Below, piece after piece: positions 1 to 64,000 of a DNA stretch of 64,000 nt. The translations under genes and the position numbers were made by a program. Source of the stretch: Rheinheimera hassiensis (GTDB taxonomy: Bacteria; Pseudomonadota; Gammaproteobacteria; Enterobacterales; Alteromonadaceae); the NCBI RefSeq assembly GCF_022436675.1, contig NZ_JAKUJZ010000005.1:1-64000 (forward strand). Reading direction: 5' to 3'. The notes below the pieces were generated by a model. That model had not been told where the DNA came from and did no database searches. It saw nothing but the letters and a program-made list of their open reading frames with translations. The first letter of the stretch is position 1. Every line of letters begins with the position of its first letter.

Positions 1-54
1 TTTGCGAACCGTTTTAACTCACCCGAGACACCCAAACTGCAGCACCCCGTGGCA

Positions 55-90
55 TGGCGCGCATTATAGGGCGTTTTGAAATACCTGCAA
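55..90 (-). promoter_or_regulatory. Strong rRNA/tRNA-type (rrn P1-like) promoter reading left
   Basis: On the minus strand there is a perfect -10 box TATAAT (63-68), a 16-base spacer and a -35 box TTGCAG (85-90). The bases after the -10 are the GC-rich discriminator GCGCGCC, and AT-rich DNA lies upstream of the -35. A 16-base spacer with a GC-rich discriminator is the hallmark of stringently controlled stable-RNA promoters such as rrn P1 of E. coli. Transcription would start near base 56 and leave the window at base 1. No coding start follows within the window, which fits an rRNA or tRNA leader. The identity of the downstream gene is inferred. Confidence 0.6.
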
Positions 91-171
91 GCGGTTATTT
101 GAGAAAAATGACAGTTTTAATATCGTTAGCCGATTAATTGCACAAAATGCTATAAAAGCAGACAAAATGCG

Positions 172-1314
172 CTACTTTTCACCCGCTCTGATTACTACCG
201 CCGCTTTAAGCCGGCTTTTACCGTAACTAAAGGCTTTGATAAATACACTATGCTCTACCGGAATATATTGCCGCTCAGCAGCAGACAGCCAGGGGATATC
301 TTCAGTGTCGGGATCATTAATGTAGACAAAGTGTTCATCCACTGCACATACCACTACCCAATGCGGCGCTTTGCTTTTATCAAACTGCCAGGTGCTGATA
401 AGCACCAGCAATAAAGCACCATCCTGCAGTAACTGTTTTATCTTGCTGATACCGAGCTCTGAGCGTTGTAGCACTATGCCACTTTGTTCTACTTTTTGCC
501 GGAATGAATCATGCACGCGCTGCAAAATCGCTTTTTTAACTTCACTGCGCACCGTGTCAGTAAATAGCGGGCCTTCTTTATTTAAGAAAACTTCAACTGA
601 AAACCCCCTGTTATGTGCAGCTAAAGCTAAGCCCCTTGGACCACAGCCGCCATGACCTGAGGTCATAAAAATAGTCGTGGCCTCGCGCCAGATATCAATT
701 TCCAAAGCAGTAGGGTCAAACTTGCCCGGTTGAAAATAATTAAACACCATTAATAAGCAAGCCGGCCCACAGGTAAAAGGTGTGGTTTGCACTATATAAG
801 GTACTTGCCGATTTAGCGATCTGTCATTGAATTGAATAGTCTGTTTTTGCATACAGATAGCATCAGAGTGATCTTCGTAAAAGTCATGCTTAACGGCAAA
901 CTCATGGTAATTGAGTTTCTGGTATAAGCGAATAGCAGCCATATTGTCGTAACGCACCTCTAAACGCAGCAATACACAACGCCTGGCTGCCGCCGTTTGC
1001 TCAGCATGCAACATCAGAAACTCTGCTATGCCCTGCTTACGACAGGCAGGGTCAACCGCCAGAGAATATAAACGTGCCAGGCTGGTGCCTCTGCGATAAA
1101 TAAGTAAAAAGTACCCTACTACCTGCTCTGACTGCTCAACCAACAACAGGTCGCTGCGCTTTTCCGCGATAAAGCGTTTAAAGCTACGCAAGCTGATGCG
1201 GTCAGCAGTAAAACACTTATTCTCTAATGCTACCAAGGTAGCCAAATCAGACAAACTGGCATTTCTGATGGATAACATAGCTGTATCTGCGGGTAACGCC
1301 ATAACTACACTCAT
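172..1314 (-). CDS. GNAT acetyltransferase fused to a C39-like (papain-fold) peptidase
   Basis: This 380-residue protein has two domains. Residues 14-155 form a RimI-like GNAT domain with the acetyl-CoA loop around R92-G95-A97. Residues 170-380 form a C39-like cysteine peptidase domain, with the nucleophile in TPFTCGPAC (C182), the histidine in APHWVVV (H318) and the aspartate in YINDPD (D334). The start is the ATG at 1314, preceded by AAAGG. It diverges from the RimK-like ATP-grasp gene at 1467, and the two share a 150-base control region. GNAT, papain-like peptidase and ATP-grasp genes have been predicted to act together in making and processing amide-linked peptides or protein tags. The substrate is unknown, and there is no signal peptide, so it is probably cytoplasmic. 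Confidence 0.85.
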   Translation of the reverse strand: MSVVMALPADTAMLSIRNASLSDLATLVALENKCFTADRISLRSFKRFIAEKRSDLLLVEQSEQVVGYFLLIYRRGTSLARLYSLAVDPACRKQGIAEFLMLHAEQTAAARRCVLLRLEVRYDNMAAIRLYQKLNYHEFAVKHDFYEDHSDAICMQKQTIQFNDRSLNRQVPYIVQTTPFTCGPACLLMVFNYFQPGKFDPTALEIDIWREATTIFMTSGHGGCGPRGLALAAHNRGFSVEVFLNKEGPLFTDTVRSEVKKAILQRVHDSFRQKVEQSGIVLQRSELGISKIKQLLQDGALLLVLISTWQFDKSKAPHWVVVCAVDEHFVYINDPDTEDIPWLSAAERQYIPVEHSVFIKAFSYGKSRLKAAVVIRAGEK

Positions 1315-1466
1315 TATTGCCTTTATCTGGTTTTTAACTAAGTTTAGGATAACACCAGCTAAACAAATGAAAAGCCAACAAGAAATTTAACTGTTGTAGT
1401 GCAGATTTCTTCGCTGTCTTTTGTTGTCACACCACGACATGCTTTAGCAAAATTACAGGAGTCGCA

Positions 1467-2933
1467 ATGGCCAAACTTATTATCGTAGTCGACAAAGCTC
1501 AGGATTGGGCACCTTTTCATCAGTATGATGGCGTAATGACGTTACCGGCCTATTTGAAATGGTCAGCAAAAAATAAACAACGTACCCGGGTGATTAACTT
1601 ATGCCGCCAGGCGCAGTACCTAGGGAGCGGCTATTACTGTTCATTGCTGGCAGAAGCGCGCGGCCATCACGTAGTACCTTCTGTGCGGGCGTTTAATAAA
1701 TTTAACCGCCATGAAATAGCCGATATTGCCGAAGAAATTCCCGGCACTATCTTAACCCAGCTCAACAAAGCTTTAGTTGATGAAACCAGCACGCAGCTTA
1801 TTTTTAATATTTACTTCGGTGAAACTGAGCATAAAGCACTGAAAAAAGTGGCTGGCTACCTGTTTGATGCCTTTTCGGTACCTATACTGCGTGTCGAGTT
1901 GCAAAAGAAAGCTACCTGGCAGGTGAAAACACTAAAAATCGGCAGTGTGCATAAACTGAACGAGCAAGAGCAAAGCTTGTTCGGCAATACGTTGGAGCGC
2001 TATAGCCACAAGATCTGGCGGGTAGAACCGACTAACCGTAAATATAAGTATGATCTGGCCGTATTAGTTGATCCGAAAGAGAAGTTCCCGCCCTGCACGC
2101 CTAAATCGCTGGAACTGTTTAGCAAAGCAGCCAAAAAAGCCGCGATGGATACCGAGCAGATCAGCTCTCGAGATATTCACCGGCTAGCAGAATTTGATGG
2201 TTTGTTTATTCGTGAAACAACCGGAGTGAACCATCATACCTTTCATATGGCATTAAAAGCCGAGCGCGAAGGATTGGCGGTAATTGACGACCCTAACTCG
2301 ATATTGCGCTGTGGCAACAAAGTGTATCTGCAAACCTTATTTGAGCAGCATAAAGTACCGATGCCTGATGGCATTATGCTGTTTAAGCAGGATGAAGATA
2401 ACTTAGAGCGTGCTGCCGACACTCTCGGTTTGCCCTTAGTGCTGAAGATCCCCGACGGCAGTTTTTCCCGCGGGGTGGTAAAAGTAAAAACCCTGACCGA
2501 GTTGCGCTCACAACTTAGTGCGCTGTTTGAGCAAAGCGCGATTATTCTGGCCCAGCGTTATACCTTTACCGAATACGACTGGCGTATTGGTGTGCTGAAC
2601 GGCATGGCCATTTTTGCCTGTAAGTATTTTATGGCACGTAACCACTGGCAAATTTATAAACATGGTAAAGCAAAGACAGAAAGTGGTGGCTTTAGCACCT
2701 GTGCTGTTACTGAAGTGCCATCGCATGTACTTGATGCCGCTATCCGCGCTTGCGCACCTATAGGCGATAGTTTATATGGCGTGGATGTAAAACAAGACGG
2801 CGATAAAGTTTACGTAATAGAAGTTAACGATAATCCGAATATTGATGATGGCGTAGAAGATTTGTTTCTGGGAAATAAACTGTACGACATGATTGTTGAG
2901 GACTTTATTCGCCGTATAGAACTAAAACGGTGA
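1467..2933 (+). CDS. RimK-family ATP-grasp ligase with RLAN-type N-terminal domain
   Basis: This 488-residue protein starts at an ATG preceded by AGGAG. Residues 1 to about 190 resemble the N-terminal domain found in long RimK-like proteins. Residues from about 270 to the end are an ATP-grasp ligase: VLKIPDGSFSRGV carries the nucleotide-binding lysine, and the C-terminal EVNDNPNIDDGVEDL supplies Mg-binding acidic residues and Asn. ATP-grasp enzymes join a carboxylate to an amine through an acyl phosphate. E. coli RimK adds glutamates to ribosomal protein S6 but is about 300 residues, so this longer enzyme is a separate subfamily. The divergent GNAT-C39 partner suggests a ligation/trimming pathway. 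Substrate unknown. Confidence 0.85.
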   Translation: MAKLIIVVDKAQDWAPFHQYDGVMTLPAYLKWSAKNKQRTRVINLCRQAQYLGSGYYCSLLAEARGHHVVPSVRAFNKFNRHEIADIAEEIPGTILTQLNKALVDETSTQLIFNIYFGETEHKALKKVAGYLFDAFSVPILRVELQKKATWQVKTLKIGSVHKLNEQEQSLFGNTLERYSHKIWRVEPTNRKYKYDLAVLVDPKEKFPPCTPKSLELFSKAAKKAAMDTEQISSRDIHRLAEFDGLFIRETTGVNHHTFHMALKAEREGLAVIDDPNSILRCGNKVYLQTLFEQHKVPMPDGIMLFKQDEDNLERAADTLGLPLVLKIPDGSFSRGVVKVKTLTELRSQLSALFEQSAIILAQRYTFTEYDWRIGVLNGMAIFACKYFMARNHWQIYKHGKAKTESGGFSTCAVTEVPSHVLDAAIRACAPIGDSLYGVDVKQDGDKVYVIEVNDNPNIDDGVEDLFLGNKLYDMIVEDFIRRIELKR

Positions 2934-2943
2934 ACTATGGACG

Positions 2944-2968
2944 CAAAAAAACCGGCCTGGGCCGGTTG
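2944..2968 (-). terminator. Terminator of tRNA-Leu
   Basis: Perfect 8-bp stem AACCGGCC/GGCCGGTT at 2950-2967, followed on the minus strand by a run of seven U. It lies just after the 3' end of the tRNA and also faces the end of the rimK-like gene. Confidence 0.8.
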
Positions 2969-2971
2969 ATT

Positions 2972-3057
2972 TGGTGCAGATGGAGAGACTCGAACTCTCA
3001 CGCCTTGTGGGCACAAACACCTGAAGCTTGCGTGTCTACCAATTCCACCACATCTGC
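2972..3057 (-). tRNA. tRNA-Leu (anticodon CAG)
   Basis: An 86-nt class II tRNA on the minus strand. The acceptor arm GCAGATG (3051-3057) pairs with CATCTGC (2976-2982), followed by A and an encoded CCA (2972-2974). The anticodon stem CAAGC/GUUUG closes a seven-base loop with anticodon CAG. A long variable arm and a T-loop GTTCGAG are present, typical of Leu tRNA. Its own promoter and terminator flank it, so it is a single-gene unit. Confidence 0.95.
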
Positions 3058-3092
3058 GTTATGTTTCGCGCTCAGCGCTTAACATGGCGTGC

Positions 3093-3120
3093 AGTATAGC
3101 GACTTTATAAAACCAGTCAA
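3093..3120 (-). promoter_or_regulatory. Promoter of tRNA-Leu
   Basis: On the minus strand: -35 TTGACT (3115-3120), a 16-base spacer, -10 TATACT (3093-3098) and the GC-rich discriminator GCACGCC. This is the same stable-RNA design as the promoter at the left edge of the window. Confidence 0.75.
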
Positions 3121-3180
3121 CTGTGAAAATGCACATTTTGTATCGTTTTATATCGTTCGGACAAATACCAAGCAAGATGC

Positions 3181-4131
3181 TTAGTATTTCGTCTTTTTCA
3201 GTAACCCAATCTCCTCTAAACGCTGCATTAAGTAGTCGTTAGAGTTAATCGGCTCAGGGTAACGATTGGGCCTGTCGGCACTGATGCAGCTATCCAATGT
3301 CTTTATCACATAATCCGGGTTCGGATGCATAAAGAACGGAATTGAATAGCGCGGTTCACCTGCCGCAGCACCTGCCGGATTAACCACTCGATGAGTGGTG
3401 GATGGCAATACATGGTTGGTCAAACGCTGCAGCATATCGCCAATGTTCACCACTATAGTGCCTTCAATAGTGGTTACCGGTAGCCAGCTGCCATCACGGC
3501 GTAAAATTTCCAGCCCGGCTTCATTAGACCCTACCAACAAGGTAATAAGATTAATATCTTCATGCTGGCCGGCGCGAATAGACTGAGTGCTGGTATCTTT
3601 AATTGGCGGATAATGTATAGGCCGTAAAATCGAGTTACCGTAATTTACTTTATCGGCAAAGTAACTTTGCTCTTGCTGCAAAAACAATGCCAGCGCTTCC
3701 AATACGGTATTACCAAGCTTTTCCAACTCGCTATACAGCGCATAAGTAGCTTGCTTAAAACCGTCTACCTCAGTTGGCCAAACATTAGGATATAAGCTGG
3801 GATGCGGTGCAGGGCCATCCAGCTCACGACCCACATGCCAGAACTCTTTTAAATCCGGGTGATTAGAGTCTTTAGCTTTTTCGACGCCAACAGCAGTATA
3901 ACCGCGAGCCCCGCCCTGACCCGGTTTATGGTATTTCGCTTTAACCTCACTCGGTAAAGCGAAAAATTGCTTAATTGCTGTGTAAGTATTTGCTACCACT
4001 TCATCCGGAATACCATGGCCGCTAATGCCGCAGAATCCAAACTCAGTGTAGGCCTTGCCAATTTCGGCAACAAAGTTATCTTTGTCGGTGGCAAACCGTC
4101 TTATATCTAACGTTGGAACTTGCTGTGTCAT
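3181..4131 (-). CDS. Isopenicillin N synthase-like 2OG-Fe(II) dioxygenase
   Basis: This 316-residue protein has the DIOX_N plus 2OG-FeII_Oxy layout. The iron ligands are H and D of GQHEDINL and the H of STTHRVVNP. RYSIPFF supplies the Arg and Ser that usually bind 2-oxoglutarate. The length fits bacterial isopenicillin N synthase-like oxygenases, most of which have unknown substrates and do not make antibiotics. It is the last gene of a three-gene operon with uridine kinase and a nucleoside transporter, 16 bases after the transporter. The link to nucleoside metabolism is inferred from position only. Confidence 0.85.
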   Translation of the reverse strand: MTQQVPTLDIRRFATDKDNFVAEIGKAYTEFGFCGISGHGIPDEVVANTYTAIKQFFALPSEVKAKYHKPGQGGARGYTAVGVEKAKDSNHPDLKEFWHVGRELDGPAPHPSLYPNVWPTEVDGFKQATYALYSELEKLGNTVLEALALFLQQEQSYFADKVNYGNSILRPIHYPPIKDTSTQSIRAGQHEDINLITLLVGSNEAGLEILRRDGSWLPVTTIEGTIVVNIGDMLQRLTNHVLPSTTHRVVNPAGAAAGEPRYSIPFFMHPNPDYVIKTLDSCISADRPNRYPEPINSNDYLMQRLEEIGLLKKTKY

Positions 4132-4147
4132 ATAAAAGACCTGTTTT

Positions 4148-5356
4148 TTAGCCTAAGGAAAAAAAGAGCCCTGCAATAGTAGCGCTCATTAAGTTAGCTA
4201 ATGTTGCCGCAAGTAAGGCTTTTAAACCCAGCTCAGCAATATCAGCACGGCGACTTGGAGCCATTCCGCCCAAACCACCTAATAAAATAGCAATTGAAGA
4301 AAAGTTAGCAAAACCACACAGAGCGATAGTTACTATCACCTGAGTATGAGCGCTTAATTGATCTTTCACTTGCACAAAGTCGAGGTATGCGACAAATTCA
4401 TTAATTACCAGTTTTTGGCCAATAAAACTGCCGGCCATCCGGGCCTCATCCCAGGAGACTCCGAGAATAAAGGCTAACGGTTGAAACACATAACCAAATA
4501 TCACCTGTAGTGTTAAACCTTCAACGCCAAACCAATTGGCAATGCCACCAATAGCGCCATTAACTAATGCAATCAAACCAACAAAAGCCAGCAGCATAGC
4601 ACCAACATTTAATGCCAATTGCATACCGCTGGAGGCGCCAGCAGCAGCAGCATCAATTAAGTTGGTATGCTGAGTATCAGCCTGTATCTCGTTCAACTCA
4701 TTCTTCGGTTGTTCGGTTTCCGGCAAAATGAGTTTTGCCATTAAAAACCCACCCGGTGCAGCCATAAAACTAGCAGCAATCAGGTATTTAAGTTCAATGC
4801 CCAAACCGGCATAACCTGCAAGTACAGAGCCAGCAACAGAAGCTAAACCACCTACCATAACGGCAAATAATTCAGAACGGGTCATGGTAGGGATAAAAGG
4901 CCGAACTATTAACGGCGCTTCGGTTTGACCAACAAAAATATTTGCCGCCGCCGACATAGACTCCGGCCGGCTGGTGCCCAGCAGTTTTTGCAAACCACCA
5001 CCAATAATACGGATAATCCAGGTCATAACACCTATATGGTACAGCACTGCAATTAACGATGAGAAAAAGATAATAATCGTCAGCACATGCACTGCGAAAA
5101 TAAAGCCTTGTGATTTACGGCCGATATCGCCAAACAGAAACTCAATGCCAGAGGTAGCATAACTGATAACATTGGCGACAAAAGCTGAAATGCTGTACAG
5201 CACATCCTGGCCAAAAGGCACATACAAGACAAAAGCCCCTATTGCCAACTGAATTGCAAAGGCACCACCCACGGTGCGCCAATTTATCCGGCTGCGGTTG
5301 GCAGATGCGGCATACGCCACCAGTAACAGGGCAACAATGCCCACTAATCCCATCAT
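4148..5356 (-). CDS. Concentrative nucleoside transporter, NupC/CNT family
   Basis: This 402-residue membrane protein has about ten hydrophobic segments and the CNT-family layout: an N-terminal helix pair, the motif [18 protein letters not shown] in the gate region, and a C-terminal [12 protein letters not shown]. It should import nucleosides by ion symport across the inner membrane. It starts at an ATG with AGGGAA upstream and lies 20 bases after udk. Together with uridine kinase it forms a logical import-then-phosphorylate unit for pyrimidine salvage. The exact nucleoside range cannot be read from the sequence. Confidence 0.9.
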
Positions 5357-5376
5357 ACGTTATTCCCTGATTATTA

Positions 5377-6021
5377 TTATTCAGCCAGCAACTGGCGAAT
5401 TTTTGCTTTTATTATATCGATAGCAATCTGGTTTTTACCGCCGCGGGTCACCACCAGATCGGCATGCTGTTTGGAAGGCGCGATAAACTCAAAAAAAGCT
5501 GGCCTTACGGAGTTTTCATATTGCTCAGTTACCGAGCTTAAACTGCGGCCTCTGTCCTCTAAATCACGTTTTATACGCCTTAACAGGCAGACATCCAGCG
5601 GCGTATCCATAAATACCGTAATATCAAACTGCTCTCTTAACTGCTCATCAGTCAGCAGCAAAATCCCTTCAACCAGAATTACTTTCGCCGGTTGCACCGC
5701 TATAGTTTCGTCAGTACGGGTGTGTATTTTATAGCTATATTGCGGCATTTGTATGGCTTTACCGGCACGTAGCGCGCGCAAATGCGCAGCCAGTAATTCA
5801 TGTTCAAAAGCTGCAGGGTGGTCATAATTAGTTAACGTGCGTTGTTCAAACGACAAATGGCTCTGATCGCGATAGTAGGCATCTTCCGATAAAATAGCGA
5901 TACGCTCACCGCCCAACTCAGCTACCAGTTCCTGGTATACCGTTGATGCAAAAAGGCTTTTACCTGATGCAGAAGCACCGGCAATAGCGATAATAGTATT
6001 TTTTCCCACTGGCACGTTCAC
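5377..6021 (-). CDS. udk: Uridine kinase
   Basis: Phosphorylates uridine and cytidine in pyrimidine salvage. The Walker A motif GASASGKS lies near the N terminus. [19 protein letters not shown] and [11 protein letters not shown] are characteristic Udk segments. The frame is open to an ATG at 6102, but that ATG is inside the terminator hairpin of the upstream TonB receptor gene. The GTG at 6021 gives 214 residues, the usual Udk length, so it was chosen. No clear ribosome site is visible before either, so the start is uncertain. First gene of the udk, transporter, dioxygenase operon. Confidence 0.88.
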
Positions 6022-6072
6022 TTTTGCAGAAATTAGCTGCTGATTATCGCTAATTACGCCTGAATTAGAAAT

Positions 6073-6107
6073 AAAAAAATGCCAGTCGAGTACGACTGGC
6101 ATTTTTA
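6073..6107. terminator. Bidirectional-looking terminator after TonB receptor 1
   Basis: Perfect 10-bp stem ATGCCAGTCG/CGACTGGCAT (6079-6102) with loop AGTA. Seven A precede it and five T follow. It directly follows the stop of the TonB receptor at 6129 on the minus strand. Its core ATGCCAGT is shared with the terminator of the second receptor at 9451-9480. Confidence 0.85.
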
Positions 6108-6128
6108 TTTTACTGTTTATTAAACAGA

Positions 6129-9100
6129 TTAGAACTTATAGCTTAAACCTATGCGAACTTCCCATAGAGAAGGTTCAATACGGCGGTTTTCGGCTGTTGG
6201 CTGGTTGAAGGTATAAACATACTGGCCATTAGCGTTAACACTGGTGGTCACGGCTGACGTCTGTGAACTACCTTCTTTAACAATACCCCAGTCATCATTC
6301 AGGAAATTACCAACGTTCTCCATCACGAAGTAAACGCTACCTTTATGCTCTGCAGTAAAACCTGGGAACTGTTGTTCAACACGAATATCAAACTTATTCC
6401 ACCAGCTACCACTCAGAGCATTACGTGGCATGATGCTGCCGCGATAACCTTCAAGCCCTTGCTCAGTTATCCAGTTGTTAAAATTAGTTTCATTTTCCGC
6501 AGATGCGAAGACAACACTGCTATCGTTTAAAGTTGGAACGTATAACAACTGACGGCTTGCATCGTTAAAACCTAAACCCGAGCTTGAACGGTCAAAGGTA
6601 TAACCATAAGAATTACTCTTAACTACCTGGCCGAATAAACTGAAACGAGTTTCATAGCTTGCAAAAAACTCATGGGCATAAGATAAGTTCAGTGTAAAAC
6701 GATGAGGAATTTCATAGTCGGATGTTGATAAAGCTAAGTTTTCAGTATCTGACGCAGAAACATAGTGGTAATTAGAAAATGCCACCGAACTGTTCATCGG
6801 ATGTACGTCTTTAGAATCAGTATAAGCATATGCTAAAGCGATATCGACGCCATTATCAAAAGACTTAGTGCCTGACAATGAAAAAACCGTAGACCGAGCA
6901 TCATCTCCCTGCCGGTTCGTCAACAGGAAATCATTATTTGAACCACGTCTAGAAGTATATACAGGACGACCGTCTGGCGCGGTGCCGGTTTGATCTAGCG
7001 AGAGGTCCTTGATCAGAGCTGAGTTTTTCTTTCTGCTGTGTAATAGATCTGCAGATACAACATAACCACTGTCAAAGCTGTATGTAGCACCTAAAGCATA
7101 CTTCCACTCAGAAGGGATTTTGAAATCTGGATCTGTGACGTTAGTCGTAGAATCAGCAGTTCCAGAGCCAACCGCATCATACAATGCTTGAGGTACGTCA
7201 TACCCCGGACGGCCTTCACCTGTAAGAGCAACAGCATTTGGCCCTAACAGTTGCATGTCACGTTGGTTAATTTGAATATTGCGTATGCCATCATTGGAGT
7301 AGCTGTTAGAAATCCATACGTTAGGATTACCACCAGAATATAGACCGACACCACCACGAACTTCAAGTTGTTCAGTGGCAACCCAGTTAATACCTAAACG
7401 AGGTTGCAATAGACTTTTGCCATCCAGATTTTGCTGGTTAGAATAACCGTAGCGGTCTTCAAATTTAGCATTATAAGTAGGAACGCTGTCACTGGTATAC
7501 CAGTCATAACGTAAACCTGCCGTAATAGTTACGTCTGCATTAGGCAAACGATACTTATCCTGAGCGTAAACCGTGTGGATATTATATTTAAATTCACCAG
7601 CAGCATCGTTCGGATTATGCGATGAAGCATTACCGTAATAAGCTCTTGCTAAACCATTCCTGAATGCCTCAATACCAGAAAAACGGTATTGACCGACGCT
7701 GTTTTGTACGAATAAGTTGAAAACATCTAAGTTTTCATACTCATATCCAAAATACAGTTCATGGTCGTTCAAATAGTAAGTACCAGCCAGTTTGAAAGAC
7801 AAATTATCGTAATTTAAAATATTGGACTGACGTGAGTCATCAGGGCCTAAATAGATAGTGGTTCCATTTACGCCAAGTACCTGAACTTCACCAAAGCCAC
7901 TGGCGGCATCGATTGACAGCTGGCGATTACGCAACTCAGAGTAACCAAGGCGAACTTCAGTAGAAAAATCTGGCGTCCAATCTGAATATAAAGACGTAAC
8001 ATAAGCATTTAGCTCAGCTCCGCGCTCGTAGAAGTGATTCGATAGTGACAGGCGATCAGAACCAGCATCAGACTGCGCTATAGCGTAACCATCGTTATAG
8101 TTATATAGGAAGTTTGCGCGGTGTAGTTCGTTAATGTTCCAGTCAATCTTCAGCAAAATCTTTTCATCTTCAACCGGCATACTTGGAATTGTAGAACCAG
8201 GATCGTAGTTGTAAACATCTTTTGCAATTGAAGTAATTTCATCTATCTGAGCTTGCGTTACACGACCATTTGCTAAAGGTGCATAATCAAATATCTCTGA
8301 ACCTTCTAACTTTTCATAGGCAAAAAAAGCAAACAACTTATCTTGTACTATCGGGAAGCCAACATTCACACCGTAGCGTTTTTCGTTATAAGAGCCAAGG
8401 TTCTGCTTGTCGCCTTCTAACTTGTCGCCTTTCATCGAATCATTAGTGTAGTCAACGAAAACACTACCGCTAACTTCATTAGAACCTGACTTGGTAACAG
8501 CATTAATATTACAAGCAGTGAAACCGCCATACTTCACGTCAAATGGCGCAAGCTCGACAGCTACCTGATCTATAGCATCAAATGAAAATGGAATCCGCTC
8601 CGTTGGATAACCACTGCTATTCAGACCAAAGTTGTCGTTCATACGAACGCCATCTACCGTTAAGCTGTTAGACCGTGGGCTGCCACCGGCACACTGTATA
8701 GAGCTAGCATTCGTTTCATTGATATAAATGCGGGGATCAGCACGAATTACATCTTTAATATCACGGTTCATTGAAGGCGCAACTTCAAGAGCATAGCTAT
8801 CAAAACGTGCTGATGGACCATTATCACCCGTCAGGCTGGAAATAGCGGTTCCGGCAACCTGAATTCTTTCAATAGTAGATGCTTCTAACTGACGCTGGAG
8901 TTGAAAAGTTTCGCCTAATGTAAGGTAAATATCATTAATTACCGTATCAGCATATGCATCAGAGTCGACGATGATCTGATAAGGGCCACCAACTCTCAAA
9001 CCGGAAGCATTAAAAAATCCACTTTCGTTTACAACTGCCTGCCGGCTTGTGCCTGAAGGTACGTGCAAAATCGTTATTTTCGTACCTGCCGCTGGAGAGC

Positions 9101-9209
9101 CTTGCGGGCTGCTAATTACACCCCGAATGGCTGATGAGGTATCAGCAAAAGCAACGTTTGCTACGCCCATAGAGAGTGCGACAGCAATAGCTAAATATTT
9201 AATCTTCAT
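6129..9209 (-). CDS. Oar-like TonB-dependent receptor (copy 1)
   Basis: This 1026-residue outer-membrane protein begins with a signal peptide ([15 protein letters not shown], cleavage after VAFA). A carboxypeptidase-regulatory-like beta domain follows (about 27-115), then a plug (about 130-260, with [13 protein letters not shown] and [12 protein letters not shown]), and a beta barrel ending in the outer-membrane signature LSYKF. Such receptors take up large substrates (peptides, glycans, chelates) using TonB energy; this subfamily is named after Oar of Myxococcus. Substrate unknown. It is a tandem paralogue of the gene at 9517-12630, with a matching leader and terminator. Confidence 0.9.
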
Positions 9210-9390
9210 ATCGTTTTTTCACCTGGTAGTTGTAGGTATTTATCTAAATCCATTTGAATACAGATGCTGCTTTCAATTTGAGGAATTATGGTAACTAATT
9301 TATATTACATATTTCTTACGCCTAGCCAATTCACGGGAACTTTTAGCTCCTCTTGTTGTCGAGCTCAGTTGACACACAAGTGTAACATGT
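9207..9390 (-). promoter_or_regulatory. 5' leader/promoter region of TonB receptor 1, duplicated upstream of receptor 2
   Basis: About 180 bases before the start codon align closely with 12628-12815. Shared blocks on the plus strand include CATATCGTTTTT, AGGTATTTAT, ATTTGAATACAGA, CAATTTGAGG, CGGGAACTTTT and AAGTGTAACAT. The conservation extends well past the ribosome site, so promoter and probably operator sites were copied along with the gene. Apart from this, the 9210-9516 gap holds only the receptor 2 terminator. Confidence 0.7.
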
Positions 9391-9450
9391 GAATTGTTTG
9401 ATGCGAGAAAAACAAGCAAAAAAAGGTCAATAAATCAGCTCCTTTACCTG

Positions 9451-9480
9451 AAAAAAAAATGCCAGTTTAAGAACTGGCAT
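9451..9480 (-). terminator. Terminator of TonB receptor 2
   Basis: 9-bp stem ATGCCAGTT/AACTGGCAT (9459-9480) with loop TAAG, followed on the minus strand by a run of nine U. The stem core is shared with the terminator of receptor 1. Confidence 0.85.
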
Positions 9481-9516
9481 TTTCAGGTCAATAAATCCGT
9501 TTAACCGGTTGAACTA

Positions 9517-12500
9517 TCAGAAGCGATAACTCACACCTAATTTGAGACGCCAGGTTGATTGCTCCGGCTCATATTTATCCCAGTTATCGGTAATTGGGTC
9601 TCTGAACGGTTTTTCATAAATATAACGGCCCTCACTGTCTAACCCGCCAAAATCAACTATAGAGTTAGTCGTGTACTCCATACGGCGAACTTCCCCTTTA
9701 GAACTATCTATCAGGTTAAGCAAGTTACTAATGGTAAAATAGAATGAACCTTTATGACCTTTCGCAAAACCAGGTAAATCTTGTTGGAATTGGAAATCTA
9801 AAGTATTCGTCCAAGGGGTTTCACCCACACCTTTAGGAGCAAAACCACCTGCATACTTACCCAAGCCAACCTGATTTAGGTAGGACATGATTTCATCATA
9901 TTGCATGCCGTCAGGGCTAATATTTGGGTCATCAACACCTGTTGGTACGTAAACTAAATAAGCACTGCTACTGAAGAACTTTGAGTTATCACCAAAGCCA
10001 CGGTCTTGGTATAAACCAAAAGTACGGCTGAAATGCGTACCTGAGCGCCTCTGGAAAAACAGATTAAACTTAGAGTCATAACCTTCAAAGAACTGGTGCG
10101 TGTAACCTAAAACTAATTTCAGTGAGTGTTGGATTTCATAGTCAGCACGGCCTATTAACGTTTCGTTTCTATCAACAACAACATTATATTGATAGTTTGA
10201 ATCCGCAGTCGATGAAGTTCCTGGCGTACCTTCATTAATATCTTGGTAGGTGTAAGATGCATAAGCAGTAAATCCACTATCCCAATTTTTGTTGAAGCTA
10301 GTCGTGAAAATTAACGCATCGCCGCTACTTTTTTCATTAGTGAGCATTAAATCATAATGATTTTCTTTAGCTGTAGGATCACATGGTTGATAGATATTAA
10401 CGCCAGCACTTGTTTCCCCGTCCTTACAACGAGACACATCAGTCCAACGGTTGTTATCAACCATCCACTTCTTCATAACCTCAGCAGAAAAGTTAACATC
10501 TTCAACTACATTTGGCACAGAGAAAACATAGTCAGCACCTACACGAGCAATCCAATCAGAAGGAATTTTATAGTTAGGATCAATAAAGTTAGTGAAACCA
10601 TCACCAGGGAACATAGCATCTTGAACGTTTTGCGGCACAGTTAAAGACGTAACATTAGATAAATGCGAGGTACCAGCAACTGCTGCATCATAACTAACCA
10701 ATGTTGTGCCATCGTTTGAAAATGAGTTGGAGATATAAACATTGGGTTTACCTCCAGAGAAGCGTCCAAAACCAGCACTCAAGGTTAAGTCGTCGGTAGC
10801 CGTCCATTTTACGTTAACACGTGGCATTAAAATTGACAGGCCATCCAAATTCTCCTGATTAGAAAAACCGTAACGACCAACAAAAGTATCATTCAATGCT
10901 GGCTTATCACTTACGAAGAAACGCTCGTAGCGTAAACCCAAACCAATTTCAATATCATCATTAAAATACCACTGGTCCTGAACATACAGGTTGGCAGACC
11001 CGAAAGTAAACTCAGCTGCAGCATCACTTGCAACATTAGTGTAAGCATTATCATATGTAAACTGGCTGGCAGAACCAGCTTCAAAAGCATCGATGTTTTC
11101 GAAAGTCCAAACACCTAAAGCTCTGCGAACAAAAGCATTGTAAACATCAAGTGAAGCGTACTCACCACCGAACTTCAAGCTGTGATCACCAACTAAGTAA
11201 TTGAATTTAACACCAAATTTTAATTCATCAGTATTCAACGCATTGGCATGGCGAGCCTCATCCGGACCAAAGTTCAATAAACTACGGATCACTATTTCGC
11301 CGTATTCTTCAGTTTTATTGCCCGAAACAGAATCTACAGATTTAAGATTAATATAAGCTTCACTTGACAGATCAGGAGTCCAGTCAGAGAACAGTGCAGC
11401 ACGATACATATCCATTTTTTGCGTATAGGTATACCAGTGCGTATCAAGGTTTAATACACCGTTACTACTTGTTGTCTGGTTACGGACTGAACTACCTTCG
11501 CTTGAGTTATAAGTAAAAGCCGCACGATGCTCGTGGTTGATATTCCAGTCAAGTTTAACAAGAATACTTTCGTCTTTGATTTCTGGGGAGTTTCCCCATG
11601 AACCGATATCATCAATGCCATAACGTGACTGAGCGATCGCTTTGACGCGCGCTAACTCAGCTTCAGTTATCGTTGCTTCGTTTATCGCGCCGCTTCCCTT
11701 CGGCCCAGCAGTAACCTGAGCAGGTTCAGTGGTCTTCTCGTAAGCACCGAAAAAGAACAACGTATCTTTAATTAACGGCCCACCTAAAGTTAAACTATAT
11801 GTGTCACGTTCGAAATCTAAGTCTGACTCGACACCAGTCTTTGGATTTTTTGATTTGCCAGCCCATGAGTCTGACATTTTTTCATATGTCAAAGAGCCGG
11901 TAAATTCATTGGTACCTGACTTAGTTACTGCATTAATACGACCGCCACTAAAATTACCTTCAGCAGCATCAAAAGGTGCTACGTCAACAGAGATCTGCTC
12001 AATTGCATCAATAGAAATAGGTGAGCGCTGTGTAGGATAGCCGTTGCTATTTAAACCAAAATCATCGTTTACACCAACACCATCGATAGTGGTACTGTTA
12101 TATTTTGGGTTACTACCCGCAATACTCATTTCAGCATTAGCACCAGGTAGGATGTTTGCATACGGATTCATCCGTGCGACTTCTTTTAAATCGCGGTTAA
12201 ATGTTGGCGAATTAGCGATATCATCTTCACCAAAATAACTACTACTGCCTGCATTATTACTACCAACAATTCTGGTTCCAGAAACAGACACTCTCTCAAT
12301 TTGTTCTAGTTGAGCATTTAAACGTAACGTTTCACCAAGTGAAATAAAGATATTTTCGTAGGTTTTAGCGCCTGCGGAGCCAGTAATAGTAATAGTATAG
12401 GGACCACCAACTCGCAGACCTGAACTAGAAAATGCACCTGAAGAATTTGTAGTAGCAATAGATCTTGTACCAGATGGCACATGAACAATTTCAACTTTGG

Positions 12501-12630
12501 TATTTGGTGCAACTTCACCATTCTGTGTAACAATGTTACCGCGAATCGACGATGTAGTTTCCTGCGCCATTGCTATATTAGTAGCACCTAAAGCCAGCGT
12601 TACTGCAAGCGCTATACTCTTAACTTTCAT
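9517..12630 (-). CDS. Oar-like TonB-dependent receptor (copy 2)
   Basis: This 1037-residue paralogue of the 6129-9209 gene has the same plan: signal peptide MKVKSIALAVTLALG with cleavage near AMAQ, a carboxypeptidase-regulatory-like domain (about 28-112), a plug with VGVNDDFGLN and AVTKSGTNEFTG, a large barrel and a C-terminal LGVSYRF. Both copies share the phrases [13 protein letters not shown] and FNRDLK or MNRDIK, but the barrel loops differ strongly, which suggests different ligands. Each copy has its own leader and terminator, so they are separate transcripts, possibly under shared control. Confidence 0.9.
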   Translation of the reverse strand: MKVKSIALAVTLALGATNIAMAQETTSSIRGNIVTQNGEVAPNTKVEIVHVPSGTRSIATTNSSGAFSSSGLRVGGPYTITITGSAGAKTYENIFISLGETLRLNAQLEQIERVSVSGTRIVGSNNAGSSSYFGEDDIANSPTFNRDLKEVARMNPYANILPGANAEMSIAGSNPKYNSTTIDGVGVNDDFGLNSNGYPTQRSPISIDAIEQISVDVAPFDAAEGNFSGGRINAVTKSGTNEFTGSLTYEKMSDSWAGKSKNPKTGVESDLDFERDTYSLTLGGPLIKDTLFFFGAYEKTTEPAQVTAGPKGSGAINEATITEAELARVKAIAQSRYGIDDIGSWGNSPEIKDESILVKLDWNINHEHRAAFTYNSSEGSSVRNQTTSSNGVLNLDTHWYTYTQKMDMYRAALFSDWTPDLSSEAYINLKSVDSVSGNKTEEYGEIVIRSLLNFGPDEARHANALNTDELKFGVKFNYLVGDHSLKFGGEYASLDVYNAFVRRALGVWTFENIDAFEAGSASQFTYDNAYTNVASDAAAEFTFGSANLYVQDQWYFNDDIEIGLGLRYERFFVSDKPALNDTFVGRYGFSNQENLDGLSILMPRVNVKWTATDDLTLSAGFGRFSGGKPNVYISNSFSNDGTTLVSYDAAVAGTSHLSNVTSLTVPQNVQDAMFPGDGFTNFIDPNYKIPSDWIARVGADYVFSVPNVVEDVNFSAEVMKKWMVDNNRWTDVSRCKDGETSAGVNIYQPCDPTAKENHYDLMLTNEKSSGDALIFTTSFNKNWDSGFTAYASYTYQDINEGTPGTSSTADSNYQYNVVVDRNETLIGRADYEIQHSLKLVLGYTHQFFEGYDSKFNLFFQRRSGTHFSRTFGLYQDRGFGDNSKFFSSSAYLVYVPTGVDDPNISPDGMQYDEIMSYLNQVGLGKYAGGFAPKGVGETPWTNTLDFQFQQDLPGFAKGHKGSFYFTISNLLNLIDSSKGEVRRMEYTTNSIVDFGGLDSEGRYIYEKPFRDPITDNWDKYEPEQSTWRLKLGVSYRF

Positions 12631-12815
12631 ATCGTTTTTCTCACCTGATAATTATAGGTATTTATTTAAATCTATTTGAATACAGAATGCTGCTTCAATT
12701 TGAGGGACAATAGTAACCAAACCATATTACATTTTTCTTACGCTTAACCATTTTCCGGGAACTTTTTTCCCTCTTCATGGCCTAAGGCGATTTGCCATAT
12801 AAGTGTAACATAGCA
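12628..12815 (-). promoter_or_regulatory. 5' leader/promoter region of TonB receptor 2 (paralogous copy)
   Basis: Second copy of the roughly 180-base leader seen at 9207-9390. It lies in the 331-base gap between this receptor and the divergent secreted phosphatase gene, so the remaining 140 bases (12816-12961) must carry that gene's promoter. No other feature is visible in the gap. Confidence 0.7.
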
Positions 12816-12961
12816 GGTCTGAGTTGCGCACTATGCCGGCCTGAATTGGCTATAAAAAAAGCGACTTAACCAGCGTTTTCATTCATTTACCGGCAGTTAC
12901 TGGTTTTTATTACTCTGGCACTTTATGCTATTCGCCTGTCTGATTTACTAATCTGTTGCCG

Positions 12962-14149
12962 ATGAAAAAAACTTTATCTTCTGTCTGCTTTAGCACCTTA
13001 ATCAGCCTTGGAGCGTCTTCAAATATGCACGCCACCGAAGTTACCTTTGCTACTTTTAATGTCAGCATGGAAGCCCAGAATTATTTACCCAGAGGCCAAA
13101 CCGGCAGCCCTGCTGTGCTGGCAGAGTTACTGCAAACCGATAACCAGCCGCAAATTCGTAATATTGCTAATATTATCCAGTTGGTGCGCCCTGATGTGCT
13201 ATTGCTGAATGAATTTGACTATATCGCCGATAGTAATAAAGGCATAAAAGCTTTTATTAAAAACTACCTGAACAAACCGCAAGGCACTGCTGAGGCCATT
13301 AACTATCCCTACTTCTACTACAACACAGTAAATACCGGCCAACCCAGCCCTTATGATTTAGATAACGATGGTAAAGCAACCGGCATAGGAGCAGACGCCT
13401 GGGGCTTTGGTTTTTATCCGGGCCAGTATGGTATGGTGCTGTTGTCGAAATACCCGATAGATATCGCCAAGGTACGCACTTTTCAGCAGTTTAAATGGAA
13501 AGATATGCCAGGCTTTATGCCAACCCAAAAAGCCGATGGCAGCCCCTGGTATAGTAAAGATGCCTGGGCAGAGTTTCCGCTTTCATCTAAAAGCCACTGG
13601 GATATTCCGCTCAATATTAACGGCAAAGCTGTGCATGTATTAGCCAGCCACCCGACGCCACCGGTATTTGACGGTGAGGAAAACCGTAACGGCATTCGTA
13701 ACCACGACGAAATACGTCTATGGGCTGATTATTTAACGCCAGAAAAAGCAGCTTATATATACGATGACAACGGCCACAAAGGCGGATTAGCAGAAACCGC
13801 CAGCTTTGTGCTGCTGGGCGATCAAAATGCATCGGCTGATAATGAAGGCAATGCCTTAAATAGTGGTATTAATGCGTTATATAACCACCCGCGGGTTAAC
13901 AGCAGCATGCCACCAGCAAGCAAGGGCGGCGCTGAGCATACGCCTGATAACGCCAAGGCAGCCTATCACACAGCGGAGTGGCGGATGCGAGCTGATTATG
14001 TGCTACCGTCAAAAGCAGGTTTTGTGATTAAAGACAGCGGAATATTCTGGCCGGTAAAAGCCGATCCACTTTACCCACTAGTTGGTTCACGTGGAGCCAG
14101 CTCGGATCACCGCCTGGTGTGGGTTAAGCTTGCACTCAGCGCTGAGTAA
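12962..14149 (+). CDS. Secreted endonuclease/exonuclease/phosphatase-family hydrolase
   Basis: This 395-residue protein has an N-terminal signal peptide ending near NMHA. The EEP-fold motifs appear in order: TFNVSME, LLNEFDY (metal-binding Glu), GDQNAS (Asp/Asn pair) and C-terminal SSDHRLVWVKL (catalytic Asp-His). The family cuts phosphodiesters or removes phosphate, so a periplasmic or extracellular nuclease or phosphatase is likely; the substrate cannot be fixed. The ATG at 12962 was preferred over an in-frame TTG six bases earlier because the signal peptide then starts with MKKTLS. It diverges from the TonB receptor genes, which suggests possible joint use in nutrient scavenging. Confidence 0.85.
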   Translation: MKKTLSSVCFSTLISLGASSNMHATEVTFATFNVSMEAQNYLPRGQTGSPAVLAELLQTDNQPQIRNIANIIQLVRPDVLLLNEFDYIADSNKGIKAFIKNYLNKPQGTAEAINYPYFYYNTVNTGQPSPYDLDNDGKATGIGADAWGFGFYPGQYGMVLLSKYPIDIAKVRTFQQFKWKDMPGFMPTQKADGSPWYSKDAWAEFPLSSKSHWDIPLNINGKAVHVLASHPTPPVFDGEENRNGIRNHDEIRLWADYLTPEKAAYIYDDNGHKGGLAETASFVLLGDQNASADNEGNALNSGINALYNHPRVNSSMPPASKGGAEHTPDNAKAAYHTAEWRMRADYVLPSKAGFVIKDSGIFWPVKADPLYPLVGSRGASSDHRLVWVKLALSAE

Positions 14150-14171
14150 TCAGCACTGAGTCTGGCGGGCA

Positions 14172-15254
14172 TCAGAATTTTAATACCAGGTTTTGCACAT
14201 GTACTGTTACTTCTTCACGGTCATGGTACAAGTGCTTAACCTGCAAGCGGAATTTAATATCTGCATCTGCAAGTCGCTGCTCAAGCTGGGTTAATATATC
14301 CGTTACGGTTTCATAGCGTTTTTTCATCGGCAGTTTTAAATTAAACATGGCTTCCTGACACCAGCCATTAATTAACCAATCTCCCATCCGTTCAGCCACC
14401 CGCTGCGGCTGCTCAATCATGTCGCAGACAACCCAGTACACATTTTTTTTCTGCGGTTCAAACTTGAAACCATCAACCATTAAATGCTTAACCTGACCGG
14501 TTTCCATCAGCGATTCTGCCATAGGGCCATTATCAATAGCCGTTACCATCATGCTGCGCTTTACCAGCTGATAGGTCCAGCCGCCGGGGCTGGCACCAAG
14601 ATCTACCGCATTTACACCACCCGATAAACGCTTATCCCACTCATGCTTAGGAATAAACTGGATAAAGGCTTCCTCCAGCTTTAATGTACTGCGGCTTGGC
14701 GCTTCGTTGGGGAACTTCAGCCGCATAATGCCATTTTCCAGCGGGCTGTTGTTTTCGGGGTACGACAAGCCAACATAACCTTGCTGGCCGGTTAATAAAA
14801 ACAGGTGCAGTACAGGTGCGCGCTTTTGCTCTTTTGGTAATAACACCCCGGCCTGGCGTAATGACTGGCGCAGTGGCACGGTGAGTTTACGTGCCAGTGT
14901 TGATAAGGTTTTACCGTCGTTGGTTTCCGGATACTCAACCCTTATTTCACCACAACCGCTTAACTCTGCACCAAGCACGGTCTCTATTACCGGTGCAATA
15001 CGATCTGCCGGCGGCAATTCAAGCAACTCAGCCAGCAACAGGCTCCACTGACGGATAAAGATAAACTGCTCAAACGGATAATCGCGGTAAAACTGCGCCA
15101 GGCTGTCAGCATCATAAGCTTCAAAAATCACGTAGGCACTGTCAGCGCTTAATTTGCAGTAACCAAATACATTATGCAAAGCAGCTTTGTGCTGAATTTC
15201 GGCTACGCATTCTTTTTCAAAACCGGCGCGGCAGTACAGTAATAATTGTTTCAT
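14172..15254 (-). CDS. rlmM: 23S rRNA (cytidine-2498-2'-O)-methyltransferase
   Basis: Methylates the 2'-OH of C2498 in 23S rRNA. This 360-residue protein has an N-terminal THUMP-like half and a C-terminal Rossmann methyltransferase with SAM motif DLGASPGGWTYQL and the following VVCDMIEQP. The length matches E. coli RlmM (ygdE). The ATG at 15254 follows GGAG and sits one base after the ygdD stop, so translation is probably coupled. Gene order gcvA-ygdD-rlmM is as in E. coli. Confidence 0.93.
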   Translation of the reverse strand: MKQLLLYCRAGFEKECVAEIQHKAALHNVFGYCKLSADSAYVIFEAYDADSLAQFYRDYPFEQFIFIRQWSLLLAELLELPPADRIAPVIETVLGAELSGCGEIRVEYPETNDGKTLSTLARKLTVPLRQSLRQAGVLLPKEQKRAPVLHLFLLTGQQGYVGLSYPENNSPLENGIMRLKFPNEAPSRSTLKLEEAFIQFIPKHEWDKRLSGGVNAVDLGASPGGWTYQLVKRSMMVTAIDNGPMAESLMETGQVKHLMVDGFKFEPQKKNVYWVVCDMIEQPQRVAERMGDWLINGWCQEAMFNLKLPMKKRYETVTDILTQLEQRLADADIKFRLQVKHLYHDREEVTVHVQNLVLKF

Positions 15255-15255
15255 G

Positions 15256-15630
15256 TTAACTCCGCCGCCAGGCACTTACAGCAAACAGCAGCCAGGCAGC
15301 AATAAGCAACTGGCCACCGATAGGCGCCAGTTGTGAATAATAAAACGGCAGTGCAAACACACCTGCCAGTATAGTCCAGACAAAAAACCACAGCCCCAGA
15401 TGCCAGACAACCGCCACCAGCTTAACCAATTTAGCGTCGGTGCGTTGCTGCCCTATCGCCAGCAACGCCAAAGCATGAAATGCCAGCATCGCAAGGGCGC
15501 TTATTGTCCGGGATATAGCCTCTGCATTTAACTGCCCTTGCCATAAATGCATCAGCACTGCACTTAACCCCACTACTGCGCCACCATATAAAGCAGTGAC
15601 GCTATTACTTAGCTGCCAAAAGTACTTCAT
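15256..15630 (-). CDS. ygdD: DUF423 membrane protein (YgdD family)
   Basis: This 124-residue protein has four hydrophobic helices; an AALMAF-type DUF423 core is visible as SALAMLAFHALALLAIG, with LPFYYSQLAPIGGQL near the end. The function is unknown across the family. The ATG at 15630 is preceded by AGGA. Its first 26 bases overlap the end of the hydrolase gene upstream, and its stop is one base before rlmM. Confidence 0.88.
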   Translation of the reverse strand: MKYFWQLSNSVTALYGGAVVGLSAVLMHLWQGQLNAEAISRTISALAMLAFHALALLAIGQQRTDAKLVKLVAVVWHLGLWFFVWTILAGVFALPFYYSQLAPIGGQLLIAAWLLFAVSAWRRS

Positions 15631-16243
15631 CAATATTCCTGCTGCAAAATTGCGCGGCGTCACTAATCAGTTGTTGCTGTGTCAGGCCGCTTTTTACTCT
15701 GGGTTTAAAATCATGATCGCCATCTGCCAGCCAGTGTGTTGTTACTTTAGGCCATTGCATGGCGGCCAGTTCGGCTTTAGAGCCAAAAGCATCCCGCTCG
15801 CCCTGGGCAATAAATAACGGGCAAGCCAACTGTGCAAAATGCTCTGTGCGCCAGCTTTGCTTTCTCGGCGGGTGAAACGGATAACCAAAGGCAAATATCG
15901 CTTTTACGTTACTATGTTGGCTTAGCATACTAGCTACCCGGCCGCCCATCGATTTGCCGCCGATAAATAACGGTAAATCCGTCGGGCAGTTATCCAGCCG
16001 GCGGCTGAATTCAGCCAGCAATAGCGGCATTTTATCCGGTAAGCTGCGCTTACCGCTGTCGACATAGCGCTGCATATAAGCAAAGTTAAAGCGCCATACT
16101 TCTATATTAAATGCCGCCAGTTGCTGTGACAGCTGCTGCATAAAGCCACTGCTGGCACCAGCGCCGGCACCATGAGCTAACAGTAAGCGGGCTTTGGCTG
16201 TTACGACCTTATTAATTAACACGTCAGTCAAGGGCAACCGCAT
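15605..16243 (-). CDS. Alpha/beta hydrolase (KANL3/Tex30-like)
   Basis: This protein of about 212 residues has an HGAGAGASSGFMQQL oxyanion region, the nucleophile elbow GGKSMGGR and a late catalytic His in DGDHDFKPR. This is the dienelactone-hydrolase-like family related to KANL3/Tex30. Substrate unknown. The ATG at 16243 overlaps the gcvA 3' end by 20 bases; an upstream TTG (16264) is also in frame. It is inserted between gcvA and ygdD, which are neighbours in E. coli, and overlaps both, so it is a full member of the operon. Confidence 0.82.
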   Translation of the reverse strand: MRLPLTDVLINKVVTAKARLLLAHGAGAGASSGFMQQLSQQLAAFNIEVWRFNFAYMQRYVDSGKRSLPDKMPLLLAEFSRRLDNCPTDLPLFIGGKSMGGRVASMLSQHSNVKAIFAFGYPFHPPRKQSWRTEHFAQLACPLFIAQGERDAFGSKAELAAMQWPKVTTHWLADGDHDFKPRVKSGLTQQQLISDAAQFCSRNIDEVLLAAK

Positions 16244-17159
16244 TGGTAAACTGCTGTTCTGCAAAAGCGGCTTGCTCAGCTTCTACCATCGATACCATCC
16301 ACTGGCGAAACGCAGTAATTTTACCCAGCTCAGTCTGGCTTTCACGGCAAACTAAATAATAAGCATCTTTAGAAATTAGCACATGGTTAAACGGCACTAT
16401 TAAGCGACCTGAGTTTATATCTGGCCTCGCCAGCACGTTATGCGCCAATGCCACACCCTGGCCATGAATAGCTGCCTGCAACACCATGGAAGAGTGGCTG
16501 AAAATAGGCCCCTGATTAACATTAAAATGCTTAAAGCCTTGCGTAGTAAACCAGGCTTTCCAGGCACGGCGCGAACCGTCATGCAGTAAATTGTGATATT
16601 GCAAATCAGTGGGCTCTGACAATGGCTTAGTGCTGTTTAATAACAGTGGTGAGCACACCGGCAGTAAGTATTCAGTATGCAATTTATCTGCATGCAAATT
16701 GCGCCAGGTGCCACGGCCATAATAAATCGCCACGTCAACGTCATCGGTCAGTGAACCTTCGTCTAAATCCACGGCTTTAATGCGTACATCTATATCCGGG
16801 TGTTGTTCACTAAACTGGTTTAACCTTGGCACTAACCACTGAATAGCAAAACTCGGCTGCAGGCTTACAGTTAACGAGCCTTTGGCACCGCGCGCCAACA
16901 GTTTTTCGGTAGATTCATGCAGCTGCAAAAATATTTCTTTAATATCCAGAAAATAGCTTTGGCCTTCCTCTGTCAGCAGCAAAGAGCGGTTTTTTCGCAT
17001 AAACAGCTTAAGGCCAAGATGATCCTCCAACGCTTTAATCTGATGGCTGATAGCGGCTTGGGTCACGTACATTTCTTCTGCCGCCTTGGTAAAACTTAAG
17101 TGCCTGGCAGCAGTTTCAAAGGCTTTTAATGCATTAAGCGGGGGCAGACGACGCGCCAT
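16224..17159 (-). CDS. gcvA: LysR-family regulator, GcvA type
   Basis: This 311-residue protein starts MARRLPPLNALKAFE, with a winged helix-turn-helix (AAEEMYVTQAAISHQIKALE, about residues 28-47) and a LysR substrate-binding domain (about 90-300). In E. coli GcvA controls the glycine cleavage operon. The same neighbours (ygdD, rlmM) support orthology, although the GcvA name covers a broad group of paralogues. First gene of the gcvA, hydrolase, ygdD, rlmM operon. Confidence 0.82.
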   Translation of the reverse strand: MARRLPPLNALKAFETAARHLSFTKAAEEMYVTQAAISHQIKALEDHLGLKLFMRKNRSLLLTEEGQSYFLDIKEIFLQLHESTEKLLARGAKGSLTVSLQPSFAIQWLVPRLNQFSEQHPDIDVRIKAVDLDEGSLTDDVDVAIYYGRGTWRNLHADKLHTEYLLPVCSPLLLNSTKPLSEPTDLQYHNLLHDGSRRAWKAWFTTQGFKHFNVNQGPIFSHSSMVLQAAIHGQGVALAHNVLARPDINSGRLIVPFNHVLISKDAYYLVCRESQTELGKITAFRQWMVSMVEAEQAAFAEQQFTNAVALD

Positions 17160-17254
17160 GGTATCTCTTAGATTATTAAATCTGATGATTAAAATTTCTA
17201 ATCCGAATTATAACGCCGTCGTCGCCACTACGCCAGCAACAAGCTAAGCTAAGT

Positions 17255-17527
17255 TTACTTCTCTACTGGCTTGTAGCCCTCAATTTCAACCTCTTCGCCT
17301 TTAAACAGAAAAGCTTCCATTTGTGCTTCTAAAAACTGCCGGTGTTCCGGGTTCATCATATTCAGTTTTTTTTCATTGATAAGCATAATTTGCTTGGCTT
17401 GCCACAGCGCAAAAGCTTCTTTGCTGATGCTGTTAAAAATCTTTTTACCCAGCTCGCCAGGATACAGCTGAAAATCCAGCCCGGCTGCTTCTTTGTTTAG
17501 ATACTCACAAAATACGGTACGGCTCAT
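17255..17527 (-). CDS. yggX: Oxidative damage protection / Fe(II) trafficking protein YggX
   Basis: This 90-residue protein [10 protein letters not shown]... is typical in length and sequence for YggX, which protects iron-sulfur proteins from oxidation and passes iron. The conserved Cys7 and the segments [13 protein letters not shown] and [11 protein letters not shown] are present. The start ATG overlaps the mutY stop as ATGA, giving translational coupling. The mutY-yggX pair is as in E. coli. A longer in-frame extension inside mutY exists but is not coding. Confidence 0.95.
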
Positions 17528-18609
17528 AGTGGTTTGTCCTTTTTGTCCGGATTTGCAGCTAATAACTGCTGAAACAGTTGTTTTGCCGGTGCCGACAAGC
17601 CAACCTGAGGAATGGCATTTATTGTAAACCAAGTCGGTGCAGATTGCTCCTGCACCGCAACAGGGGCATGTTTTAGTTTTACCCGCTTTGGCTGGATCCA
17701 TAAATGAAAATGGCTGAAAGTATGGCGAAAGCCTGCCAGCTCTTCGCTGCTTTCAACGTCGAGCGCATTTAATGCAATATATTGCTCACGCTCTGCTGCG
17801 GAGGCAAACTCAATAAAACCAAACAAGCCGCCCCAAAGGCCAGACGCCGGGCGCTGCGACAATAGCACTTTATCGCCGTGCTGTAACAACAACCAGAAGC
17901 TCTGTTTTTCCGGCAGGGCTTTTTTGGCTTTTTTACCAGGATACAATGCATGCTCACCAGCCAGTGCAGCTTGGCACTTTAATTTAAGCGGGCATTCAAC
18001 ACAGCGCGGTTTACTGCGGCTGCACAAAGTAGCGCCAAGATCCATCATTGCCTGATTAAACGCACCTACCCTGTCTTTTGGAGTTAGCTGTTCTGCCAGC
18101 TGCCATAACTGCTGCTCTACCTTCTTCTCACCGGGCCAGCCGGATATAGCAGCAAAACGGGCCAACACACGCTTACAGTTACCATCCAAAATAGGATAAT
18201 GCTGCCCCAGTGCTAAAGATAACACCGCCCCAGCTGTTGAGCGGCCCACGCCCGGCAGCGCCAGCACCTGGTCAAATTCTGTCGGAAAGTCGCCGTTATA
18301 CTGCGCCGCCATAACCTGCGCCGCTTTATGTAAATTGCGCGCCCGGGCGTAGTAGCCAAGGCCGGTCCATAAATGCAGCACCTCATCAAGTGGCGCCTGC
18401 GCCAGAGTATTAATATCGACAAAGCGCGTGGTAAAACGCTGAAAATAAGGAATTACTGTGGCAACCTGGGTTTGCTGCAGCATAACTTCGCTAAGCCAGG
18501 TTTTATACGGGCTTTTATTCAGCTGCCACGGTAGTGTTTTGCGCCCGTGCTGCTGATACCAGCTAACCAGCTGATTTGAAAACCAAACTGCATCCTGTTG
18601 CGCTAACAT
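17524..18609 (-). CDS. mutY: A/G-specific adenine DNA glycosylase
   Basis: Removes adenine mispaired with 8-oxoguanine. In this 361-residue protein the helix-hairpin-helix [12 protein letters not shown] is followed by the catalytic Asp in [10 protein letters not shown], and the catalytic Glu lies in [10 protein letters not shown]. The 4Fe-4S cluster cysteines are in [18 protein letters not shown] (C-x6-C-x2-C-x5-C), and a C-terminal NUDIX-like domain recognises 8-oxoG. Coupled to yggX downstream and divergent from trmB, as in E. coli. Confidence 0.95.
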
Positions 18610-18738
18610 AACAGCCCCTGCTTTGAAGATTGCGCGCAGTATAAGCAGCTCTGTTTACCTTGCCAACCATAATCGCGGTTGAGCAAAGCCGCTAATATAA
18701 GGATAATACGCGCCGTTAACGATTATGCGGAGCAACAG

Positions 18739-19464
18739 ATGACAGACAGTACCGGCCAGCAGCAAGACGAACAGGCTGAAAACACCACCTATATGCGCAG
18801 AATACGCTCCTTTGTGCTGCGTGAAGGCCGGCTGACCAAGGGCCAGCAACATGCGCTGGACACCTACTGGGCCGATTACGGTTTAACCTATCAGAGCCAA
18901 CCGCTGCAATTGACAGAGGTATTTGGCCGAGATAATGCCAAAGTGCTGGAAATAGGCTTTGGTATGGGCAAATCGCTGGTGCAGATGGCAAAAGAAGCAC
19001 CGGAAAAAGATTTTATCGGCATTGAAGTGCACCGCCCCGGCGTTGGCGCCTGTTTATCTGAAGCCGTGGCGCAGCAGGTTAATAACCTGAAAGTGTTTGA
19101 ACACGATGCTGTAGAAGTGCTGGAACACAGCATTGCTGATAACAGCCTGGATACCGTGCAGCTGTTTTTCCCTGATCCCTGGCATAAAAAGCGCCACCAT
19201 AAACGCCGTATTGTGCAAAGCGATTTTGTGCAACTGTTACGACGTAAGTTAAAACCAGACGGCGTGTTTCATATGGCTACCGACTGGGAAAACTATGCTG
19301 AACATATGCTCGAAGTTATGCTGGCAGCAGAAGGCTTTACTAATTTATCTGCCGACAATACCTACGTTGAGCGGCCAGAACACCGGCCGCTGACCAAATT
19401 CGAACAACGCGGCCAGCGGTTAGGCCATGGTGTTTGGGATCTGATGTTTAAAAAGGAAAGCTAA
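18739..19464 (+). CDS. trmB: tRNA (guanine-N7-)-methyltransferase
   Basis: Makes m7G46 in tRNA. This 241-residue protein has SAM motif [11 protein letters not shown], then [11 protein letters not shown], the catalytic [14 protein letters not shown] and [10 protein letters not shown], all TrmB signatures. The ATG at 18739, with GGAG eight bases upstream, was chosen over the earlier in-frame ATG at 18679. Divergent from mutY. The stop is immediately followed by the rsmC start. Confidence 0.95.
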
Positions 19465-20484
19465 ATGCTAGCAACAGCCAGTCAACTGGTTTTACGTAAC
19501 ATCAATGATCTTAATGGCAAGGTATTAGTGGTAGAGCCAATGGCTGACAGCCTGGCAACCGAGCTACACCACCTGTCGCCAGAGCTGGAACTAAGCTGCT
19601 ACAGTACCGATGCTGCAGCAGCAGCCTGCTGGAATCATGACAATGTAACGCTGTATACCGATGTCAGCCCGCAATTTACCGGCACTTTTGACACCGTGGT
19701 GCTGTTTTACCCAAAAAGTAAAGAACAGCTTGCCTTTACGCTGGGCCAGCTGAAAAGCGTTATCAGCACTAACACCGAAGTCTTTGTGTGCGGCGACAAT
19801 AAAGGTGGCATTAAAAGCCTGGCCAGTCATGCCCAAAAGCTGGGGCTCGGTGCCAATAAGCTGGACAATGCCAAACACTGTTTATGGTTTTCATTATTTG
19901 GTGATTTTAGCCGCTTAGCCAACGTATCAGACAGTAGTTTTACCATTAACGCAGCGGGTGAAACCCTTACACTGCATTCGCTACCCGGCGTATTTAACCA
20001 CGGTAAGCTGGATATCGGCACCGCATTGTTACTGGATAACCTGCCAGATGTAAGCCAGGGCAAGGTGCTGGATTTTGCCTGTGGTTGTGGCGTAATTGGT
20101 GCGATGTTAAAGCGCAAGCATCCGGCAATTGAGTTGTTTAGCTCCGACATCAGTAGTTTAGCAGTAAAGGCTACAGAGCTGACACTGACAGCAAACAAGC
20201 TCAGCGGTACAGTAATAGCCGCCGACGGTTTGCCGGAAATACCCAAGCAGTTTGACTGTATTGTCAGTAACCCGCCATTTCACACGGGTATTAAAACCGA
20301 CTACAGTATTGTGGATACCTTTATTCGCCAGAGCTCAGCCAGGCTTAGCGCCAATGGCAGCCTGACAATAGTGGCGAACAGCCATCTGGCGTATATGGAG
20401 TTACTGCAACAGGCATTTAAAAAGGTTACGCTAAAAGCCAAAGCAAACGGCTTTGCGGTGTACCGGGCTACTAATCAAAGTTAA
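19465..20484 (+). CDS. rsmC: 16S rRNA (guanine-1207-N2)-methyltransferase, RsmC type
   Basis: This 339-residue protein has the RsmC double-domain layout: a degenerate N-terminal methyltransferase-like half (about 1-150) and an active C-terminal half with VLDFACGCGVIGAML, the catalytic motif SNPPFHTG and a terminal ANGFAVYRA. Its ATG directly abuts the trmB stop codon with GGAAAG upstream, so the two are one operon. RsmC and RlmG-type enzymes are similar; the NPPF motif and length favour RsmC. Confidence 0.85.
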   Translation: MLATASQLVLRNINDLNGKVLVVEPMADSLATELHHLSPELELSCYSTDAAAAACWNHDNVTLYTDVSPQFTGTFDTVVLFYPKSKEQLAFTLGQLKSVISTNTEVFVCGDNKGGIKSLASHAQKLGLGANKLDNAKHCLWFSLFGDFSRLANVSDSSFTINAAGETLTLHSLPGVFNHGKLDIGTALLLDNLPDVSQGKVLDFACGCGVIGAMLKRKHPAIELFSSDISSLAVKATELTLTANKLSGTVIAADGLPEIPKQFDCIVSNPPFHTGIKTDYSIVDTFIRQSSARLSANGSLTIVANSHLAYMELLQQAFKKVTLKAKANGFAVYRATNQS

Positions 20485-20494
20485 AGGAATTACC

Positions 20495-20806
20495 ATGCAC
20501 AAACTGGCTGCTGTGTTAATACTGTTCTGGTTAACACCGGTGATAGCAGCAGACAGTTTGCCCTGCATCCAAAACCCTAACCGGGTAAAAGCCTGCCCTA
20601 ATCTATTGTACCGCGTTGCACAGTTGCCGCAGATGAGCACACCTGGCGTTGTCTGTATCTGCGCTACTGATTTCGCACATCTGTTACAACAGCCCGCAGA
20701 TGAAGCTGAAAAAGTGCAACAGAATATGAGCCGGCGCCAGATGGAAGTAATACACGGCGAAAAACTGCAAGCAGTGCTGGATATATTACAGCGCCGCGTT
20801 AATTAA
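20495..20806 (+). CDS. Small exported protein of unknown function
   Basis: This 103-residue protein has a signal peptide (hydrophobic residues 3-17, cleavage near VIAA). The mature part is charged and carries four cysteines (SLPCIQNPN, VKACPNLL, GVVCICATD), which suggests disulfides or metal binding. The ATG has AAGGA upstream and lies 10 bases after rsmC, so it is probably the last gene of that operon. I do not recognise a named family. Confidence 0.7.
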   Translation: MHKLAAVLILFWLTPVIAADSLPCIQNPNRVKACPNLLYRVAQLPQMSTPGVVCICATDFAHLLQQPADEAEKVQQNMSRRQMEVIHGEKLQAVLDILQRRVN

Positions 20807-20815
20807 GCAGACAGG

Positions 20816-21214
20816 CTAATCAGGTAGTAGCACTAAACGCTCACTAAAAGCCCCCAGGCTTTCTTCGTGCTGTGGCATTAACACCGGCACCAGAAATAAT
20901 TCGCCCTGCTGTACCCAGTAAATCGCATTTTGCTGAAATTTTTGCGCCAACTGCAATGCAATGCTTTTATCACATAACACTATCCAGCTTTTTTCCTGAA
21001 AACTTAAGTCAGGTGCACTGCCAATAACAGAGCGCGAGGGTAAACGCTGCAAATTTAAATAAGCTTGTAACTCTTTGTCGCGGCGTAAATTAAGATAAGG
21101 ATGTTCAGTGTTCCCGGCGGGGTTTTGGGCGCTGATAATAGCGAAATCAGCATCACACTTCAGTGCCTGATGACACAGAAAAATACTCGTTTTATAACTT
21201 TCCCACAGGCTCAT
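20816..21214 (-). CDS. DUF3293-like protein
   Basis: This 132-residue soluble protein with the segments FAIISAQNPAGN and AYLNLQRLPSRSVIG resembles DUF3293, a small gammaproteobacterial family of unknown role. The ATG at 21214 was chosen; an in-frame TTG lies 21 bases upstream. It is convergent with the preceding small exported protein gene, whose stop lies 9 bases away. Confidence 0.65.
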   Translation of the reverse strand: MSLWESYKTSIFLCHQALKCDADFAIISAQNPAGNTEHPYLNLRRDKELQAYLNLQRLPSRSVIGSAPDLSFQEKSWIVLCDKSIALQLAQKFQQNAIYWVQQGELFLVPVLMPQHEESLGAFSERLVLLPD

Positions 21215-21358
21215 AACCAGACCTAAAAGTAACAAGTGCTTCTACTATAAACTGCTTTACTAAATTTACCAGCGCGGTTTGCTAAATTCCGTTAATGTGC
21301 ATAACATCAATGCAGACATTGCTCTGCAAGCGAACGATAAATTGGTCGAGATAACTGA

Positions 21359-22996
21359 ATGATTGCAATAGATAAAACCACTTCAATTAAAAATGCATTG
21401 ATTTGGGTAATTATGCTGATTTGCAGTCTTACGCTGTGTCTGGCCATGATTGTCTCTGCCACACAGGATGTTAAATTACAGCGTAAAAAGCTGGTATCGC
21501 AGCTCGAAGGTTATATCAGCATTATTGCATTTAACGCCAGCAGCAGCATTTTACAGGACAACGCTGACATAGAGGAAAACCGCTTAAGCTCATTTGCCGC
21601 GGTTAATATTTTGCACAATGTGCATATTTATAAAAAGCAACCCGACAGCGATGCGCTGAGTTTTTTTGCCAGCTACAACCGGCGCGATATCGGCCCTTAC
21701 CCGGTGCAATTTGACCGCATACAACAATTCGTTAAACCGGTTATCAGCAGTAATTATATAGAGTTAACCAAACCGATTAGTTACGACGGCAACCTGCTGG
21801 GCTATGTTTATGTTCGGGCCAGCCAGGAAGAACTCAGCTCTTACATTCAAACGCGGATCCTGCTTGATATTCTAATCGCCCTGGTTGCGCTAATCAGTGC
21901 CTTTTTTATCAGCTCGCGTTTGCAGCGCCGTTTTACCGCCCCGATAGAAACCTTACTTAGCGTGGTGCAAAAGGTAGCCAAAGAGAAAAACTATCAAATT
22001 CGTGCACCTGTAGCCCCTATCAAAGAATACAATATGCTCAGCCGCGCCTTTAACACCATGCTGGACAGAATTGAACAACAAATTAGTAAGTTACAGCAGG
22101 CCGAGCAAGAAAACCGCCAGCTAACTCTTAGCCTTGAGCAAAAAATAGGCCAGCGCACTGAAGCATTAAAAACGTCAAACCAGGAACTGCTAAATACACT
22201 GGCAACACTGCACCAGTATCAAAACCAGATTGTTGAAACCGAAAAAATGGCCAGTCTCGGCCAGATGGTGGCGGGCGTGGCCCATGAAGTAAACACACCT
22301 ATTGGCCTGGGCGTGACAGCATCAACCCTGATGCAGGACAAGCTGACCGATATCCAAAAAGCCTTTGAAGAAAAAAAGCTCACGTCATCGCAACTGGCAA
22401 AATTTTTATCAGAAAGCAAAGAGAACCTCGGCATTATTTACCGCAATATGGAGCGAGCTGCCAGCCTGATTTCCAGCTTTAAACGGGTTGCGGTCGATCA
22501 GTCCAACGAGAACCGCCGCCAGTTCAATATGCTGCAACTTATTAATGAAGTATTGCTGTCACTGCGGCCAAACCTGAAAAAAACCCAGCATCAGATGATA
22601 GTAGATTGCCCGGCAGAACTGGAACTGGACAGCAAACCCGGCCCGATTAATCAAATTTTGATCAATCTGATCATGAACAGCCTGATCCACGCTTTCGAGC
22701 ACATAGAGCAAGGCGAAATGCATATTAGCGTTAAAACTAAAGATAACCGCTGCTTTTTGGAATATAGCGACAATGGTGCCGGTGTACCGGAATCGATTAA
22801 AAAGCGCATTTTCGATCCCTTTGTCACCACTAAACGTGGTGAAGGTGGTAGTGGCCTTGGTCTACATTTGGTTTATAACCTGGTTACTCAGGCCCTTAAC
22901 GGCAAAATTCAGCTGGAAAGCACCCTGGGTGCCGGTATTCAAATCCAGATAGACTTCCCTGTTATCGTAAAAAACACCCGCTCAGTGGCGAAATAA
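21359..22996 (+). CDS. Membrane sensor histidine kinase
   Basis: This 545-residue protein has TM1 (about 12-33), a periplasmic CHASE8-like sensor region (34-167), TM2 (168-187), HAMP (about 188-245), a coiled coil, and a kinase core with the H-box GVAHEVNTPIG (H309), the N-box LINLIMNSLIHAF, the G1 box DNGAGVPE and the G2 box GGSGLGLHL. The H-box with EVNTPIG and the absence of a receiver domain resemble stand-alone kinases. No response regulator is cotranscribed: the next gene, arcA, has its own promoter after a 180-base gap. Stimulus unknown. Confidence 0.88.
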   Translation: MIAIDKTTSIKNALIWVIMLICSLTLCLAMIVSATQDVKLQRKKLVSQLEGYISIIAFNASSSILQDNADIEENRLSSFAAVNILHNVHIYKKQPDSDALSFFASYNRRDIGPYPVQFDRIQQFVKPVISSNYIELTKPISYDGNLLGYVYVRASQEELSSYIQTRILLDILIALVALISAFFISSRLQRRFTAPIETLLSVVQKVAKEKNYQIRAPVAPIKEYNMLSRAFNTMLDRIEQQISKLQQAEQENRQLTLSLEQKIGQRTEALKTSNQELLNTLATLHQYQNQIVETEKMASLGQMVAGVAHEVNTPIGLGVTASTLMQDKLTDIQKAFEEKKLTSSQLAKFLSESKENLGIIYRNMERAASLISSFKRVAVDQSNENRRQFNMLQLINEVLLSLRPNLKKTQHQMIVDCPAELELDSKPGPINQILINLIMNSLIHAFEHIEQGEMHISVKTKDNRCFLEYSDNGAGVPESIKKRIFDPFVTTKRGEGGSGLGLHLVYNLVTQALNGKIQLESTLGAGIQIQIDFPVIVKNTRSVAK

Positions 22997-23047
22997 ACTG
23001 CAATAACCGATGCTACTTTGGTCGAATGGAACATTAGCTGCGACTAA

Positions 23048-23092
23048 TTGTTAACAAAAGAACTTGTTAACAATTGGACAGATGGTTATAAT
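23048..23092 (+). promoter_or_regulatory. arcA promoter with two tandem palindromes
   Basis: -35 TTGTTA (23064-23069), a 17-base spacer and a perfect -10 TATAAT (23087-23092). Two identical 10-base palindromes TTGTTAACAA lie at 23048-23057 and 23064-23073, 16 bases apart. The second covers the -35, so a repressor or autoregulator site is plausible. The 22997-23176 gap holds no gene. Confidence 0.6.
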
Positions 23093-23176
23093 TGCGTATT
23101 ATTTGACAAATCGACGTCATCTATAAAACGCTTAAGCATTATAAATTTCACAAAATTCACATAAGGTTTAACTCCA

Positions 23177-23884
23177 ATGCAAACACCTGTGATTCTCATA
23201 GTTGAAGACGAAGAAGTAACCCGTTTAAATCTGGTTAGCCTGTTTCAGGGAGAGGGCTATGATGTTATCGAGGCTGTAAACGGCGAGGAGATGAACCAGA
23301 AGCTTACTGAAAATCAGGTAAATCTGGTCGTCATGGATATTAACCTGCCAGGTAAAAATGGTCTGATCCTGGCCCGCGAGCTGCGTCAGCGCGAAAATAT
23401 CGGTTTAATTTTCCTGACTGGCCGTGACAGCGAAGTTGACCGTATTCTGGGCCTGGAAATTGGTGCAGATGATTACCTGACCAAACCGTTTAACCCGCGT
23501 GAGCTGACGATCCGTGCCCGTAACCTGTTAAGCCGCACTGTGGCTCAGCCGGTGGTTGAAGAGCATAAAAGCATCGTTAAATTTAATGGCTGGACGCTGG
23601 ATGAAAACAGCCGCAACCTGACTTCACCAAAAGGCGTTGCCCGCCGTTTACCCAAAGGTGAATACCGTGCCTTACGTTTAATGCTGGATACTCCGGGTAA
23701 AATCTTCACCCGCGAGCAGTTAATCCGCCATATGACTGGCCGTGATTTACGCCCGAACGACCGTACTGTAGATGTAACAATCCGCCGTATTCGTAAGCAT
23801 TTTGAATCTGATGTTGAAAGCCCAGAGTTAATCAGCACCATCCATGGTGAAGGCTACCGCTTCGTTGGCAAGCTGGAAAAGTAA
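23177..23884 (+). CDS. arcA: Aerobic respiration control response regulator ArcA
   Basis: This 235-residue OmpR-type regulator begins [13 protein letters not shown]. It has a receiver domain with the phospho-acceptor Asp in [13 protein letters not shown] in [12 protein letters not shown], and a C-terminal winged helix (about 135-232, [13 protein letters not shown]). From memory it matches E. coli ArcA nearly position for position. ArcA-P represses aerobic metabolism genes when oxygen is scarce. It is convergent with arcB, with only four bases between stops, an arrangement not found in E. coli, where the two genes are far apart. Confidence 0.95.
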
Positions 23885-23888
23885 GCCG

Positions 23889-26180
23889 TTAAGCGTTTTC
23901 AATGTACTCAGACAGAGCAGCCAGGTGCTGCTCTGTTTTTAGATGAAAATCAACCAACTGCCGCTCTAACCCCTGCCAGTTTATTTGTTCCTGCTCCATC
24001 CGTTTAGCTTGCTGTTGCACCCATAACAAACCAACAGATGCGGCGGCGCCTTTTAACTTATGTGCAGCTTCCTGAAAATCTTTCTCTTGCCGTTGCACCG
24101 CGGTTTCCATCAGTTTATTCATATAGCCGGGTAATAGCTGGGCAAACAGCTGGGCACTGCGCTTCATGGCGTCTTTACCCAACGATTGAATATAATCATT
24201 CAGGGTGGCGACATCCAGAATCTGCTGTTCATTACTCACAGTGGCCGGTTTTACCTGTTGCAACCGCACGGCGCTGGGCGAAAATAAACGCGCCAGCATT
24301 AAATCCAGCTTAGTGGTGTTGATAGGTTTAGCCAGGGCACCGTCAACGTGCACACCGTCCAGTTGCTGTTCGGCTTTACGCACATTGGCACTTAACACCA
24401 CTATTGGCAATGCTGATAAATGTTCTTCATCGCGAATATAGCGGGCTATTTGCTCACCGCCCATATCGGGCAATTGCATATCCAGCAACACCAGATCAAT
24501 ATCATCTTCGGTTTCAAGTAAGGCGATGGCATCTTCACCTGTTTCAGCATGAATAACACTATGGCCACGTTGTTCCAGCAGCCCTATGGCAATTTCGGCA
24601 TTAAGTGGTACATCTTCAATTAACAGTATCGTCAGCTCAGGGCAGCTTATTGCCTGCTGCTGTTCCTGCTGCAGTAATTCTGTTGGCAATAACACCGCAA
24701 AGCTACTGCCCTTACCCACTTCACTGCTAACACTGATATTGCCCTGCATGGCTTCAACCAGCGCCCGCGAAACGGATAAGCCTATACCAGAGCCGATAAT
24801 ACTTAAGCGCCGGCCATCATTAGATTTGTAGTACATATCAAAGATGCGGTCCTGCTCCTGAGCAGCGATGCCAATACCGGTATCTTCGATAGTAAAATAC
24901 AGCTGGTTATCCACTGCATCAAGCTTGCAGTAAAGGCTGACAGAGCCAGAAGCGGTAAATTTCACCGCATTATTAAGCAAATTCCACAGTACCTGGCGCA
25001 GCCGGGTTGGATCGAGCCGTAAATATACATCCAGCTCACCTTCACAGCTTAACTCGAATTGCAGGCCTTTTTGCTGACACAGCAACTCGGCAAAATTGGC
25101 GATGTCGTTAATAAACTGACGTAACGATACGCTATGGTAAACAATGTCGAGATCCTGCCGGTCAATTTTGTCCAGATCGATAATATCGTTAAAAATATTA
25201 CCCAGTGTTTCAGCGCTGCTGAAAATGGTATTGGCCCAACCATGTTGCTGCTTGCTGAGTTTACTCTCCAGCAAACGCCGGCTTAAACCCACAATGCCGT
25301 TTAGCGGTGTTCTGAGTTCATGGCTTAACGTAGCAATAAACTTACCCTTATCCAGATAAGCTTTTTCCAGCGCCTGCTCGGCCAGTTTGCGCGAAGTAAT
25401 GTCCCGGCCAAACCCCAGCAAACCGATATAACGGCCATAGCGGTCATAAAATGGCACTTTACGCATTTCAAACCACAGCACCTGGCCGTCGTCTTTGACA
25501 AATTCTACGTCTAATGTCAGCTCGGAAGGCTGCTGTATATTAGTTTCATGCTCGGTGAGAATAGCGGCCTGAGCGCTGTCATCAGTGTAAATTTCTGCCG
25601 GGTAATGCCCTATCAACTCCCGGGCAGACTTGCCCATAATAGCTTCAAACATTTTATTACAGCTGGCAAAACGGCCGGTTTCGTCGCGGTAGTAAAATAA
25701 ATCGGGCGAGCTATCAACGATAGAGCGGATCAGCAGGCTTTGCTCTTCCAGTTCAATCTGCGCCTTTTTGCGTTCGGCAATTTCTTTTCGCAGTTCATCT
25801 ATTGCCCGGCGCTTGGCCTGAAAGGCTTTTTTACGCTCTTCAATCTCAAAATTCAGTTGGCGGATATTGTCTTGCATACCTTCATTGAGTAAACGCTCCT
25901 GATGAGCAGAATCAATCAGATACGACAAAGCCGCATCCAAATGCAGTACCAGATAAAAAACAGAGCTGATAAACACCGGCCCCAGCGCTAGGGTAAATAA
26001 CAGTGCGCCATTTAGCAGGGTAAAATCTATTTGATTATGCAATACCAGCTCAAGGCCAATGCTGAATAACACAGCAAAGACAAGCAGTAACAGCTGGCAA
26101 AACAAAGCCAGCTGAAACTTACCCCATTTACGGATCCAGGCAGCAAATATCCTGACGTGTGGATGAACCGGACCTTGCAT
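23889..26180 (-). CDS. arcB: Aerobic respiration control sensor kinase ArcB
   Basis: This 763-residue hybrid kinase has two TM segments (about 25-48 and 55-80), a coiled coil, PAS (about 150-265), a kinase domain with SHELRTPLNG (H287), HATPase with DTGIGI and GSGIGLSV, a receiver (D567 in LLDMQLPD) and an HPt domain (H707 in AAHKLKGAA). This is the full ArcB phosphorelay, unlike the split form of Shewanella. E. coli senses quinone redox state through C180 and C241. C174 here (FASCNKM) matches C180, but the C241 position is W236 (VLWFEMRKVP). Sensing may therefore differ. Confidence 0.92.
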   Translation of the reverse strand: MQGPVHPHVRIFAAWIRKWGKFQLALFCQLLLLVFAVLFSIGLELVLHNQIDFTLLNGALLFTLALGPVFISSVFYLVLHLDAALSYLIDSAHQERLLNEGMQDNIRQLNFEIEERKKAFQAKRRAIDELRKEIAERKKAQIELEEQSLLIRSIVDSSPDLFYYRDETGRFASCNKMFEAIMGKSARELIGHYPAEIYTDDSAQAAILTEHETNIQQPSELTLDVEFVKDDGQVLWFEMRKVPFYDRYGRYIGLLGFGRDITSRKLAEQALEKAYLDKGKFIATLSHELRTPLNGIVGLSRRLLESKLSKQQHGWANTIFSSAETLGNIFNDIIDLDKIDRQDLDIVYHSVSLRQFINDIANFAELLCQQKGLQFELSCEGELDVYLRLDPTRLRQVLWNLLNNAVKFTASGSVSLYCKLDAVDNQLYFTIEDTGIGIAAQEQDRIFDMYYKSNDGRRLSIIGSGIGLSVSRALVEAMQGNISVSSEVGKGSSFAVLLPTELLQQEQQQAISCPELTILLIEDVPLNAEIAIGLLEQRGHSVIHAETGEDAIALLETEDDIDLVLLDMQLPDMGGEQIARYIRDEEHLSALPIVVLSANVRKAEQQLDGVHVDGALAKPINTTKLDLMLARLFSPSAVRLQQVKPATVSNEQQILDVATLNDYIQSLGKDAMKRSAQLFAQLLPGYMNKLMETAVQRQEKDFQEAAHKLKGAAASVGLLWVQQQAKRMEQEQINWQGLERQLVDFHLKTEQHLAALSEYIENA

Positions 26181-26204
26181 CAGGCTGTTACCTCATATGA
26201 TGTG

Positions 26205-28055
26205 TTACTGCACAGGTTGAACATCAACCCTGAAATTGCGATACGAACAGTACTGCACCTCTTTATCCTGTAACTGGTAAACACCCTGGCGGGCATACGA
26301 CGAATGATCTTTATACAGACTTATTTGCTGCCCCTGGCCAACCTTTATCGCTTTACCATCTGCCTGGCGGCTTTGAGTTAAACAAAGCAGATGTGCTAAC
26401 TGCTTATAGTTGTCACGTTCAAACAACTCGCCAGAGGTCAGCATTGGCGCCTGCATATTATTTGGCGCAAACTTCCAGGCGGCAAACCGGGTGCGCATAA
26501 CGCCGTCTTTTATCTCCAAAGCATCGCCGCGGGTCAGATAATGTGTGTTAACTTGTTTTATCACCGTTGCTTTGCCTTCGCCGGTATTTTGCAAGGCTTG
26601 AGTATCCACAATATAAACTCCTGCTGCTCCCAGTACTGCCATTTTTACTTGTGGCGTATTCTCGGTATTAGCAAAACCCACCAACAATGCGGTTGCTTCA
26701 TCAATACCAAAACCAAAGCGGGTTTGGGTATCGTTCAGTAAACGAATTAAACGCCCCTGCCGGCCCCGTTCAGAAAGATGCGTATCCAGTACCCCCCATG
26801 AAAACAAACCAAGGCCGCCAGTTGAAGTAAAAGTAAGATGATTTTCTGCCAGGCCATTACTACAGCTTTGATCTTTGTCGCAGCCAGGCTGTGGTGCTGG
26901 CAAATCAAAGGCACCAAACTGCATAGCACTGTAACTGTCGCCGCTGGAGATCATCGGAATGCGTTTGCCCTGAAAGCTGCCTCCGGCCATCGCGGCGGCA
27001 CCAGCACCGGTACCCGCAACAATTATCTGGCCTGCCGATAACATACGCTCAATTTGCTTCAATTCTTCAGATGCTGAGCCATCTTCCAGTCGAAACGCCT
27101 TTAATGTCAGGCTTTGATCATCACCATCAAAGAAAATAGCATCCGCTTTACGGATCTGCTCAACGGCGGCCGCAGTGCCGCTTTGACAAAAGCGCTGCAA
27201 CTGCAGCATTAAATCCGGGTATACACGGCCGCGCTGATAAGTGCCATGTTCAGTAGCTAAATACTCAGTTAAAGCATCGCATGAAGGTTTATTACTGTCT
27301 TTAAGCTGCTGCGCACGTTGGTATGCGGCGTTAAGTGGTAGCCAGCTAACCTCCGCACCGGCCTTTGCAAGCAAGTTAGTATAAAAATCTACGTCAGCAA
27401 ACGGATCCCGGGATGACGCAGTAACAACGAGAAGCCGTGGTTTACGCTGACTGCCTGCGACCTGTTGCGCCAACTCAACTATTTTGCGGTAAATTTCCGA
27501 GGTAAATTCATCTTTGGTTTTTGTCAGACTCGCGAATTCTTTCATCCGGGTGCTGCTGCGTCTGTTGTTTTTGTCCGGAGCGGTCAGTACCGTTGCTTGT
27601 AACTGATCAAACACAAAATTAAGCTCACGCTCGGTAAGTTCATTGTAGTTTACCCTGCCTGATACCCAAATGCCGTCCATCTCCGTTTCGGCAGAGCGCC
27701 ATAAACGCGCCAGTTCCTGTGCAGATATAAGTTCGCTGTCAAGACGGCTGCGCACAAATTCAAGCAAGGCAAGTGTACGTTGTTGCTCAATAACCCGCTC
27801 GGCACCCCAAAATTCCGTATCGGCAATATTCGCTATATTTTCTGGCGACAGTGCAAATAAGTCAGCTGATTTCGCCGCGGCAGAAAATGTATCTGCGGCA
27901 GAACAATAGCGAGTATTCGTTGAGCGGCAAGCTTGTAACCCACCACCAACCAGCAGCATGGAATATTCCGGCAAGCTTGTTTCACGCCCCGTATTAGCTG
28001 CCGACACTGAGCAAGCCAGCAAAGTGGCTGATAGATAAAAACCAAGTGATTTCAT
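26205..28055 (-). CDS. Secreted cyanophycinase-like (S51) protein lacking the catalytic serine
   Basis: This 616-residue protein has a signal peptide (cleavage near VSAA). After about 200 extra N-terminal residues comes an S51/cyanophycinase-like core: LLVVTASS, FFDGDDQS, VAGTGAGAAAMAGG, DTHLSERGRQGRL and FGFGIDEATAL. Cyanophycinases cut cyanophycin with a Ser in GTSAGA; here the codon reads GGT, giving GTGAGA (G350), so the usual nucleophile is missing. It may be a binding protein, a pseudoenzyme, or use another residue. It lies 24 bases before arcB on the same strand, possibly cotranscribed. Confidence 0.75.
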   Translation of the reverse strand: MKSLGFYLSATLLACSVSAANTGRETSLPEYSMLLVGGGLQACRSTNTRYCSAADTFSAAAKSADLFALSPENIANIADTEFWGAERVIEQQRTLALLEFVRSRLDSELISAQELARLWRSAETEMDGIWVSGRVNYNELTERELNFVFDQLQATVLTAPDKNNRRSSTRMKEFASLTKTKDEFTSEIYRKIVELAQQVAGSQRKPRLLVVTASSRDPFADVDFYTNLLAKAGAEVSWLPLNAAYQRAQQLKDSNKPSCDALTEYLATEHGTYQRGRVYPDLMLQLQRFCQSGTAAAVEQIRKADAIFFDGDDQSLTLKAFRLEDGSASEELKQIERMLSAGQIIVAGTGAGAAAMAGGSFQGKRIPMISSGDSYSAMQFGAFDLPAPQPGCDKDQSCSNGLAENHLTFTSTGGLGLFSWGVLDTHLSERGRQGRLIRLLNDTQTRFGFGIDEATALLVGFANTENTPQVKMAVLGAAGVYIVDTQALQNTGEGKATVIKQVNTHYLTRGDALEIKDGVMRTRFAAWKFAPNNMQAPMLTSGELFERDNYKQLAHLLCLTQSRQADGKAIKVGQGQQISLYKDHSSYARQGVYQLQDKEVQYCSYRNFRVDVQPVQ

Positions 28056-28637
28056 TATTCTCTTTCTTATATTAAACGCAGAAGTTTTAAGCTGCCGGGG
28101 CAGTAACCAGAACTACGGTTTAGTAATCATAAATTTGGCTTAACATAGATTATCCTTTATTGACTTCTTTGCCAATTAGCAGTAATTGCATTGGCTGTTT
28201 TTATTCACAGCTATATGCATTTTTTATCACATAAAAAAGTAAGTTAAAGCCGCATAAATATGGTGTATTTACAGGTAAATTTTGCCCGCTAAAAATAGCT
28301 AATACAGCAGCATCCCCTACCCGCAGTAAATATAATTGGCAAAAATATCGCCAATTCATGTAATTAATTTTCAGTTTTAGAAAGCCACTTTCTGCGCTGT
28401 TCTGCCAGTAACACACTACAAAGTTAACTTGCAATTTGCCATATTTCACGGTATACCTGTAACCGCTTTACACGTTTAGATGGCTAAACGCTTTTAGCGC
28501 AAATACACTACAACGCATTGACCTCTGAAAGAGTAACCGTTATTTTCTTTCAGCAGCAGCAAAAACCAAAAATTAGAATAATAATTCATAAATAGTAAAT
28601 ATTTATTTAAATATCAGGACAAGTGTGGAGGTTAGTC
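28056..28637. other. Intergenic control region before gltB
   Basis: A 582-base AT-rich stretch with no convincing gene. A separated inverted repeat CTGAAAGA (28525-28532)/TCTTTCAG (28546-28553) sits about 85 bases before the gltB start, and another, CGTTTAGA/CTAAACG, lies near 28474-28490. Either could be an operator or an RNA hairpin; which regulator acts cannot be told. The ribosome site GGAGG precedes the gltB ATG. Confidence 0.4.
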
Positions 28638-31600
28638 ATGGCGTTGTACCAGCACAGTCAGGCAAGAGAAAACTGTGGCTTCGGTCTGATCGCGCATCTG
28701 GAAGGCGCTGCCAGCCACCGGATCGTCAGAACCGCAATAAACGGCCTTGACCGTATGCAGCACCGCGGCGGTATTTCTGCCGACGGTAAAACCGGTGATG
28801 GTTGTGGTTTATTAATGCAAAAGCCGGACAGCTTCTTCCGCGCTATTGCGCAAGAGAATGGCTGGAATCTGGCAAAGAAATACGGCGTCGGCATGATTTT
28901 CTTCAGCCAGGACCCGGTAAAAGCCGCTTTAGCGAAAAAAATTATTGAGCAGGAAATTGCCCGTGAAACCCTAACCTTAGTCGCCTGGCGTGCCGTGCCG
29001 ATAGACAGCAGTGTGCTGGGCCCGTTAGCGCTTAGTTCTATGCCGGGCATAGAACAGGTTATTGTTAATGCGCCGCACGGCTGGGGCGATCATGACCTTG
29101 AGCGCCGGCTGTATATGCTGCGCCGCCGCATTGAAAAACAACTGAGCGACGATGCTGATTTTTATATCCCCAGCTTCTCGTCGTTAGTTACCGTATTTAA
29201 AGGCCTGATGATGCCGGCCGACTTGCCGCGCTATTATCTCGACTTAGCCGATATCCGCATGGAAACCGCCATTTGCGTGTTCCACCAGCGCTTTTCCACC
29301 AATACCATGCCGCGCTGGCAACTGGCGCAGCCGTTTCGCTTTTTAGCCCATAACGGTGAAATTAATACCATTACCGGCAACCGCCAATGGGCCCGCGCAC
29401 GGCAGTATAAATTCTCCTCGCCGCTGTTAAGTGATTTACAAGATGCAGCGCCCTTTGTCAGCCAAAGCGGCTCAGACTCCAGCTCGCTGGACAATATGCT
29501 CGAGCTGCTGTTAGCCGGTGGCATGGACTTGTTCCGTGCTATGCGTTTGTTAGTGCCGCCAGCCTGGCAGGGCAACCGCGTAATGGATGACAACTTAAAG
29601 GCGTTTTACGAGTTTAACTCCATGCATATGGAGCCGTGGGATGGCCCTGCCGGCATCGTCATGACCAACGGCCAGCATGTGGCCTGTAACCTTGACCGTA
29701 ACGGCCTGCGCCCTGCCCGCTTTGTTATTACCCGCGATAAACTGATCACTTTGGCGTCAGAAGTCGGCATTTGGGATTACACCCCGGATGAAGTGGTGGA
29801 AAAAGGCCGCGTGGGCCCGGGTGAAATGCTGGCGGTAGACACTACTACCGGCAAAATCTGGCGCTCCAACGAAATAGACAGCGATTTAATGGCGCGTCAT
29901 ACCTACCGTGACTGGCTAAACGCCAACGTGCAACGGCTGGTACCGTACGAGAAATACGAGACCGATTTAATCGGCAAACGCGTCTTCTCCGATGATGACA
30001 TGCTGGTATTCCATAAGCTGTTTAACTACAGCTATGAAGAAATTGATCAGGTAATGACAGTACTGGCCAAAGATGGCCAGGAAGCAGTTGGCTCTATGGG
30101 TGATGATACGCCGATGGCGGTATTATCGCGCAAGCCACGCACCTTATTTGATTACTTCCGTCAGCAGTTTGCTCAGGTAACGAATCCGCCGATAGATCCG
30201 CTGCGCGAATCCCACGTTATGTCGCTGGCTACCAGCATCGGCCGCGAACACAACGTATTTAAAGAAACCGCCGGTTACGCCCGTCGCATTCAGTTTGAAT
30301 CGCCGGTGATGATGTACTCCGACTTAAAGCAGTTAAAACAAGCCGATGAGAAGTACTACAAGCATCAGATTTTCTCGCTGAACTTCGACCCGGCACAGCA
30401 GAATCTGCAACAAGCGGTAGAGCAACTGTGCGCCAACGTTATTACTGCCGTGCGCGATAACAATGTCGTGCTGGTAATGTTAACCGACCGGCGTATCGAG
30501 CAAGGTAAGTTACCGATCCCTGCTGCAATGGCGGTAGGCGCTGTGCAACATGCGCTGGTTAATGCTCAGCTGCGCTGCGATTCTAATATTATTGTTGAAA
30601 CCGCCACAGCGCGCGACTCGCACCATTTCGCGGTATTAATTGGTTTAGGTGCCACCGGCATTTACCCGTTTTTGGCGTATGAAACAGTCGAGCAGCTGGT
30701 AGAAAAAGGCGCTATTAATTTAACTGCGCGCCAGGCAGTGCTGAATTACCGTAAAGGCATTAATAAAGGCCTGTACAAAATCATGTCGAAGATGGGTATT
30801 TCAACGGTAGCCAGCTATCGCTGTTCTAACCTGTTTGAAGCCGTCGGCATTGATAAAGCCGTGATGCAGCTTTGTTTTGCCGATATTCCGTCGCGTATCG
30901 GCGGTGCCGGCTTTAGCGACTTTGAGCAAGATGTACAGCAACTGGCCAAAATAGCCTGGTTAAAACGTAAACCGCTAAACCACGGTGGTTTATTAAAATA
31001 TGTGCATGACGGCGAATACCACGCCTATAACCCGGATGTGGTGCAAACGCTGCAAAAAGCCGTACGCTCAGGCAAGTATGAAGATTACCGCCAGTACAGC
31101 AGCATAGTGAACCAGCGGCCGGTGGCGCATTTGCGCGATCTGTTTAAACTGGCCGGCAGCACACCGGTGGCGCTGGAGCAGGTAGAAAGCGAGCAAAACC
31201 TCTATCCGCGCTTTGACAGTGCCGCTATGTCTATCGGTGCTCTAAGCCCGGAAGCACATGAAGCGTTGGCGATTGCGATGAACCGCCTTGGCGGGCGCTC
31301 TAACTCGGGTGAAGGCGGTGAAGATCCACGCCGTTTTGGCACCGAGAAAAACTCCAAGATTAAACAGGTTGCCTCCGGTCGCTTTGGCGTAACGCCGCAT
31401 TACCTGGTTAATGCCGAAGTTATTCAGATCAAAGTAGCCCAGGGCGCTAAGCCCGGCGAAGGCGGCCAGTTACCCGGTGAAAAAGTGACTGCCGAAATTG
31501 CTCGGCTGCGCTACTCGGTGCCTGGCGTAACGTTAATTTCGCCGCCACCGCACCATGATATTTATTCGATTGAAGATTTAGCCCAGCTGATTTTTGATTT

Positions 31601-33098
31601 AAAGCAGGTGAATCCGCAGGCGCTGATCTCGGTAAAACTGGTATCGGAGCCCGGCATCGGTACTATCGCCGCCGGCGTGGCCAAAGCCTATGCCGATCTT
31701 ATCACCGTATCCGGTTATGACGGCGGCACAGGTGCCAGCCCGCTTACCTCGGTTAAATACGCCGGCAGCCCGTGGGAGCTTGGCTTAGCCGAAGTACACC
31801 AGGCTTTAGTCGAAAACGGCCTGCGTGATCGCGTGCGGCTGCAGGTAGACGGCGGCTTAAAAACCGGCCTTGACGTAATTAAAGCGGCTATTTTAGGCGC
31901 CGAAAGCTTTGGCTTTGGTACCGGGCCTATGGTGGCGTTGGGTTGTAAGTTTTTACGTATTTGCCATTTAAATAACTGTGCCACAGGGGTGGCAACGCAA
32001 GATGCCACATTGCGGCGCGATCACTTTACCGGCTTGCCGGAAATGGTAATGAATTACTTTAAATTCCTTGCCTTTGAAGTGCGCGAGCTGATGGCGCAAC
32101 TGGGTGTAACCGAGCTGACCCAACTGATTGGCCGCACCGATTTACTGGCAATAAAAGACAGCGAAACGCAAAAACAAGCCAAGCTGGATTTAACGCCAAT
32201 ATTGCAAGCCAGCGGCGTGAAATCTGACAAGGCGCTGTTTTGTGTAAAAAACAATACACCGTTTGATGAAGGCGCACTAAACCAGCAACTGCTGAAAAGC
32301 TGCGAGCAAATGGTACTGAACAAAAGCGGTGGCCGCTTAAACCTGAATATCCGCAATACCGACCGCTCGGTTGGTGCAGCGTTGTCGGGCTTTATCGCCC
32401 GCCAGCATGGTAATCAGGGTATGGCAACCGATCCTATCCGCATCCGCTTTAACGGCACCGCCGGCCAAAGCTTTGGCGTGTGGAATGCCGGTGGCCTGCA
32501 TATGTCACTGCAGGGCGACGCTAACGACTACGTTGGTAAAGGCATGACCGGCGGCCAGTTGGCTATTTTCCCTGCCAAAGGCGCCAGCTTTGCCAAAAAT
32601 GGCTTTACCATTGCCGGTAATACTTGTTTATACGGCGCCACCGGCGGCCGGCTGTATGCGGCAGGCCAGGTAGGCGAGCGTTTTGCAGTGCGAAATTCGG
32701 GCGCCTTAGCCGTAGTAGAAGGCACCGGCGATAACTGCTGCGAATATATGACCGGCGGTGTGGTAGTGGTATTGGGCTGCACCGGGGTGAACTTTGGTGC
32801 CGGTATGACAGGCGGCTTTGCTTATTTACTCGATGAGCAAAACGATTTGGAGCTTAGGTTAAACCCCGAGCTGGTAGAGGCGCTGGAAGTTAGCACGCCA
32901 ATACTGCAGGAACACCTGCGTAGCCTGTTGCACCAGCACGTAGAAGAAACCGGCAGCGACAAAGCACAGAAAATCTTAAACGACTTTAACCGTTATTTAA
33001 GTCAATTTAAGCTGGTTAAACCAAAAACCAGCGATGTAAACACCTTGCTGGGACACCGCGCACGCTCGTCAGCCGAGCTGCGGGTTCAGGCGATGTAG
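28638..33098 (+). CDS. gltB: Glutamate synthase (NADPH) large subunit
   Basis: Transfers the amide of glutamine to 2-oxoglutarate, making two glutamates. This 1486-residue protein has a class II glutamine amidotransferase domain whose N-terminal nucleophile Cys13 in ENCGFGLIAHLEG is exposed after removal of a short propeptide. A central domain, an FMN-binding synthase domain (GGRSNSGEGGEDPRRF, VSGYDGGTGASPLTS), a 3Fe-4S cysteine cluster (CKFLRICHLNNCATG) and a C-terminal GXGXG beta-helix follow. The ATG at 28638 was chosen over the GTG at 28623 because GGAGG precedes it. Operon with gltD. Confidence 0.96.
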   Translation: MALYQHSQARENCGFGLIAHLEGAASHRIVRTAINGLDRMQHRGGISADGKTGDGCGLLMQKPDSFFRAIAQENGWNLAKKYGVGMIFFSQDPVKAALAKKIIEQEIARETLTLVAWRAVPIDSSVLGPLALSSMPGIEQVIVNAPHGWGDHDLERRLYMLRRRIEKQLSDDADFYIPSFSSLVTVFKGLMMPADLPRYYLDLADIRMETAICVFHQRFSTNTMPRWQLAQPFRFLAHNGEINTITGNRQWARARQYKFSSPLLSDLQDAAPFVSQSGSDSSSLDNMLELLLAGGMDLFRAMRLLVPPAWQGNRVMDDNLKAFYEFNSMHMEPWDGPAGIVMTNGQHVACNLDRNGLRPARFVITRDKLITLASEVGIWDYTPDEVVEKGRVGPGEMLAVDTTTGKIWRSNEIDSDLMARHTYRDWLNANVQRLVPYEKYETDLIGKRVFSDDDMLVFHKLFNYSYEEIDQVMTVLAKDGQEAVGSMGDDTPMAVLSRKPRTLFDYFRQQFAQVTNPPIDPLRESHVMSLATSIGREHNVFKETAGYARRIQFESPVMMYSDLKQLKQADEKYYKHQIFSLNFDPAQQNLQQAVEQLCANVITAVRDNNVVLVMLTDRRIEQGKLPIPAAMAVGAVQHALVNAQLRCDSNIIVETATARDSHHFAVLIGLGATGIYPFLAYETVEQLVEKGAINLTARQAVLNYRKGINKGLYKIMSKMGISTVASYRCSNLFEAVGIDKAVMQLCFADIPSRIGGAGFSDFEQDVQQLAKIAWLKRKPLNHGGLLKYVHDGEYHAYNPDVVQTLQKAVRSGKYEDYRQYSSIVNQRPVAHLRDLFKLAGSTPVALEQVESEQNLYPRFDSAAMSIGALSPEAHEALAIAMNRLGGRSNSGEGGEDPRRFGTEKNSKIKQVASGRFGVTPHYLVNAEVIQIKVAQGAKPGEGGQLPGEKVTAEIARLRYSVPGVTLISPPPHHDIYSIEDLAQLIFDLKQVNPQALISVKLVSEPGIGTIAAGVAKAYADLITVSGYDGGTGASPLTSVKYAGSPWELGLAEVHQALVENGLRDRVRLQVDGGLKTGLDVIKAAILGAESFGFGTGPMVALGCKFLRICHLNNCATGVATQDATLRRDHFTGLPEMVMNYFKFLAFEVRELMAQLGVTELTQLIGRTDLLAIKDSETQKQAKLDLTPILQASGVKSDKALFCVKNNTPFDEGALNQQLLKSCEQMVLNKSGGRLNLNIRNTDRSVGAALSGFIARQHGNQGMATDPIRIRFNGTAGQSFGVWNAGGLHMSLQGDANDYVGKGMTGGQLAIFPAKGASFAKNGFTIAGNTCLYGATGGRLYAAGQVGERFAVRNSGALAVVEGTGDNCCEYMTGGVVVVLGCTGVNFGAGMTGGFAYLLDEQNDLELRLNPELVEALEVSTPILQEHLRSLLHQHVEETGSDKAQKILNDFNRYLSQFKLVKPKTSDVNTLLGHRARSSAELRVQAM

Positions 33099-34520
<1,422 letters not shown>

Positions 34521-34550
34521 GGTTGGAAGTATAAACAGCGGGATTAAACT

Positions 34551-34719
34551 GCCGGTTTAGGCGAAATGCCCGAACCGGCTGTTACCATCCGCAGCAGATA
34601 ACTTTGTAAGCGAGATTAGGTTTGCCCTAAGCCAACCGTCTATGCCCCGGACGGGCATAGACGAGCCCCCAGGGATGGGTTCACGGCGTGTTGGCGTGGG
34701 CAAACCGGTTCGAGCCTAA
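34551..34719. repeat. Structured multi-hairpin intergenic element between gltD and rraA
   Basis: The element contains a 7-bp hairpin GCCGGTT/AACCGGC (34551-34579), a perfect 10-bp hairpin GTCTATGCCC/GGGCATAGAC with loop CGGAC (34638-34662), and a 9-bp long-range stem GGTTTGCCC (34619-34627)/GGGCAAACC (34698-34706) that encloses the second hairpin. The segment with CCCCCAGGGATGGG inside it resembles intergenic palindromic repeats of Alteromonadales. No coding sequence. It could be a REP/ERIC-like repeat or a structured mRNA leader of rraA. Confidence 0.55.
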
Positions 34720-34760
34720 AACCCAAACCATCCGCTCCACGAACAAAAAGGAGTCGAACA

Positions 34761-35243
34761 GTGCCCCCATTTACCCTACCCGATTTATGCGACGCCCATG
34801 CGGCTTATATCCGCGTAACTGAACCGATCTTTACCAACTACGGTGGCAAAGCCGCCTTTGGCGGGCAAATTGTTACGGTAAAATGCTTTGAAGATAACTC
34901 CAAAGTAAAACAGCTGGTAGCCACACCGGGCCAGGGTAAGGTGTTGGTGGTAGACGGCGGCGGCTCAAAACGCCATGCACTGCTGGGCGATATGCTGGCC
35001 GAACAAGCGGCAGCAAATGGCTGGGAAGGCATTATTATCAACGGCTGTATTCGTGATATAGACGAAATACGCCAAACCGCACTCGGCGTGCAGGCACTGG
35101 GTATACACCCGATGAAAACCGATAAACGGGATTTAGGCGATATCAACCTGACGGTGACCTTTGCCGGAGTAGATTTTATCCCCGGCCAGTTTGTGTATGC
35201 CGATAATAATGGCGTATTGGTAGCGACTAAGCAGTTGGTGTAA
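34761..35243 (+). CDS. rraA: Regulator of RNase E activity RraA
   Basis: This 160-residue protein inhibits RNase E by binding its C-terminal region. Typical segments are [31 protein letters not shown] and [10 protein letters not shown]. The start is a GTG at 34761 with AGGAG nine bases upstream; no ATG fits. Preceded by the structured element and convergent with the NTF2-like gene, five bases apart. Confidence 0.92.
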
Positions 35244-35248
35244 CGTGA

Positions 35249-35767
35249 TTACTTTAACGCGTTAATACGCGCCAACACCTGCGCCCTTGCATCGTTATTA
35301 CTAACACCCGCGCCTGCCGCCAGCTGCGATTCGGCCATGCGTAACTCTTCCAGCAGTTCAATCTTTTCCTGCATGGCTTCATACTCGGCCACATCAAATG
35401 ACTCGCAGGCGGTGCCTTGATGAAAAACCATCTGCCATTTCTCACCATCAAAGCGCCAGATAGAGCTTCGCACCGAATAACTTAGGCTATCGCTTTCTGC
35501 GCGCTGTATCGTTGCGCGGTAAGTCAGCTGTGCCAGGCCATCGGCTAACACACGGCAGTTAAAATCTTGCTGAGTAATCACTGGTGGCGTTTCAGTTGGC
35601 AGGCGCTCAAGCACATCGGCTTTACCAAAACAGCGGCCGGTAGCGGCAATCTCATAAAAATCATCGGCCAGATGGCGGTTTAGCATCTCAGCTGATAACC
35701 GGGTGGCGGGCTGTACCAGTAGTTGTTCAAGTTGAATTAATTGTTGTTTAACGGTATCGCTATGCAC
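35249..35767 (-). CDS. NTF2-like (DUF4440-type) protein with antitoxin-like C-terminal tail
   Basis: This 172-residue protein starts at a GTG (35767) with GGAG upstream. Residues about 5-120 look like a DUF4440/SnoaL NTF2-like fold (LNRHLADDFYEIAATGR, WRFDGEKWQMVFHQGT). The tail (about 125-172) is a helix with AESQLAAGAGVSNNDAR, which resembles the C-terminal segment of RelB/ParD-like antitoxins. Function unknown. First gene of the accessory stretch. Confidence 0.7.
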   Translation of the reverse strand: MHSDTVKQQLIQLEQLLVQPATRLSAEMLNRHLADDFYEIAATGRCFGKADVLERLPTETPPVITQQDFNCRVLADGLAQLTYRATIQRAESDSLSYSVRSSIWRFDGEKWQMVFHQGTACESFDVAEYEAMQEKIELLEELRMAESQLAAGAGVSNNDARAQVLARINALK

Positions 35768-35894
35768 TTTTTAAAATCTCCGCTAAAGCCGGTCTAACAC
35801 TCAATACTAGCCAGGGTGGAGTTACCCCAAAGCCAGGTTGCTTACGCTGCTAATAGTACCAAGACTTTGATATGAACGCCTACGCCTGCACAGC

Positions 35895-35933
35895 AAAGGT
35901 AAAAGGTAAAAGGTAAAAGGTAAGACCTGACAC
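35895..35933 (-). repeat. GTCAGGTC repeat copy with 7-bp tandem array
   Basis: On the plus strand, about four tandem copies of AAAAGGT (35895-35921) run into AAGACCTGAC. Read on the minus strand this is GTCAGGTCTT followed by repeated ACCTTTT, which matches the start of the element at 39530 (GTCAGGTCTTGCCTTTTGCC). It is probably the same repeat family with an expanded inner unit. Confidence 0.6.
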
Positions 35934-36018
35934 CGAGGCTTATCTGCAGTCACCGAAAAATATTTGATTAGCTAAACCTACCTTGAGTTGTCGAACCCCG
36001 TTTATTTTCCACGCCTTT

Positions 36019-36771
36019 TCAGTTACAGCCCAGCTCCCTTTTCCCTCTAAGCTTTTCAACTGCATTGTTAAGGTTTCCAGTAATATATTTATTATTGTTA
36101 AGTTTGATTTTCAACATTATTTCGTTTATCAACTCACACCTCTCATAATCCGACATATAATGAATCAACAACCCAACATTATCATCCACTGCCTTTGACA
36201 TAATTACCCTACTATCAGTAGAATAGATATCTTCCCCAATAGAAACCAGCAGGCCATTTAATATCCTTTCAAATCCATTCGTGATCATTACAAAGCCATC
36301 TCTTATGGACTGATTAATTCCATCTGATTTTATAGACTGGATGTATTTGTTTGTATATTGGAAAATGTCAGCCGTAATTTTAGCCATATAAGACATTAAA
36401 ATCGCAATTTCCGACTCATAATCAGCAACTTTACTAATGTGAGCACCATAATAAGCCTGAATAATATTATTAACTATCCTATTGACACCAGCAGCATACT
36501 GGGCCGCCTCTTTGTTGGTCATTTTACTATTTCTGTATAATATCAAATTACCTTCAGAAGTTAACGACTTGAAAACCATGCCAGAATCACTTGAATTTGC
36601 TACTGGCAACGGAAATTGTTTACTTTTAATTGCAACATCAAATAATTTGTAATCTTCAATACTCCAATCGCGTCCCGTTTGGTCAATCCCCAAATTAGTG
36701 TATGCCTCATTAACATCCGAACCGAAACAACTGAAAGAAAATATAAATAGGCAAAAAATAAAATTTTTCAT
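36019..36771 (-). CDS. Exported protein of unknown function, AT-rich
   Basis: This 250-residue protein has a signal peptide MKNFIFCLFIFSFSCFGS; the Cys could be a lipobox remnant but the fit is poor. AAGGAG precedes the ATG at 36771. The mature part is mostly helical, without motifs I recognise. Base composition is visibly more AT-rich than the flanking genes, as in the RES-domain gene upstream. Both lie on the minus strand 140 bases apart, so they may have arrived together. Confidence 0.7.
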   Translation of the reverse strand: MKNFIFCLFIFSFSCFGSDVNEAYTNLGIDQTGRDWSIEDYKLFDVAIKSKQFPLPVANSSDSGMVFKSLTSEGNLILYRNSKMTNKEAAQYAAGVNRIVNNIIQAYYGAHISKVADYESEIAILMSYMAKITADIFQYTNKYIQSIKSDGINQSIRDGFVMITNGFERILNGLLVSIGEDIYSTDSRVIMSKAVDDNVGLLIHYMSDYERCELINEIMLKIKLNNNKYITGNLNNAVEKLRGKRELGCN

Positions 36772-36911
36772 AAATTTTTTCTCCTTGGGAAAAGAAAAAT
36801 ATAGCGGAGCTAACAATCACAATTGTTCACAAAAACCACTGAAAAATGGTAGATTAGCGAAAAAATACTTTTAATCATCTCCGCCCCTTTTTTTCGACGA
36901 CTTATTCGAGG

Positions 36912-37790
36912 TTACTTTATTCTCCAGCCCATATGGAGGGGGTGGTAAATTGCATTATTGTGTTGACCTAAAGTTTGAACTAATTGCCGTTTAGAAATCC
37001 ATTCTATATCGCCATTAGCTCTAAATACACTTGAGTAACCAATACACTTATAGCCATAAATACCGTACCCAAAATAGTTCACTATTCGTATTAAGTGAGT
37101 ATCCAGAACTTCACACTTAGCATCAAAAGTATGGGATGGTATTGCAATATTCATAGCTCCGGCGTGTTTAACGCTGGGGAAAATCAAGCCGCCACCTGCT
37201 TTATGTAACTTCTCAGCATAAATTGCAGAAATTTTATATTCATAGTTATTTTCAACTTTCTTTCTAAAGGCGTCGGCAATAAAAGAATCTATAAATAACT
37301 TTTGTAACCATTCTGGAGAATTAGAAATGTCTTCAATCTGCTTTACCGCTGGACCTGTGCGTAAAAGCGTTCGACCCGTAGTATAATAGTACTGCAGTTG
37401 ACCTACAAGACCGCATATAATCTTTGAATAACTTCTGGCACGAAGAGTAATTAGCTGAACTAGGTCACCTCTCTTTGCGTTTATTTCTTCTAGGGCAGTA
37501 GGCAAATTCCAGCTTGCATATAGAACTTCAGATTGAGGAAGTTGAGCTCTACCAAATTTATCACTGCCACCTTTAGGATAAATTATTTCGTGTAAATTAT
37601 TAAATTTCTTTTCATTTTCACATGGCCTAGCGCGATACCAAGTTTGTTCCCACGTTCTAGGTATTGCGGCTTCTGTGTGATTATATGTAAAATCAGTTAA
37701 TTGCTTTTCAAGAGAAATCACATCAGCAGTTTCTAAGTCAATGCTTCGTAATAATTCAGCTTTTTTGTAAAGTTCTTGAATAGAATGCAT
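36912..37790 (-). CDS. RES-domain protein (candidate NAD-degrading toxin fold)
   Basis: This 292-residue protein has a helical N-terminal extension (1-45) and then a RES domain: R53 in TWYRARP, LYASWNLPTALEEI (Y91, E101/E102), GGGLIFPSVKHAGAMN (S206, N214). RES toxins such as MbcT degrade NAD and are normally held by an Xre/DUF2384 antitoxin encoded just upstream; none is visible here. AT-rich codon use suggests transfer. It could be an orphan toxin, an effector, or a housekeeping RES variant. Confidence 0.75.
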   Translation of the reverse strand: MHSIQELYKKAELLRSIDLETADVISLEKQLTDFTYNHTEAAIPRTWEQTWYRARPCENEKKFNNLHEIIYPKGGSDKFGRAQLPQSEVLYASWNLPTALEEINAKRGDLVQLITLRARSYSKIICGLVGQLQYYYTTGRTLLRTGPAVKQIEDISNSPEWLQKLFIDSFIADAFRKKVENNYEYKISAIYAEKLHKAGGGLIFPSVKHAGAMNIAIPSHTFDAKCEVLDTHLIRIVNYFGYGIYGYKCIGYSSVFRANGDIEWISKRQLVQTLGQHNNAIYHPLHMGWRIK

Positions 37791-37990
37791 ATTTATAAGC
37801 CTAAGTTTAAGATTTCAGGAGCAGTTCTTGCTTTTGCCCCCGCAAGCCATTGAGGTCACCTATTAACCTTTCGGAATCAATAGAGTAACCAAACCCACGC
37901 GTACGGTTAAGTGCGCATTCTGATTTATGTGGACACTGATTCTGGGGAATTTGAACCCTGGACTTCCCGCGTTGCAACTTCAAAAACTTC

Positions 37991-38057
37991 GGGGGTCAAG
38001 TCTTGTTTTTGCCACCCAAAACTTTGTATTGTCAGACTAGCCCTAAAACAGCTGCCA
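37991..38057 (+). repeat. GTCAGGTC-family repeat, diverged copy
   Basis: GGGGTCAAGTCTTGTTTTTGCC followed by CTTTGTAT and later AAAACAGCT. The copy at 39530-39600 shows the same words in the same order at nearly the same spacing, so this is one dispersed element of about 65 bases, not chance similarity. Confidence 0.65.
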
Positions 38058-38199
38058 CTTTTACCTGTAACTCATACACCGTCAAGTATTTAAATCAGCC
38101 AAGTTCTTGAATCGCTTCGATGTGCTTGACAGCAACCAGCGATAAACGCTGAAGCCATACTGCCATTTTAGCTTTGGATAAAATCAACGAACTGATGAT

Positions 38200-38364
38200 T
38201 TAATGCTGATATTGCCGTATTTTGGTTATTTTTTGCGCTAAACGTTTCTTCTGACGTTGATTAAAACCTGCTTCAATAAGAAAAGAATTTTCTACTCCGT
38301 GTAATCCCAGTTTATTAAGTAACCACAACTCGGTTATAAAGCTATTTTTCTGCTTGCTCACCAC
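38200..38364 (-). CDS. Possible small protein, 54 residues
   Basis: Open frame from GTG (38364) to TAA (38200), encoding a basic protein with segments ITELWLLNKLGLHG and FNQRQKKRLAQK. The amino-acid mix looks protein-like, but there is no clear ribosome site and I recognise no family. It may be the tail of a decayed gene. Confidence 0.25.
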   Translation of the reverse strand: MVSKQKNSFITELWLLNKLGLHGVENSFLIEAGFNQRQKKRLAQKITKIRQYQH

Positions 38365-38411
38365 AGTCAAAATAGTTACTATTTTTTAACTTTTATTTAC
38401 AAGGATGAAAA

Positions 38412-38942
38412 ATGAAACAACCAAGCCACCAACGTGCTGATCGCACTTACGCTCAGTTAAGAGAGCAAAGCCGGATATTGATCACTGAGGAATTACCGGT
38501 ACGGTATCGCGACTCGGTTACTTTTGATGATATTAACGGCCGCGCTATGGCGCAGTTATCCCGCTGGGAAGCGCATCCTGATCGCCGGGTAATGTGGTCG
38601 TGGCCGGCATGGGCAAGCCGTTACGCCTCGATTTACCCCAAGCGGTTTGAACTGACAATCTGGTTTCATAGCATGCTGTGCAGTGTATCTTTGGGCCGAC
38701 CAACCTGGGGTGCAGGTAAATTGCGACTAGATATGATTGAATCTTCGCCGGAAAGAACCCCTCTAAGCGGAAATACCGTAAACTTAACGGTCACAGCGGC
38801 CCGAGCCTATGCTCGTATGATTGGTGCAAGCCAAATCAGAATTATGAACCCGATTAACAGTAAAGTGCGTTCACATTATGAGTCACTGGGATTTACTTAT
38901 GTTGGTGGCAAAAGTGATTATTGCACTATGGATTTAGCATGA
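38412..38942 (+). CDS. GNAT-like N-acetyltransferase-fold protein
   Basis: This 176-residue protein starts at an ATG with AAGGA upstream. The C-terminal half (about 115-170, ARAYARMIGASQIRI, then HYESLGFTYVG) is the last part of a GNAT fold. The N-terminal part (ITEELPVRYRDSVTFDDING) is typical of a family I recall from mobile regions of Pseudomonas and relatives. Its stop overlaps the next start as ATGA, so both are made together. The substrate is unknown; a toxin role is possible but unproven. Confidence 0.7.
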   Translation: MKQPSHQRADRTYAQLREQSRILITEELPVRYRDSVTFDDINGRAMAQLSRWEAHPDRRVMWSWPAWASRYASIYPKRFELTIWFHSMLCSVSLGRPTWGAGKLRLDMIESSPERTPLSGNTVNLTVTAARAYARMIGASQIRIMNPINSKVRSHYESLGFTYVGGKSDYCTMDLA

Positions 38943-39187
38943 AAAAACATACCGACAGACCAAAGCCGGGCACGCCAGAATTTGATCTATGGCTGCGTGA
39001 AAAAATTCGCGAAGACTTCAAAAAAATGGAGAATGCGCCTGAACTGGATCAGTTAGGTATATCGTCTGGCAGACCGGAAAATCTAACCCAAACCGATGCT
39101 GAAGCTTTTCCTGACGAACCGGAAGAATATATGCAGCATGAACGGGTAAAAATTGTGGTCGACAACACCGGCAAAAAGAAGTCTTAA
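38939..39187 (+). CDS. Small acidic protein, possible antitoxin-like partner
   Basis: This 82-residue protein overlaps the GNAT gene by four bases (ATGA). The N-terminal segment PGTPEFDLWLREKIRED resembles the GTPEFDxWxRxKV motif seen in small RelB-like stability proteins. The rest is acidic with no known motif. Pairing with a GNAT protein invites a toxin-antitoxin reading, though the usual order is antitoxin first. Confidence 0.6.
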   Translation: MKKHTDRPKPGTPEFDLWLREKIREDFKKMENAPELDQLGISSGRPENLTQTDAEAFPDEPEEYMQHERVKIVVDNTGKKKS

Positions 39188-39254
39188 CAGCCATTGTTAA
39201 AAAAACTATAACTTTCAAAACTTTAAAAGTTAGTCTTACGCTCACAGCAAAGAT

Positions 39255-39280
39255 GAGAAAAAGGGGCTTACCGCCCCTTT
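39255..39280 (-). terminator. Terminator of the HigA-like gene
   Basis: 7-bp GC-rich stem AAGGGGC/GCCCCTT (39261-39279), followed on the minus strand by a U-rich run. It lies 22 bases after the stop at 39302. Confidence 0.7.
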
Positions 39281-39301
39281 CGAGTACCTAATAGCCGTAA
39301 T

Positions 39302-39556
39302 TTAAGCCACTGATTTGGCAATATTCTGCGCAACAACATAGGCTTTGTACTGGGCGTCAATTTTAAAAAACACCTCTACCGGCGCGTTATAAACCCGCTT
39401 TATCTTGGTTGCCAGGTCAATGCTTAACTCACTTTCGCCGTTGATAAAACGGGTAATGGTGGATTTGGCTACATTAAGATCACGGGCTGCGTCGGCTGCA
39501 GTCAGGTTTTTACGCTGCACTAGGGGCTTGGGGTCAGGTCTTGCCTTTTGCCTCAT
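39302..39556 (-). CDS. HigA-like Xre antitoxin/regulator, 5' end replaced by a repeat
   Basis: The helix-turn-helix LTAADAARDLNVAKSTITRFINGESEL and the following IDLATKIKRVYNAPVEVFFKID are those of HigA-type proteins. HigA proteins normally begin with an HPGE-type segment. Here the first codons (MRQKARPDPKP) are read from the GTCAGGTC repeat at 39530-39556, so the natural N terminus is lost. An internal GTG (39520) could restart translation. No HigB toxin is nearby. Probably a decaying orphan, but the DNA-binding core is intact. Confidence 0.65.
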   Translation of the reverse strand: MRQKARPDPKPLVQRKNLTAADAARDLNVAKSTITRFINGESELSIDLATKIKRVYNAPVEVFFKIDAQYKAYVVAQNIAKSVA

Positions 39557-39600
39557 AACACCCTGCTTTGTATATCCCCCCAAAACAGCTTCGACCTTTG
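39530..39600 (+). repeat. GTCAGGTC-family repeat, copy inside the HigA-like 5' end
   Basis: GGGGTCAGGTCTTGCCTTTTGCC, then CTTTGTAT and AAAACAGCT, matching the order in the copy at 37991. Its left part is read through by the truncated HigA-like gene. Short matches to the core GTCAGGTC also occur at 40294-40301 and 41329-41336. Confidence 0.65.
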
Positions 39601-39606
39601 TCTAAT

Positions 39607-39634
39607 TTGCCTTTATAGACGATCGGTCTATTAT
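39607..39634 (+). promoter_or_regulatory. acuR promoter and operator
   Basis: Inverted repeat ATAGAC-GATCG-GTCTAT (39615-39631) sits between a -35-like TTGCCT (39607-39612) and a -10-like TATTAT (39629-39634, 16-base spacer), seven to ten bases before the TetR-family start codon. A palindrome between the promoter boxes is the usual TetR autorepression layout. Confidence 0.7.
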
Positions 39635-39640
39635 TTTTGC

Positions 39641-40273
39641 ATGACTAAATTTATTACCACACCACGCAGAGGCCGGCCGCCAAAATCAGTGGCACAACAG
39701 CGGGATATCCGCGCCGAGCTGATTAGAAGCGGGCTTGAGCATTTAACCGAAATCGGTTTTACCGCCTCGGGCTTAGACAAGATACTGAAAAACGTCGGGG
39801 TGCCTAAAGGCTCGTTTTATTTTTACTTTAACAGTAAAGAAGCCTTTGGCCATGCCGTGCTTGATAGCTACGCCAACTACTTTGCCAGCAAGCTGGATAG
39901 CTGTTTGCTGGATAACAGCTTTTCGCCGCTGCAGCGGATACGTAATTTTGTCGATGATGCCAGGCATGGCATTGCCCGGCATCAGTTTAAGCGCGGCTGT
40001 CTGGTGGGCAATTTAGGCCAGGAAGTAGATGTATTACCCGAAAGCTTTCGCCCGGTGCTGATAGCCATCTTTAAAAGCTGGCAGCAGCGCATTGCTGCTT
40101 GCCTGCGCGAAGCACAGCTGGCCGGTGAGTTAGCGCCAGCGGCTGATTGCGATGCGTTAGCGGAGTTTTTCTGGATTGGCTGGGAGGGCGCGGTAAGCCG
40201 GTCGCGACTGGAGCAAAGTACAAAACCGTTAGATCGCTATCTGGCGCTGTTTATTCAGGGTTTTGGCAAGTAA
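39641..40273 (+). CDS. acuR: TetR-family acrylate-responsive regulator AcuR
   Basis: This 210-residue TetR protein has RRGRPPK at the N terminus, the helix-turn-helix LDKILKNVGVPKGSFYFYF, and the AcuR-type core RGCLVGNLGQEVDVLPESFR with FWIGWEGAVSRS near the end. In Rhodobacter, AcuR represses acuI and the DMSP lyase gene until acrylate binds. It is next to acuI here, which supports the name. The ATG at 39641 was chosen; the earlier in-frame ATG lies in the repeat. Confidence 0.85.
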   Translation: MTKFITTPRRGRPPKSVAQQRDIRAELIRSGLEHLTEIGFTASGLDKILKNVGVPKGSFYFYFNSKEAFGHAVLDSYANYFASKLDSCLLDNSFSPLQRIRNFVDDARHGIARHQFKRGCLVGNLGQEVDVLPESFRPVLIAIFKSWQQRIAACLREAQLAGELAPAADCDALAEFFWIGWEGAVSRSRLEQSTKPLDRYLALFIQGFGK

Positions 40274-40316
40274 ATTTTTCTTAATAAATAGGCGTCAGGT
40301 CTATTGGGGAGGCGAT

Positions 40317-41303
40317 ATGTTTAAAGGCGTATTAATTGAAAAAGACGAGAACGGTTATCGTGCCGCGCTTAAAGATTTAGACGATACCGTACTGATGGAC
40401 GGCGATACGCTGATTAACGTGGCTTACAGCACTCTGAATTATAAAGATGCGCTGGCTATTAGCGGTAAATCACCGGTGGTGCGTAAATTCCCGCTGATCC
40501 CCGGCATTGATTTAGCCGGCACAGTAATAAGCTGCGTCTCTGGCAAGTTTAAGCCCGGTGACGAAGTACTGCTAAACGGCTTTGGTGTTGGCGAAGCGCA
40601 TTGCGGCGGTCTGGCGCAAAAGGCACAGCTAAAAAGTGACTGGTTAATTGCACTGCCCAAGGCACTATCAGCCAAACAAGCGATGGCAATTGGCACCGCA
40701 GGCTACACCGCTATGCTGTGTGTGATGGCGCTGCAAAAGCATGGAGTTGTGCCGGACTCGGGCGAGATCCTGGTTACCGGTGCCAATGGAGGGGTTGGCA
40801 GCTACGCTATCGCTATACTGGCCAAGCTGGGCTACAACGTTGTCGCCGCCACCGGTCGGGTGGCAGAAGCTGACTATTTAACAGCGCTTGGCGCCAGCGA
40901 GATTATTGACCGGCATACACTTTCTGACCCCGGCCGCCCGCTGGCCAAAGAGCGCTGGGCCGGTGTAGTAGATTCTGTCGGCAGCCATACTTTGGTTAAT
41001 GCCTGTGCCAGTACTAAGTACGGCGGCATAGTGGCGGCCTGTGGCCTGGCTCAGGGTATGGATTTACCGGGCACGGTAGCACCGTTTATCTTGCGCGGTA
41101 TCACTTTAGCCGGTATCGACAGTGTGATGCGCCCGCTTAAAGACCGTATCGAAGCCTGGGATAGATTGGCCAAAGTGCTGGACGCCAACACGCTGGAAAA
41201 CGTGGCCACCGAAATAGGCTTAGCGCAGGTATGTGATACCGCACAGCGTTTACTCGACGGCCAGGTGCGCGGGCGTATAGTGGTTAATGTTAATCAGCTT
41301 TGA
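40317..41303 (+). CDS. acuI: NADPH-dependent acrylyl-CoA reductase AcuI
   Basis: This 328-residue zinc-free MDR reductase has VLVTGANGGVGSYAIAIL (as ILVTGANGGVGS) for NADPH binding and the catalytic region TLNYKDALAISGKSPV. It reduces toxic acrylyl-CoA to propionyl-CoA, a step of DMSP and acrylate breakdown. It also resembles E. coli YhdH. GGGAGG precedes the ATG at 40317. Located 43 bases after acuR and probably controlled by it. No DMSP lyase gene is visible in the window. Confidence 0.88.
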   Translation: MFKGVLIEKDENGYRAALKDLDDTVLMDGDTLINVAYSTLNYKDALAISGKSPVVRKFPLIPGIDLAGTVISCVSGKFKPGDEVLLNGFGVGEAHCGGLAQKAQLKSDWLIALPKALSAKQAMAIGTAGYTAMLCVMALQKHGVVPDSGEILVTGANGGVGSYAIAILAKLGYNVVAATGRVAEADYLTALGASEIIDRHTLSDPGRPLAKERWAGVVDSVGSHTLVNACASTKYGGIVAACGLAQGMDLPGTVAPFILRGITLAGIDSVMRPLKDRIEAWDRLAKVLDANTLENVATEIGLAQVCDTAQRLLDGQVRGRIVVNVNQL

Positions 41304-41326
41304 GATGAGTAGTTAAATAATAATTA

Positions 41327-41371
41327 GGGTCAGGTCAAAATTAAACAACTGAAAGTTTTAAGGTTTAATTT
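41327..41371 (+). repeat. GGGTCAGGTC sequence followed by a 9-bp inverted repeat
   Basis: GGGTCAGGTC (41327-41336) is followed by AAATTAAAC (41338-41346) and GTTTAATTT (41363-41371), a perfect 9-bp stem with a 16-base loop. It lies between the acuI stop and the convergent DUF4386 gene. It shares the motif of the repeats at 35.9, 38.0 and 39.5 kb but has a different inner sequence, so it may be another subfamily. Confidence 0.5.
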
Positions 41372-41413
41372 CTATCTGCCCCTGTTTATTCTGCAGTGAA
41401 ACCCGGTAAACGC

Positions 41414-42121
41414 TCATTGTGCCTGCCCTTTAACGTTTGCGCCTTTTACTATCATCCACAAGCTAAGCGATAACTCCCCAACCAACACCGGCAGCATGAT
41501 CCACGGGAACAACGTATTGGCTACAACGGGCGCCAATAGCAACGCCAGGGTATTGATCAGATAACAGACACCGGCCAGGCCCAACATCAGGCCGAGTATT
41601 TTAGGGAACAGCTGCGATTTAATAATCAGATAGCCGCGGATAATACAGGCCAGCGCAAAAAACAGTAAGCCAATGGCGAAACCGTAGCCGTGCAGCTGTA
41701 TCGCCACATAAGCTAAGGCGTCGCGTTGCTCTGCAGAAAACACGGTTAAATACACGCCACTGCCAGCCAGCAGCAGTGGCAGCATTAGGGTTAATTTATT
41801 GGCGACCAGCATGGCGGTTTGAATAAGGTTAAAACCGGTGGCGGTGAGGTTAAGCGCGGCATTTACCCGCTTAAATAACAGATAAAACAGTACGATGATC
41901 GGAATGTCTAACAGCTGCATACATAAGTCGGCGACGATGCCGCTGCGCCAGAATGTCTGGGCCGCACCAATTTGCACGGCGGTAGTGGCGGCATCGCCCG
42001 CAGCTACCAGGCTGCCACGCACCAGGGTTTCTGCATACAAGCCTAAACCGATTATCAATAAATAACAGCAGCCGGCAAAACGCACATAGCCCTGCGACAC
42101 CGCGGCACTGACTGACACCAT
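41414..42121 (-). CDS. DUF4386 membrane protein
   Basis: This 235-residue protein has about seven hydrophobic segments. YVRFAGCCYLLIIGLGLYAE at the start, VADLCMQLLDIPIIVLFYLLFK and FFALACIIRGYLIIKS match the DUF4386 family of unknown function. Convergent with acuI. Confidence 0.8.
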   Translation of the reverse strand: MVSVSAAVSQGYVRFAGCCYLLIIGLGLYAETLVRGSLVAAGDAATTAVQIGAAQTFWRSGIVADLCMQLLDIPIIVLFYLLFKRVNAALNLTATGFNLIQTAMLVANKLTLMLPLLLAGSGVYLTVFSAEQRDALAYVAIQLHGYGFAIGLLFFALACIIRGYLIIKSQLFPKILGLMLGLAGVCYLINTLALLLAPVVANTLFPWIMLPVLVGELSLSLWMIVKGANVKGQAQ

Positions 42122-42308
42122 GATTCACCTGTCCTTGTTTATAACCTGGTTTAACGCTGCCACAGCAGCTTCTGCCGCTAAGATGCTGCTCCGAAAAATG
42201 GCTTTTGCCTACAAGGTTATTGTTACAACTGATGTCTGTAGAAATATCATGCGGCATACCCGGCCTGTTGCCGCCAGCCAGGCGGAGAATAAAAAAGGGC
42301 GTAACGGC

Positions 42309-42527
42309 TCACAGGCCATCTTGCATCATCTGCTTTATTTTCTGCGCTTTTTCGAAATGATCTAAGCGGTGGGTTTGGATCCACCAGGTTGCAGCTTCCA
42401 TCAGCAGCGCGGGGTCGTCATTTTTATTGGCAAAAAAGGCGTAAAACGACAGCCCTACCGTTTCGCCTTTGGCGTGTATTTTGGTGTCACACACGCTAAT
42501 GATTTTTTGTCTTAATGCTTCGCGCAT
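42309..42527 (-). CDS. Small conserved protein, DUF6500-like
   Basis: This 72-residue protein reads MREALRQKIISVC..., with GLSFYAFFANKNDDP and TWWIQTHRLDHFEKA, which I recall as a conserved short family (DUF6500) of unknown role. The ATG at 42527 was chosen from where the conserved part begins; the frame is open further upstream, to 42608. Confidence 0.65.
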   Translation of the reverse strand: MREALRQKIISVCDTKIHAKGETVGLSFYAFFANKNDDPALLMEAATWWIQTHRLDHFEKAQKIKQMMQDGL

Positions 42528-42694
42528 CGGCTGGTAATTCCTGAGGTTATTTTTGAATACAAGCTGCGCCTGGCAACAACGGCACAGGTTAAAGGATTGC
42601 TGAAACAAACAATAGCGGCTATTTTGGCTACAGAGCAGTATTTAGCGTTTAACCTGGCGGCAAGCTTAGCCTTTTACGTTTAACCGGAGAACTT

Positions 42695-43027
42695 ATGGCA
42701 ATACAATTTATTCCACTTATCAAAGCGCTTGCTCCCTATCTGACAACAATAGCCACTAGTGCTATCCCGGCTTTTACCTCTAAATCTGAAGTGGCCAAAT
42801 CAGACCTGGTGGTGGCGCAGCAAATTACAGAGTTACAGGATGCGGTAACCAAAAATGCGCAGTCACTGCATATTATTGCCGAGCAATTGCAAAAGGTTAT
42901 CAGCTCTGCCGAAGAAGCATCAGTAGAAGCACAGCGTCAGGTTGCCACATACAAAACAATGGTGCTGGGCAGCAGTATTGTCTCGGTTATTGCCATAGCT
43001 GTAGCGATTTATAGCCTTATCGCTTAA
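42695..43027 (+). CDS. Small membrane-anchored coiled-coil protein
   Basis: This 110-residue protein starts at an ATG preceded by CCGGAG. The middle part (about 35-85) is a heptad-like helix (VVAQQITELQDAVTKNAQSL), followed by one C-terminal TM segment (VLGSSIVSVIAIAVAIYSLI). It looks like a tail-anchored protein. No family recognised. Confidence 0.65.
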   Translation: MAIQFIPLIKALAPYLTTIATSAIPAFTSKSEVAKSDLVVAQQITELQDAVTKNAQSLHIIAEQLQKVISSAEEASVEAQRQVATYKTMVLGSSIVSVIAIAVAIYSLIA

Positions 43028-43062
43028 GCCTGTGCGGCTTCAAGCTACTGCATCTGGCTTTA

Positions 43063-44028
43063 CTACCTGTCTTTTCTGATAAACTTTGCGATCTCGCAAT
43101 CTTCCGGCACCCGCTCTATCCGGCAGTCCAGATTGGTAGCTTCGGTAACTAACTCTGACCGTGCAGGCAACTGTTTTGGCAAGCGAATATTCTTAACAAG
43201 ACCTAAGTTATGCAGAGCATTTAACACCCACCAACCAGGATCCGGCTCATCGGTATAAAGCCCGAGCATTGCTGAGCCTGGGAAGGCATGATGATTATTG
43301 TGCCAGGCTTCCCCCATAGAAAGCAGGCCAGCCAGACGAATATTATGCCCCTGAACAGCAGCACCTTCGACCCGCCAGGTGCGTTCGCCATCATTGTGCG
43401 CGAAATAGCCTATTAGCCAATGGCCACCTACTGATACCACTATACGCACAGACATACCCCAAACCAGCCAGCTCAAGCCACCGATCCAATACAGCGGTAC
43501 GGCAACAACCAGTTGTTGCAGCAGCCATGTTTTTTCAATAAACCGGTAAAACCGGTTAGAAAGAATGTCTTCTTCGATATTAAATTCAGGCCCGTTTGCT
43601 AACAGCAGGTCGCAGTTTAGTTGCCACCAAGCATCCTTTAACATTCCGGAGCCATGTAAGAGGTAATCATGGCAGCGGCTTTGGCGCTGCGCCCAATCCC
43701 GCAAGTCATGTTGTTTGATCATGCCAATTGGCCCGGCCATACCTACCAGGGTTCCAAGGTATACAAACAGATACTCCATCCATTTAGGGCATTCGTACGA
43801 TCTGTGGATCAGAAGTCTGTGCATGCCAAGCGAGTGACCAAAGCACAATGTGATTGCGGTCAGCACTACAAATATGCCAACCGACGAAAGCGTTACTACA
43901 AAGGGCGCCACAAGCACAGCCGCAAACAAATTGGCAATAAACCACAAAGACTTACCGGGGCTCCACGTTACCTTCCCAACATAAGCATCTGTATTTGCAT
44001 TTGCTTTAACTCTTTCGGTGTTTAACAT
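43063..44028 (-). CDS. Membrane fatty acid desaturase (acyl-CoA/lipid desaturase type)
   Basis: This 321-residue protein has four or more TM segments and histidine boxes GHSLGMHR, HDYLLHG and WHNNHHAFP, the di-iron ligands of membrane desaturases. It would introduce a double bond into fatty acyl chains for membrane fluidity. The first box, HSLGMH, is H-x4-H as in delta-9 desaturases; the second box is less regular than the usual H-x2-HH, so the exact activity is uncertain. Confidence 0.82.
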   Translation of the reverse strand: MLNTERVKANANTDAYVGKVTWSPGKSLWFIANLFAAVLVAPFVVTLSSVGIFVVLTAITLCFGHSLGMHRLLIHRSYECPKWMEYLFVYLGTLVGMAGPIGMIKQHDLRDWAQRQSRCHDYLLHGSGMLKDAWWQLNCDLLLANGPEFNIEEDILSNRFYRFIEKTWLLQQLVVAVPLYWIGGLSWLVWGMSVRIVVSVGGHWLIGYFAHNDGERTWRVEGAAVQGHNIRLAGLLSMGEAWHNNHHAFPGSAMLGLYTDEPDPGWWVLNALHNLGLVKNIRLPKQLPARSELVTEATNLDCRIERVPEDCEIAKFIRKDR

Positions 44029-44215
44029 GGCTCTCCAGAGAAAATATTCCTTTTGTCATATAACCGGGTTCTGTATTTAAGTATCTGAATAAGCATGCCT
44101 AACATCGCATGAGTGCGCAACGCTCAAAACGCAATACACTGCCGTTACTGATAAAAATCCGGCTGGTTCTGCAGAGCAGTAAAAAAAACAGCGGCTAACA
44201 TGCCCTCGCTACTGT

Positions 44216-44556
44216 TTATAACTGTGCCCAATCATTCAGGTATTGTGCTAACTCGCGCGTTTTTTCCAGTGGCAGCATATGGCCGCAGCCCGGGGTGCTG
44301 ATAACTGACAGTTTGGCGTTGGCCTTACTCATTTCATTAAGCCGCGCGGCATTTACTAAGCTGTCATCAGTGCTGTAGTAAAAACAACTAGGTACCGGCA
44401 GCTCCTTTACCCTGGCAGATAAATCTATCCGGTTTGAGGTGTATTGATACTGACTGATAAATTCGGCCTCACCTAAATCGCGATCCATTGCTACTCCAGC
44501 GCCCACAACTTATCATTGCACATAGTGCCCGGTATTACATGCAGCTTGCTGGTCAA
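44216..44556 (-). pseudogene. Alpha/beta hydrolase remnant with internal deletion
   Basis: The C-terminal part (44216-44506) encodes the acid and histidine end of an alpha/beta hydrolase (FYYSTDDSLV, GCGHMLPLE). In another frame just upstream, from a TTG at 44556, the N-terminal hydrolase segment LHVIPGTMCNDKLWALE is read for 22 codons and then hits a TAG. The central part with the nucleophile elbow is missing and the frames do not match, so this is a deleted gene. Confidence 0.75.
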
Positions 44557-44621
44557 TAGCTCTTCCTGAAGTTATAGCGTATTGAAACGCAGCGAAAGTT
44601 TGAGCTGGGTGCTTACCCTTG

Positions 44622-45215
44622 TTAAGGCTTGGTGGCAATCATATATACATGCTTCTGAGGATACTGATCCAGCTCAAGATGCAAAAGCGACAAACCGTTA
44701 TTTGCCAGAACTTGTATATTCCCGTTAATACCAATAGAGCTGTAATAAAAAGTATCGTTGCGCCATTGGTCGGTATGTTCACCCTCAGCATTGCCAAATG
44801 TATATATCAAGATCCCACCCTTCGCCAACAGCTTGCACAGCTTGGTAATAACCGGCTGCTGCATTGCTAACGGCAAATGAAAAATACTATCCCAGGCAAT
44901 GATGAAATCAAACTGTGCTTCTGTTTCCCAGATACAAATATCTTGCTGCACAAATGTGTGTTCCGGATGATTAGCACTGGCTAACTTAACCATTTCTTTT
45001 GACACATCCACACCAGTAACAATGTAGCCTTGCTGTTGTAATATTCGAATGAAGCGGCCTCCGGCACCACAACCGACATCAAGAGCCTTTCCTCCGGAAT
45101 CCGAAAACGCGATAGCGCGTTCTAGTTGCTGTACACCATAGGAAGAATCTATGTGCTGGTCATTCCACCACTTGGCAATTTTGTCGTATTTTGCCCCGAG
45201 TAAAGATGGTTCCAT
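44622..45215 (-). CDS. Class I SAM-dependent methyltransferase
   Basis: This 197-residue protein has motif I ALDVGCGAGGRFI, the acidic motif VTGVDVS, DFIIAWDSIFHLP and GGILIYTFG. The N-terminal KYDKIAKWWNDQHIDS is typical of small-molecule methyltransferases. Substrate unknown. It stands alone between the hydrolase remnant and an exported NTF2-like protein. Confidence 0.85.
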   Translation of the reverse strand: MEPSLLGAKYDKIAKWWNDQHIDSSYGVQQLERAIAFSDSGGKALDVGCGAGGRFIRILQQQGYIVTGVDVSKEMVKLASANHPEHTFVQQDICIWETEAQFDFIIAWDSIFHLPLAMQQPVITKLCKLLAKGGILIYTFGNAEGEHTDQWRNDTFYYSSIGINGNIQVLANNGLSLLHLELDQYPQKHVYMIATKP

Positions 45216-45279
45216 TTAACAGCCTTAATGCTAAAAACAATACGGTGCGGTTGACTGGCTTTGCTGGTAACGCCAGCAA

Positions 45280-45762
45280 CTAGCCATGATGTCTGCGAAT
45301 ATGTTTAATAAATCCATCATCATTAAACTCCAAAGACATAATATTGCTACTGGTGTACTCAACTACCTTATCCATATGACCCGGTTTAACCTTGGCATGC
45401 TCGGTATATTTCACGAACACAACATTACGACCAACCATCATTTGAGTAATTTTAATTTCACTAAAAAATACTTCATCCTCCATTTTTAAGATCATTCCCT
45501 CCCGTAGTTCAGCCTTATCAGTAATGGTGACATTGAACTTGATGTGCTCATCTATAAACTTATCCGCCAGGAAGGAAATGAAATGGTCTATATCCGCAAT
45601 GGTAGTTCCGGGTTGCTGTCTTGCGTTCTTAGCCTGGATAAATGCCTCTGCTTTTTGCCTCAGCTCCGCTTCGGAAAGAGGTTTGCTACCTTCTGCAATT
45701 GCAGACATGCTCAGTAGAATAATCATCGAAAGTAGAAATTTCACAGCGCTATCCTTTAACAC
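45280..45762 (-). CDS. Exported SnoaL/NTF2-like protein
   Basis: This 160-residue protein has a signal peptide (FLLSMIILLSMSAIA, cleavage near AEG). The rest fits the NTF2-like cone fold: helix ELRQKAEAFIQAKN, FLADKFIDEHIKFNVTI, then beta strands ending IMSLEFNDDGFIKHIR. Function unknown. Confidence 0.7.
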   Translation of the reverse strand: MLKDSAVKFLLSMIILLSMSAIAEGSKPLSEAELRQKAEAFIQAKNARQQPGTTIADIDHFISFLADKFIDEHIKFNVTITDKAELREGMILKMEDEVFFSEIKITQMMVGRNVVFVKYTEHAKVKPGHMDKVVEYTSSNIMSLEFNDDGFIKHIRRHHG

Positions 45763-46102
45763 TTATTCGACAGCGTCCCCCGCATTTAATCACCGGTTAA
45801 CCTGCCTTTGTAAATTCAATGTGTATGACATTACGCTTGTTCCTACTTAGTTTCAAATAGCTATGAAAACATGTTTCTGTGTGTTGGTGACAAAACCGCG
45901 CGTTGCTTCCCCTGCAAGTTTTACAATTTTTACTCCCTACCGTGAATACCTTACAGGGCCGGGCAAAGGTCGTTTTTGCTAAAACGCCCTGCTGGCGCGC
46001 TCTTGCCGGTGTGGAACAGCTCTTGCTGTTATATGGGTAGCTTAACCATGCGAACACTATTCGCGTTGTCGACAACACCGCTTAACAACTAAGGAGCACC
46101 AC
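45763..46102. other. Gene-free region before osmC
   Basis: About 340 bases without a convincing gene. A 93-codon open frame on the minus strand (45797-46078) has a poor, repeat-rich composition and no ribosome site. The right end must carry the osmC promoter; AAGGAG precedes the ATG at 46103. Confidence 0.4.
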
Positions 46103-46540
46103 ATGGCTATTATTAAATGGGCTACTGCAAAATATGAAGGTCTTGGCAAAGACGGTAAAGGACATGTTTCTACTGAATCGGGCGCTTTGAAGGATCAGCC
46201 TTATGGCTTTAATACCCGGTTTGAAGATAAAGCTGGCACCAACCCCGAAGAGCAAATCGCTGCAGCGCATGCATCGTGTTTTACTATGGCATTATCTTTT
46301 GGCCTGGCAAAGCTCGGCTTTAGTAAAGGCAGTTTAGCATCTAAGGTAGCTATTACACTGGTAAAAGAAGGTGACGGTTTTACCATCTCAAAATCTGAAA
46401 TCTGGTTAGATGCCAAAGTACCGGGTATGAGCGGTGCAGACTTTGAAAAAGCTGCGGTAGAGGCCAAGCTAAACTGCCCGATCTCCAGGTTACTAACCTG
46501 TGACGTTACCTTAGATATTACCTCGTTTGAAGGTAGTTAA
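46103..46540 (+). CDS. osmC: OsmC-family organic hydroperoxide reductase
   Basis: This 145-residue protein has the two catalytic cysteines of the family: C59 in AAAHASCFTMAL and C125 in AKLNCPISRLL. It reduces organic hydroperoxides in the cytoplasm. The OsmC group, not Ohr, is suggested by the N-terminal KWATAKYEGLGKDGKG and by NPEEQIAAAHA. AAGGAG lies upstream. A GC-rich hairpin (46568-46595) follows. Confidence 0.9.
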   Translation: MAIIKWATAKYEGLGKDGKGHVSTESGALKDQPYGFNTRFEDKAGTNPEEQIAAAHASCFTMALSFGLAKLGFSKGSLASKVAITLVKEGDGFTISKSEIWLDAKVPGMSGADFEKAAVEAKLNCPISRLLTCDVTLDITSFEGS

Positions 46541-46567
46541 TTAAGCAGATCTTGGGGTAACTAATAA

Positions 46568-46600
46568 GGCCCGTTTTGATAGCGTTAAACGGGCCGCTTT
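46568..46600 (+). terminator. Probable terminator after osmC
   Basis: Perfect 9-bp stem GGCCCGTTT/AAACGGGCC (46568-46595), followed by GCTTT. The U tract is short, so termination may be partial, with read-through into the small gene at 46622. Confidence 0.55.
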
Positions 46601-46621
46601 AAATACAATGGAGCCTGATTA

Positions 46622-46846
46622 ATGACATCTGAGCAAACTGAACAACCTGAAGAAGAGTCACGTAGTTTTATGCACTATGCGGCACTGAAAACCGCCATTG
46701 TTAATAATGAAGAACAGCGGGTAAAAGAGCTGTTGGCAAACCAAAGTATGCAAGCGCTGGAAAAAGGCTACCTGCTTGATTTAGCAAGGTTAAACAATAA
46801 CAGTACTATTGTAGCCTTGCTGGAAGCAGTGCCTGTATCTGCATAA
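46622..46846 (+). CDS. Small acidic protein of unknown function
   Basis: This 74-residue protein starts at an ATG preceded by GGAG. The helical pattern FMHYAALKTAIVNNEEQRVKEL then LLDLARLNNNSTIVALLE resembles a single ankyrin-like helix pair. It may be cotranscribed with osmC. No family recognised with certainty. Confidence 0.55.
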   Translation: MTSEQTEQPEEESRSFMHYAALKTAIVNNEEQRVKELLANQSMQALEKGYLLDLARLNNNSTIVALLEAVPVSA

Positions 46847-46885
46847 CCGCTCAGCGAATGCTTTACCGGCTGTTGCATGGCGACA

Positions 46886-47169
46886 CTACACTTTTTGCCG
46901 GTAACCAAAAAATGTTACGACTAATGCCACCAGCCCGGTAATGCAAAAGGCCGGAATTAACACTACTACGCCGACAATGGCGCTAATGCTGATAGCATCC
47001 GGATAATCAAAACTGCTTACGCAACCACTATTATTGCCCCCGCCAAAACTGAGGCAAAGATCGGCAAAGATAACTGCGCAGCCCAGCCACGTAAGGGCAA
47101 TAAACAGTGTCAGTAACCAGTAAAAGCCGGCCGTTTTCTTTTCTTTCGGATTAATAGGTTTCCCCTCAT
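46886..47169 (-). pseudogene. Small two-TM membrane protein gene with apparent frameshift at a G run
   Basis: On the minus strand a frame ending at TAG (46886-46888) encodes a convincing membrane protein with segments FYWLLTLFIALTWLGCAV and ISAIVGVVVLIPAFCITGL, about 90 residues. It has no usual start codon. An ATG at 47169 is one base out of frame; if the following run GGGG had five G, it would read MRGKPINPKEKK and continue smoothly. It is therefore either a one-base deletion, an ATT start after GAGGGG, or a sequencing error. Confidence 0.6.
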
Positions 47170-47434
47170 GCCTGATGTTGTGTTTACTTAGGTTGTTAAC
47201 TCAGCGCGGCCAACAAGCAACCGGTTATAACAGCCAGATACTGCTGATACCCTGCCTCGTTAAAGGCTTTGGATGCCGGTGAATTTGACCGGGGTAAAAT
47301 AATACTGCCTGTTTTACTGTGCTGGTTTCTGTGCCCGCCAAAGATCGCCGAGCACAGAAATGTGCAACTGCAATGATACAAAGCCGGTTTAGCAGCGTAG
47401 TATTGGCGTTTTATCGCCAAAACAAAAGATTACT

Positions 47435-47962
47435 ATGAAATTTCTGCTTAAGATTACCTTATTATTAGCCAGCAGCGTGCTGATGCAAAGCTGCACCGGG
47501 GTGCCGGATGGCGTTACACCGGTAACACCGTTTGAACTTAACCGCTATTTAGGTGAATGGCATGAAATTGCCAGGCTGGACCACCGCTTTGAGCGCGGTT
47601 TAACTGACGTGACGGCTAACTACAGTTTGCGCGATGATGGTGGTGTTAAAGTGATTAACCGCGGTTTTAATCGCGAGGATAACAAATGGCAACAGGCAGA
47701 GGGCAAGGCGTACTTTGTTGGCGACAGCAATACCGGCGCGCTTAAAGTGTCATTTTTTGGCCCATTTTACGGCGGTTACAATGTGGCTAAACTTAGCGCT
47801 GACTACAGCGTTGTTTTGGTTGTAGGTCCGTCAACAGATTACGCCTGGTTACTGGCGCGTAGCAAAACACCAGACAAGGCCCTGTGCGACGACTACATGG
47901 CATTTGCTGAGCGCCTTGGCATTACTGCCCAACAATGGATTTGGTTACAAAGCTGCGACTAA
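47435..47962 (+). CDS. blc: Outer-membrane lipocalin Blc
   Basis: This 175-residue lipoprotein has lipobox LMQSC (Cys19), lipocalin signature YLGEWHEIARLDHRFERG, then FYGGYNVAKL and YAWLLARSKTP. It is anchored in the outer membrane and binds lipids, as proposed for bacterial Blc in membrane maintenance. A strong hairpin follows the gene. Confidence 0.92.
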   Translation: MKFLLKITLLLASSVLMQSCTGVPDGVTPVTPFELNRYLGEWHEIARLDHRFERGLTDVTANYSLRDDGGVKVINRGFNREDNKWQQAEGKAYFVGDSNTGALKVSFFGPFYGGYNVAKLSADYSVVLVVGPSTDYAWLLARSKTPDKALCDDYMAFAERLGITAQQWIWLQSCD

Positions 47963-47996
47963 AACAACGGCGTTGAGCATCCAGCACGCAGAGATA

Positions 47997-48037
47997 AAAC
48001 AGGCAGAAGCTCATCGTTAATGTGCTTCTGCCTGTTT
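47997..48037. terminator. Bidirectional terminator between blc and the convergent exported-protein gene
   Basis: Perfect 14-bp stem AAACAGGCAGAAGC/GCTTCTGCCTGTTT with a 13-base loop. Runs of A and T at the stem ends serve both strands. It sits between the blc stop and the stop at 48041. Confidence 0.8.
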
Positions 48038-48040
48038 GGC

Positions 48041-48406
48041 TTAACTGAATAATTTTTTTAATGCTACAGCACGCTCTTCATCAGGCATAGCTGATAGCTT
48101 TTCAATAAGACTTTTCGGCAAACGAATTACCGAGCCACGCTGCAGACGCTTAAGCTGCTGTTCTACATCAGCCATGTTGTTACTGGTAACAAGCACCTCT
48201 GCCGTATTGCGTAACTGCTTGCATTCAGCGTGCTCCGGGGTAAAGCCCAGTTTACGGCTGTAAGCCTCTAACGTGGCTTCGTGGGCATTTTGCGCCGCCA
48301 ACTGACAGTATTCTACGTTAGAATATACATAAGTTTGTGTACTGGCTTCACTTGTAACACTCAGCAATGATAACGCAGTCAACAGGGTTGCAGTAACTAA
48401 CTTCAT
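48041..48406 (-). CDS. Small exported protein of unknown function
   Basis: This 121-residue protein starts at an ATG (48406) preceded by GAGGT. Signal peptide to about TSEA. The mature part has two cysteines (NVEYCQLAA, HAECKQLR) that could form a disulfide, and a helical, charged C terminus (LPKSLIEKLSAMPDEERA). I do not recognise the family. Confidence 0.7.
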   Translation of the reverse strand: MKLVTATLLTALSLLSVTSEASTQTYVYSNVEYCQLAAQNAHEATLEAYSRKLGFTPEHAECKQLRNTAEVLVTSNNMADVEQQLKRLQRGSVIRLPKSLIEKLSAMPDEERAVALKKLFS

Positions 48407-48635
48407 TTTTAACCTCGGGTATGTGTAGTGCTTAATTGCTGCGCAGTTTACCGGGCAATAATGACAGTTCAGTGTAAGAAGCACGAGATTAAACAGTACA
48501 CTTGCATTAGTTTAACTAATGCATCAATCACTGAGGCCACACTGTAACCTTGTTACAACTCAGATCTGTCGATTGCATTACATCTCTACCCTGTTTAAAG
48601 TAATTCCCATTCAGCCAGTTAGAGCCACCTAAACC

Positions 48636-49673
48636 ATGAGCACACTCCCCCCTGCCGATAATGCCGTGATTTCTGAAGTGGCACCCGACACCTTCGTTGA
48701 CAGCAGCGGCAAGCAACTGACTGATCGCCAGGTGCGGGGGGTGGTTACGCCACATGTATTTGCAGTCGCACCAGAGTTAATTGGCCAGCCATTGGCCAGG
48801 CCCGCTCGCCGTGGTGTGGCGATACTGATTGACGGTTTTTTTATTGCAACCCTTACCTCCGGCAGCCTGATTTTTCTGTTGCCTATGCTGGCTTATCTGG
48901 CGTGGTCGCGCTGGCAGACAGGCAAAACCGGCCAGGTGGCTATTCTGGCCTGTACGGCACTGGTGCTGTTTACCAGTAATAACTGGACAGCATCGCTGCC
49001 CTCAGACACCGCTATTAAACGTATTACAGACAGCACAGCCGTATCGGCGAATGCCCTGCGCTTAAGCCAGGCTGACTGCGATGCAAGCTGTGCACAAGCA
49101 CAGCTACAGGCGGTGATACAGCAACTGCAAAAAACCCAACTGAGCATTACAGAGCGGGAAGAAATGCTCAGCGATTTGCTGGATATCAGCCAGCTGTCTG
49201 CCAGCGAAAAAGCCTCTGTGATGACAGAAGCGATTACCAGCCTCAAAGTTGGCGCGACTGTGGAACAAATGAGCGCGACAGTACAAGGCAGCACCAGCCC
49301 GCCCGAGCCGGCACCTTCGCTTACCGGCGCTTCGCTTTGGCAAAGACTGCAGGAATCGGATCACAGTGTACTGAAATGGGTGCAAGGTATTTTAGCTGAT
49401 TTAGGTATCGGTTTTGGCTGGGCTATCGGCTATTTTACGCTGTTTATCGCCTGGAATAATGGCCAGACTATTGGCAAAAAGTTATGCGGTATTCGCGTAG
49501 TGCAACTGGACAACAATCCCATCTCCCTGTGGGGCGCCTTTGGCCGCCAGGGCGGTTATAGCGCTGGCTTTGCCACCGGCTTACTGGGCTTTTTACAAAT
49601 CTACTGGGACCCAAACCGCCAGGCCATTCAGGACAAACTGGCTGATACCCTGGTACTGCGGATAAAAAGCTAA
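48636..49673 (+). CDS. RDD-family membrane protein
   Basis: This 345-residue protein has a soluble N terminus (about 1-55), then RRGVAILIDGFFI, which holds the RDD-type Arg and Asp in the first TM pair, a long insert of about 150 residues between helices 2 and 3 rich in Q and S, and a C-terminal pair with NGQTIGKKLCGIRVV and LSLWGAFGRQ-like residues. RDD proteins are membrane proteins of mostly unknown function, some linked to ion transport. The large insert is unusual. Confidence 0.82.
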   Translation: MSTLPPADNAVISEVAPDTFVDSSGKQLTDRQVRGVVTPHVFAVAPELIGQPLARPARRGVAILIDGFFIATLTSGSLIFLLPMLAYLAWSRWQTGKTGQVAILACTALVLFTSNNWTASLPSDTAIKRITDSTAVSANALRLSQADCDASCAQAQLQAVIQQLQKTQLSITEREEMLSDLLDISQLSASEKASVMTEAITSLKVGATVEQMSATVQGSTSPPEPAPSLTGASLWQRLQESDHSVLKWVQGILADLGIGFGWAIGYFTLFIAWNNGQTIGKKLCGIRVVQLDNNPISLWGAFGRQGGYSAGFATGLLGFLQIYWDPNRQAIQDKLADTLVLRIKS

Positions 49674-49770
49674 ACCGGGCGGTGCTTTAATGCCCACTCA
49701 AAAGGTAAACTTATAACAAAAATCGGCAATATTGAAAAAACACCGAACTTTATACTGTAAAAATACACAT

Positions 49771-49794
49771 AAACCATGTGAATTATGGTTTTTT
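49771..49794 (+). terminator. Weak terminator after the RDD gene
   Basis: 7-bp stem AAACCAT/ATGGTTT (49771-49791) with a seven-base loop, running into a T tract. It lies about 100 bases after the RDD stop and 114 bases before putA. The rest of the 234-base gap shows no gene and should hold the putA promoter. Confidence 0.45.
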
Positions 49795-49907
49795 AGCCAA
49801 AATACACTAGCCTATTTTGCCATATTTTCATTAGTATGCGCATAGTAGATTAATGTTAACCGGGCGTTGCCAGCACTATTGCGCAGCGCCAAGCTATAGG
49901 CTGATTT

Positions 49908-52900
49908 ATGTTATTTGATGCAGATTTAACCACCGCTTGCCCGCTGCGACAAAAGATCCGTAATTATTACCGCATCGACGAAAATACTGTTATTGACCAT
50001 TTATTACCACTGGCTGAAGTGGGCGTTAAGGCCCGCAGCCGTGCCTGGGAACGTGCCAGGCAAATTGTACTTACAATCCGCAAAGAGCAAGATGGTCAAG
50101 GTGGTATTGATGCATTATTAAATGAATTCTCCCTGTCGAGTGAAGAAGGTGTAGTGCTGATGTGTCTGGCTGAAGCATTACTGCGGGTGCCGGATAAAAG
50201 CACCCAGGAAGCGCTGATCCGCGACAAACTGGCCAAAGGCGACTGGAGCGCGCATTTGGGCAGCAGCGACTCGTTGTTTGTTAATGCGTCGTCATGGGGC
50301 TTGTTAGTTACCGGTAAAATGGTGAACTACTCGGACCAAAACAAAGCGCATCAGTTTGGTATTCTGAAAAAAACCCTTGGTCGCCTGGGGGAGCCGGTGA
50401 TCCGCAAATCGGTTAACTTTGCCATGAAAATTATGGGCAAACAGTTTGTGATGGGGCGCGATATTGATGAAGCAATAGAGCGTGCGGCAGACACCGAGAA
50501 AAAAGGTTATGTGTATTCTTACGATATGCTGGGCGAAGGTGCCCGCACTATGGCCGATGCCGAGCGTTACTATCAAAGCTATTTAACCGCCATTCATGCT
50601 ATTGGCAAAGCCGCGAACGGCCGCGGCCCGATTAAAAGCCCCGGTATTTCCGTTAAGCTGTCGGCTATCCATCCGCGATACGAGTTTAGCCACCGCGAGC
50701 GGGTTATGGCCGAATTACTACCTAAACTCAAAGCTCTGGTGCTGTTAGCCAAAAGCTACGATATCGGCTTTACAGTGGATGCCGAAGAAGCCGACCGCTT
50801 AGATATTTCGCTGGATATTATTGAAGACGTGTTCAGCGATGAAGACCTTGGCGATTGGACAGGCTTTGGCCTGGCAGTACAGGCATATCAGAAACGGGCC
50901 ATTTTTGTGATTGAATGGCTGGCTGAGTTAGCCCGTAAAGTTAACCGCAAAATGATGGTGCGGCTGGTAAAAGGTGCTTACTGGGATACTGAAATTAAAA
51001 CCACCCAGCAAGATGGGCTGGAGCACTTTCCGGTATTTACCCGCAAGGCCTCTACCGACGTATCTTACAAAGCCTGTGCGATTAAATTGCTTGAAGCGCG
51101 CGATGTGTTGTATCCGCAATTTGCCACCCACAATGCTTACACCGCCGCCACCATTTTAGAGGTAGCCAAAGGCAACAACACAGGCTTTGAGTTTCAGCGC
51201 TTGCACGGCATGGGCGAATCATTATTTGACCAGATCGTTACTGCAGAGAAAATTCAGTGCCGGGTGTATGCCCCGGTTGGCGAGCATGAAAACCTGCTGG
51301 CTTACTTAGTACGGCGTTTGCTGGAAAACGGCGCTAATTCGTCTTTTGTTAACGCTATTGTTGATACCACCCAGCCGGTGGAGGCATTGCTGCCCGATCC
51401 GGTAGAAACCCTGCAGGGCCTGCGCAACAAATACAACGGCCAGATTAAAATGCCGCTGGATTTATACGGCGCCGAACGGGCTAACTCGCGCGGGCTGGAT
51501 TTAACTGATGTTAATGCCCTGATGCCGTTTAAAGCAAATTTAGACAGATGGTTTAATGAGCACAGAATAACTGCCGACACGTTGCCAACAGGTGTGTCAG
51601 CGGTGATAAACCCTGCCAACCACCGGGAAATAATAGGCCATATTAGCCTGCACAGTACTGAGCAAATGCAGCAGTTGCTAACCAACGCCGATAAGGCATT
51701 TAGCAGTTGGTCACAAGTCCCTATTACACAGCGGGCCAACTTACTGCGCCGGATAGCCGACATTTTAGAGCGGCATAACGACGAGCTGGTGGCAATCTGT
51801 ATTAAAGAAGCCGGTAAAGTGGCGCAGGATGGTATCGACGAAGTGCGTGAAGCGGTCGACTTTTGCCGCTATTACGCCGCACGGGCAGAAGAGCTGGCCA
51901 AAGATGAACGCTTTGAACCACGCGGGGTAATTTTATGTATCAGCCCGTGGAACTTCCCGCTGGCAATTTTCCTGGGCCAGGTAGCCGCCGCTATTGTTAC
52001 CGGTAATACCGTTATCGCCAAACCTGCCGAACAAACCAGTCTGATTGCGCTGCGTACCATTGAGCTGATGCACACCGTGGGCTTGCCTGAGCATGTGGTA
52101 CAAGCTGTGCTTGCCCGCGGCAGTGATGTAGGTAAAACCATAGTGCCGGACAGCCGTATTCAGGCGGTGATGTTTACCGGTTCTACCGATACCGGCAACC
52201 TTATTGCACAAACGCTGGCCGGGCGCAGTGATATTCAGGTGCCACTGATAGCCGAAACCGGTGGCCAGAACTGTATGATTGTCGACTCGACAGCGCTGCC
52301 GGAACAGGTGGTTGACGATGTGATCAGCTCGGGCTTTCAAAGTGCCGGCCAGCGCTGCTCGGCACTGCGGGTGCTGTTTATTCAGGAGGATGTAGCTGAC
52401 AACATTATTACCATGCTAAAAGGCGCTTTAAAAGAGCTGCATGTGGGCGATCCGGCACTGCTTAGCACCGATATTGGCCCGGTTATCGATGCAAGAGCAC
52501 TGAAAAACCTGCAGCAGCACGTTGAGTATCTGCAGGATAAAGCCACACTGCACTACCAGTGCGATATTCCGGATAACGACAGCAACGGAGCTTACTTCTT
52601 TGCGCCGCGCTTATATGAAATTAAAGATTTGTCTGTGTTAAAGCGCGAAGTATTTGGCCCTTGCGTGCATATTGTGCGCTTTAAAGCGAAAGATCTGGAT
52701 AAAGTTATTGATCAGATCAACGGTACCGGTTTTGGCCTGACCATGGGTATTCATTCACGGATTGAAGAACGCTGCGATTATCTGGCCAAAATGTCACGCG
52801 CGGGCAATGTGTATGTTAACCGCAATATGATTGGTGCCATTGTCGGCTCTCAGCCCTTTGGCGGCCGAGGCTTGTCAGGCACCGGCCCCAAAGCAGGCGG

Positions 52901-53711
52901 CCCGAACTACTTGGTACGGCTGGTAAAAGAAAAAGCTTCGCCGGACAATATACAAATGACGAACCTGTCACCCGACGAGCTGGACTTACACCACGCGCCC
53001 GACGCTGAAGCGCAGGTGCAGCAGCTGATGGAAAACTCGCTGCGCGATGAAAAAATCTGGCGTTCAACACCATTAAATGATCGCATTTCCGCAGTACGGC
53101 AATTATTGGCCAAAATAGCCACCGTTGACATTATTGACGAGCTGGCTGACGATTTAGGCTCTACTCTGGCCGATGCCCGGGCGCAGCTAAACCGGCTGGA
53201 AAAACATATGCGCAAAGCCATAGAATTGCCGGGGCCTACCGGTGAATCGAATACGCTGCGCTATGAACCACGTGGCTGTGTGGTGTGTTATGCCGATAAG
53301 AGCACCTCGTTTAACTTCTGGACCCTGTCTATTATTACCGCGCTGGCTGCGGGCAATACTGTCATTACGGTAGCGTCCGAGCTGTTTTATGAAGAAGCCC
53401 AGACGTTCAGAGAAAAGTTTATCGCTACAGGTGTTGCTAAAGGCGTGTTTCAGGTGGCGAAATCCAACCAGTTGCAGGCTATTCTGGCTCATCCGCATTT
53501 AGCCGGAGCCGTTGTTGCTGCGCGCTCGTCGCGTTTGGGGTATTTCAGCCAGCAGTTGGCCAAGCGCGAGGGCGCTATTTTGCCGGTGATCAGCGCCGAG
53601 TATTACGACACCCTGATTAAACGGCTGATAACGGAAAAAACCATCAGTATTGATACCACCGCCTCGGGCGGTAACACCTCGCTAATGACTATGGTGGAAG
53701 ACGACGAGTAA
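49908..53711 (+). CDS. putA: Bifunctional proline dehydrogenase / L-glutamate-gamma-semialdehyde dehydrogenase
   Basis: Oxidises proline to glutamate in two channelled steps. This 1267-residue protein has an alpha domain (about 80-180), an FAD-binding PRODH barrel (about 190-500, with VKGAYWD and ENLLAYLVRRLLENGANSSF) and an ALDH domain (about 560-1010, with CISPWNFPLAI, catalytic Glu in IAETGGQN and Cys in SAGQRCSALR). A C-terminal ALDH-like domain follows, ending ASGGNTSLMTMVE. The N-terminal ribbon-helix-helix of E. coli PutA is absent, so it should not bind DNA. Confidence 0.95.
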   Translation: MLFDADLTTACPLRQKIRNYYRIDENTVIDHLLPLAEVGVKARSRAWERARQIVLTIRKEQDGQGGIDALLNEFSLSSEEGVVLMCLAEALLRVPDKSTQEALIRDKLAKGDWSAHLGSSDSLFVNASSWGLLVTGKMVNYSDQNKAHQFGILKKTLGRLGEPVIRKSVNFAMKIMGKQFVMGRDIDEAIERAADTEKKGYVYSYDMLGEGARTMADAERYYQSYLTAIHAIGKAANGRGPIKSPGISVKLSAIHPRYEFSHRERVMAELLPKLKALVLLAKSYDIGFTVDAEEADRLDISLDIIEDVFSDEDLGDWTGFGLAVQAYQKRAIFVIEWLAELARKVNRKMMVRLVKGAYWDTEIKTTQQDGLEHFPVFTRKASTDVSYKACAIKLLEARDVLYPQFATHNAYTAATILEVAKGNNTGFEFQRLHGMGESLFDQIVTAEKIQCRVYAPVGEHENLLAYLVRRLLENGANSSFVNAIVDTTQPVEALLPDPVETLQGLRNKYNGQIKMPLDLYGAERANSRGLDLTDVNALMPFKANLDRWFNEHRITADTLPTGVSAVINPANHREIIGHISLHSTEQMQQLLTNADKAFSSWSQVPITQRANLLRRIADILERHNDELVAICIKEAGKVAQDGIDEVREAVDFCRYYAARAEELAKDERFEPRGVILCISPWNFPLAIFLGQVAAAIVTGNTVIAKPAEQTSLIALRTIELMHTVGLPEHVVQAVLARGSDVGKTIVPDSRIQAVMFTGSTDTGNLIAQTLAGRSDIQVPLIAETGGQNCMIVDSTALPEQVVDDVISSGFQSAGQRCSALRVLFIQEDVADNIITMLKGALKELHVGDPALLSTDIGPVIDARALKNLQQHVEYLQDKATLHYQCDIPDNDSNGAYFFAPRLYEIKDLSVLKREVFGPCVHIVRFKAKDLDKVIDQINGTGFGLTMGIHSRIEERCDYLAKMSRAGNVYVNRNMIGAIVGSQPFGGRGLSGTGPKAGGPNYLVRLVKEKASPDNIQMTNLSPDELDLHHAPDAEAQVQQLMENSLRDEKIWRSTPLNDRISAVRQLLAKIATVDIIDELADDLGSTLADARAQLNRLEKHMRKAIELPGPTGESNTLRYEPRGCVVCYADKSTSFNFWTLSIITALAAGNTVITVASELFYEEAQTFREKFIATGVAKGVFQVAKSNQLQAILAHPHLAGAVVAARSSRLGYFSQQLAKREGAILPVISAEYYDTLIKRLITEKTISIDTTASGGNTSLMTMVEDDE

Positions 53712-53727
53712 CACGCTGGCCGACGTA

Positions 53728-53754
53728 AAGCCACCCTTGCCGGGTGGCTTTTTT
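53728..53754 (+). terminator. Terminator of putA
   Basis: 9-bp stem AAGCCACCC/GGGTGGCTT (53728-53750) with loop TTGCC and a following T run. It lies 16 bases after the putA stop. Confidence 0.9.
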
Positions 53755-53772
53755 GTCCTTTGCTGCCTGGCG

Positions 53773-55818
53773 TTATTTCAGTACCTGCAACAAATTACTG
53801 TGCTGATCTGTCCAGCTGACAGTAGGTTGCGCCGGAGTAAGCCAACGGCTTAAAGCCTGCTGCAATTGCGGCTGTTGCATAAAACGCTGGTTATTCGTCA
53901 GCAATACCCAGTGTGCCGCAGGGTTAGTACCTTTTGCCGGCGTAGCAATAAAATATGCCTGCAGGCCAAGGCTGGCGGCCTGATTACGCAATAAACCGGT
54001 TAAATCCAGGTAGTTATTTGACACATGTACTGCCAGCACACCATCACTGTGTAAATGCTGCCAATACAAGTGCATGGCTTCAAGCGTAAGTAAATGCTGC
54101 GGAATGCTGTCGCTGCTAAATGCATCCAGCACCAGCACATCAAACTGTTGGCTGCCGGCTGCCAGCTGCGCCTGCAGCATTAATCTGGCATCCCCCTGTA
54201 CAATTTCAACATTTGCCGCGCTGTCGCTGAGGTAACTGAAATACTCCGTTGCCACTTTAATGACGGCTGGGTTCAGCTCGTAAAACAGCATGGTATCGTC
54301 TGGCTTACCGTAAACCGCCAACGCCCCGGCGCCTAACCCGACCAAACCGAATTTACGTTGTTGCAGTTGCTGCACATTGCGTGATGGTGCTGCCGGTAAA
54401 AAATACTCTAATGCCAACGCTGCCCCGGTGCCGGCGCGATAATAACTTTGCGCCTCAAGCGACAAAGGTGCAGCCAAATATTGCGCACCATGGCTGGTGG
54501 TGCCGTCAATTAAACGCCGCTGCATATTGCCGTTCAGGCTGATATCGCGCACGATAAGACTACCGTAGAAATTACGTTCGGCATAAACGTTGTGCCGGCC
54601 GGGTTGCCACTCCAGCGCCAGCACACTTAGCGTAAACAACACGGCGCCAGCTAACCACACTGCCTGCTGCCAGGGCGGTGTGCCCGGTGTGCGTGGCCAC
54701 AGCAGCAAGTAAATAGCCAGCAGTACCAGTAAAAACTCCCACTGCTGTGTAAACAACAACGGTGCCAGCAAATTAACTGCCAGGCTACCCAGGGCTCCGC
54801 CAGCGGCCAGTAATAAATAATAACCGGTTAGGCCACGCGGCTGGGGTTTTAACCGCGCCAGCTCGCCGTGGCACAACATGCAGCCACTGAACAGCAGCAA
54901 CAGATACAGCAGCAACTGCGAGATCAGATCAAACTGGCGGCCCAGATAGAACAGCAACAGGCCAAACACCATACTCAGACAAAACAGATAGCGCCACAGC
55001 CCCCGCTGATACCAATGCGGTTTATTAAACACCAGGATATAGCTAAGCAAATACAAGCACAGCGGCACCACCCACAAAAACGGAATGGGCGGCACGTTCT
55101 GAGTAAGTTGCTGCGTTACCGCCAGTAATAACACCACGCCGCTGGCCGACAACAACAACCAACGGAAAGCAGCCGGTTGACGCAGCCGGGCGGCACCGGC
55201 ACGGTACGACGGCGGTAACGCCGCCAGGTGTTGCCACATCAACGCCAGGCAGCACACGGCAAACACCACAAAGCCAGACAACCAGTACAGGCGTTGTTCC
55301 GACAGCAATAAGCCAGGTTCCAGCAAAAACGGATATGCCAGCAAACCACCTAAAGAGCCGATATTCGACAAAGCATATAAGCGGTAAGGCGACACTGTAG
55401 TATAGCGGCCGGCAAACCAATGCTGCAGTAAAGGCCCGGTGGCCGACAGCAAAAAATAGGGCAAACCTGTGGTAAACAACAGGAACAGCAACACAGCCGC
55501 CAACGGCGGCAGCGCACTGAATGCCGTGGCATCTGAGCGGTACAGTAGCGGCAAACTCAACAGGCCCAGCAATAATAACAGGCTGTGCAACGAACGCTGC
55601 GCCAGTGGCGACAGAAAACGACACAGAGCATGGGCGTAGGCATAACCGGCGAGCAGCATGGCCTGAAAAAACAGCATACAGGCAGTCCACACTGCGGCAC
55701 CACCACCCAAATAAGGTAGTAGCTGTTTGGCCAGCATCGGCTGAATTAAAAACAGTAAGGCAGCGCTTAAAAATATCGTCAGGGCAAACAAGGCCACAAC
55801 AAGCTCCGGAAAAATCAA
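53773..55818 (-). CDS. Fused membrane transporter-like / spermidine synthase-like protein
   Basis: In this 681-residue protein the first 430 or so residues contain about 12 hydrophobic helices like an MFS carrier. The C-terminal part (about 470-660) is a spermidine-synthase-like methyltransferase fold with GLVGLGAGALAVYGK, FYELNPAVI, VQGDARLML and VLDAFSSDSIP. Such fusions are common but untested, and putrescine aminopropyl transfer should not be assumed. Convergent with putA. Confidence 0.85.
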   Translation of the reverse strand: MIFPELVVALFALTIFLSAALLFLIQPMLAKQLLPYLGGGAAVWTACMLFFQAMLLAGYAYAHALCRFLSPLAQRSLHSLLLLLGLLSLPLLYRSDATAFSALPPLAAVLLFLLFTTGLPYFLLSATGPLLQHWFAGRYTTVSPYRLYALSNIGSLGGLLAYPFLLEPGLLLSEQRLYWLSGFVVFAVCCLALMWQHLAALPPSYRAGAARLRQPAAFRWLLLSASGVVLLLAVTQQLTQNVPPIPFLWVVPLCLYLLSYILVFNKPHWYQRGLWRYLFCLSMVFGLLLFYLGRQFDLISQLLLYLLLLFSGCMLCHGELARLKPQPRGLTGYYLLLAAGGALGSLAVNLLAPLLFTQQWEFLLVLLAIYLLLWPRTPGTPPWQQAVWLAGAVLFTLSVLALEWQPGRHNVYAERNFYGSLIVRDISLNGNMQRRLIDGTTSHGAQYLAAPLSLEAQSYYRAGTGAALALEYFLPAAPSRNVQQLQQRKFGLVGLGAGALAVYGKPDDTMLFYELNPAVIKVATEYFSYLSDSAANVEIVQGDARLMLQAQLAAGSQQFDVLVLDAFSSDSIPQHLLTLEAMHLYWQHLHSDGVLAVHVSNNYLDLTGLLRNQAASLGLQAYFIATPAKGTNPAAHWVLLTNNQRFMQQPQLQQALSRWLTPAQPTVSWTDQHSNLLQVLK

Positions 55819-55991
55819 CGACAGAAAAATGCGCCAAGCCTATACAATGAGCGCTCTGCAGGCAAGTAACAGCAGTAAATACCTGTTTGTGATGCTAACA
55901 GTGTTGCGGTAGACTCCGTTTTTTTATCGACATAGTGCAGCATAACGCGCCTTAAATTTTAATCTGAGCTGCACTTAAGGGACACTAAAGC

Positions 55992-57422
55992 ATGGCAAGA
56001 TTTAAAGTACCACACACCCTTACTTTGTTGTTTAGCATGATGGTACTGGCGATGATCGCCACCTGGATAGTACCGCAAGGCTTTTTTGAAACCCAAACCC
56101 TGGCCAATGGCCGCTCCGCCGTTATTCCAGGCACCTTTGCTTTAGTAGAAGAACGCCAGTATTTAAGCCCGTGGCAGCTGTTAACAGCCATACCACGCGC
56201 TTTTGCCAGCGCTCAGGATGTGATTTTCTTTGTTATGATCCTCGGTGGCGTATTGTCTATCGCCCGCGCCACCGGCACGGTAGATGCGCTGATCGGCCGA
56301 CTGCTGACCCGCTTTGGTGAGAAGCCGCATATGCTGATCTTTATGGTGGTGTTCTGCTTTGCCATGGCGTCCAGCGCTATCGGCACCGCCGGTGAGTACA
56401 TTCCCTTTGTGCTGATTTTAGTCGCACTGTGTAAAGCGATGCGGCTGGATGCGATGACAGCTGTGGGCATGACAGTCGCCGGTTATGGTATTGGCTATGG
56501 TGTATCAGCTATTAACCCTTTCACGGTGATTATTGCCCAGCAAATTGCTGAAGTACCGGTACTGTCTGGCATTGAACTGCGCCTGGCAATTTTTATTCCC
56601 TTTGTGCTGATTGGCTTTCACCATGTCTGGAGCTATGCCAAAAAAGTACTGGCCGATCCGGCCAACTCAATGGTAGCCGATTTGCCCTGCCCGCTGGGTG
56701 ATAAACAAACCAGCACTTACCCACAACTGGCGCTAAACCATAAACTGATTTTAGCCAGCTTTGTCGGCACCATCGCTGTGGTGGCCTATGGCATCCGGGT
56801 ACATGGCTGGTACTTGTATGAGCTAAGCGCCTGCTTTGTTGCCTGGGGTCTGTTTACTGCAGTGGTTGGCCGTATTTCTGCTGATACTACCGCGCAAAAG
56901 TTTATTGATGGCGCTATGGAACTGACCACCACAGCGATGCTGATTGGCGTGGCACGCGGTATTTCACTGATTATGGAAGATGGCCAGATTTTGCATTCGC
57001 TGGTGCATGGTATGTCGCTGCCGTTGTCTTATGTTGGCGCTGAGGCAGCAGCTGTAGGTATGTTGGTTATTCAAACCCTGCTGAATTTTTTTATTCCCTC
57101 CGGCAGCGGCCAGGCCTATGTCACTATGCCGTTAATGGTGCCACTGAGCGACTTACTCGACATTCCGCGCCAGGTTGCGGTATTGGCGTATCAGTTTGGT
57201 GATGGCTTTTCCAATATGATTATCCCCACTAATGCAGTATTAATGGGCATTATCGGCATTGCCGGTATTCCTTACGGCCACTGGTTCCGCTTTTGTGCAC
57301 CACTACTGTTAAAACTGATGCTGGCAGCCTCGGTGGTTTTAGTGCTGGCAGTAGTATTTGACTATGGCGACAGCGTACAACCCCAAACTCCTGCAGGCGC
57401 AAACCTGAGCCAACCGGATTAA
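55992..57422 (+). CDS. YfcC/DcuC-like membrane transporter
   Basis: This 476-residue protein has about 12 TM segments. MARFKVPHTLTLLF at the start, ILGGVLSIARATGTVDALI, SAIGTAGEYIPF, GYGVSAINPFTVIIAQ and NFFIPSGSGQAYVTMPLM are typical of the YfcC group, suggested to carry basic amino acids or C4-dicarboxylates. Substrate uncertain. Its stop is followed by two hairpins before aceK. Confidence 0.82.
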   Translation: MARFKVPHTLTLLFSMMVLAMIATWIVPQGFFETQTLANGRSAVIPGTFALVEERQYLSPWQLLTAIPRAFASAQDVIFFVMILGGVLSIARATGTVDALIGRLLTRFGEKPHMLIFMVVFCFAMASSAIGTAGEYIPFVLILVALCKAMRLDAMTAVGMTVAGYGIGYGVSAINPFTVIIAQQIAEVPVLSGIELRLAIFIPFVLIGFHHVWSYAKKVLADPANSMVADLPCPLGDKQTSTYPQLALNHKLILASFVGTIAVVAYGIRVHGWYLYELSACFVAWGLFTAVVGRISADTTAQKFIDGAMELTTTAMLIGVARGISLIMEDGQILHSLVHGMSLPLSYVGAEAAAVGMLVIQTLLNFFIPSGSGQAYVTMPLMVPLSDLLDIPRQVAVLAYQFGDGFSNMIIPTNAVLMGIIGIAGIPYGHWFRFCAPLLLKLMLAASVVLVLAVVFDYGDSVQPQTPAGANLSQPD

Positions 57423-57427
57423 ACTCT

Positions 57428-57463
57428 GCAACACCTGCGGTAGCAACTTACCGCAGGTGTTGC
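57428..57463 (+). terminator. Long perfect hairpin after the YfcC-like gene
   Basis: 15-bp perfect stem GCAACACCTGCGGTA/TACCGCAGGTGTTGC with loop GCAACT, starting six bases after the stop. There is no U tract, so it may stabilise the mRNA 3' end or act as a Rho-linked stop; it is not a classic intrinsic terminator. Confidence 0.6.
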
Positions 57464-57480
57464 TGGTAATTCAGTGGCTT

Positions 57481-57504
57481 CCTGATTAGAGTACGCTAAT
57501 CAGG
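57481..57504 (+). promoter_or_regulatory. Hairpin or operator in the aceK leader
   Basis: Perfect 9-bp inverted repeat CCTGATTAG/CTAATCAGG separated by AGTACG, ending 30 bases before the aceK ATG. It could be a dimeric regulator site or an mRNA hairpin near the ribosome site. Confidence 0.45.
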
Positions 57505-57534
57505 CAACAGCCCCCCTTAACCGCAGGCCGCGAT

Positions 57535-59286
57535 ATGAGTCAGGCGAAACAAATTGCTGAAATTATCTTAAAAGGCTTTCGCCGCCACTTCAGTTTATTT
57601 CAGGCTATTACCGCCAAAGCCAAACAACGTTTTGAGTTGGCCGACTGGCGCGCCTTTCAGCAGGACAGCTCAGACCGTATTTCGTTTTATGATCAGCGTG
57701 TTACCGAAGCGATTGCACATCTGGCCACTGAGTTACCGGCACAATGCTTAAACGAAACACTGTGGCAACAGGTAAAACAGCACTATATGGAATTTCTGGC
57801 GTTTCACCCCCAGGCTGAACTGGCAGAAACCTTTTACAACTCAGTGTTTTGTCAGTTATTTGAGCGTAAGTATTTTCATAATAAGAACATCTTTATTGAG
57901 TCTACGCTGAGCAAACAACATTTACCTGCGCCGGTGGCCTCGGTATACGACAGCTACTTTCCGGCCCAGGATGGCTTAAAACAAACTATCCGCAATATTG
58001 TCTCCGGCTTTGGTTTTATTACGCCCTTTATTAACCTGGACCGTGATATCCGCCTGATTGTAAAAAGCTTTATGGCGCAGTCCAGCCATGGCCGCCATCC
58101 GGTGTACCAAATTCGCTTTGATATTTTAAGATCAGTGTTTTACCGCAATAAAGCGGCTTATATTGTTGGCCGCGCGGTAACGCCGGATGGCCAGCAGCCG
58201 TTTATTATTCCGCTGCTGCACCGCGAAGGCGCCGGCTTGTATATCGATACCCTGGTAACAGATGCCAAACAGATGACGATTATTTTCGGCTTCTCGCGCG
58301 CTTATTTTATGGTGGCTACCCAGGTGCCATCAGCATTGGTGCATTTTTTACGCGAGTTACTGTCGCATAAAACCCTGGCCGAGCTATATGCCAGTATTGG
58401 CTTACACAAACAGGGCAAAACCGAATTTTACCGCGAGCTGCTGGGCCACCTGGACAACAGCAATGATCAGTTTGTCGCCGCACCGGGTATTCGCGGCATG
58501 GTAATGATGGTGTTTACCCTGCCATCGTTTCCTTATGTGTTTAAAGTTATTCGCGATAAGTTTGCTCCCAGCAAAGAGTTTGGCCGCGACACGGTAAAAG
58601 CGCGCTACCTGCTGGTAAAAAAACATGACCGGGTTGGCCGCATGGCCGATACGCTGGAATACTCTTATGTCGCCTTGCCGAAAAAGCGTTTTTCGGCTGA
58701 ATTACTCGAAGAGTTACAGCAGGTTATTGGCGACTCACTGAGCTTTGAAGACGAGCTGGTGGTAATTAAACACCTGTATATTGAACGGCGGATGATCCCG
58801 CTGAATATCTATCTGGAAACCGCCTCGCTGGCGGAAAAAAGCCATATTATGGACGACTATGGCCAGGCGATTAAACAAATGCTGGCCGCCAATATTTTCC
58901 CGGGCGATATGCTGCTGAAAAACTTTGGTGTAACACGGCATAAACGCGTAGTGTTTTATGACTACGACGAAGTGCAGTATATGCTGGATGTTAATTTCCG
59001 AAGCTTTCCGAAAACCGATAACTATGAAGATGCGCTGTTTGCCGAAGGCACAGTGTGCGCCGCACCGGGTGATGTATTCCCCGAGCAGATGGCCACCTTT
59101 GTTACGCCGCAGCCGCAAATCCGCGAGTTGCTGTTTGGCAAACACCCTGAACTGCTTGATGCTGCCTACTGGCGGCAGAAACAACAAAACATCCGCAATG
59201 GCGTGGTAGAAGATATTTTCCCCTACCCCGACAGTATTCGTTTTTATCATCAGTATCAGGATGACAGCAGCGCCCAGACAAACTAG
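57535..59286 (+). CDS. aceK: Isocitrate dehydrogenase kinase/phosphatase
   Basis: This 583-residue bifunctional enzyme inactivates isocitrate dehydrogenase by phosphorylation and reverses it, sending carbon through the glyoxylate shunt. Typical AceK segments include RKYFHNKNIFIE, the nucleotide loop APGIRGMVMMVF, FPYVFKVIRDKF and DMLLKNFGVTRHKRVVFYDYDEV in the kinase core. The length is as expected. The shunt genes aceB and aceA are not adjacent, unlike the E. coli aceBAK operon. Confidence 0.94.
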   Translation: MSQAKQIAEIILKGFRRHFSLFQAITAKAKQRFELADWRAFQQDSSDRISFYDQRVTEAIAHLATELPAQCLNETLWQQVKQHYMEFLAFHPQAELAETFYNSVFCQLFERKYFHNKNIFIESTLSKQHLPAPVASVYDSYFPAQDGLKQTIRNIVSGFGFITPFINLDRDIRLIVKSFMAQSSHGRHPVYQIRFDILRSVFYRNKAAYIVGRAVTPDGQQPFIIPLLHREGAGLYIDTLVTDAKQMTIIFGFSRAYFMVATQVPSALVHFLRELLSHKTLAELYASIGLHKQGKTEFYRELLGHLDNSNDQFVAAPGIRGMVMMVFTLPSFPYVFKVIRDKFAPSKEFGRDTVKARYLLVKKHDRVGRMADTLEYSYVALPKKRFSAELLEELQQVIGDSLSFEDELVVIKHLYIERRMIPLNIYLETASLAEKSHIMDDYGQAIKQMLAANIFPGDMLLKNFGVTRHKRVVFYDYDEVQYMLDVNFRSFPKTDNYEDALFAEGTVCAAPGDVFPEQMATFVTPQPQIRELLFGKHPELLDAAYWRQKQQNIRNGVVEDIFPYPDSIRFYHQYQDDSSAQTN

Positions 59287-59324
59287 GGTTATGCTATGAA
59301 GTCAGCCAGATGAATTGATACAGT

Positions 59325-60173
59325 ATGAGCAGCAACATTCAAACCGTCGATGCACATTGGGTAAAACGTTTACTGCCAGCCAGACCGGCCCAGGCTCACA
59401 AAGGTTACTTTGGCCATGTGCTGGTGATAGGTGGCGATTATGGCTACGGTGGCGCTGCGATTATGGCGGCGCAAAGCGCTGCGCACTGTGGTGCTGGCTT
59501 GGTCAGTTTATACACCCGCCAAGAACATATCAGCGCCATGTTAAGCCGCCAGCCAGAAGTAATGGCCAACCATCAGCACTTTACCGAGATGCTAAACCGC
59601 GCCACGGTTGTGCTGGCAGGCCCAGGGCTTGGCCTGAGCAGTTGGGGCAAAGCCCTGCTGGTACAAGTACTCAGTTGCGACAAACCGCTGCTGCTTGACG
59701 CCGATGCGCTGAATTATCTGGCATCACTGCCAGCAACTGATCAGCAGCGCATGCAGCGTGATAACCGGGTGTTGACACCTCACCCGGGAGAAGCTGCTCG
59801 TTTACTCGGCTGCACAACGCCTGCAATAGAGCACGACAGAATAGCGGCCGTGCAGCAGTTGCAGCTGCAATTTGGCGGCACGGTATTATTAAAAGGCCTT
59901 GCCAGCCTGATAGCCGGGCCAAAGCAGCAACTGGCGCGCCTTAACTGCGGCAACCCTGGCATGGCCAGCGCTGGCATGGGCGATGTGTTGTCCGGTATTA
60001 TTGCCGCCTTATTGGCACAGGGACTAAGCAGCTTTCATGCTGCGGCACTGGGCGGTTGGCTGCACGGTAGCGCCGCTGATGCAGTAGCCGCTAAACGGGG
60101 TGAGCGCGGTCTGCTGGCAACTGCTATACTGCCGCCGCTGCAAAAACTGCTAAACGGAAAGCCTGTTAAATGA
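59325..60173 (+). CDS. nnrD: ADP-dependent (S)-NAD(P)H-hydrate dehydratase
   Basis: This 282-residue protein repairs hydrated NAD(P)H. Ribokinase-like fold: [15 protein letters not shown] at the start, [20 protein letters not shown] and the nucleotide motif [15 protein letters not shown]. It is the NnrD half only; the NnrE epimerase domain fused to it in E. coli is absent. The stop overlaps the yaiI start as ATGA. Confidence 0.92.
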
Positions 60174-60622
60174 AAATATACGTGGATGCCGACGCCTGCC
60201 CGGTAGTGATTAAAGACATTATCTTTCGTGCCGCTGAGCGCAAAAACATTATCACTTTACTGGTCGCCAACCAGCTAATCAGAGTGCCGCCGTCGAAGTT
60301 TATCTCGGCTATTACGGTGTCCAGCGGCTTTGATGAAGCCGATAACGAAATAGTACGCCGCTGCGAAGCCGGTGATTTAGTTGTCACCGCAGATATTCCA
60401 CTAGCCGCCGATGTGCTGGCCAAAGGCGGCTATGCACTAAACCCACGCGGCGAGCTATATAGCCACGATACAATTAAACAAAAGCTAACAATGCGCGATT
60501 TTATGGACACGCTGCGCGGCAGTGGCGTGCATACCGGTGGGCCGCCGCCGCTGAGTCAAAGCGACCGACAGGCCTTTGCTAACCAGCTGGATACCCTGTT
60601 ACAGCGCAATACTACACCTTAA
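60170..60622 (+). CDS. yaiI: YaiI/YqxD (DUF188) family protein
   Basis: This 150-residue protein reads [18 protein letters not shown], with [25 protein letters not shown] and [21 protein letters not shown], all family signatures. The Asp-rich start suggests a PIN-like nuclease fold, but the role is unknown. Coupled to nnrD by a four-base overlap; its 3' end overlaps the convergent chemotaxis gene by 11 bases. Confidence 0.92.
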
Positions 60623-62252
60623 AACGGCCTACCTGATTGTTGACCACCTGTACCAGCTGCCGCACCCGGTTGCCGTCATTGCCGGTGTCCCGGGCTAAAT
60701 CTGACAGTTCTATCGCATTCTGGCTGATACCATTCACTGTTTGATTAACGTGCTCAGCGACAGTTGACTGCTGTTCGGTTGCGGCGGCGATCTGGATTGC
60801 CATATCATTGATGCTGGCAATGCCCGACACGATACTGTCCAGAAACTGACAGGCCGATTCAGCATGCTGCTCGGTTTCTGATACCTGCGATTTTGCATTA
60901 CTCATCGCACTTACGGCACTGCTGACACCATTTTGCAACCGCGTAATCATTTCGTGGATGTCTTTTGTCGACTGCTGAGTACGCGAAGCCAGTGTCCTGA
61001 CTTCGTCGGCAACCACAGCAAAGCCGCGGCCGGCATCCCCGGCACGGGCGGCTTCAATGGCAGCATTAAGCGCCAGTAAGTTAGTTTGGTCAGCAATACC
61101 ACCAATCACTTCCAGCACCGACACTATATTACGGCTCTCGGTTTCCAGATTACTAATGGCCTGCACCACCTGATCAATATCGCGCGCCAGCACGCTGATT
61201 TCACTCATCGATTGGCGGATCACCTTGCCAGAACTGTCAGCGGCAGTGTTGGCTCGTTCTGTAGCACCACTGGTTTGTGCAGCATTACCGGCGATTTCCT
61301 GCACTGCATGTTGCATCTGATGAATAGCGGTCAACACCTGATCAATATGCATAGTTTGCTCGCCGGCTTTTACGCTGGTCTGGTCTGTTTTGCTGGCAAT
61401 GTTGGCTGACGCTTTCTCCAGATCTGCAAGGTGTCGCTGCACCTCTTGCATCATCGCCTGCAAAGTAGTGATAAATTCATTAGTCTTTACGGCGACATCG
61501 CCAATTTCATTGTCACTGCTAACCGGCAACCGCCGGGTTAAATCGCCGCCGACACTGGCCAGCTCGCTGACCATATTTTTCAACTGCTCCAGAGGCTTTA
61601 CAATCAGGTTGGGGCTGAACAGCACGGTAATTCCCGCAATCGCCACAGCAATGATCACCAGTACGATAGTTAACGACTTTTGTTTATCAACATAGTGCGA
61701 TAACTCCTGCCCCAGCGTTAGCATACGCTGATCAATACGCTCTCCCAAGCCGTTATATTCTTCACGCAAAGATGCAAACGCCGCCCCCTCAGCGCCTTTT
61801 ATCAGCGCCCGTGCCTGTAAGGTGTCGTTTTGCTGTGCCAGCTGAATAACCTGCTCGGCTAAGTGGAACCACTGGTTAAATATGCCGGAAAATTCTGCTG
61901 TCGACATTGCCTGTACCCCAAAACCCCGTACCAGGCCACTGGCGGTTTCCATCCGCTCAAAAGCCTGGCGCACATTGTCATCGAAGTCTTTGCGCACGTC
62001 AGCCACTGGCTGACCTGCAGCGGTCAGCACAACAAATTCACGCAGTGCCAGCTCTGCCTGATATAGATCGCGGTCAGCATTTAGCACAGCTGTAGTAGCC
62101 GGGCTTAAATTATTAATAGCAATATCAGTACGGTCGACTACGCCGTTGACCATAATCAGGCTTTTCCCCCCCACCACTGCAATCAGTATCGCCAAAATTA
62201 AGATGGGTAATGCAATTTGCATTTTAACAGACAGGTTTTTCAGTGTATTCAT
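60612..62252 (-). CDS. Methyl-accepting chemotaxis protein
   Basis: This 546-residue receptor has TM1 (about 12-34), a periplasmic four-helix-bundle sensor, TM2 (about 196-214), HAMP (about 215-270) and a long signalling hairpin with [21 protein letters not shown] and [12 protein letters not shown], the CheA/CheW contact tip. The ATG at 62252 has GAGAG upstream; a GTG four codons earlier is also possible. Ligand unknown. No chemotaxis genes are adjacent. Confidence 0.93.
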
Positions 62253-62402
62253 GACGGCTCTCACATCCAGTAACGTACGGTAAGCCAGAGATGGCTAAGT
62301 GATATACCCACTTAGCATAGTTGAGTTTATCAGTAACATAATTGAATTTTATCAGTATCCTAGCGAATTATTGCCATACAAGCTGTGTTATTGCCAAGTG
62401 CT

Positions 62403-63353
62403 TCACGGCGCAGTGCCCGGCAACACCTTAAGACTAAAGCCTGAGCTAAACTGTAGCAGTTTATTGCTATCCGGTTGAATAAAGCCCAGGCTGGCAGCCA
62501 GTAACTGCAGTGGTTTATCAAACTGCGGTGGCTGCTTGGGCAGTAACTCAGGATAGTATTTATCATGCAATATTGGCATACCAAGACTAAGCATGTGCAG
62601 CCGCAGCTGATGGGTTTTACCACTGTGCGGGCTAAGCTGAAACAGACCGATGTCGCCGGCTTTGACGACCAGACTGATATCTGACACCGCATTCACCGGC
62701 CCTGGGACTATGGCATTGAGGAATCGCGGCTGGCTTTTTTCAATTCGATTGGCGATGTGCCAGTGCCGGGGCAATGCACAGTGCTGTGCTTCTGCGCTTA
62801 GCTTTGCTACCGCCTGATACTGCTTTTGTACCCTACCTTCGCTAAACAGCTGATAATACTGCGCCCGACTGGCCGCATTTAGTGAAAACAGCACTATGCC
62901 CGCGGTTTCCCGGTCCAGCCGGTGTACCGGTACAATATCACTAATGCCGGTTTCGCGTTGTAAGCGCGCCAGTAAGCACTCATTAACGTATTCACCACCT
63001 GGCGTAACCGGCAAAAAATGCGGCTTGTCAGCCACCAATATATGCTCGTCCTGATAGACAATTTGGTGCGCAAACGGGATAACCGGCTCGGCTGTTACTT
63101 CACGGTAGTAGCACAACCGTTTGCTGGGCGAAAAAGGGGTATGTTCGGTAATCGACTCGCCGTTAAACCAATACACCTTGCCTGTAGCAATACGCTGACG
63201 CCAGATAGCCTCGCTGATAAACGGAAACTGGCTGCAAAGAAACTGCAGCACAGTATGCCAGCCGTTATTGACAGCAGGCAGGGTAATTTCAGAGGCTTGG
63301 CGGGCTATCGACACGGTAGATTCCGGCAGAAAAATCAGCGCGCAGTGTAGCAT
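62403..63353 (-). CDS. RluA-family RNA pseudouridine synthase
   Basis: The catalytic motif VHRLDRETAGIVLF with its nucleophile Asp identifies an RluA-type synthase. HILVADKPHFLPVTPGG and PHSGKTHQLRLHM agree. The N-terminal QFPFISEAIWRQRIATGKVYWFNGE resembles an S4-like part. The start is uncertain: the ATG at 63353 gives 316 residues, a GTG at 63314 has GGA before it, and an ATG at 63407 would overlap the divergent DTW gene start by two bases. The RNA target cannot be told. Confidence 0.85.
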   Translation of the reverse strand: MLHCALIFLPESTVSIARQASEITLPAVNNGWHTVLQFLCSQFPFISEAIWRQRIATGKVYWFNGESITEHTPFSPSKRLCYYREVTAEPVIPFAHQIVYQDEHILVADKPHFLPVTPGGEYVNECLLARLQRETGISDIVPVHRLDRETAGIVLFSLNAASRAQYYQLFSEGRVQKQYQAVAKLSAEAQHCALPRHWHIANRIEKSQPRFLNAIVPGPVNAVSDISLVVKAGDIGLFQLSPHSGKTHQLRLHMLSLGMPILHDKYYPELLPKQPPQFDKPLQLLAASLGFIQPDSNKLLQFSSGFSLKVLPGTAP

Positions 63354-63405
63354 AAAAGCGGCTACAATAGCCGCCCGTTGCCGTTCAGATGCTGTTGGAA
63401 CCTGC

Positions 63406-64000
63406 ATGTCGCATATTAATTCTGTCCTTAACCTACGCACACAGGAGCTGGCAAAAGCTACCCGGGTGTTTAACGCACGCGGCAGCAAAGTTAAACGCTG
63501 CGAGCAGTGCCTGCTGCCGGCCACCGACTGCATCTGCGCCAGCAAACCCAATGTCAGCAGTAGCAGCGCCTTTTGTTTTATTATGTATACCGGCGAGTGC
63601 TATAAACCCAGCAACACCGGCCGCATTATTGCCGATGTTATCGCCGACAACCATGCCTATGTTTGGGACAGAACCCGGCCCGATGCCAACATGCTGGCAC
63701 TGCTGGCCGACGCACGTTATGCACCTGTAGTGGTATTTCCGCAGCAATATGCTGAAGCTGAGCGTTGTATCAACAGCCCGCTTGAACTTAGCGCCGTGCA
63801 AAACGGCAAAATACCGCTGTTTATTATGCTGGACGGCACCTGGCGCGAAGCGAAGAAAATGTTTAGAAGCCCTTATTTAGCCAACTTGCCGGTGCTGGGT
63901 ATTCAACCAGAGCAGGGCTCAAGTTATCAGCTGCGCGAAGCAGCGCATCTGCACCAGCTGTGCACCGCCGAAGTGGCGGTTGAAGTACTGACTCTGGCGA
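63406..64000 (+). CDS. tapT: DTW-domain tRNA aminocarboxypropyltransferase (partial)
   Basis: Open frame from ATG 63406 to the window edge, 198 codons, without a stop. N-terminal cysteines CEQCLLPATDCIC fit the family zinc-like motif. LDGTWREAKKMFR contains the DTW signature, and LREAAHLHQLCTAEVAVEVL agrees with the C-terminal half. E. coli TapT (YfiP) makes acp3U47 in tRNA. Divergent from the RluA-family gene. The 3' end is outside the window. Confidence 0.88.
   Translation, partial: MSHINSVLNLRTQELAKATRVFNARGSKVKRCEQCLLPATDCICASKPNVSSSSAFCFIMYTGECYKPSNTGRIIADVIADNHAYVWDRTRPDANMLALLADARYAPVVVFPQQYAEAERCINSPLELSAVQNGKIPLFIMLDGTWREAKKMFRSPYLANLPVLGIQPEQGSSYQLREAAHLHQLCTAEVAVEVLTLA

Follow-up and report, generated by a model that had tools for sequence, protein, structure and literature searches.

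A divergent GNAT-C39 and RLAN-RimK ATP-grasp gene pair of Rheinheimera hassiensis: a candidate system for a small N-capped peptide

The kind of system analyzed here is already predicted: Pfam has an entry for each of the two families, the GNAT fusion has been published, and neighborhoods of RLAN-ATP-grasp ligases with GNAT-papain-like peptidases were reportedly described by Iyer et al. 2009, Mol BioSyst 5:1636. PMC10318531 reports GNAT-DUF3335 fusions and cites that study. NAGGN synthesis (asnO-ngg operon, PA3459-PA3461) unites N-acetylation, peptide ligation, and an adjacent peptidase gene, and its product is an N-acetylated dipeptide; according to PMC8070244, Ngg acetylates one glutamine and links it with another, and the peptidase gene lies next to it. 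RimABK pairs a RimK-family ligase with a protease. In butirosin synthesis, in which BtrJ has a role, BtrH/BtrJ combine a papain-like fold enzyme with amide-bond chemistry, and double-glycine C39 leader peptidases have a C39-like fold.

The window, a 64,000-nucleotide stretch of Rheinheimera hassiensis contig NZ_JAKUJZ010000005.1, carries near its start two divergent genes with the following features:

172..1314, minus strand: GNAT-C39 fusion protein, 380 aa (ORF; Pfam PF00583 and PF11814)
184..822, minus strand: DUF3335 / C39-like cysteine enzyme domain (profile match; PF11814)
313..315, minus strand: Asp334 codon (D in 93/93)
361..363, minus strand: His318 codon (H in 93/93)
769..771, minus strand: Cys182 codon, presumed nucleophile (C in 93/93)
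787..789, minus strand: Gln176 codon (Q in 93/93)
838..1284, minus strand: GNAT (RimI-like) domain (profile match; TIGR01575)
1315..1466, no strand: intergenic gap of 152 bases between the divergent genes, with one weak promoter-like match only
1467..2933, plus strand: RLAN-RimK ATP-grasp ligase, 488 aa (ORF; PF14401 and PF08443)
1548..1988, plus strand: RLAN domain (146.9 and 150.1 bits vs. cut-off 25; Pfam residues 28-174)
2316..2846, plus strand: RimK-like ATP-grasp domain with K285, K327, D371, R373, D440, E452, and N454

The gene pair is confirmed as an observation, and the spacing of about 150 bases given in the earlier note is 152 bases (1315-1466); positions 1-3200 hold 4 promoter-like matches, against 5.7 in shuffled sequence. 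Among the matches listed, the closest named records are from Rheinheimera baltica (95% over the 293 residues that lie on its contig), followed by Alishewanella (79%), and full-length relatives occur in many genomes, so the window pair is not a chance reading frame. NCBI taxonomy places Rheinheimera under Chromatiales, not Alteromonadales. Searches of the open literature showed no study of this gene pair among the matches listed; relative to the neighborhoods of Iyer et al. 2009, the window shares the domain families, the fusion, and, reportedly, the gene neighbors, with no departure.

The likeness to NAGGN synthesis extends to the Ngg model TIGR03103: its GNAT region is hit by the window GNAT and its ATP-grasp region by RimK; however, Ngg performs both steps in one protein of its own family, the peptidase-like part of the window is a C39-like cysteine enzyme, and no amidotransferase gene lies beside the window pair, unlike in the NAGGN operon. 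The window GNAT scores 35.9 bits against the 569 required by TIGR03103, and nothing in the genome exceeds this cut-off, so identity with the NAGGN synthetase was rejected. RimABK differs in that the window ligase belongs to another subfamily with an RLAN domain, RimB is a protease of a different, retropepsin-like class, and the genome encodes an S6-ligase equivalog at another locus. To the butirosin enzymes the window protein is linked by a weak BtrH-N match, yet no aminoglycoside or carrier-protein genes were seen beside the pair; and in contrast to double-glycine C39 leader peptidases, the fusion partner is a GNAT, with no ABC transporter fused. PF03412, the double-glycine C39 peptidase family, matches the window protein at 23.6 bits (cut-off 22) over 25 residues.

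Both domains that the earlier note placed in one protein, acetyltransferase and cysteine peptidase-like, are Pfam matches on 172-1314(-): Acetyltransf_1 at 61.8 bits (residues 29-136) and DUF3335, "Peptidase_C39 like," at 264.1 bits against a cut-off of 25 (residues 171-376). The fusion in a single frame was found in 30/30 order loci and 30/30 class loci scanned; in the class sample it was checked in 38 of the 57 genomes with DUF3335 and was present in 38/38. Cys182, His318, and Asp334, described earlier as intact, are identical, together with Gln176 (which we take to be an oxyanion-type Gln), in 93/93 aligned fused proteins, a set that includes the window protein and from which near relatives were not thinned out; the catalytic residues are thus not lost in most homologues.

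The partner protein is a member of the RLAN ATP-grasp family, and peptide ligase activity is predicted from that family. Its RimK match reaches 31.5 bits (cut-off 21; Pfam residues 284-460), and K285, K327, D371, R373, D440, E452, and N454 do not vary in either of two alignments (14 and 42 sequences); two RimK-family proteins that the genome encodes have the same seven core residues. We found no assigned substrate for RLAN ligases among the matches listed in the literature searched (open papers).

To examine whether the two genes are conserved together in relatives, we counted them in three genome samples, which have part of their genomes in common and lack phylogenetic independence: 56/57 genomes with DUF3335 also carry RLAN in the class sample (369 genomes; 12.5 expected), 31/31 in the order sample (197 genomes; 6.5 expected), and 57/58 in the phylum sample (398 genomes; 10.5 expected), after DUF3335 matches below 100 bits had been set aside (5/62 class, 1/32 order, and 0/58 phylum genomes). 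DUF3335 occurs without RLAN in one class-sample genome (G349) and one phylum-sample genome (G567). Of the 56 class pairs, 53 lie on one contig within 2.7 kb and 3 on different contigs; among the phylum pairs, the exceptions are G566, in which a long distance separates the two genes within a contig, and G726, in which each is on a contig of its own. The ligase and GNAT-C39 genes are therefore tied by co-occurrence and adjacency and are not mostly apart in relatives, since 53/57 class genomes with DUF3335 have RLAN within 2.7 kb. The divergent layout is true of the window but not typical: among the 53 same-contig pairs of the class sample, from which alone these shares are drawn (60 other loci were hand-picked, and 80 are those closest to the window), 42 are tandem from C39 to ligase, 8 divergent, 2 tandem from ligase to C39, and 1 convergent.

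RLAN ligases occur in 81/369 class-sample and 72/398 phylum-sample genomes, and their partners define two cassette types: GNAT or GNAT-C39, sometimes with DUF2817, or a separate C39 with GCS2 and FGase. Partners were counted by profile searches of stop-to-stop frames, with profiles that were built from the same loci and partly score their own seeds: 56 of the 81 class genomes have DUF3335, and the 25 without it comprise 8 with GNAT alone, 13 with the full C39-ligase-GCS2-FGase cassette, 3 with a partial cassette, and 1 with none. The 8 genomes with GNAT but without DUF3335 indicate that the cysteine domain is dispensable. GNAT is absent from 14/14 GCS2 loci (14 genomes, ~5 kb on each side). 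Among the 80 named loci closest to the window, GNAT is present in 76, of which 55 carry C39 as well (L204 has it in a different frame); of the four without GNAT, three (L183, L200, and L228) are cut by contig ends, and L219 has none in 6 kb upstream.

The 15 ligases of the GCS2/C39 type, which include one with a C39 partner only (L274), form one clade (support 1.0), with 1 change on the tree compared with at least 12 in 200 shuffles. When 85% conservation was required in each type, the two ligase types differed at a single position (L52), and 43 positions are near-invariant across both; this comparison, and the argument for shared chemistry, rest on 15 GCS2-type sequences. GNAT-alone and GNAT-C39 partners do not separate in one clean step (17 changes with four labels, compared with at least 41 in shuffles), and DUF2817 has been gained and lost repeatedly (10 changes on the ligase tree; shuffles at least 13). 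Profile comparison relates the C39 domain of one cassette type to that of the other (96.9%, E 1.6e-10). FGase and DUF2817 were rejected as homologous replacements, since profile comparison gives a 1% probability and no sequence relation, and they may be counterparts by analogy. We derived the GCS2/FGase partner swap in this analysis, and Iyer et al. 2009 may contain it.

The absence of GNAT from GCS2 loci, together with the conserved ligase residues shared by both types, makes a small N-capped peptide likelier than a ribosomal-protein tail. We give about even weight to the proposal that the pair builds and recycles such a peptide within the cell. The GNAT domain, judged by its sequence family, would acetylate an amino acid or short peptide at its amino group; the RLAN-ATP-grasp ligase, by the reaction class of its family, would activate a carboxylate of the capped molecule with ATP and join it to an amine; the fused C39-like cysteine domain would reopen the amide; and the DUF2817 M14-like enzyme, where present, would take part in breakdown. 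In the sister lineage, a ligase of this kind would work with GCS2 (a gamma-glutamyl-type capping ligase), a separate C39, and an N-formylglutamate-amidohydrolase-like enzyme. The domains, residues, linkage, and partner sets are observed, and from these we infer substrates, products, direction, and order of the reactions. The division of labor in the earlier note, in which the ligase joins, the GNAT caps, and the cysteine enzyme removes, is reasonable; for the order of steps, a cap added first, as in NAGGN synthesis, would suit the GCS2 alternative better than one added at the end. More tentatively, and with less confidence than in the cycle itself, we suggest a small capped peptide that has been missed as a metabolite, glutathione- or osmolyte-like, with acetyl-capped (GNAT) and gamma-glutamyl-capped (GCS2) versions that one ligase family would make and a C39-like enzyme would turn over or transfer, in about one fifth of the sampled phylum genomes. 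The partner swap predicts cassette products that differ in their cap; and if RLAN ligases make a shared metabolite, widespread bacterial small-molecule biology is unannotated. The dispensable cysteine domain counts against the small-peptide view, as does the action of RimI-like GNATs on protein N-termini in known cases.

That last point belongs to a RimABK-like alternative, in which the ligase would add residues at a protein end, the GNAT would cap them, and the cysteine enzyme would trim; we consider it unlikely. A recurrent neighbor of the cassette is a DUF155/RMND1 gene, and the tie of this family to mitochondrial translation would suit protein modification. The window GNAT, which is similar to RimI, an enzyme that acetylates protein N-termini (RimI and Naa10 being the known cases), scores 84.9 bits (protein scan) or 87.9 bits (genome scan) with TIGR01575 against a cut-off of 86.4; however, another gene of the genome reaches 124.9 bits and, by this score, is likelier to be its RimI. 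A proven analogue is RimK together with a protease that takes glutamates off RpsF (PMC11957791), and the window ligase does match the RimK family model TIGR00768, but its 77.1 bits fall below the rimK_fam cut-off of 143.4, and its 22.5 bits with the S6-glutamate ligase model NF007764 fall below the equivalog cut-off of 331. A separate gene of the genome attains 502.3 bits with that model, and the window ligase was accordingly rejected as the S6 ligase. Seven polyglutamate contacts of Pseudomonas RimK (S7, R8, S14, R64, S68, R189, and N262) were compared in an alignment at 22% identity whose N-terminal part is uncertain, and only R64, R189, and N262, corresponding to R249, R373, and N454 of the window ligase, are kept across its family; beyond these three, the window ligase has a Ser at the S14 place (places counted by hand). 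The GCS2 and FGase families of the sister cassettes have free amino acids or small amides as substrates, and such partners suit small substrates. Based on the genome's own S6 ligase, its stronger RimI, the three of seven contacts, and these sisters, we find no support for tagging of ribosomal protein tails; the substrate may be a protein other than S6.

An acyl- or peptidyl-transferase role for the C39-like domain, in which the acyl group of the ligated intermediate would pass onto Cys182 and then to an amine, as in BtrH and phytochelatin synthase, appears to us improbable. When the DUF3335 profile was compared with solved structures, a double-glycine C39 protease (E 0.0005) was followed by BtrH-N-like proteins (E 0.008), and in PMC10318531 BtrH_N belongs to an acyltransferase with a close relationship to C39, phytochelatin synthase being treated alongside. 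The BtrH matches are nevertheless marginal, covering 43 profile positions, with a plainly unrelated dehydratase next at E 0.024; the Cys/His/Asp/Gln set does not separate hydrolase from transferase, and a carrier-protein gene is absent from the recurrent neighbors, as seen with rough gene calling that favored antisense ORFs in G+C-rich loci.

The small N-capped peptide also draws on a neighboring gene. In 13 class genomes the pair adjoins argE, encoding acetylornithine deacetylase, and at the locus inspected (L171) an N-acetylglutamate synthase gene follows it. ArgE acts on an N-acetyl-amino-acid substrate, and this N-acetyl-amino-acid chemistry next to the pair is counted in favor of the capped peptide. 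The link is concentrated in one region of the ligase tree (5 changes, compared with a mean of 11 and a minimum of 8 in shuffles), the common ancestor of the argE-linked ligases covers 32/64, and argE is absent from all 80 loci nearest the window; much of the link may be inherited gene order.

A DUF2817 partner for the window pair was sought and rejected, the genome having one partial match (24.7 vs. 23 bits, 79/341 positions) and one below the cut-off; REP34 is a carboxypeptidase. A role in anti-phage defense was likewise rejected, with 0 PADLOC families for both proteins, as was recent plasmid cargo: among the plasmid records searched, 12 carry a ligase relative, all below 60% identity, and 7 of these are Azospirillum replicons.

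We located both genes of the pair by ORF calling and assigned their domains with Pfam, which bears out the two reading frames and the domain make-up proposed in the earlier note:

172–1314, minus strand: GNAT-DUF3335 fusion gene, ORF of 380 aa with GNAT and DUF3335 ("Peptidase_C39 like") domains
1467–2933, plus strand: ligase gene, ORF of 488 aa with RLAN and RimK-like ATP-grasp domains

The intergenic gap is 152 bases, a tRNA-Leu gene on the opposite strand comes after the ligase gene, and a profile search found one RLAN gene in the host genome. The functional prediction for these domain families reportedly originated with Iyer et al. in 2009. DUF3335, RLAN and the GNAT fusion are already named and published, and the window pair is an ordinary member of known families; PMC10318531 cites Iyer et al. 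2009 for GNAT-DUF3335 fusions. Rheinheimera baltica and Alishewanella are the closest named relatives among the matches listed; NCBI places Rheinheimera in Chromatiales. At window positions 4148–12630, genes for a nucleoside transporter, a uridine-kinase-like protein and two TonB-type outer-membrane receptors with carboxypeptidase-regulatory domains all run in the same direction.

The pairing on which the earlier note built its candidate peptide-tagging system recurs in relatives, as RLAN accompanies DUF3335 in 31/31, 56/57 and 57/58 DUF3335 genomes of the order, class and phylum samples, respectively. The order sample (197 genomes; DUF3335 scored as present at >100 bits) contains 41 genomes with RLAN, 31 with DUF3335 and 31 with both, where independence predicts an overlap of 6.5; the corresponding values are 81, 57, 56 and 12.5 in the class sample (369 genomes) and 72, 58, 57 and 10.5 in the phylum sample (398 genomes). 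Fisher p values range from 8e-28 to 1e-53, figures that ignore shared ancestry and come from overlapping samples. Both domains lie on the same contig, ≤2.7 kb apart, in 53 of the 56 class genomes having both, with a layout that is tandem C39-to-ligase in 42, tandem ligase-to-C39 in 2, divergent in 8 and convergent in 1. Because one partnership persists through four gene layouts, these data argue against a chance arrangement passed on by descent. One genome (G730) carries two more DUF3335 genes on opposite strands, ~9 kb apart (contig C15:30144–40372), away from its ligase-DUF3335 pair on contig C1. Twelve plasmid records hold a ligase relative, among them Pseudomonas aeruginosa NZ_CP133752.1:38465–39931 (46.7% identity).

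Alignment of the window protein with 92 relatives, drawn from 60 hand-picked loci and the 80 closest to the window, reveals that Gln176, Cys182, His318 and Asp334 are invariant in 93/93 fused proteins; within the GNAT domain, so are Glu119 and Asn124. Ligase residues K285, K327, D371, R373, D440, E452 and N454 recur in two RimK-family proteins that the host genome also encodes, and are invariant across 14- and 42-sequence alignments. Given this invariance, the loss of catalytic residues that would speak against the earlier reading was not seen in the 93 fused proteins or the ligase alignments. From the observed domains, residues and linkage we infer each reaction of the likeliest cycle: the GNAT domain would acetylate an amino group, the ligase would activate a carboxylate with ATP and join it to another amine, and the C39-like domain would reopen the amide or transfer an acyl group. 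The closest proven logic is NAGGN synthesis, in which Ngg, according to PMC8070244, acetylates glutamine and also joins a second glutamine; the window proteins, however, fall under the Ngg family cut-off, and a profile search found no full Ngg in the host genome.

All 25 class-sample RLAN genomes lacking DUF3335 were inspected for ligase neighbors. Thirteen contain a cassette in which the ligase is joined by a GNAT-less C39-like protein and by GCS2 and FGase proteins, with families assigned by Pfam on representative members. Three have part of this cassette (in two just the C39 protein, at a contig end in one case, and in the third just GCS2). A stand-alone GNAT is present in eight, one of which has the ligase in pieces (L275:4699–6154, genome G346; three pieces), and one genome has none of these partners beside the ligase. 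All 10 order-sample RLAN genomes lacking DUF3335 have a stand-alone GNAT, 8 with weaker scores (68–83 bits). Profile searches found no GNAT within ~5 kb of the GCS2 loci in 14 genomes.

The GCS2-type ligases (15/15) form a single clade with support 1.0 in a tree of 149 ligases, requiring one change versus at least 12 in 200 shuffles; the switch to GCS2 was thus probably a single event. Forty-three positions are near-invariant in both ligase types, which are told apart by one position at 85% conservation each, L52 (RLAN domain) versus Gln. The ligase may accordingly do the same job in both settings, with GNAT and GCS2 as putative alternative suppliers of a cap for its substrate. Since gamma-glutamyl amides of small molecules are the products of GCS2 enzymes, a small ligase substrate is favored. 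By profile comparison, the free-standing C39 protein found in GCS2 cassettes is related to DUF3335, and no relation is detected between FGase and DUF2817. The partner swap was not found in the literature among the matches listed and may be new.

DUF2817, which weakly matches REP34 (a protein of solved structure; E 1.7e-4) and is on that basis M14-like, lies between GNAT-C39 and ligase in 12 of 80 named loci (one of the 12 is cut, its GNAT not seen). Profile searches did not find it in GCS2 loci, and there is none beside the window pair and no convincing one elsewhere in the host genome. Single loci vary further: one relative has two GNAT genes beside its ligase, one free-standing and one fused to C39, with a DUF155 gene between the two (L121:3725–6284), C39 and GNAT occupy separate reading frames in Chiayiivirga flava (L204:3723–6001), and Pseudomonas sp. 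BCA17 retains the GNAT part beside the ligase (L235:5349–5846), with no C39 match there even with filters off.

The case for tagging the tail of ribosomal S6 (the earlier note suggested testing the ligase on ribosomal protein tails) loses strength because the host genome also encodes a distinct S6-ligase equivalog (502.3 bits) and a better-scoring RimI (124.9 bits), and because 4/7 polyglutamate contacts of Pseudomonas RimK are lost across the window ligase family. Another protein target is still conceivable, and the DUF155/RMND1 gene beside some cassettes may offer a link to translation. Weak matches to BtrH-N-like structures, together with relations given in PMC10318531, hint that the C39-like domain could be a transferase. 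A parallel ligase-hydrolase pairing exists in the same genome, where an AstE/AspA-type amidohydrolase gene directly follows the S6-glutamate ligase gene (L286:1498–3470, contig C33). A second RimK-family ligase (L287:1408–2361, contig C22; 195.9 bits) passes the family cut-off but falls short of the one for S6 ligases; its gene overlaps the beginning of a same-strand 277-aa reading frame.

N-acetyl-amino-acid chemistry adjoins the GNAT-C39-ligase set in at least 13 class genomes as argE (acetylornithine deacetylase), a floor, since many of these loci span only 1–1.5 kb upstream. The four proteins tested score 544–577 bits versus a cut-off of 460, and in L171 the N-acetylglutamate synthase gene (argA; 684 bits versus 344) comes next after argE. 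Such loci include, among others:

L162:7516–8667, argE
L165:2861–4102, argE
L168:2549–3730, argE
L171:630–3221, argE and argA

On the ligase tree this link is concentrated in a single region (5 changes versus at least 8 in shuffles), and none of the 80 loci closest to the window shows it; it may reflect inherited gene order. A DUF155 (RMND1/Sif2-Sif3/Mrx10) gene recurs beside cassettes of both GNAT and GCS2 type (loci L121, L124, L163, L166, L174, L176, L186, L254, L271 and L279).
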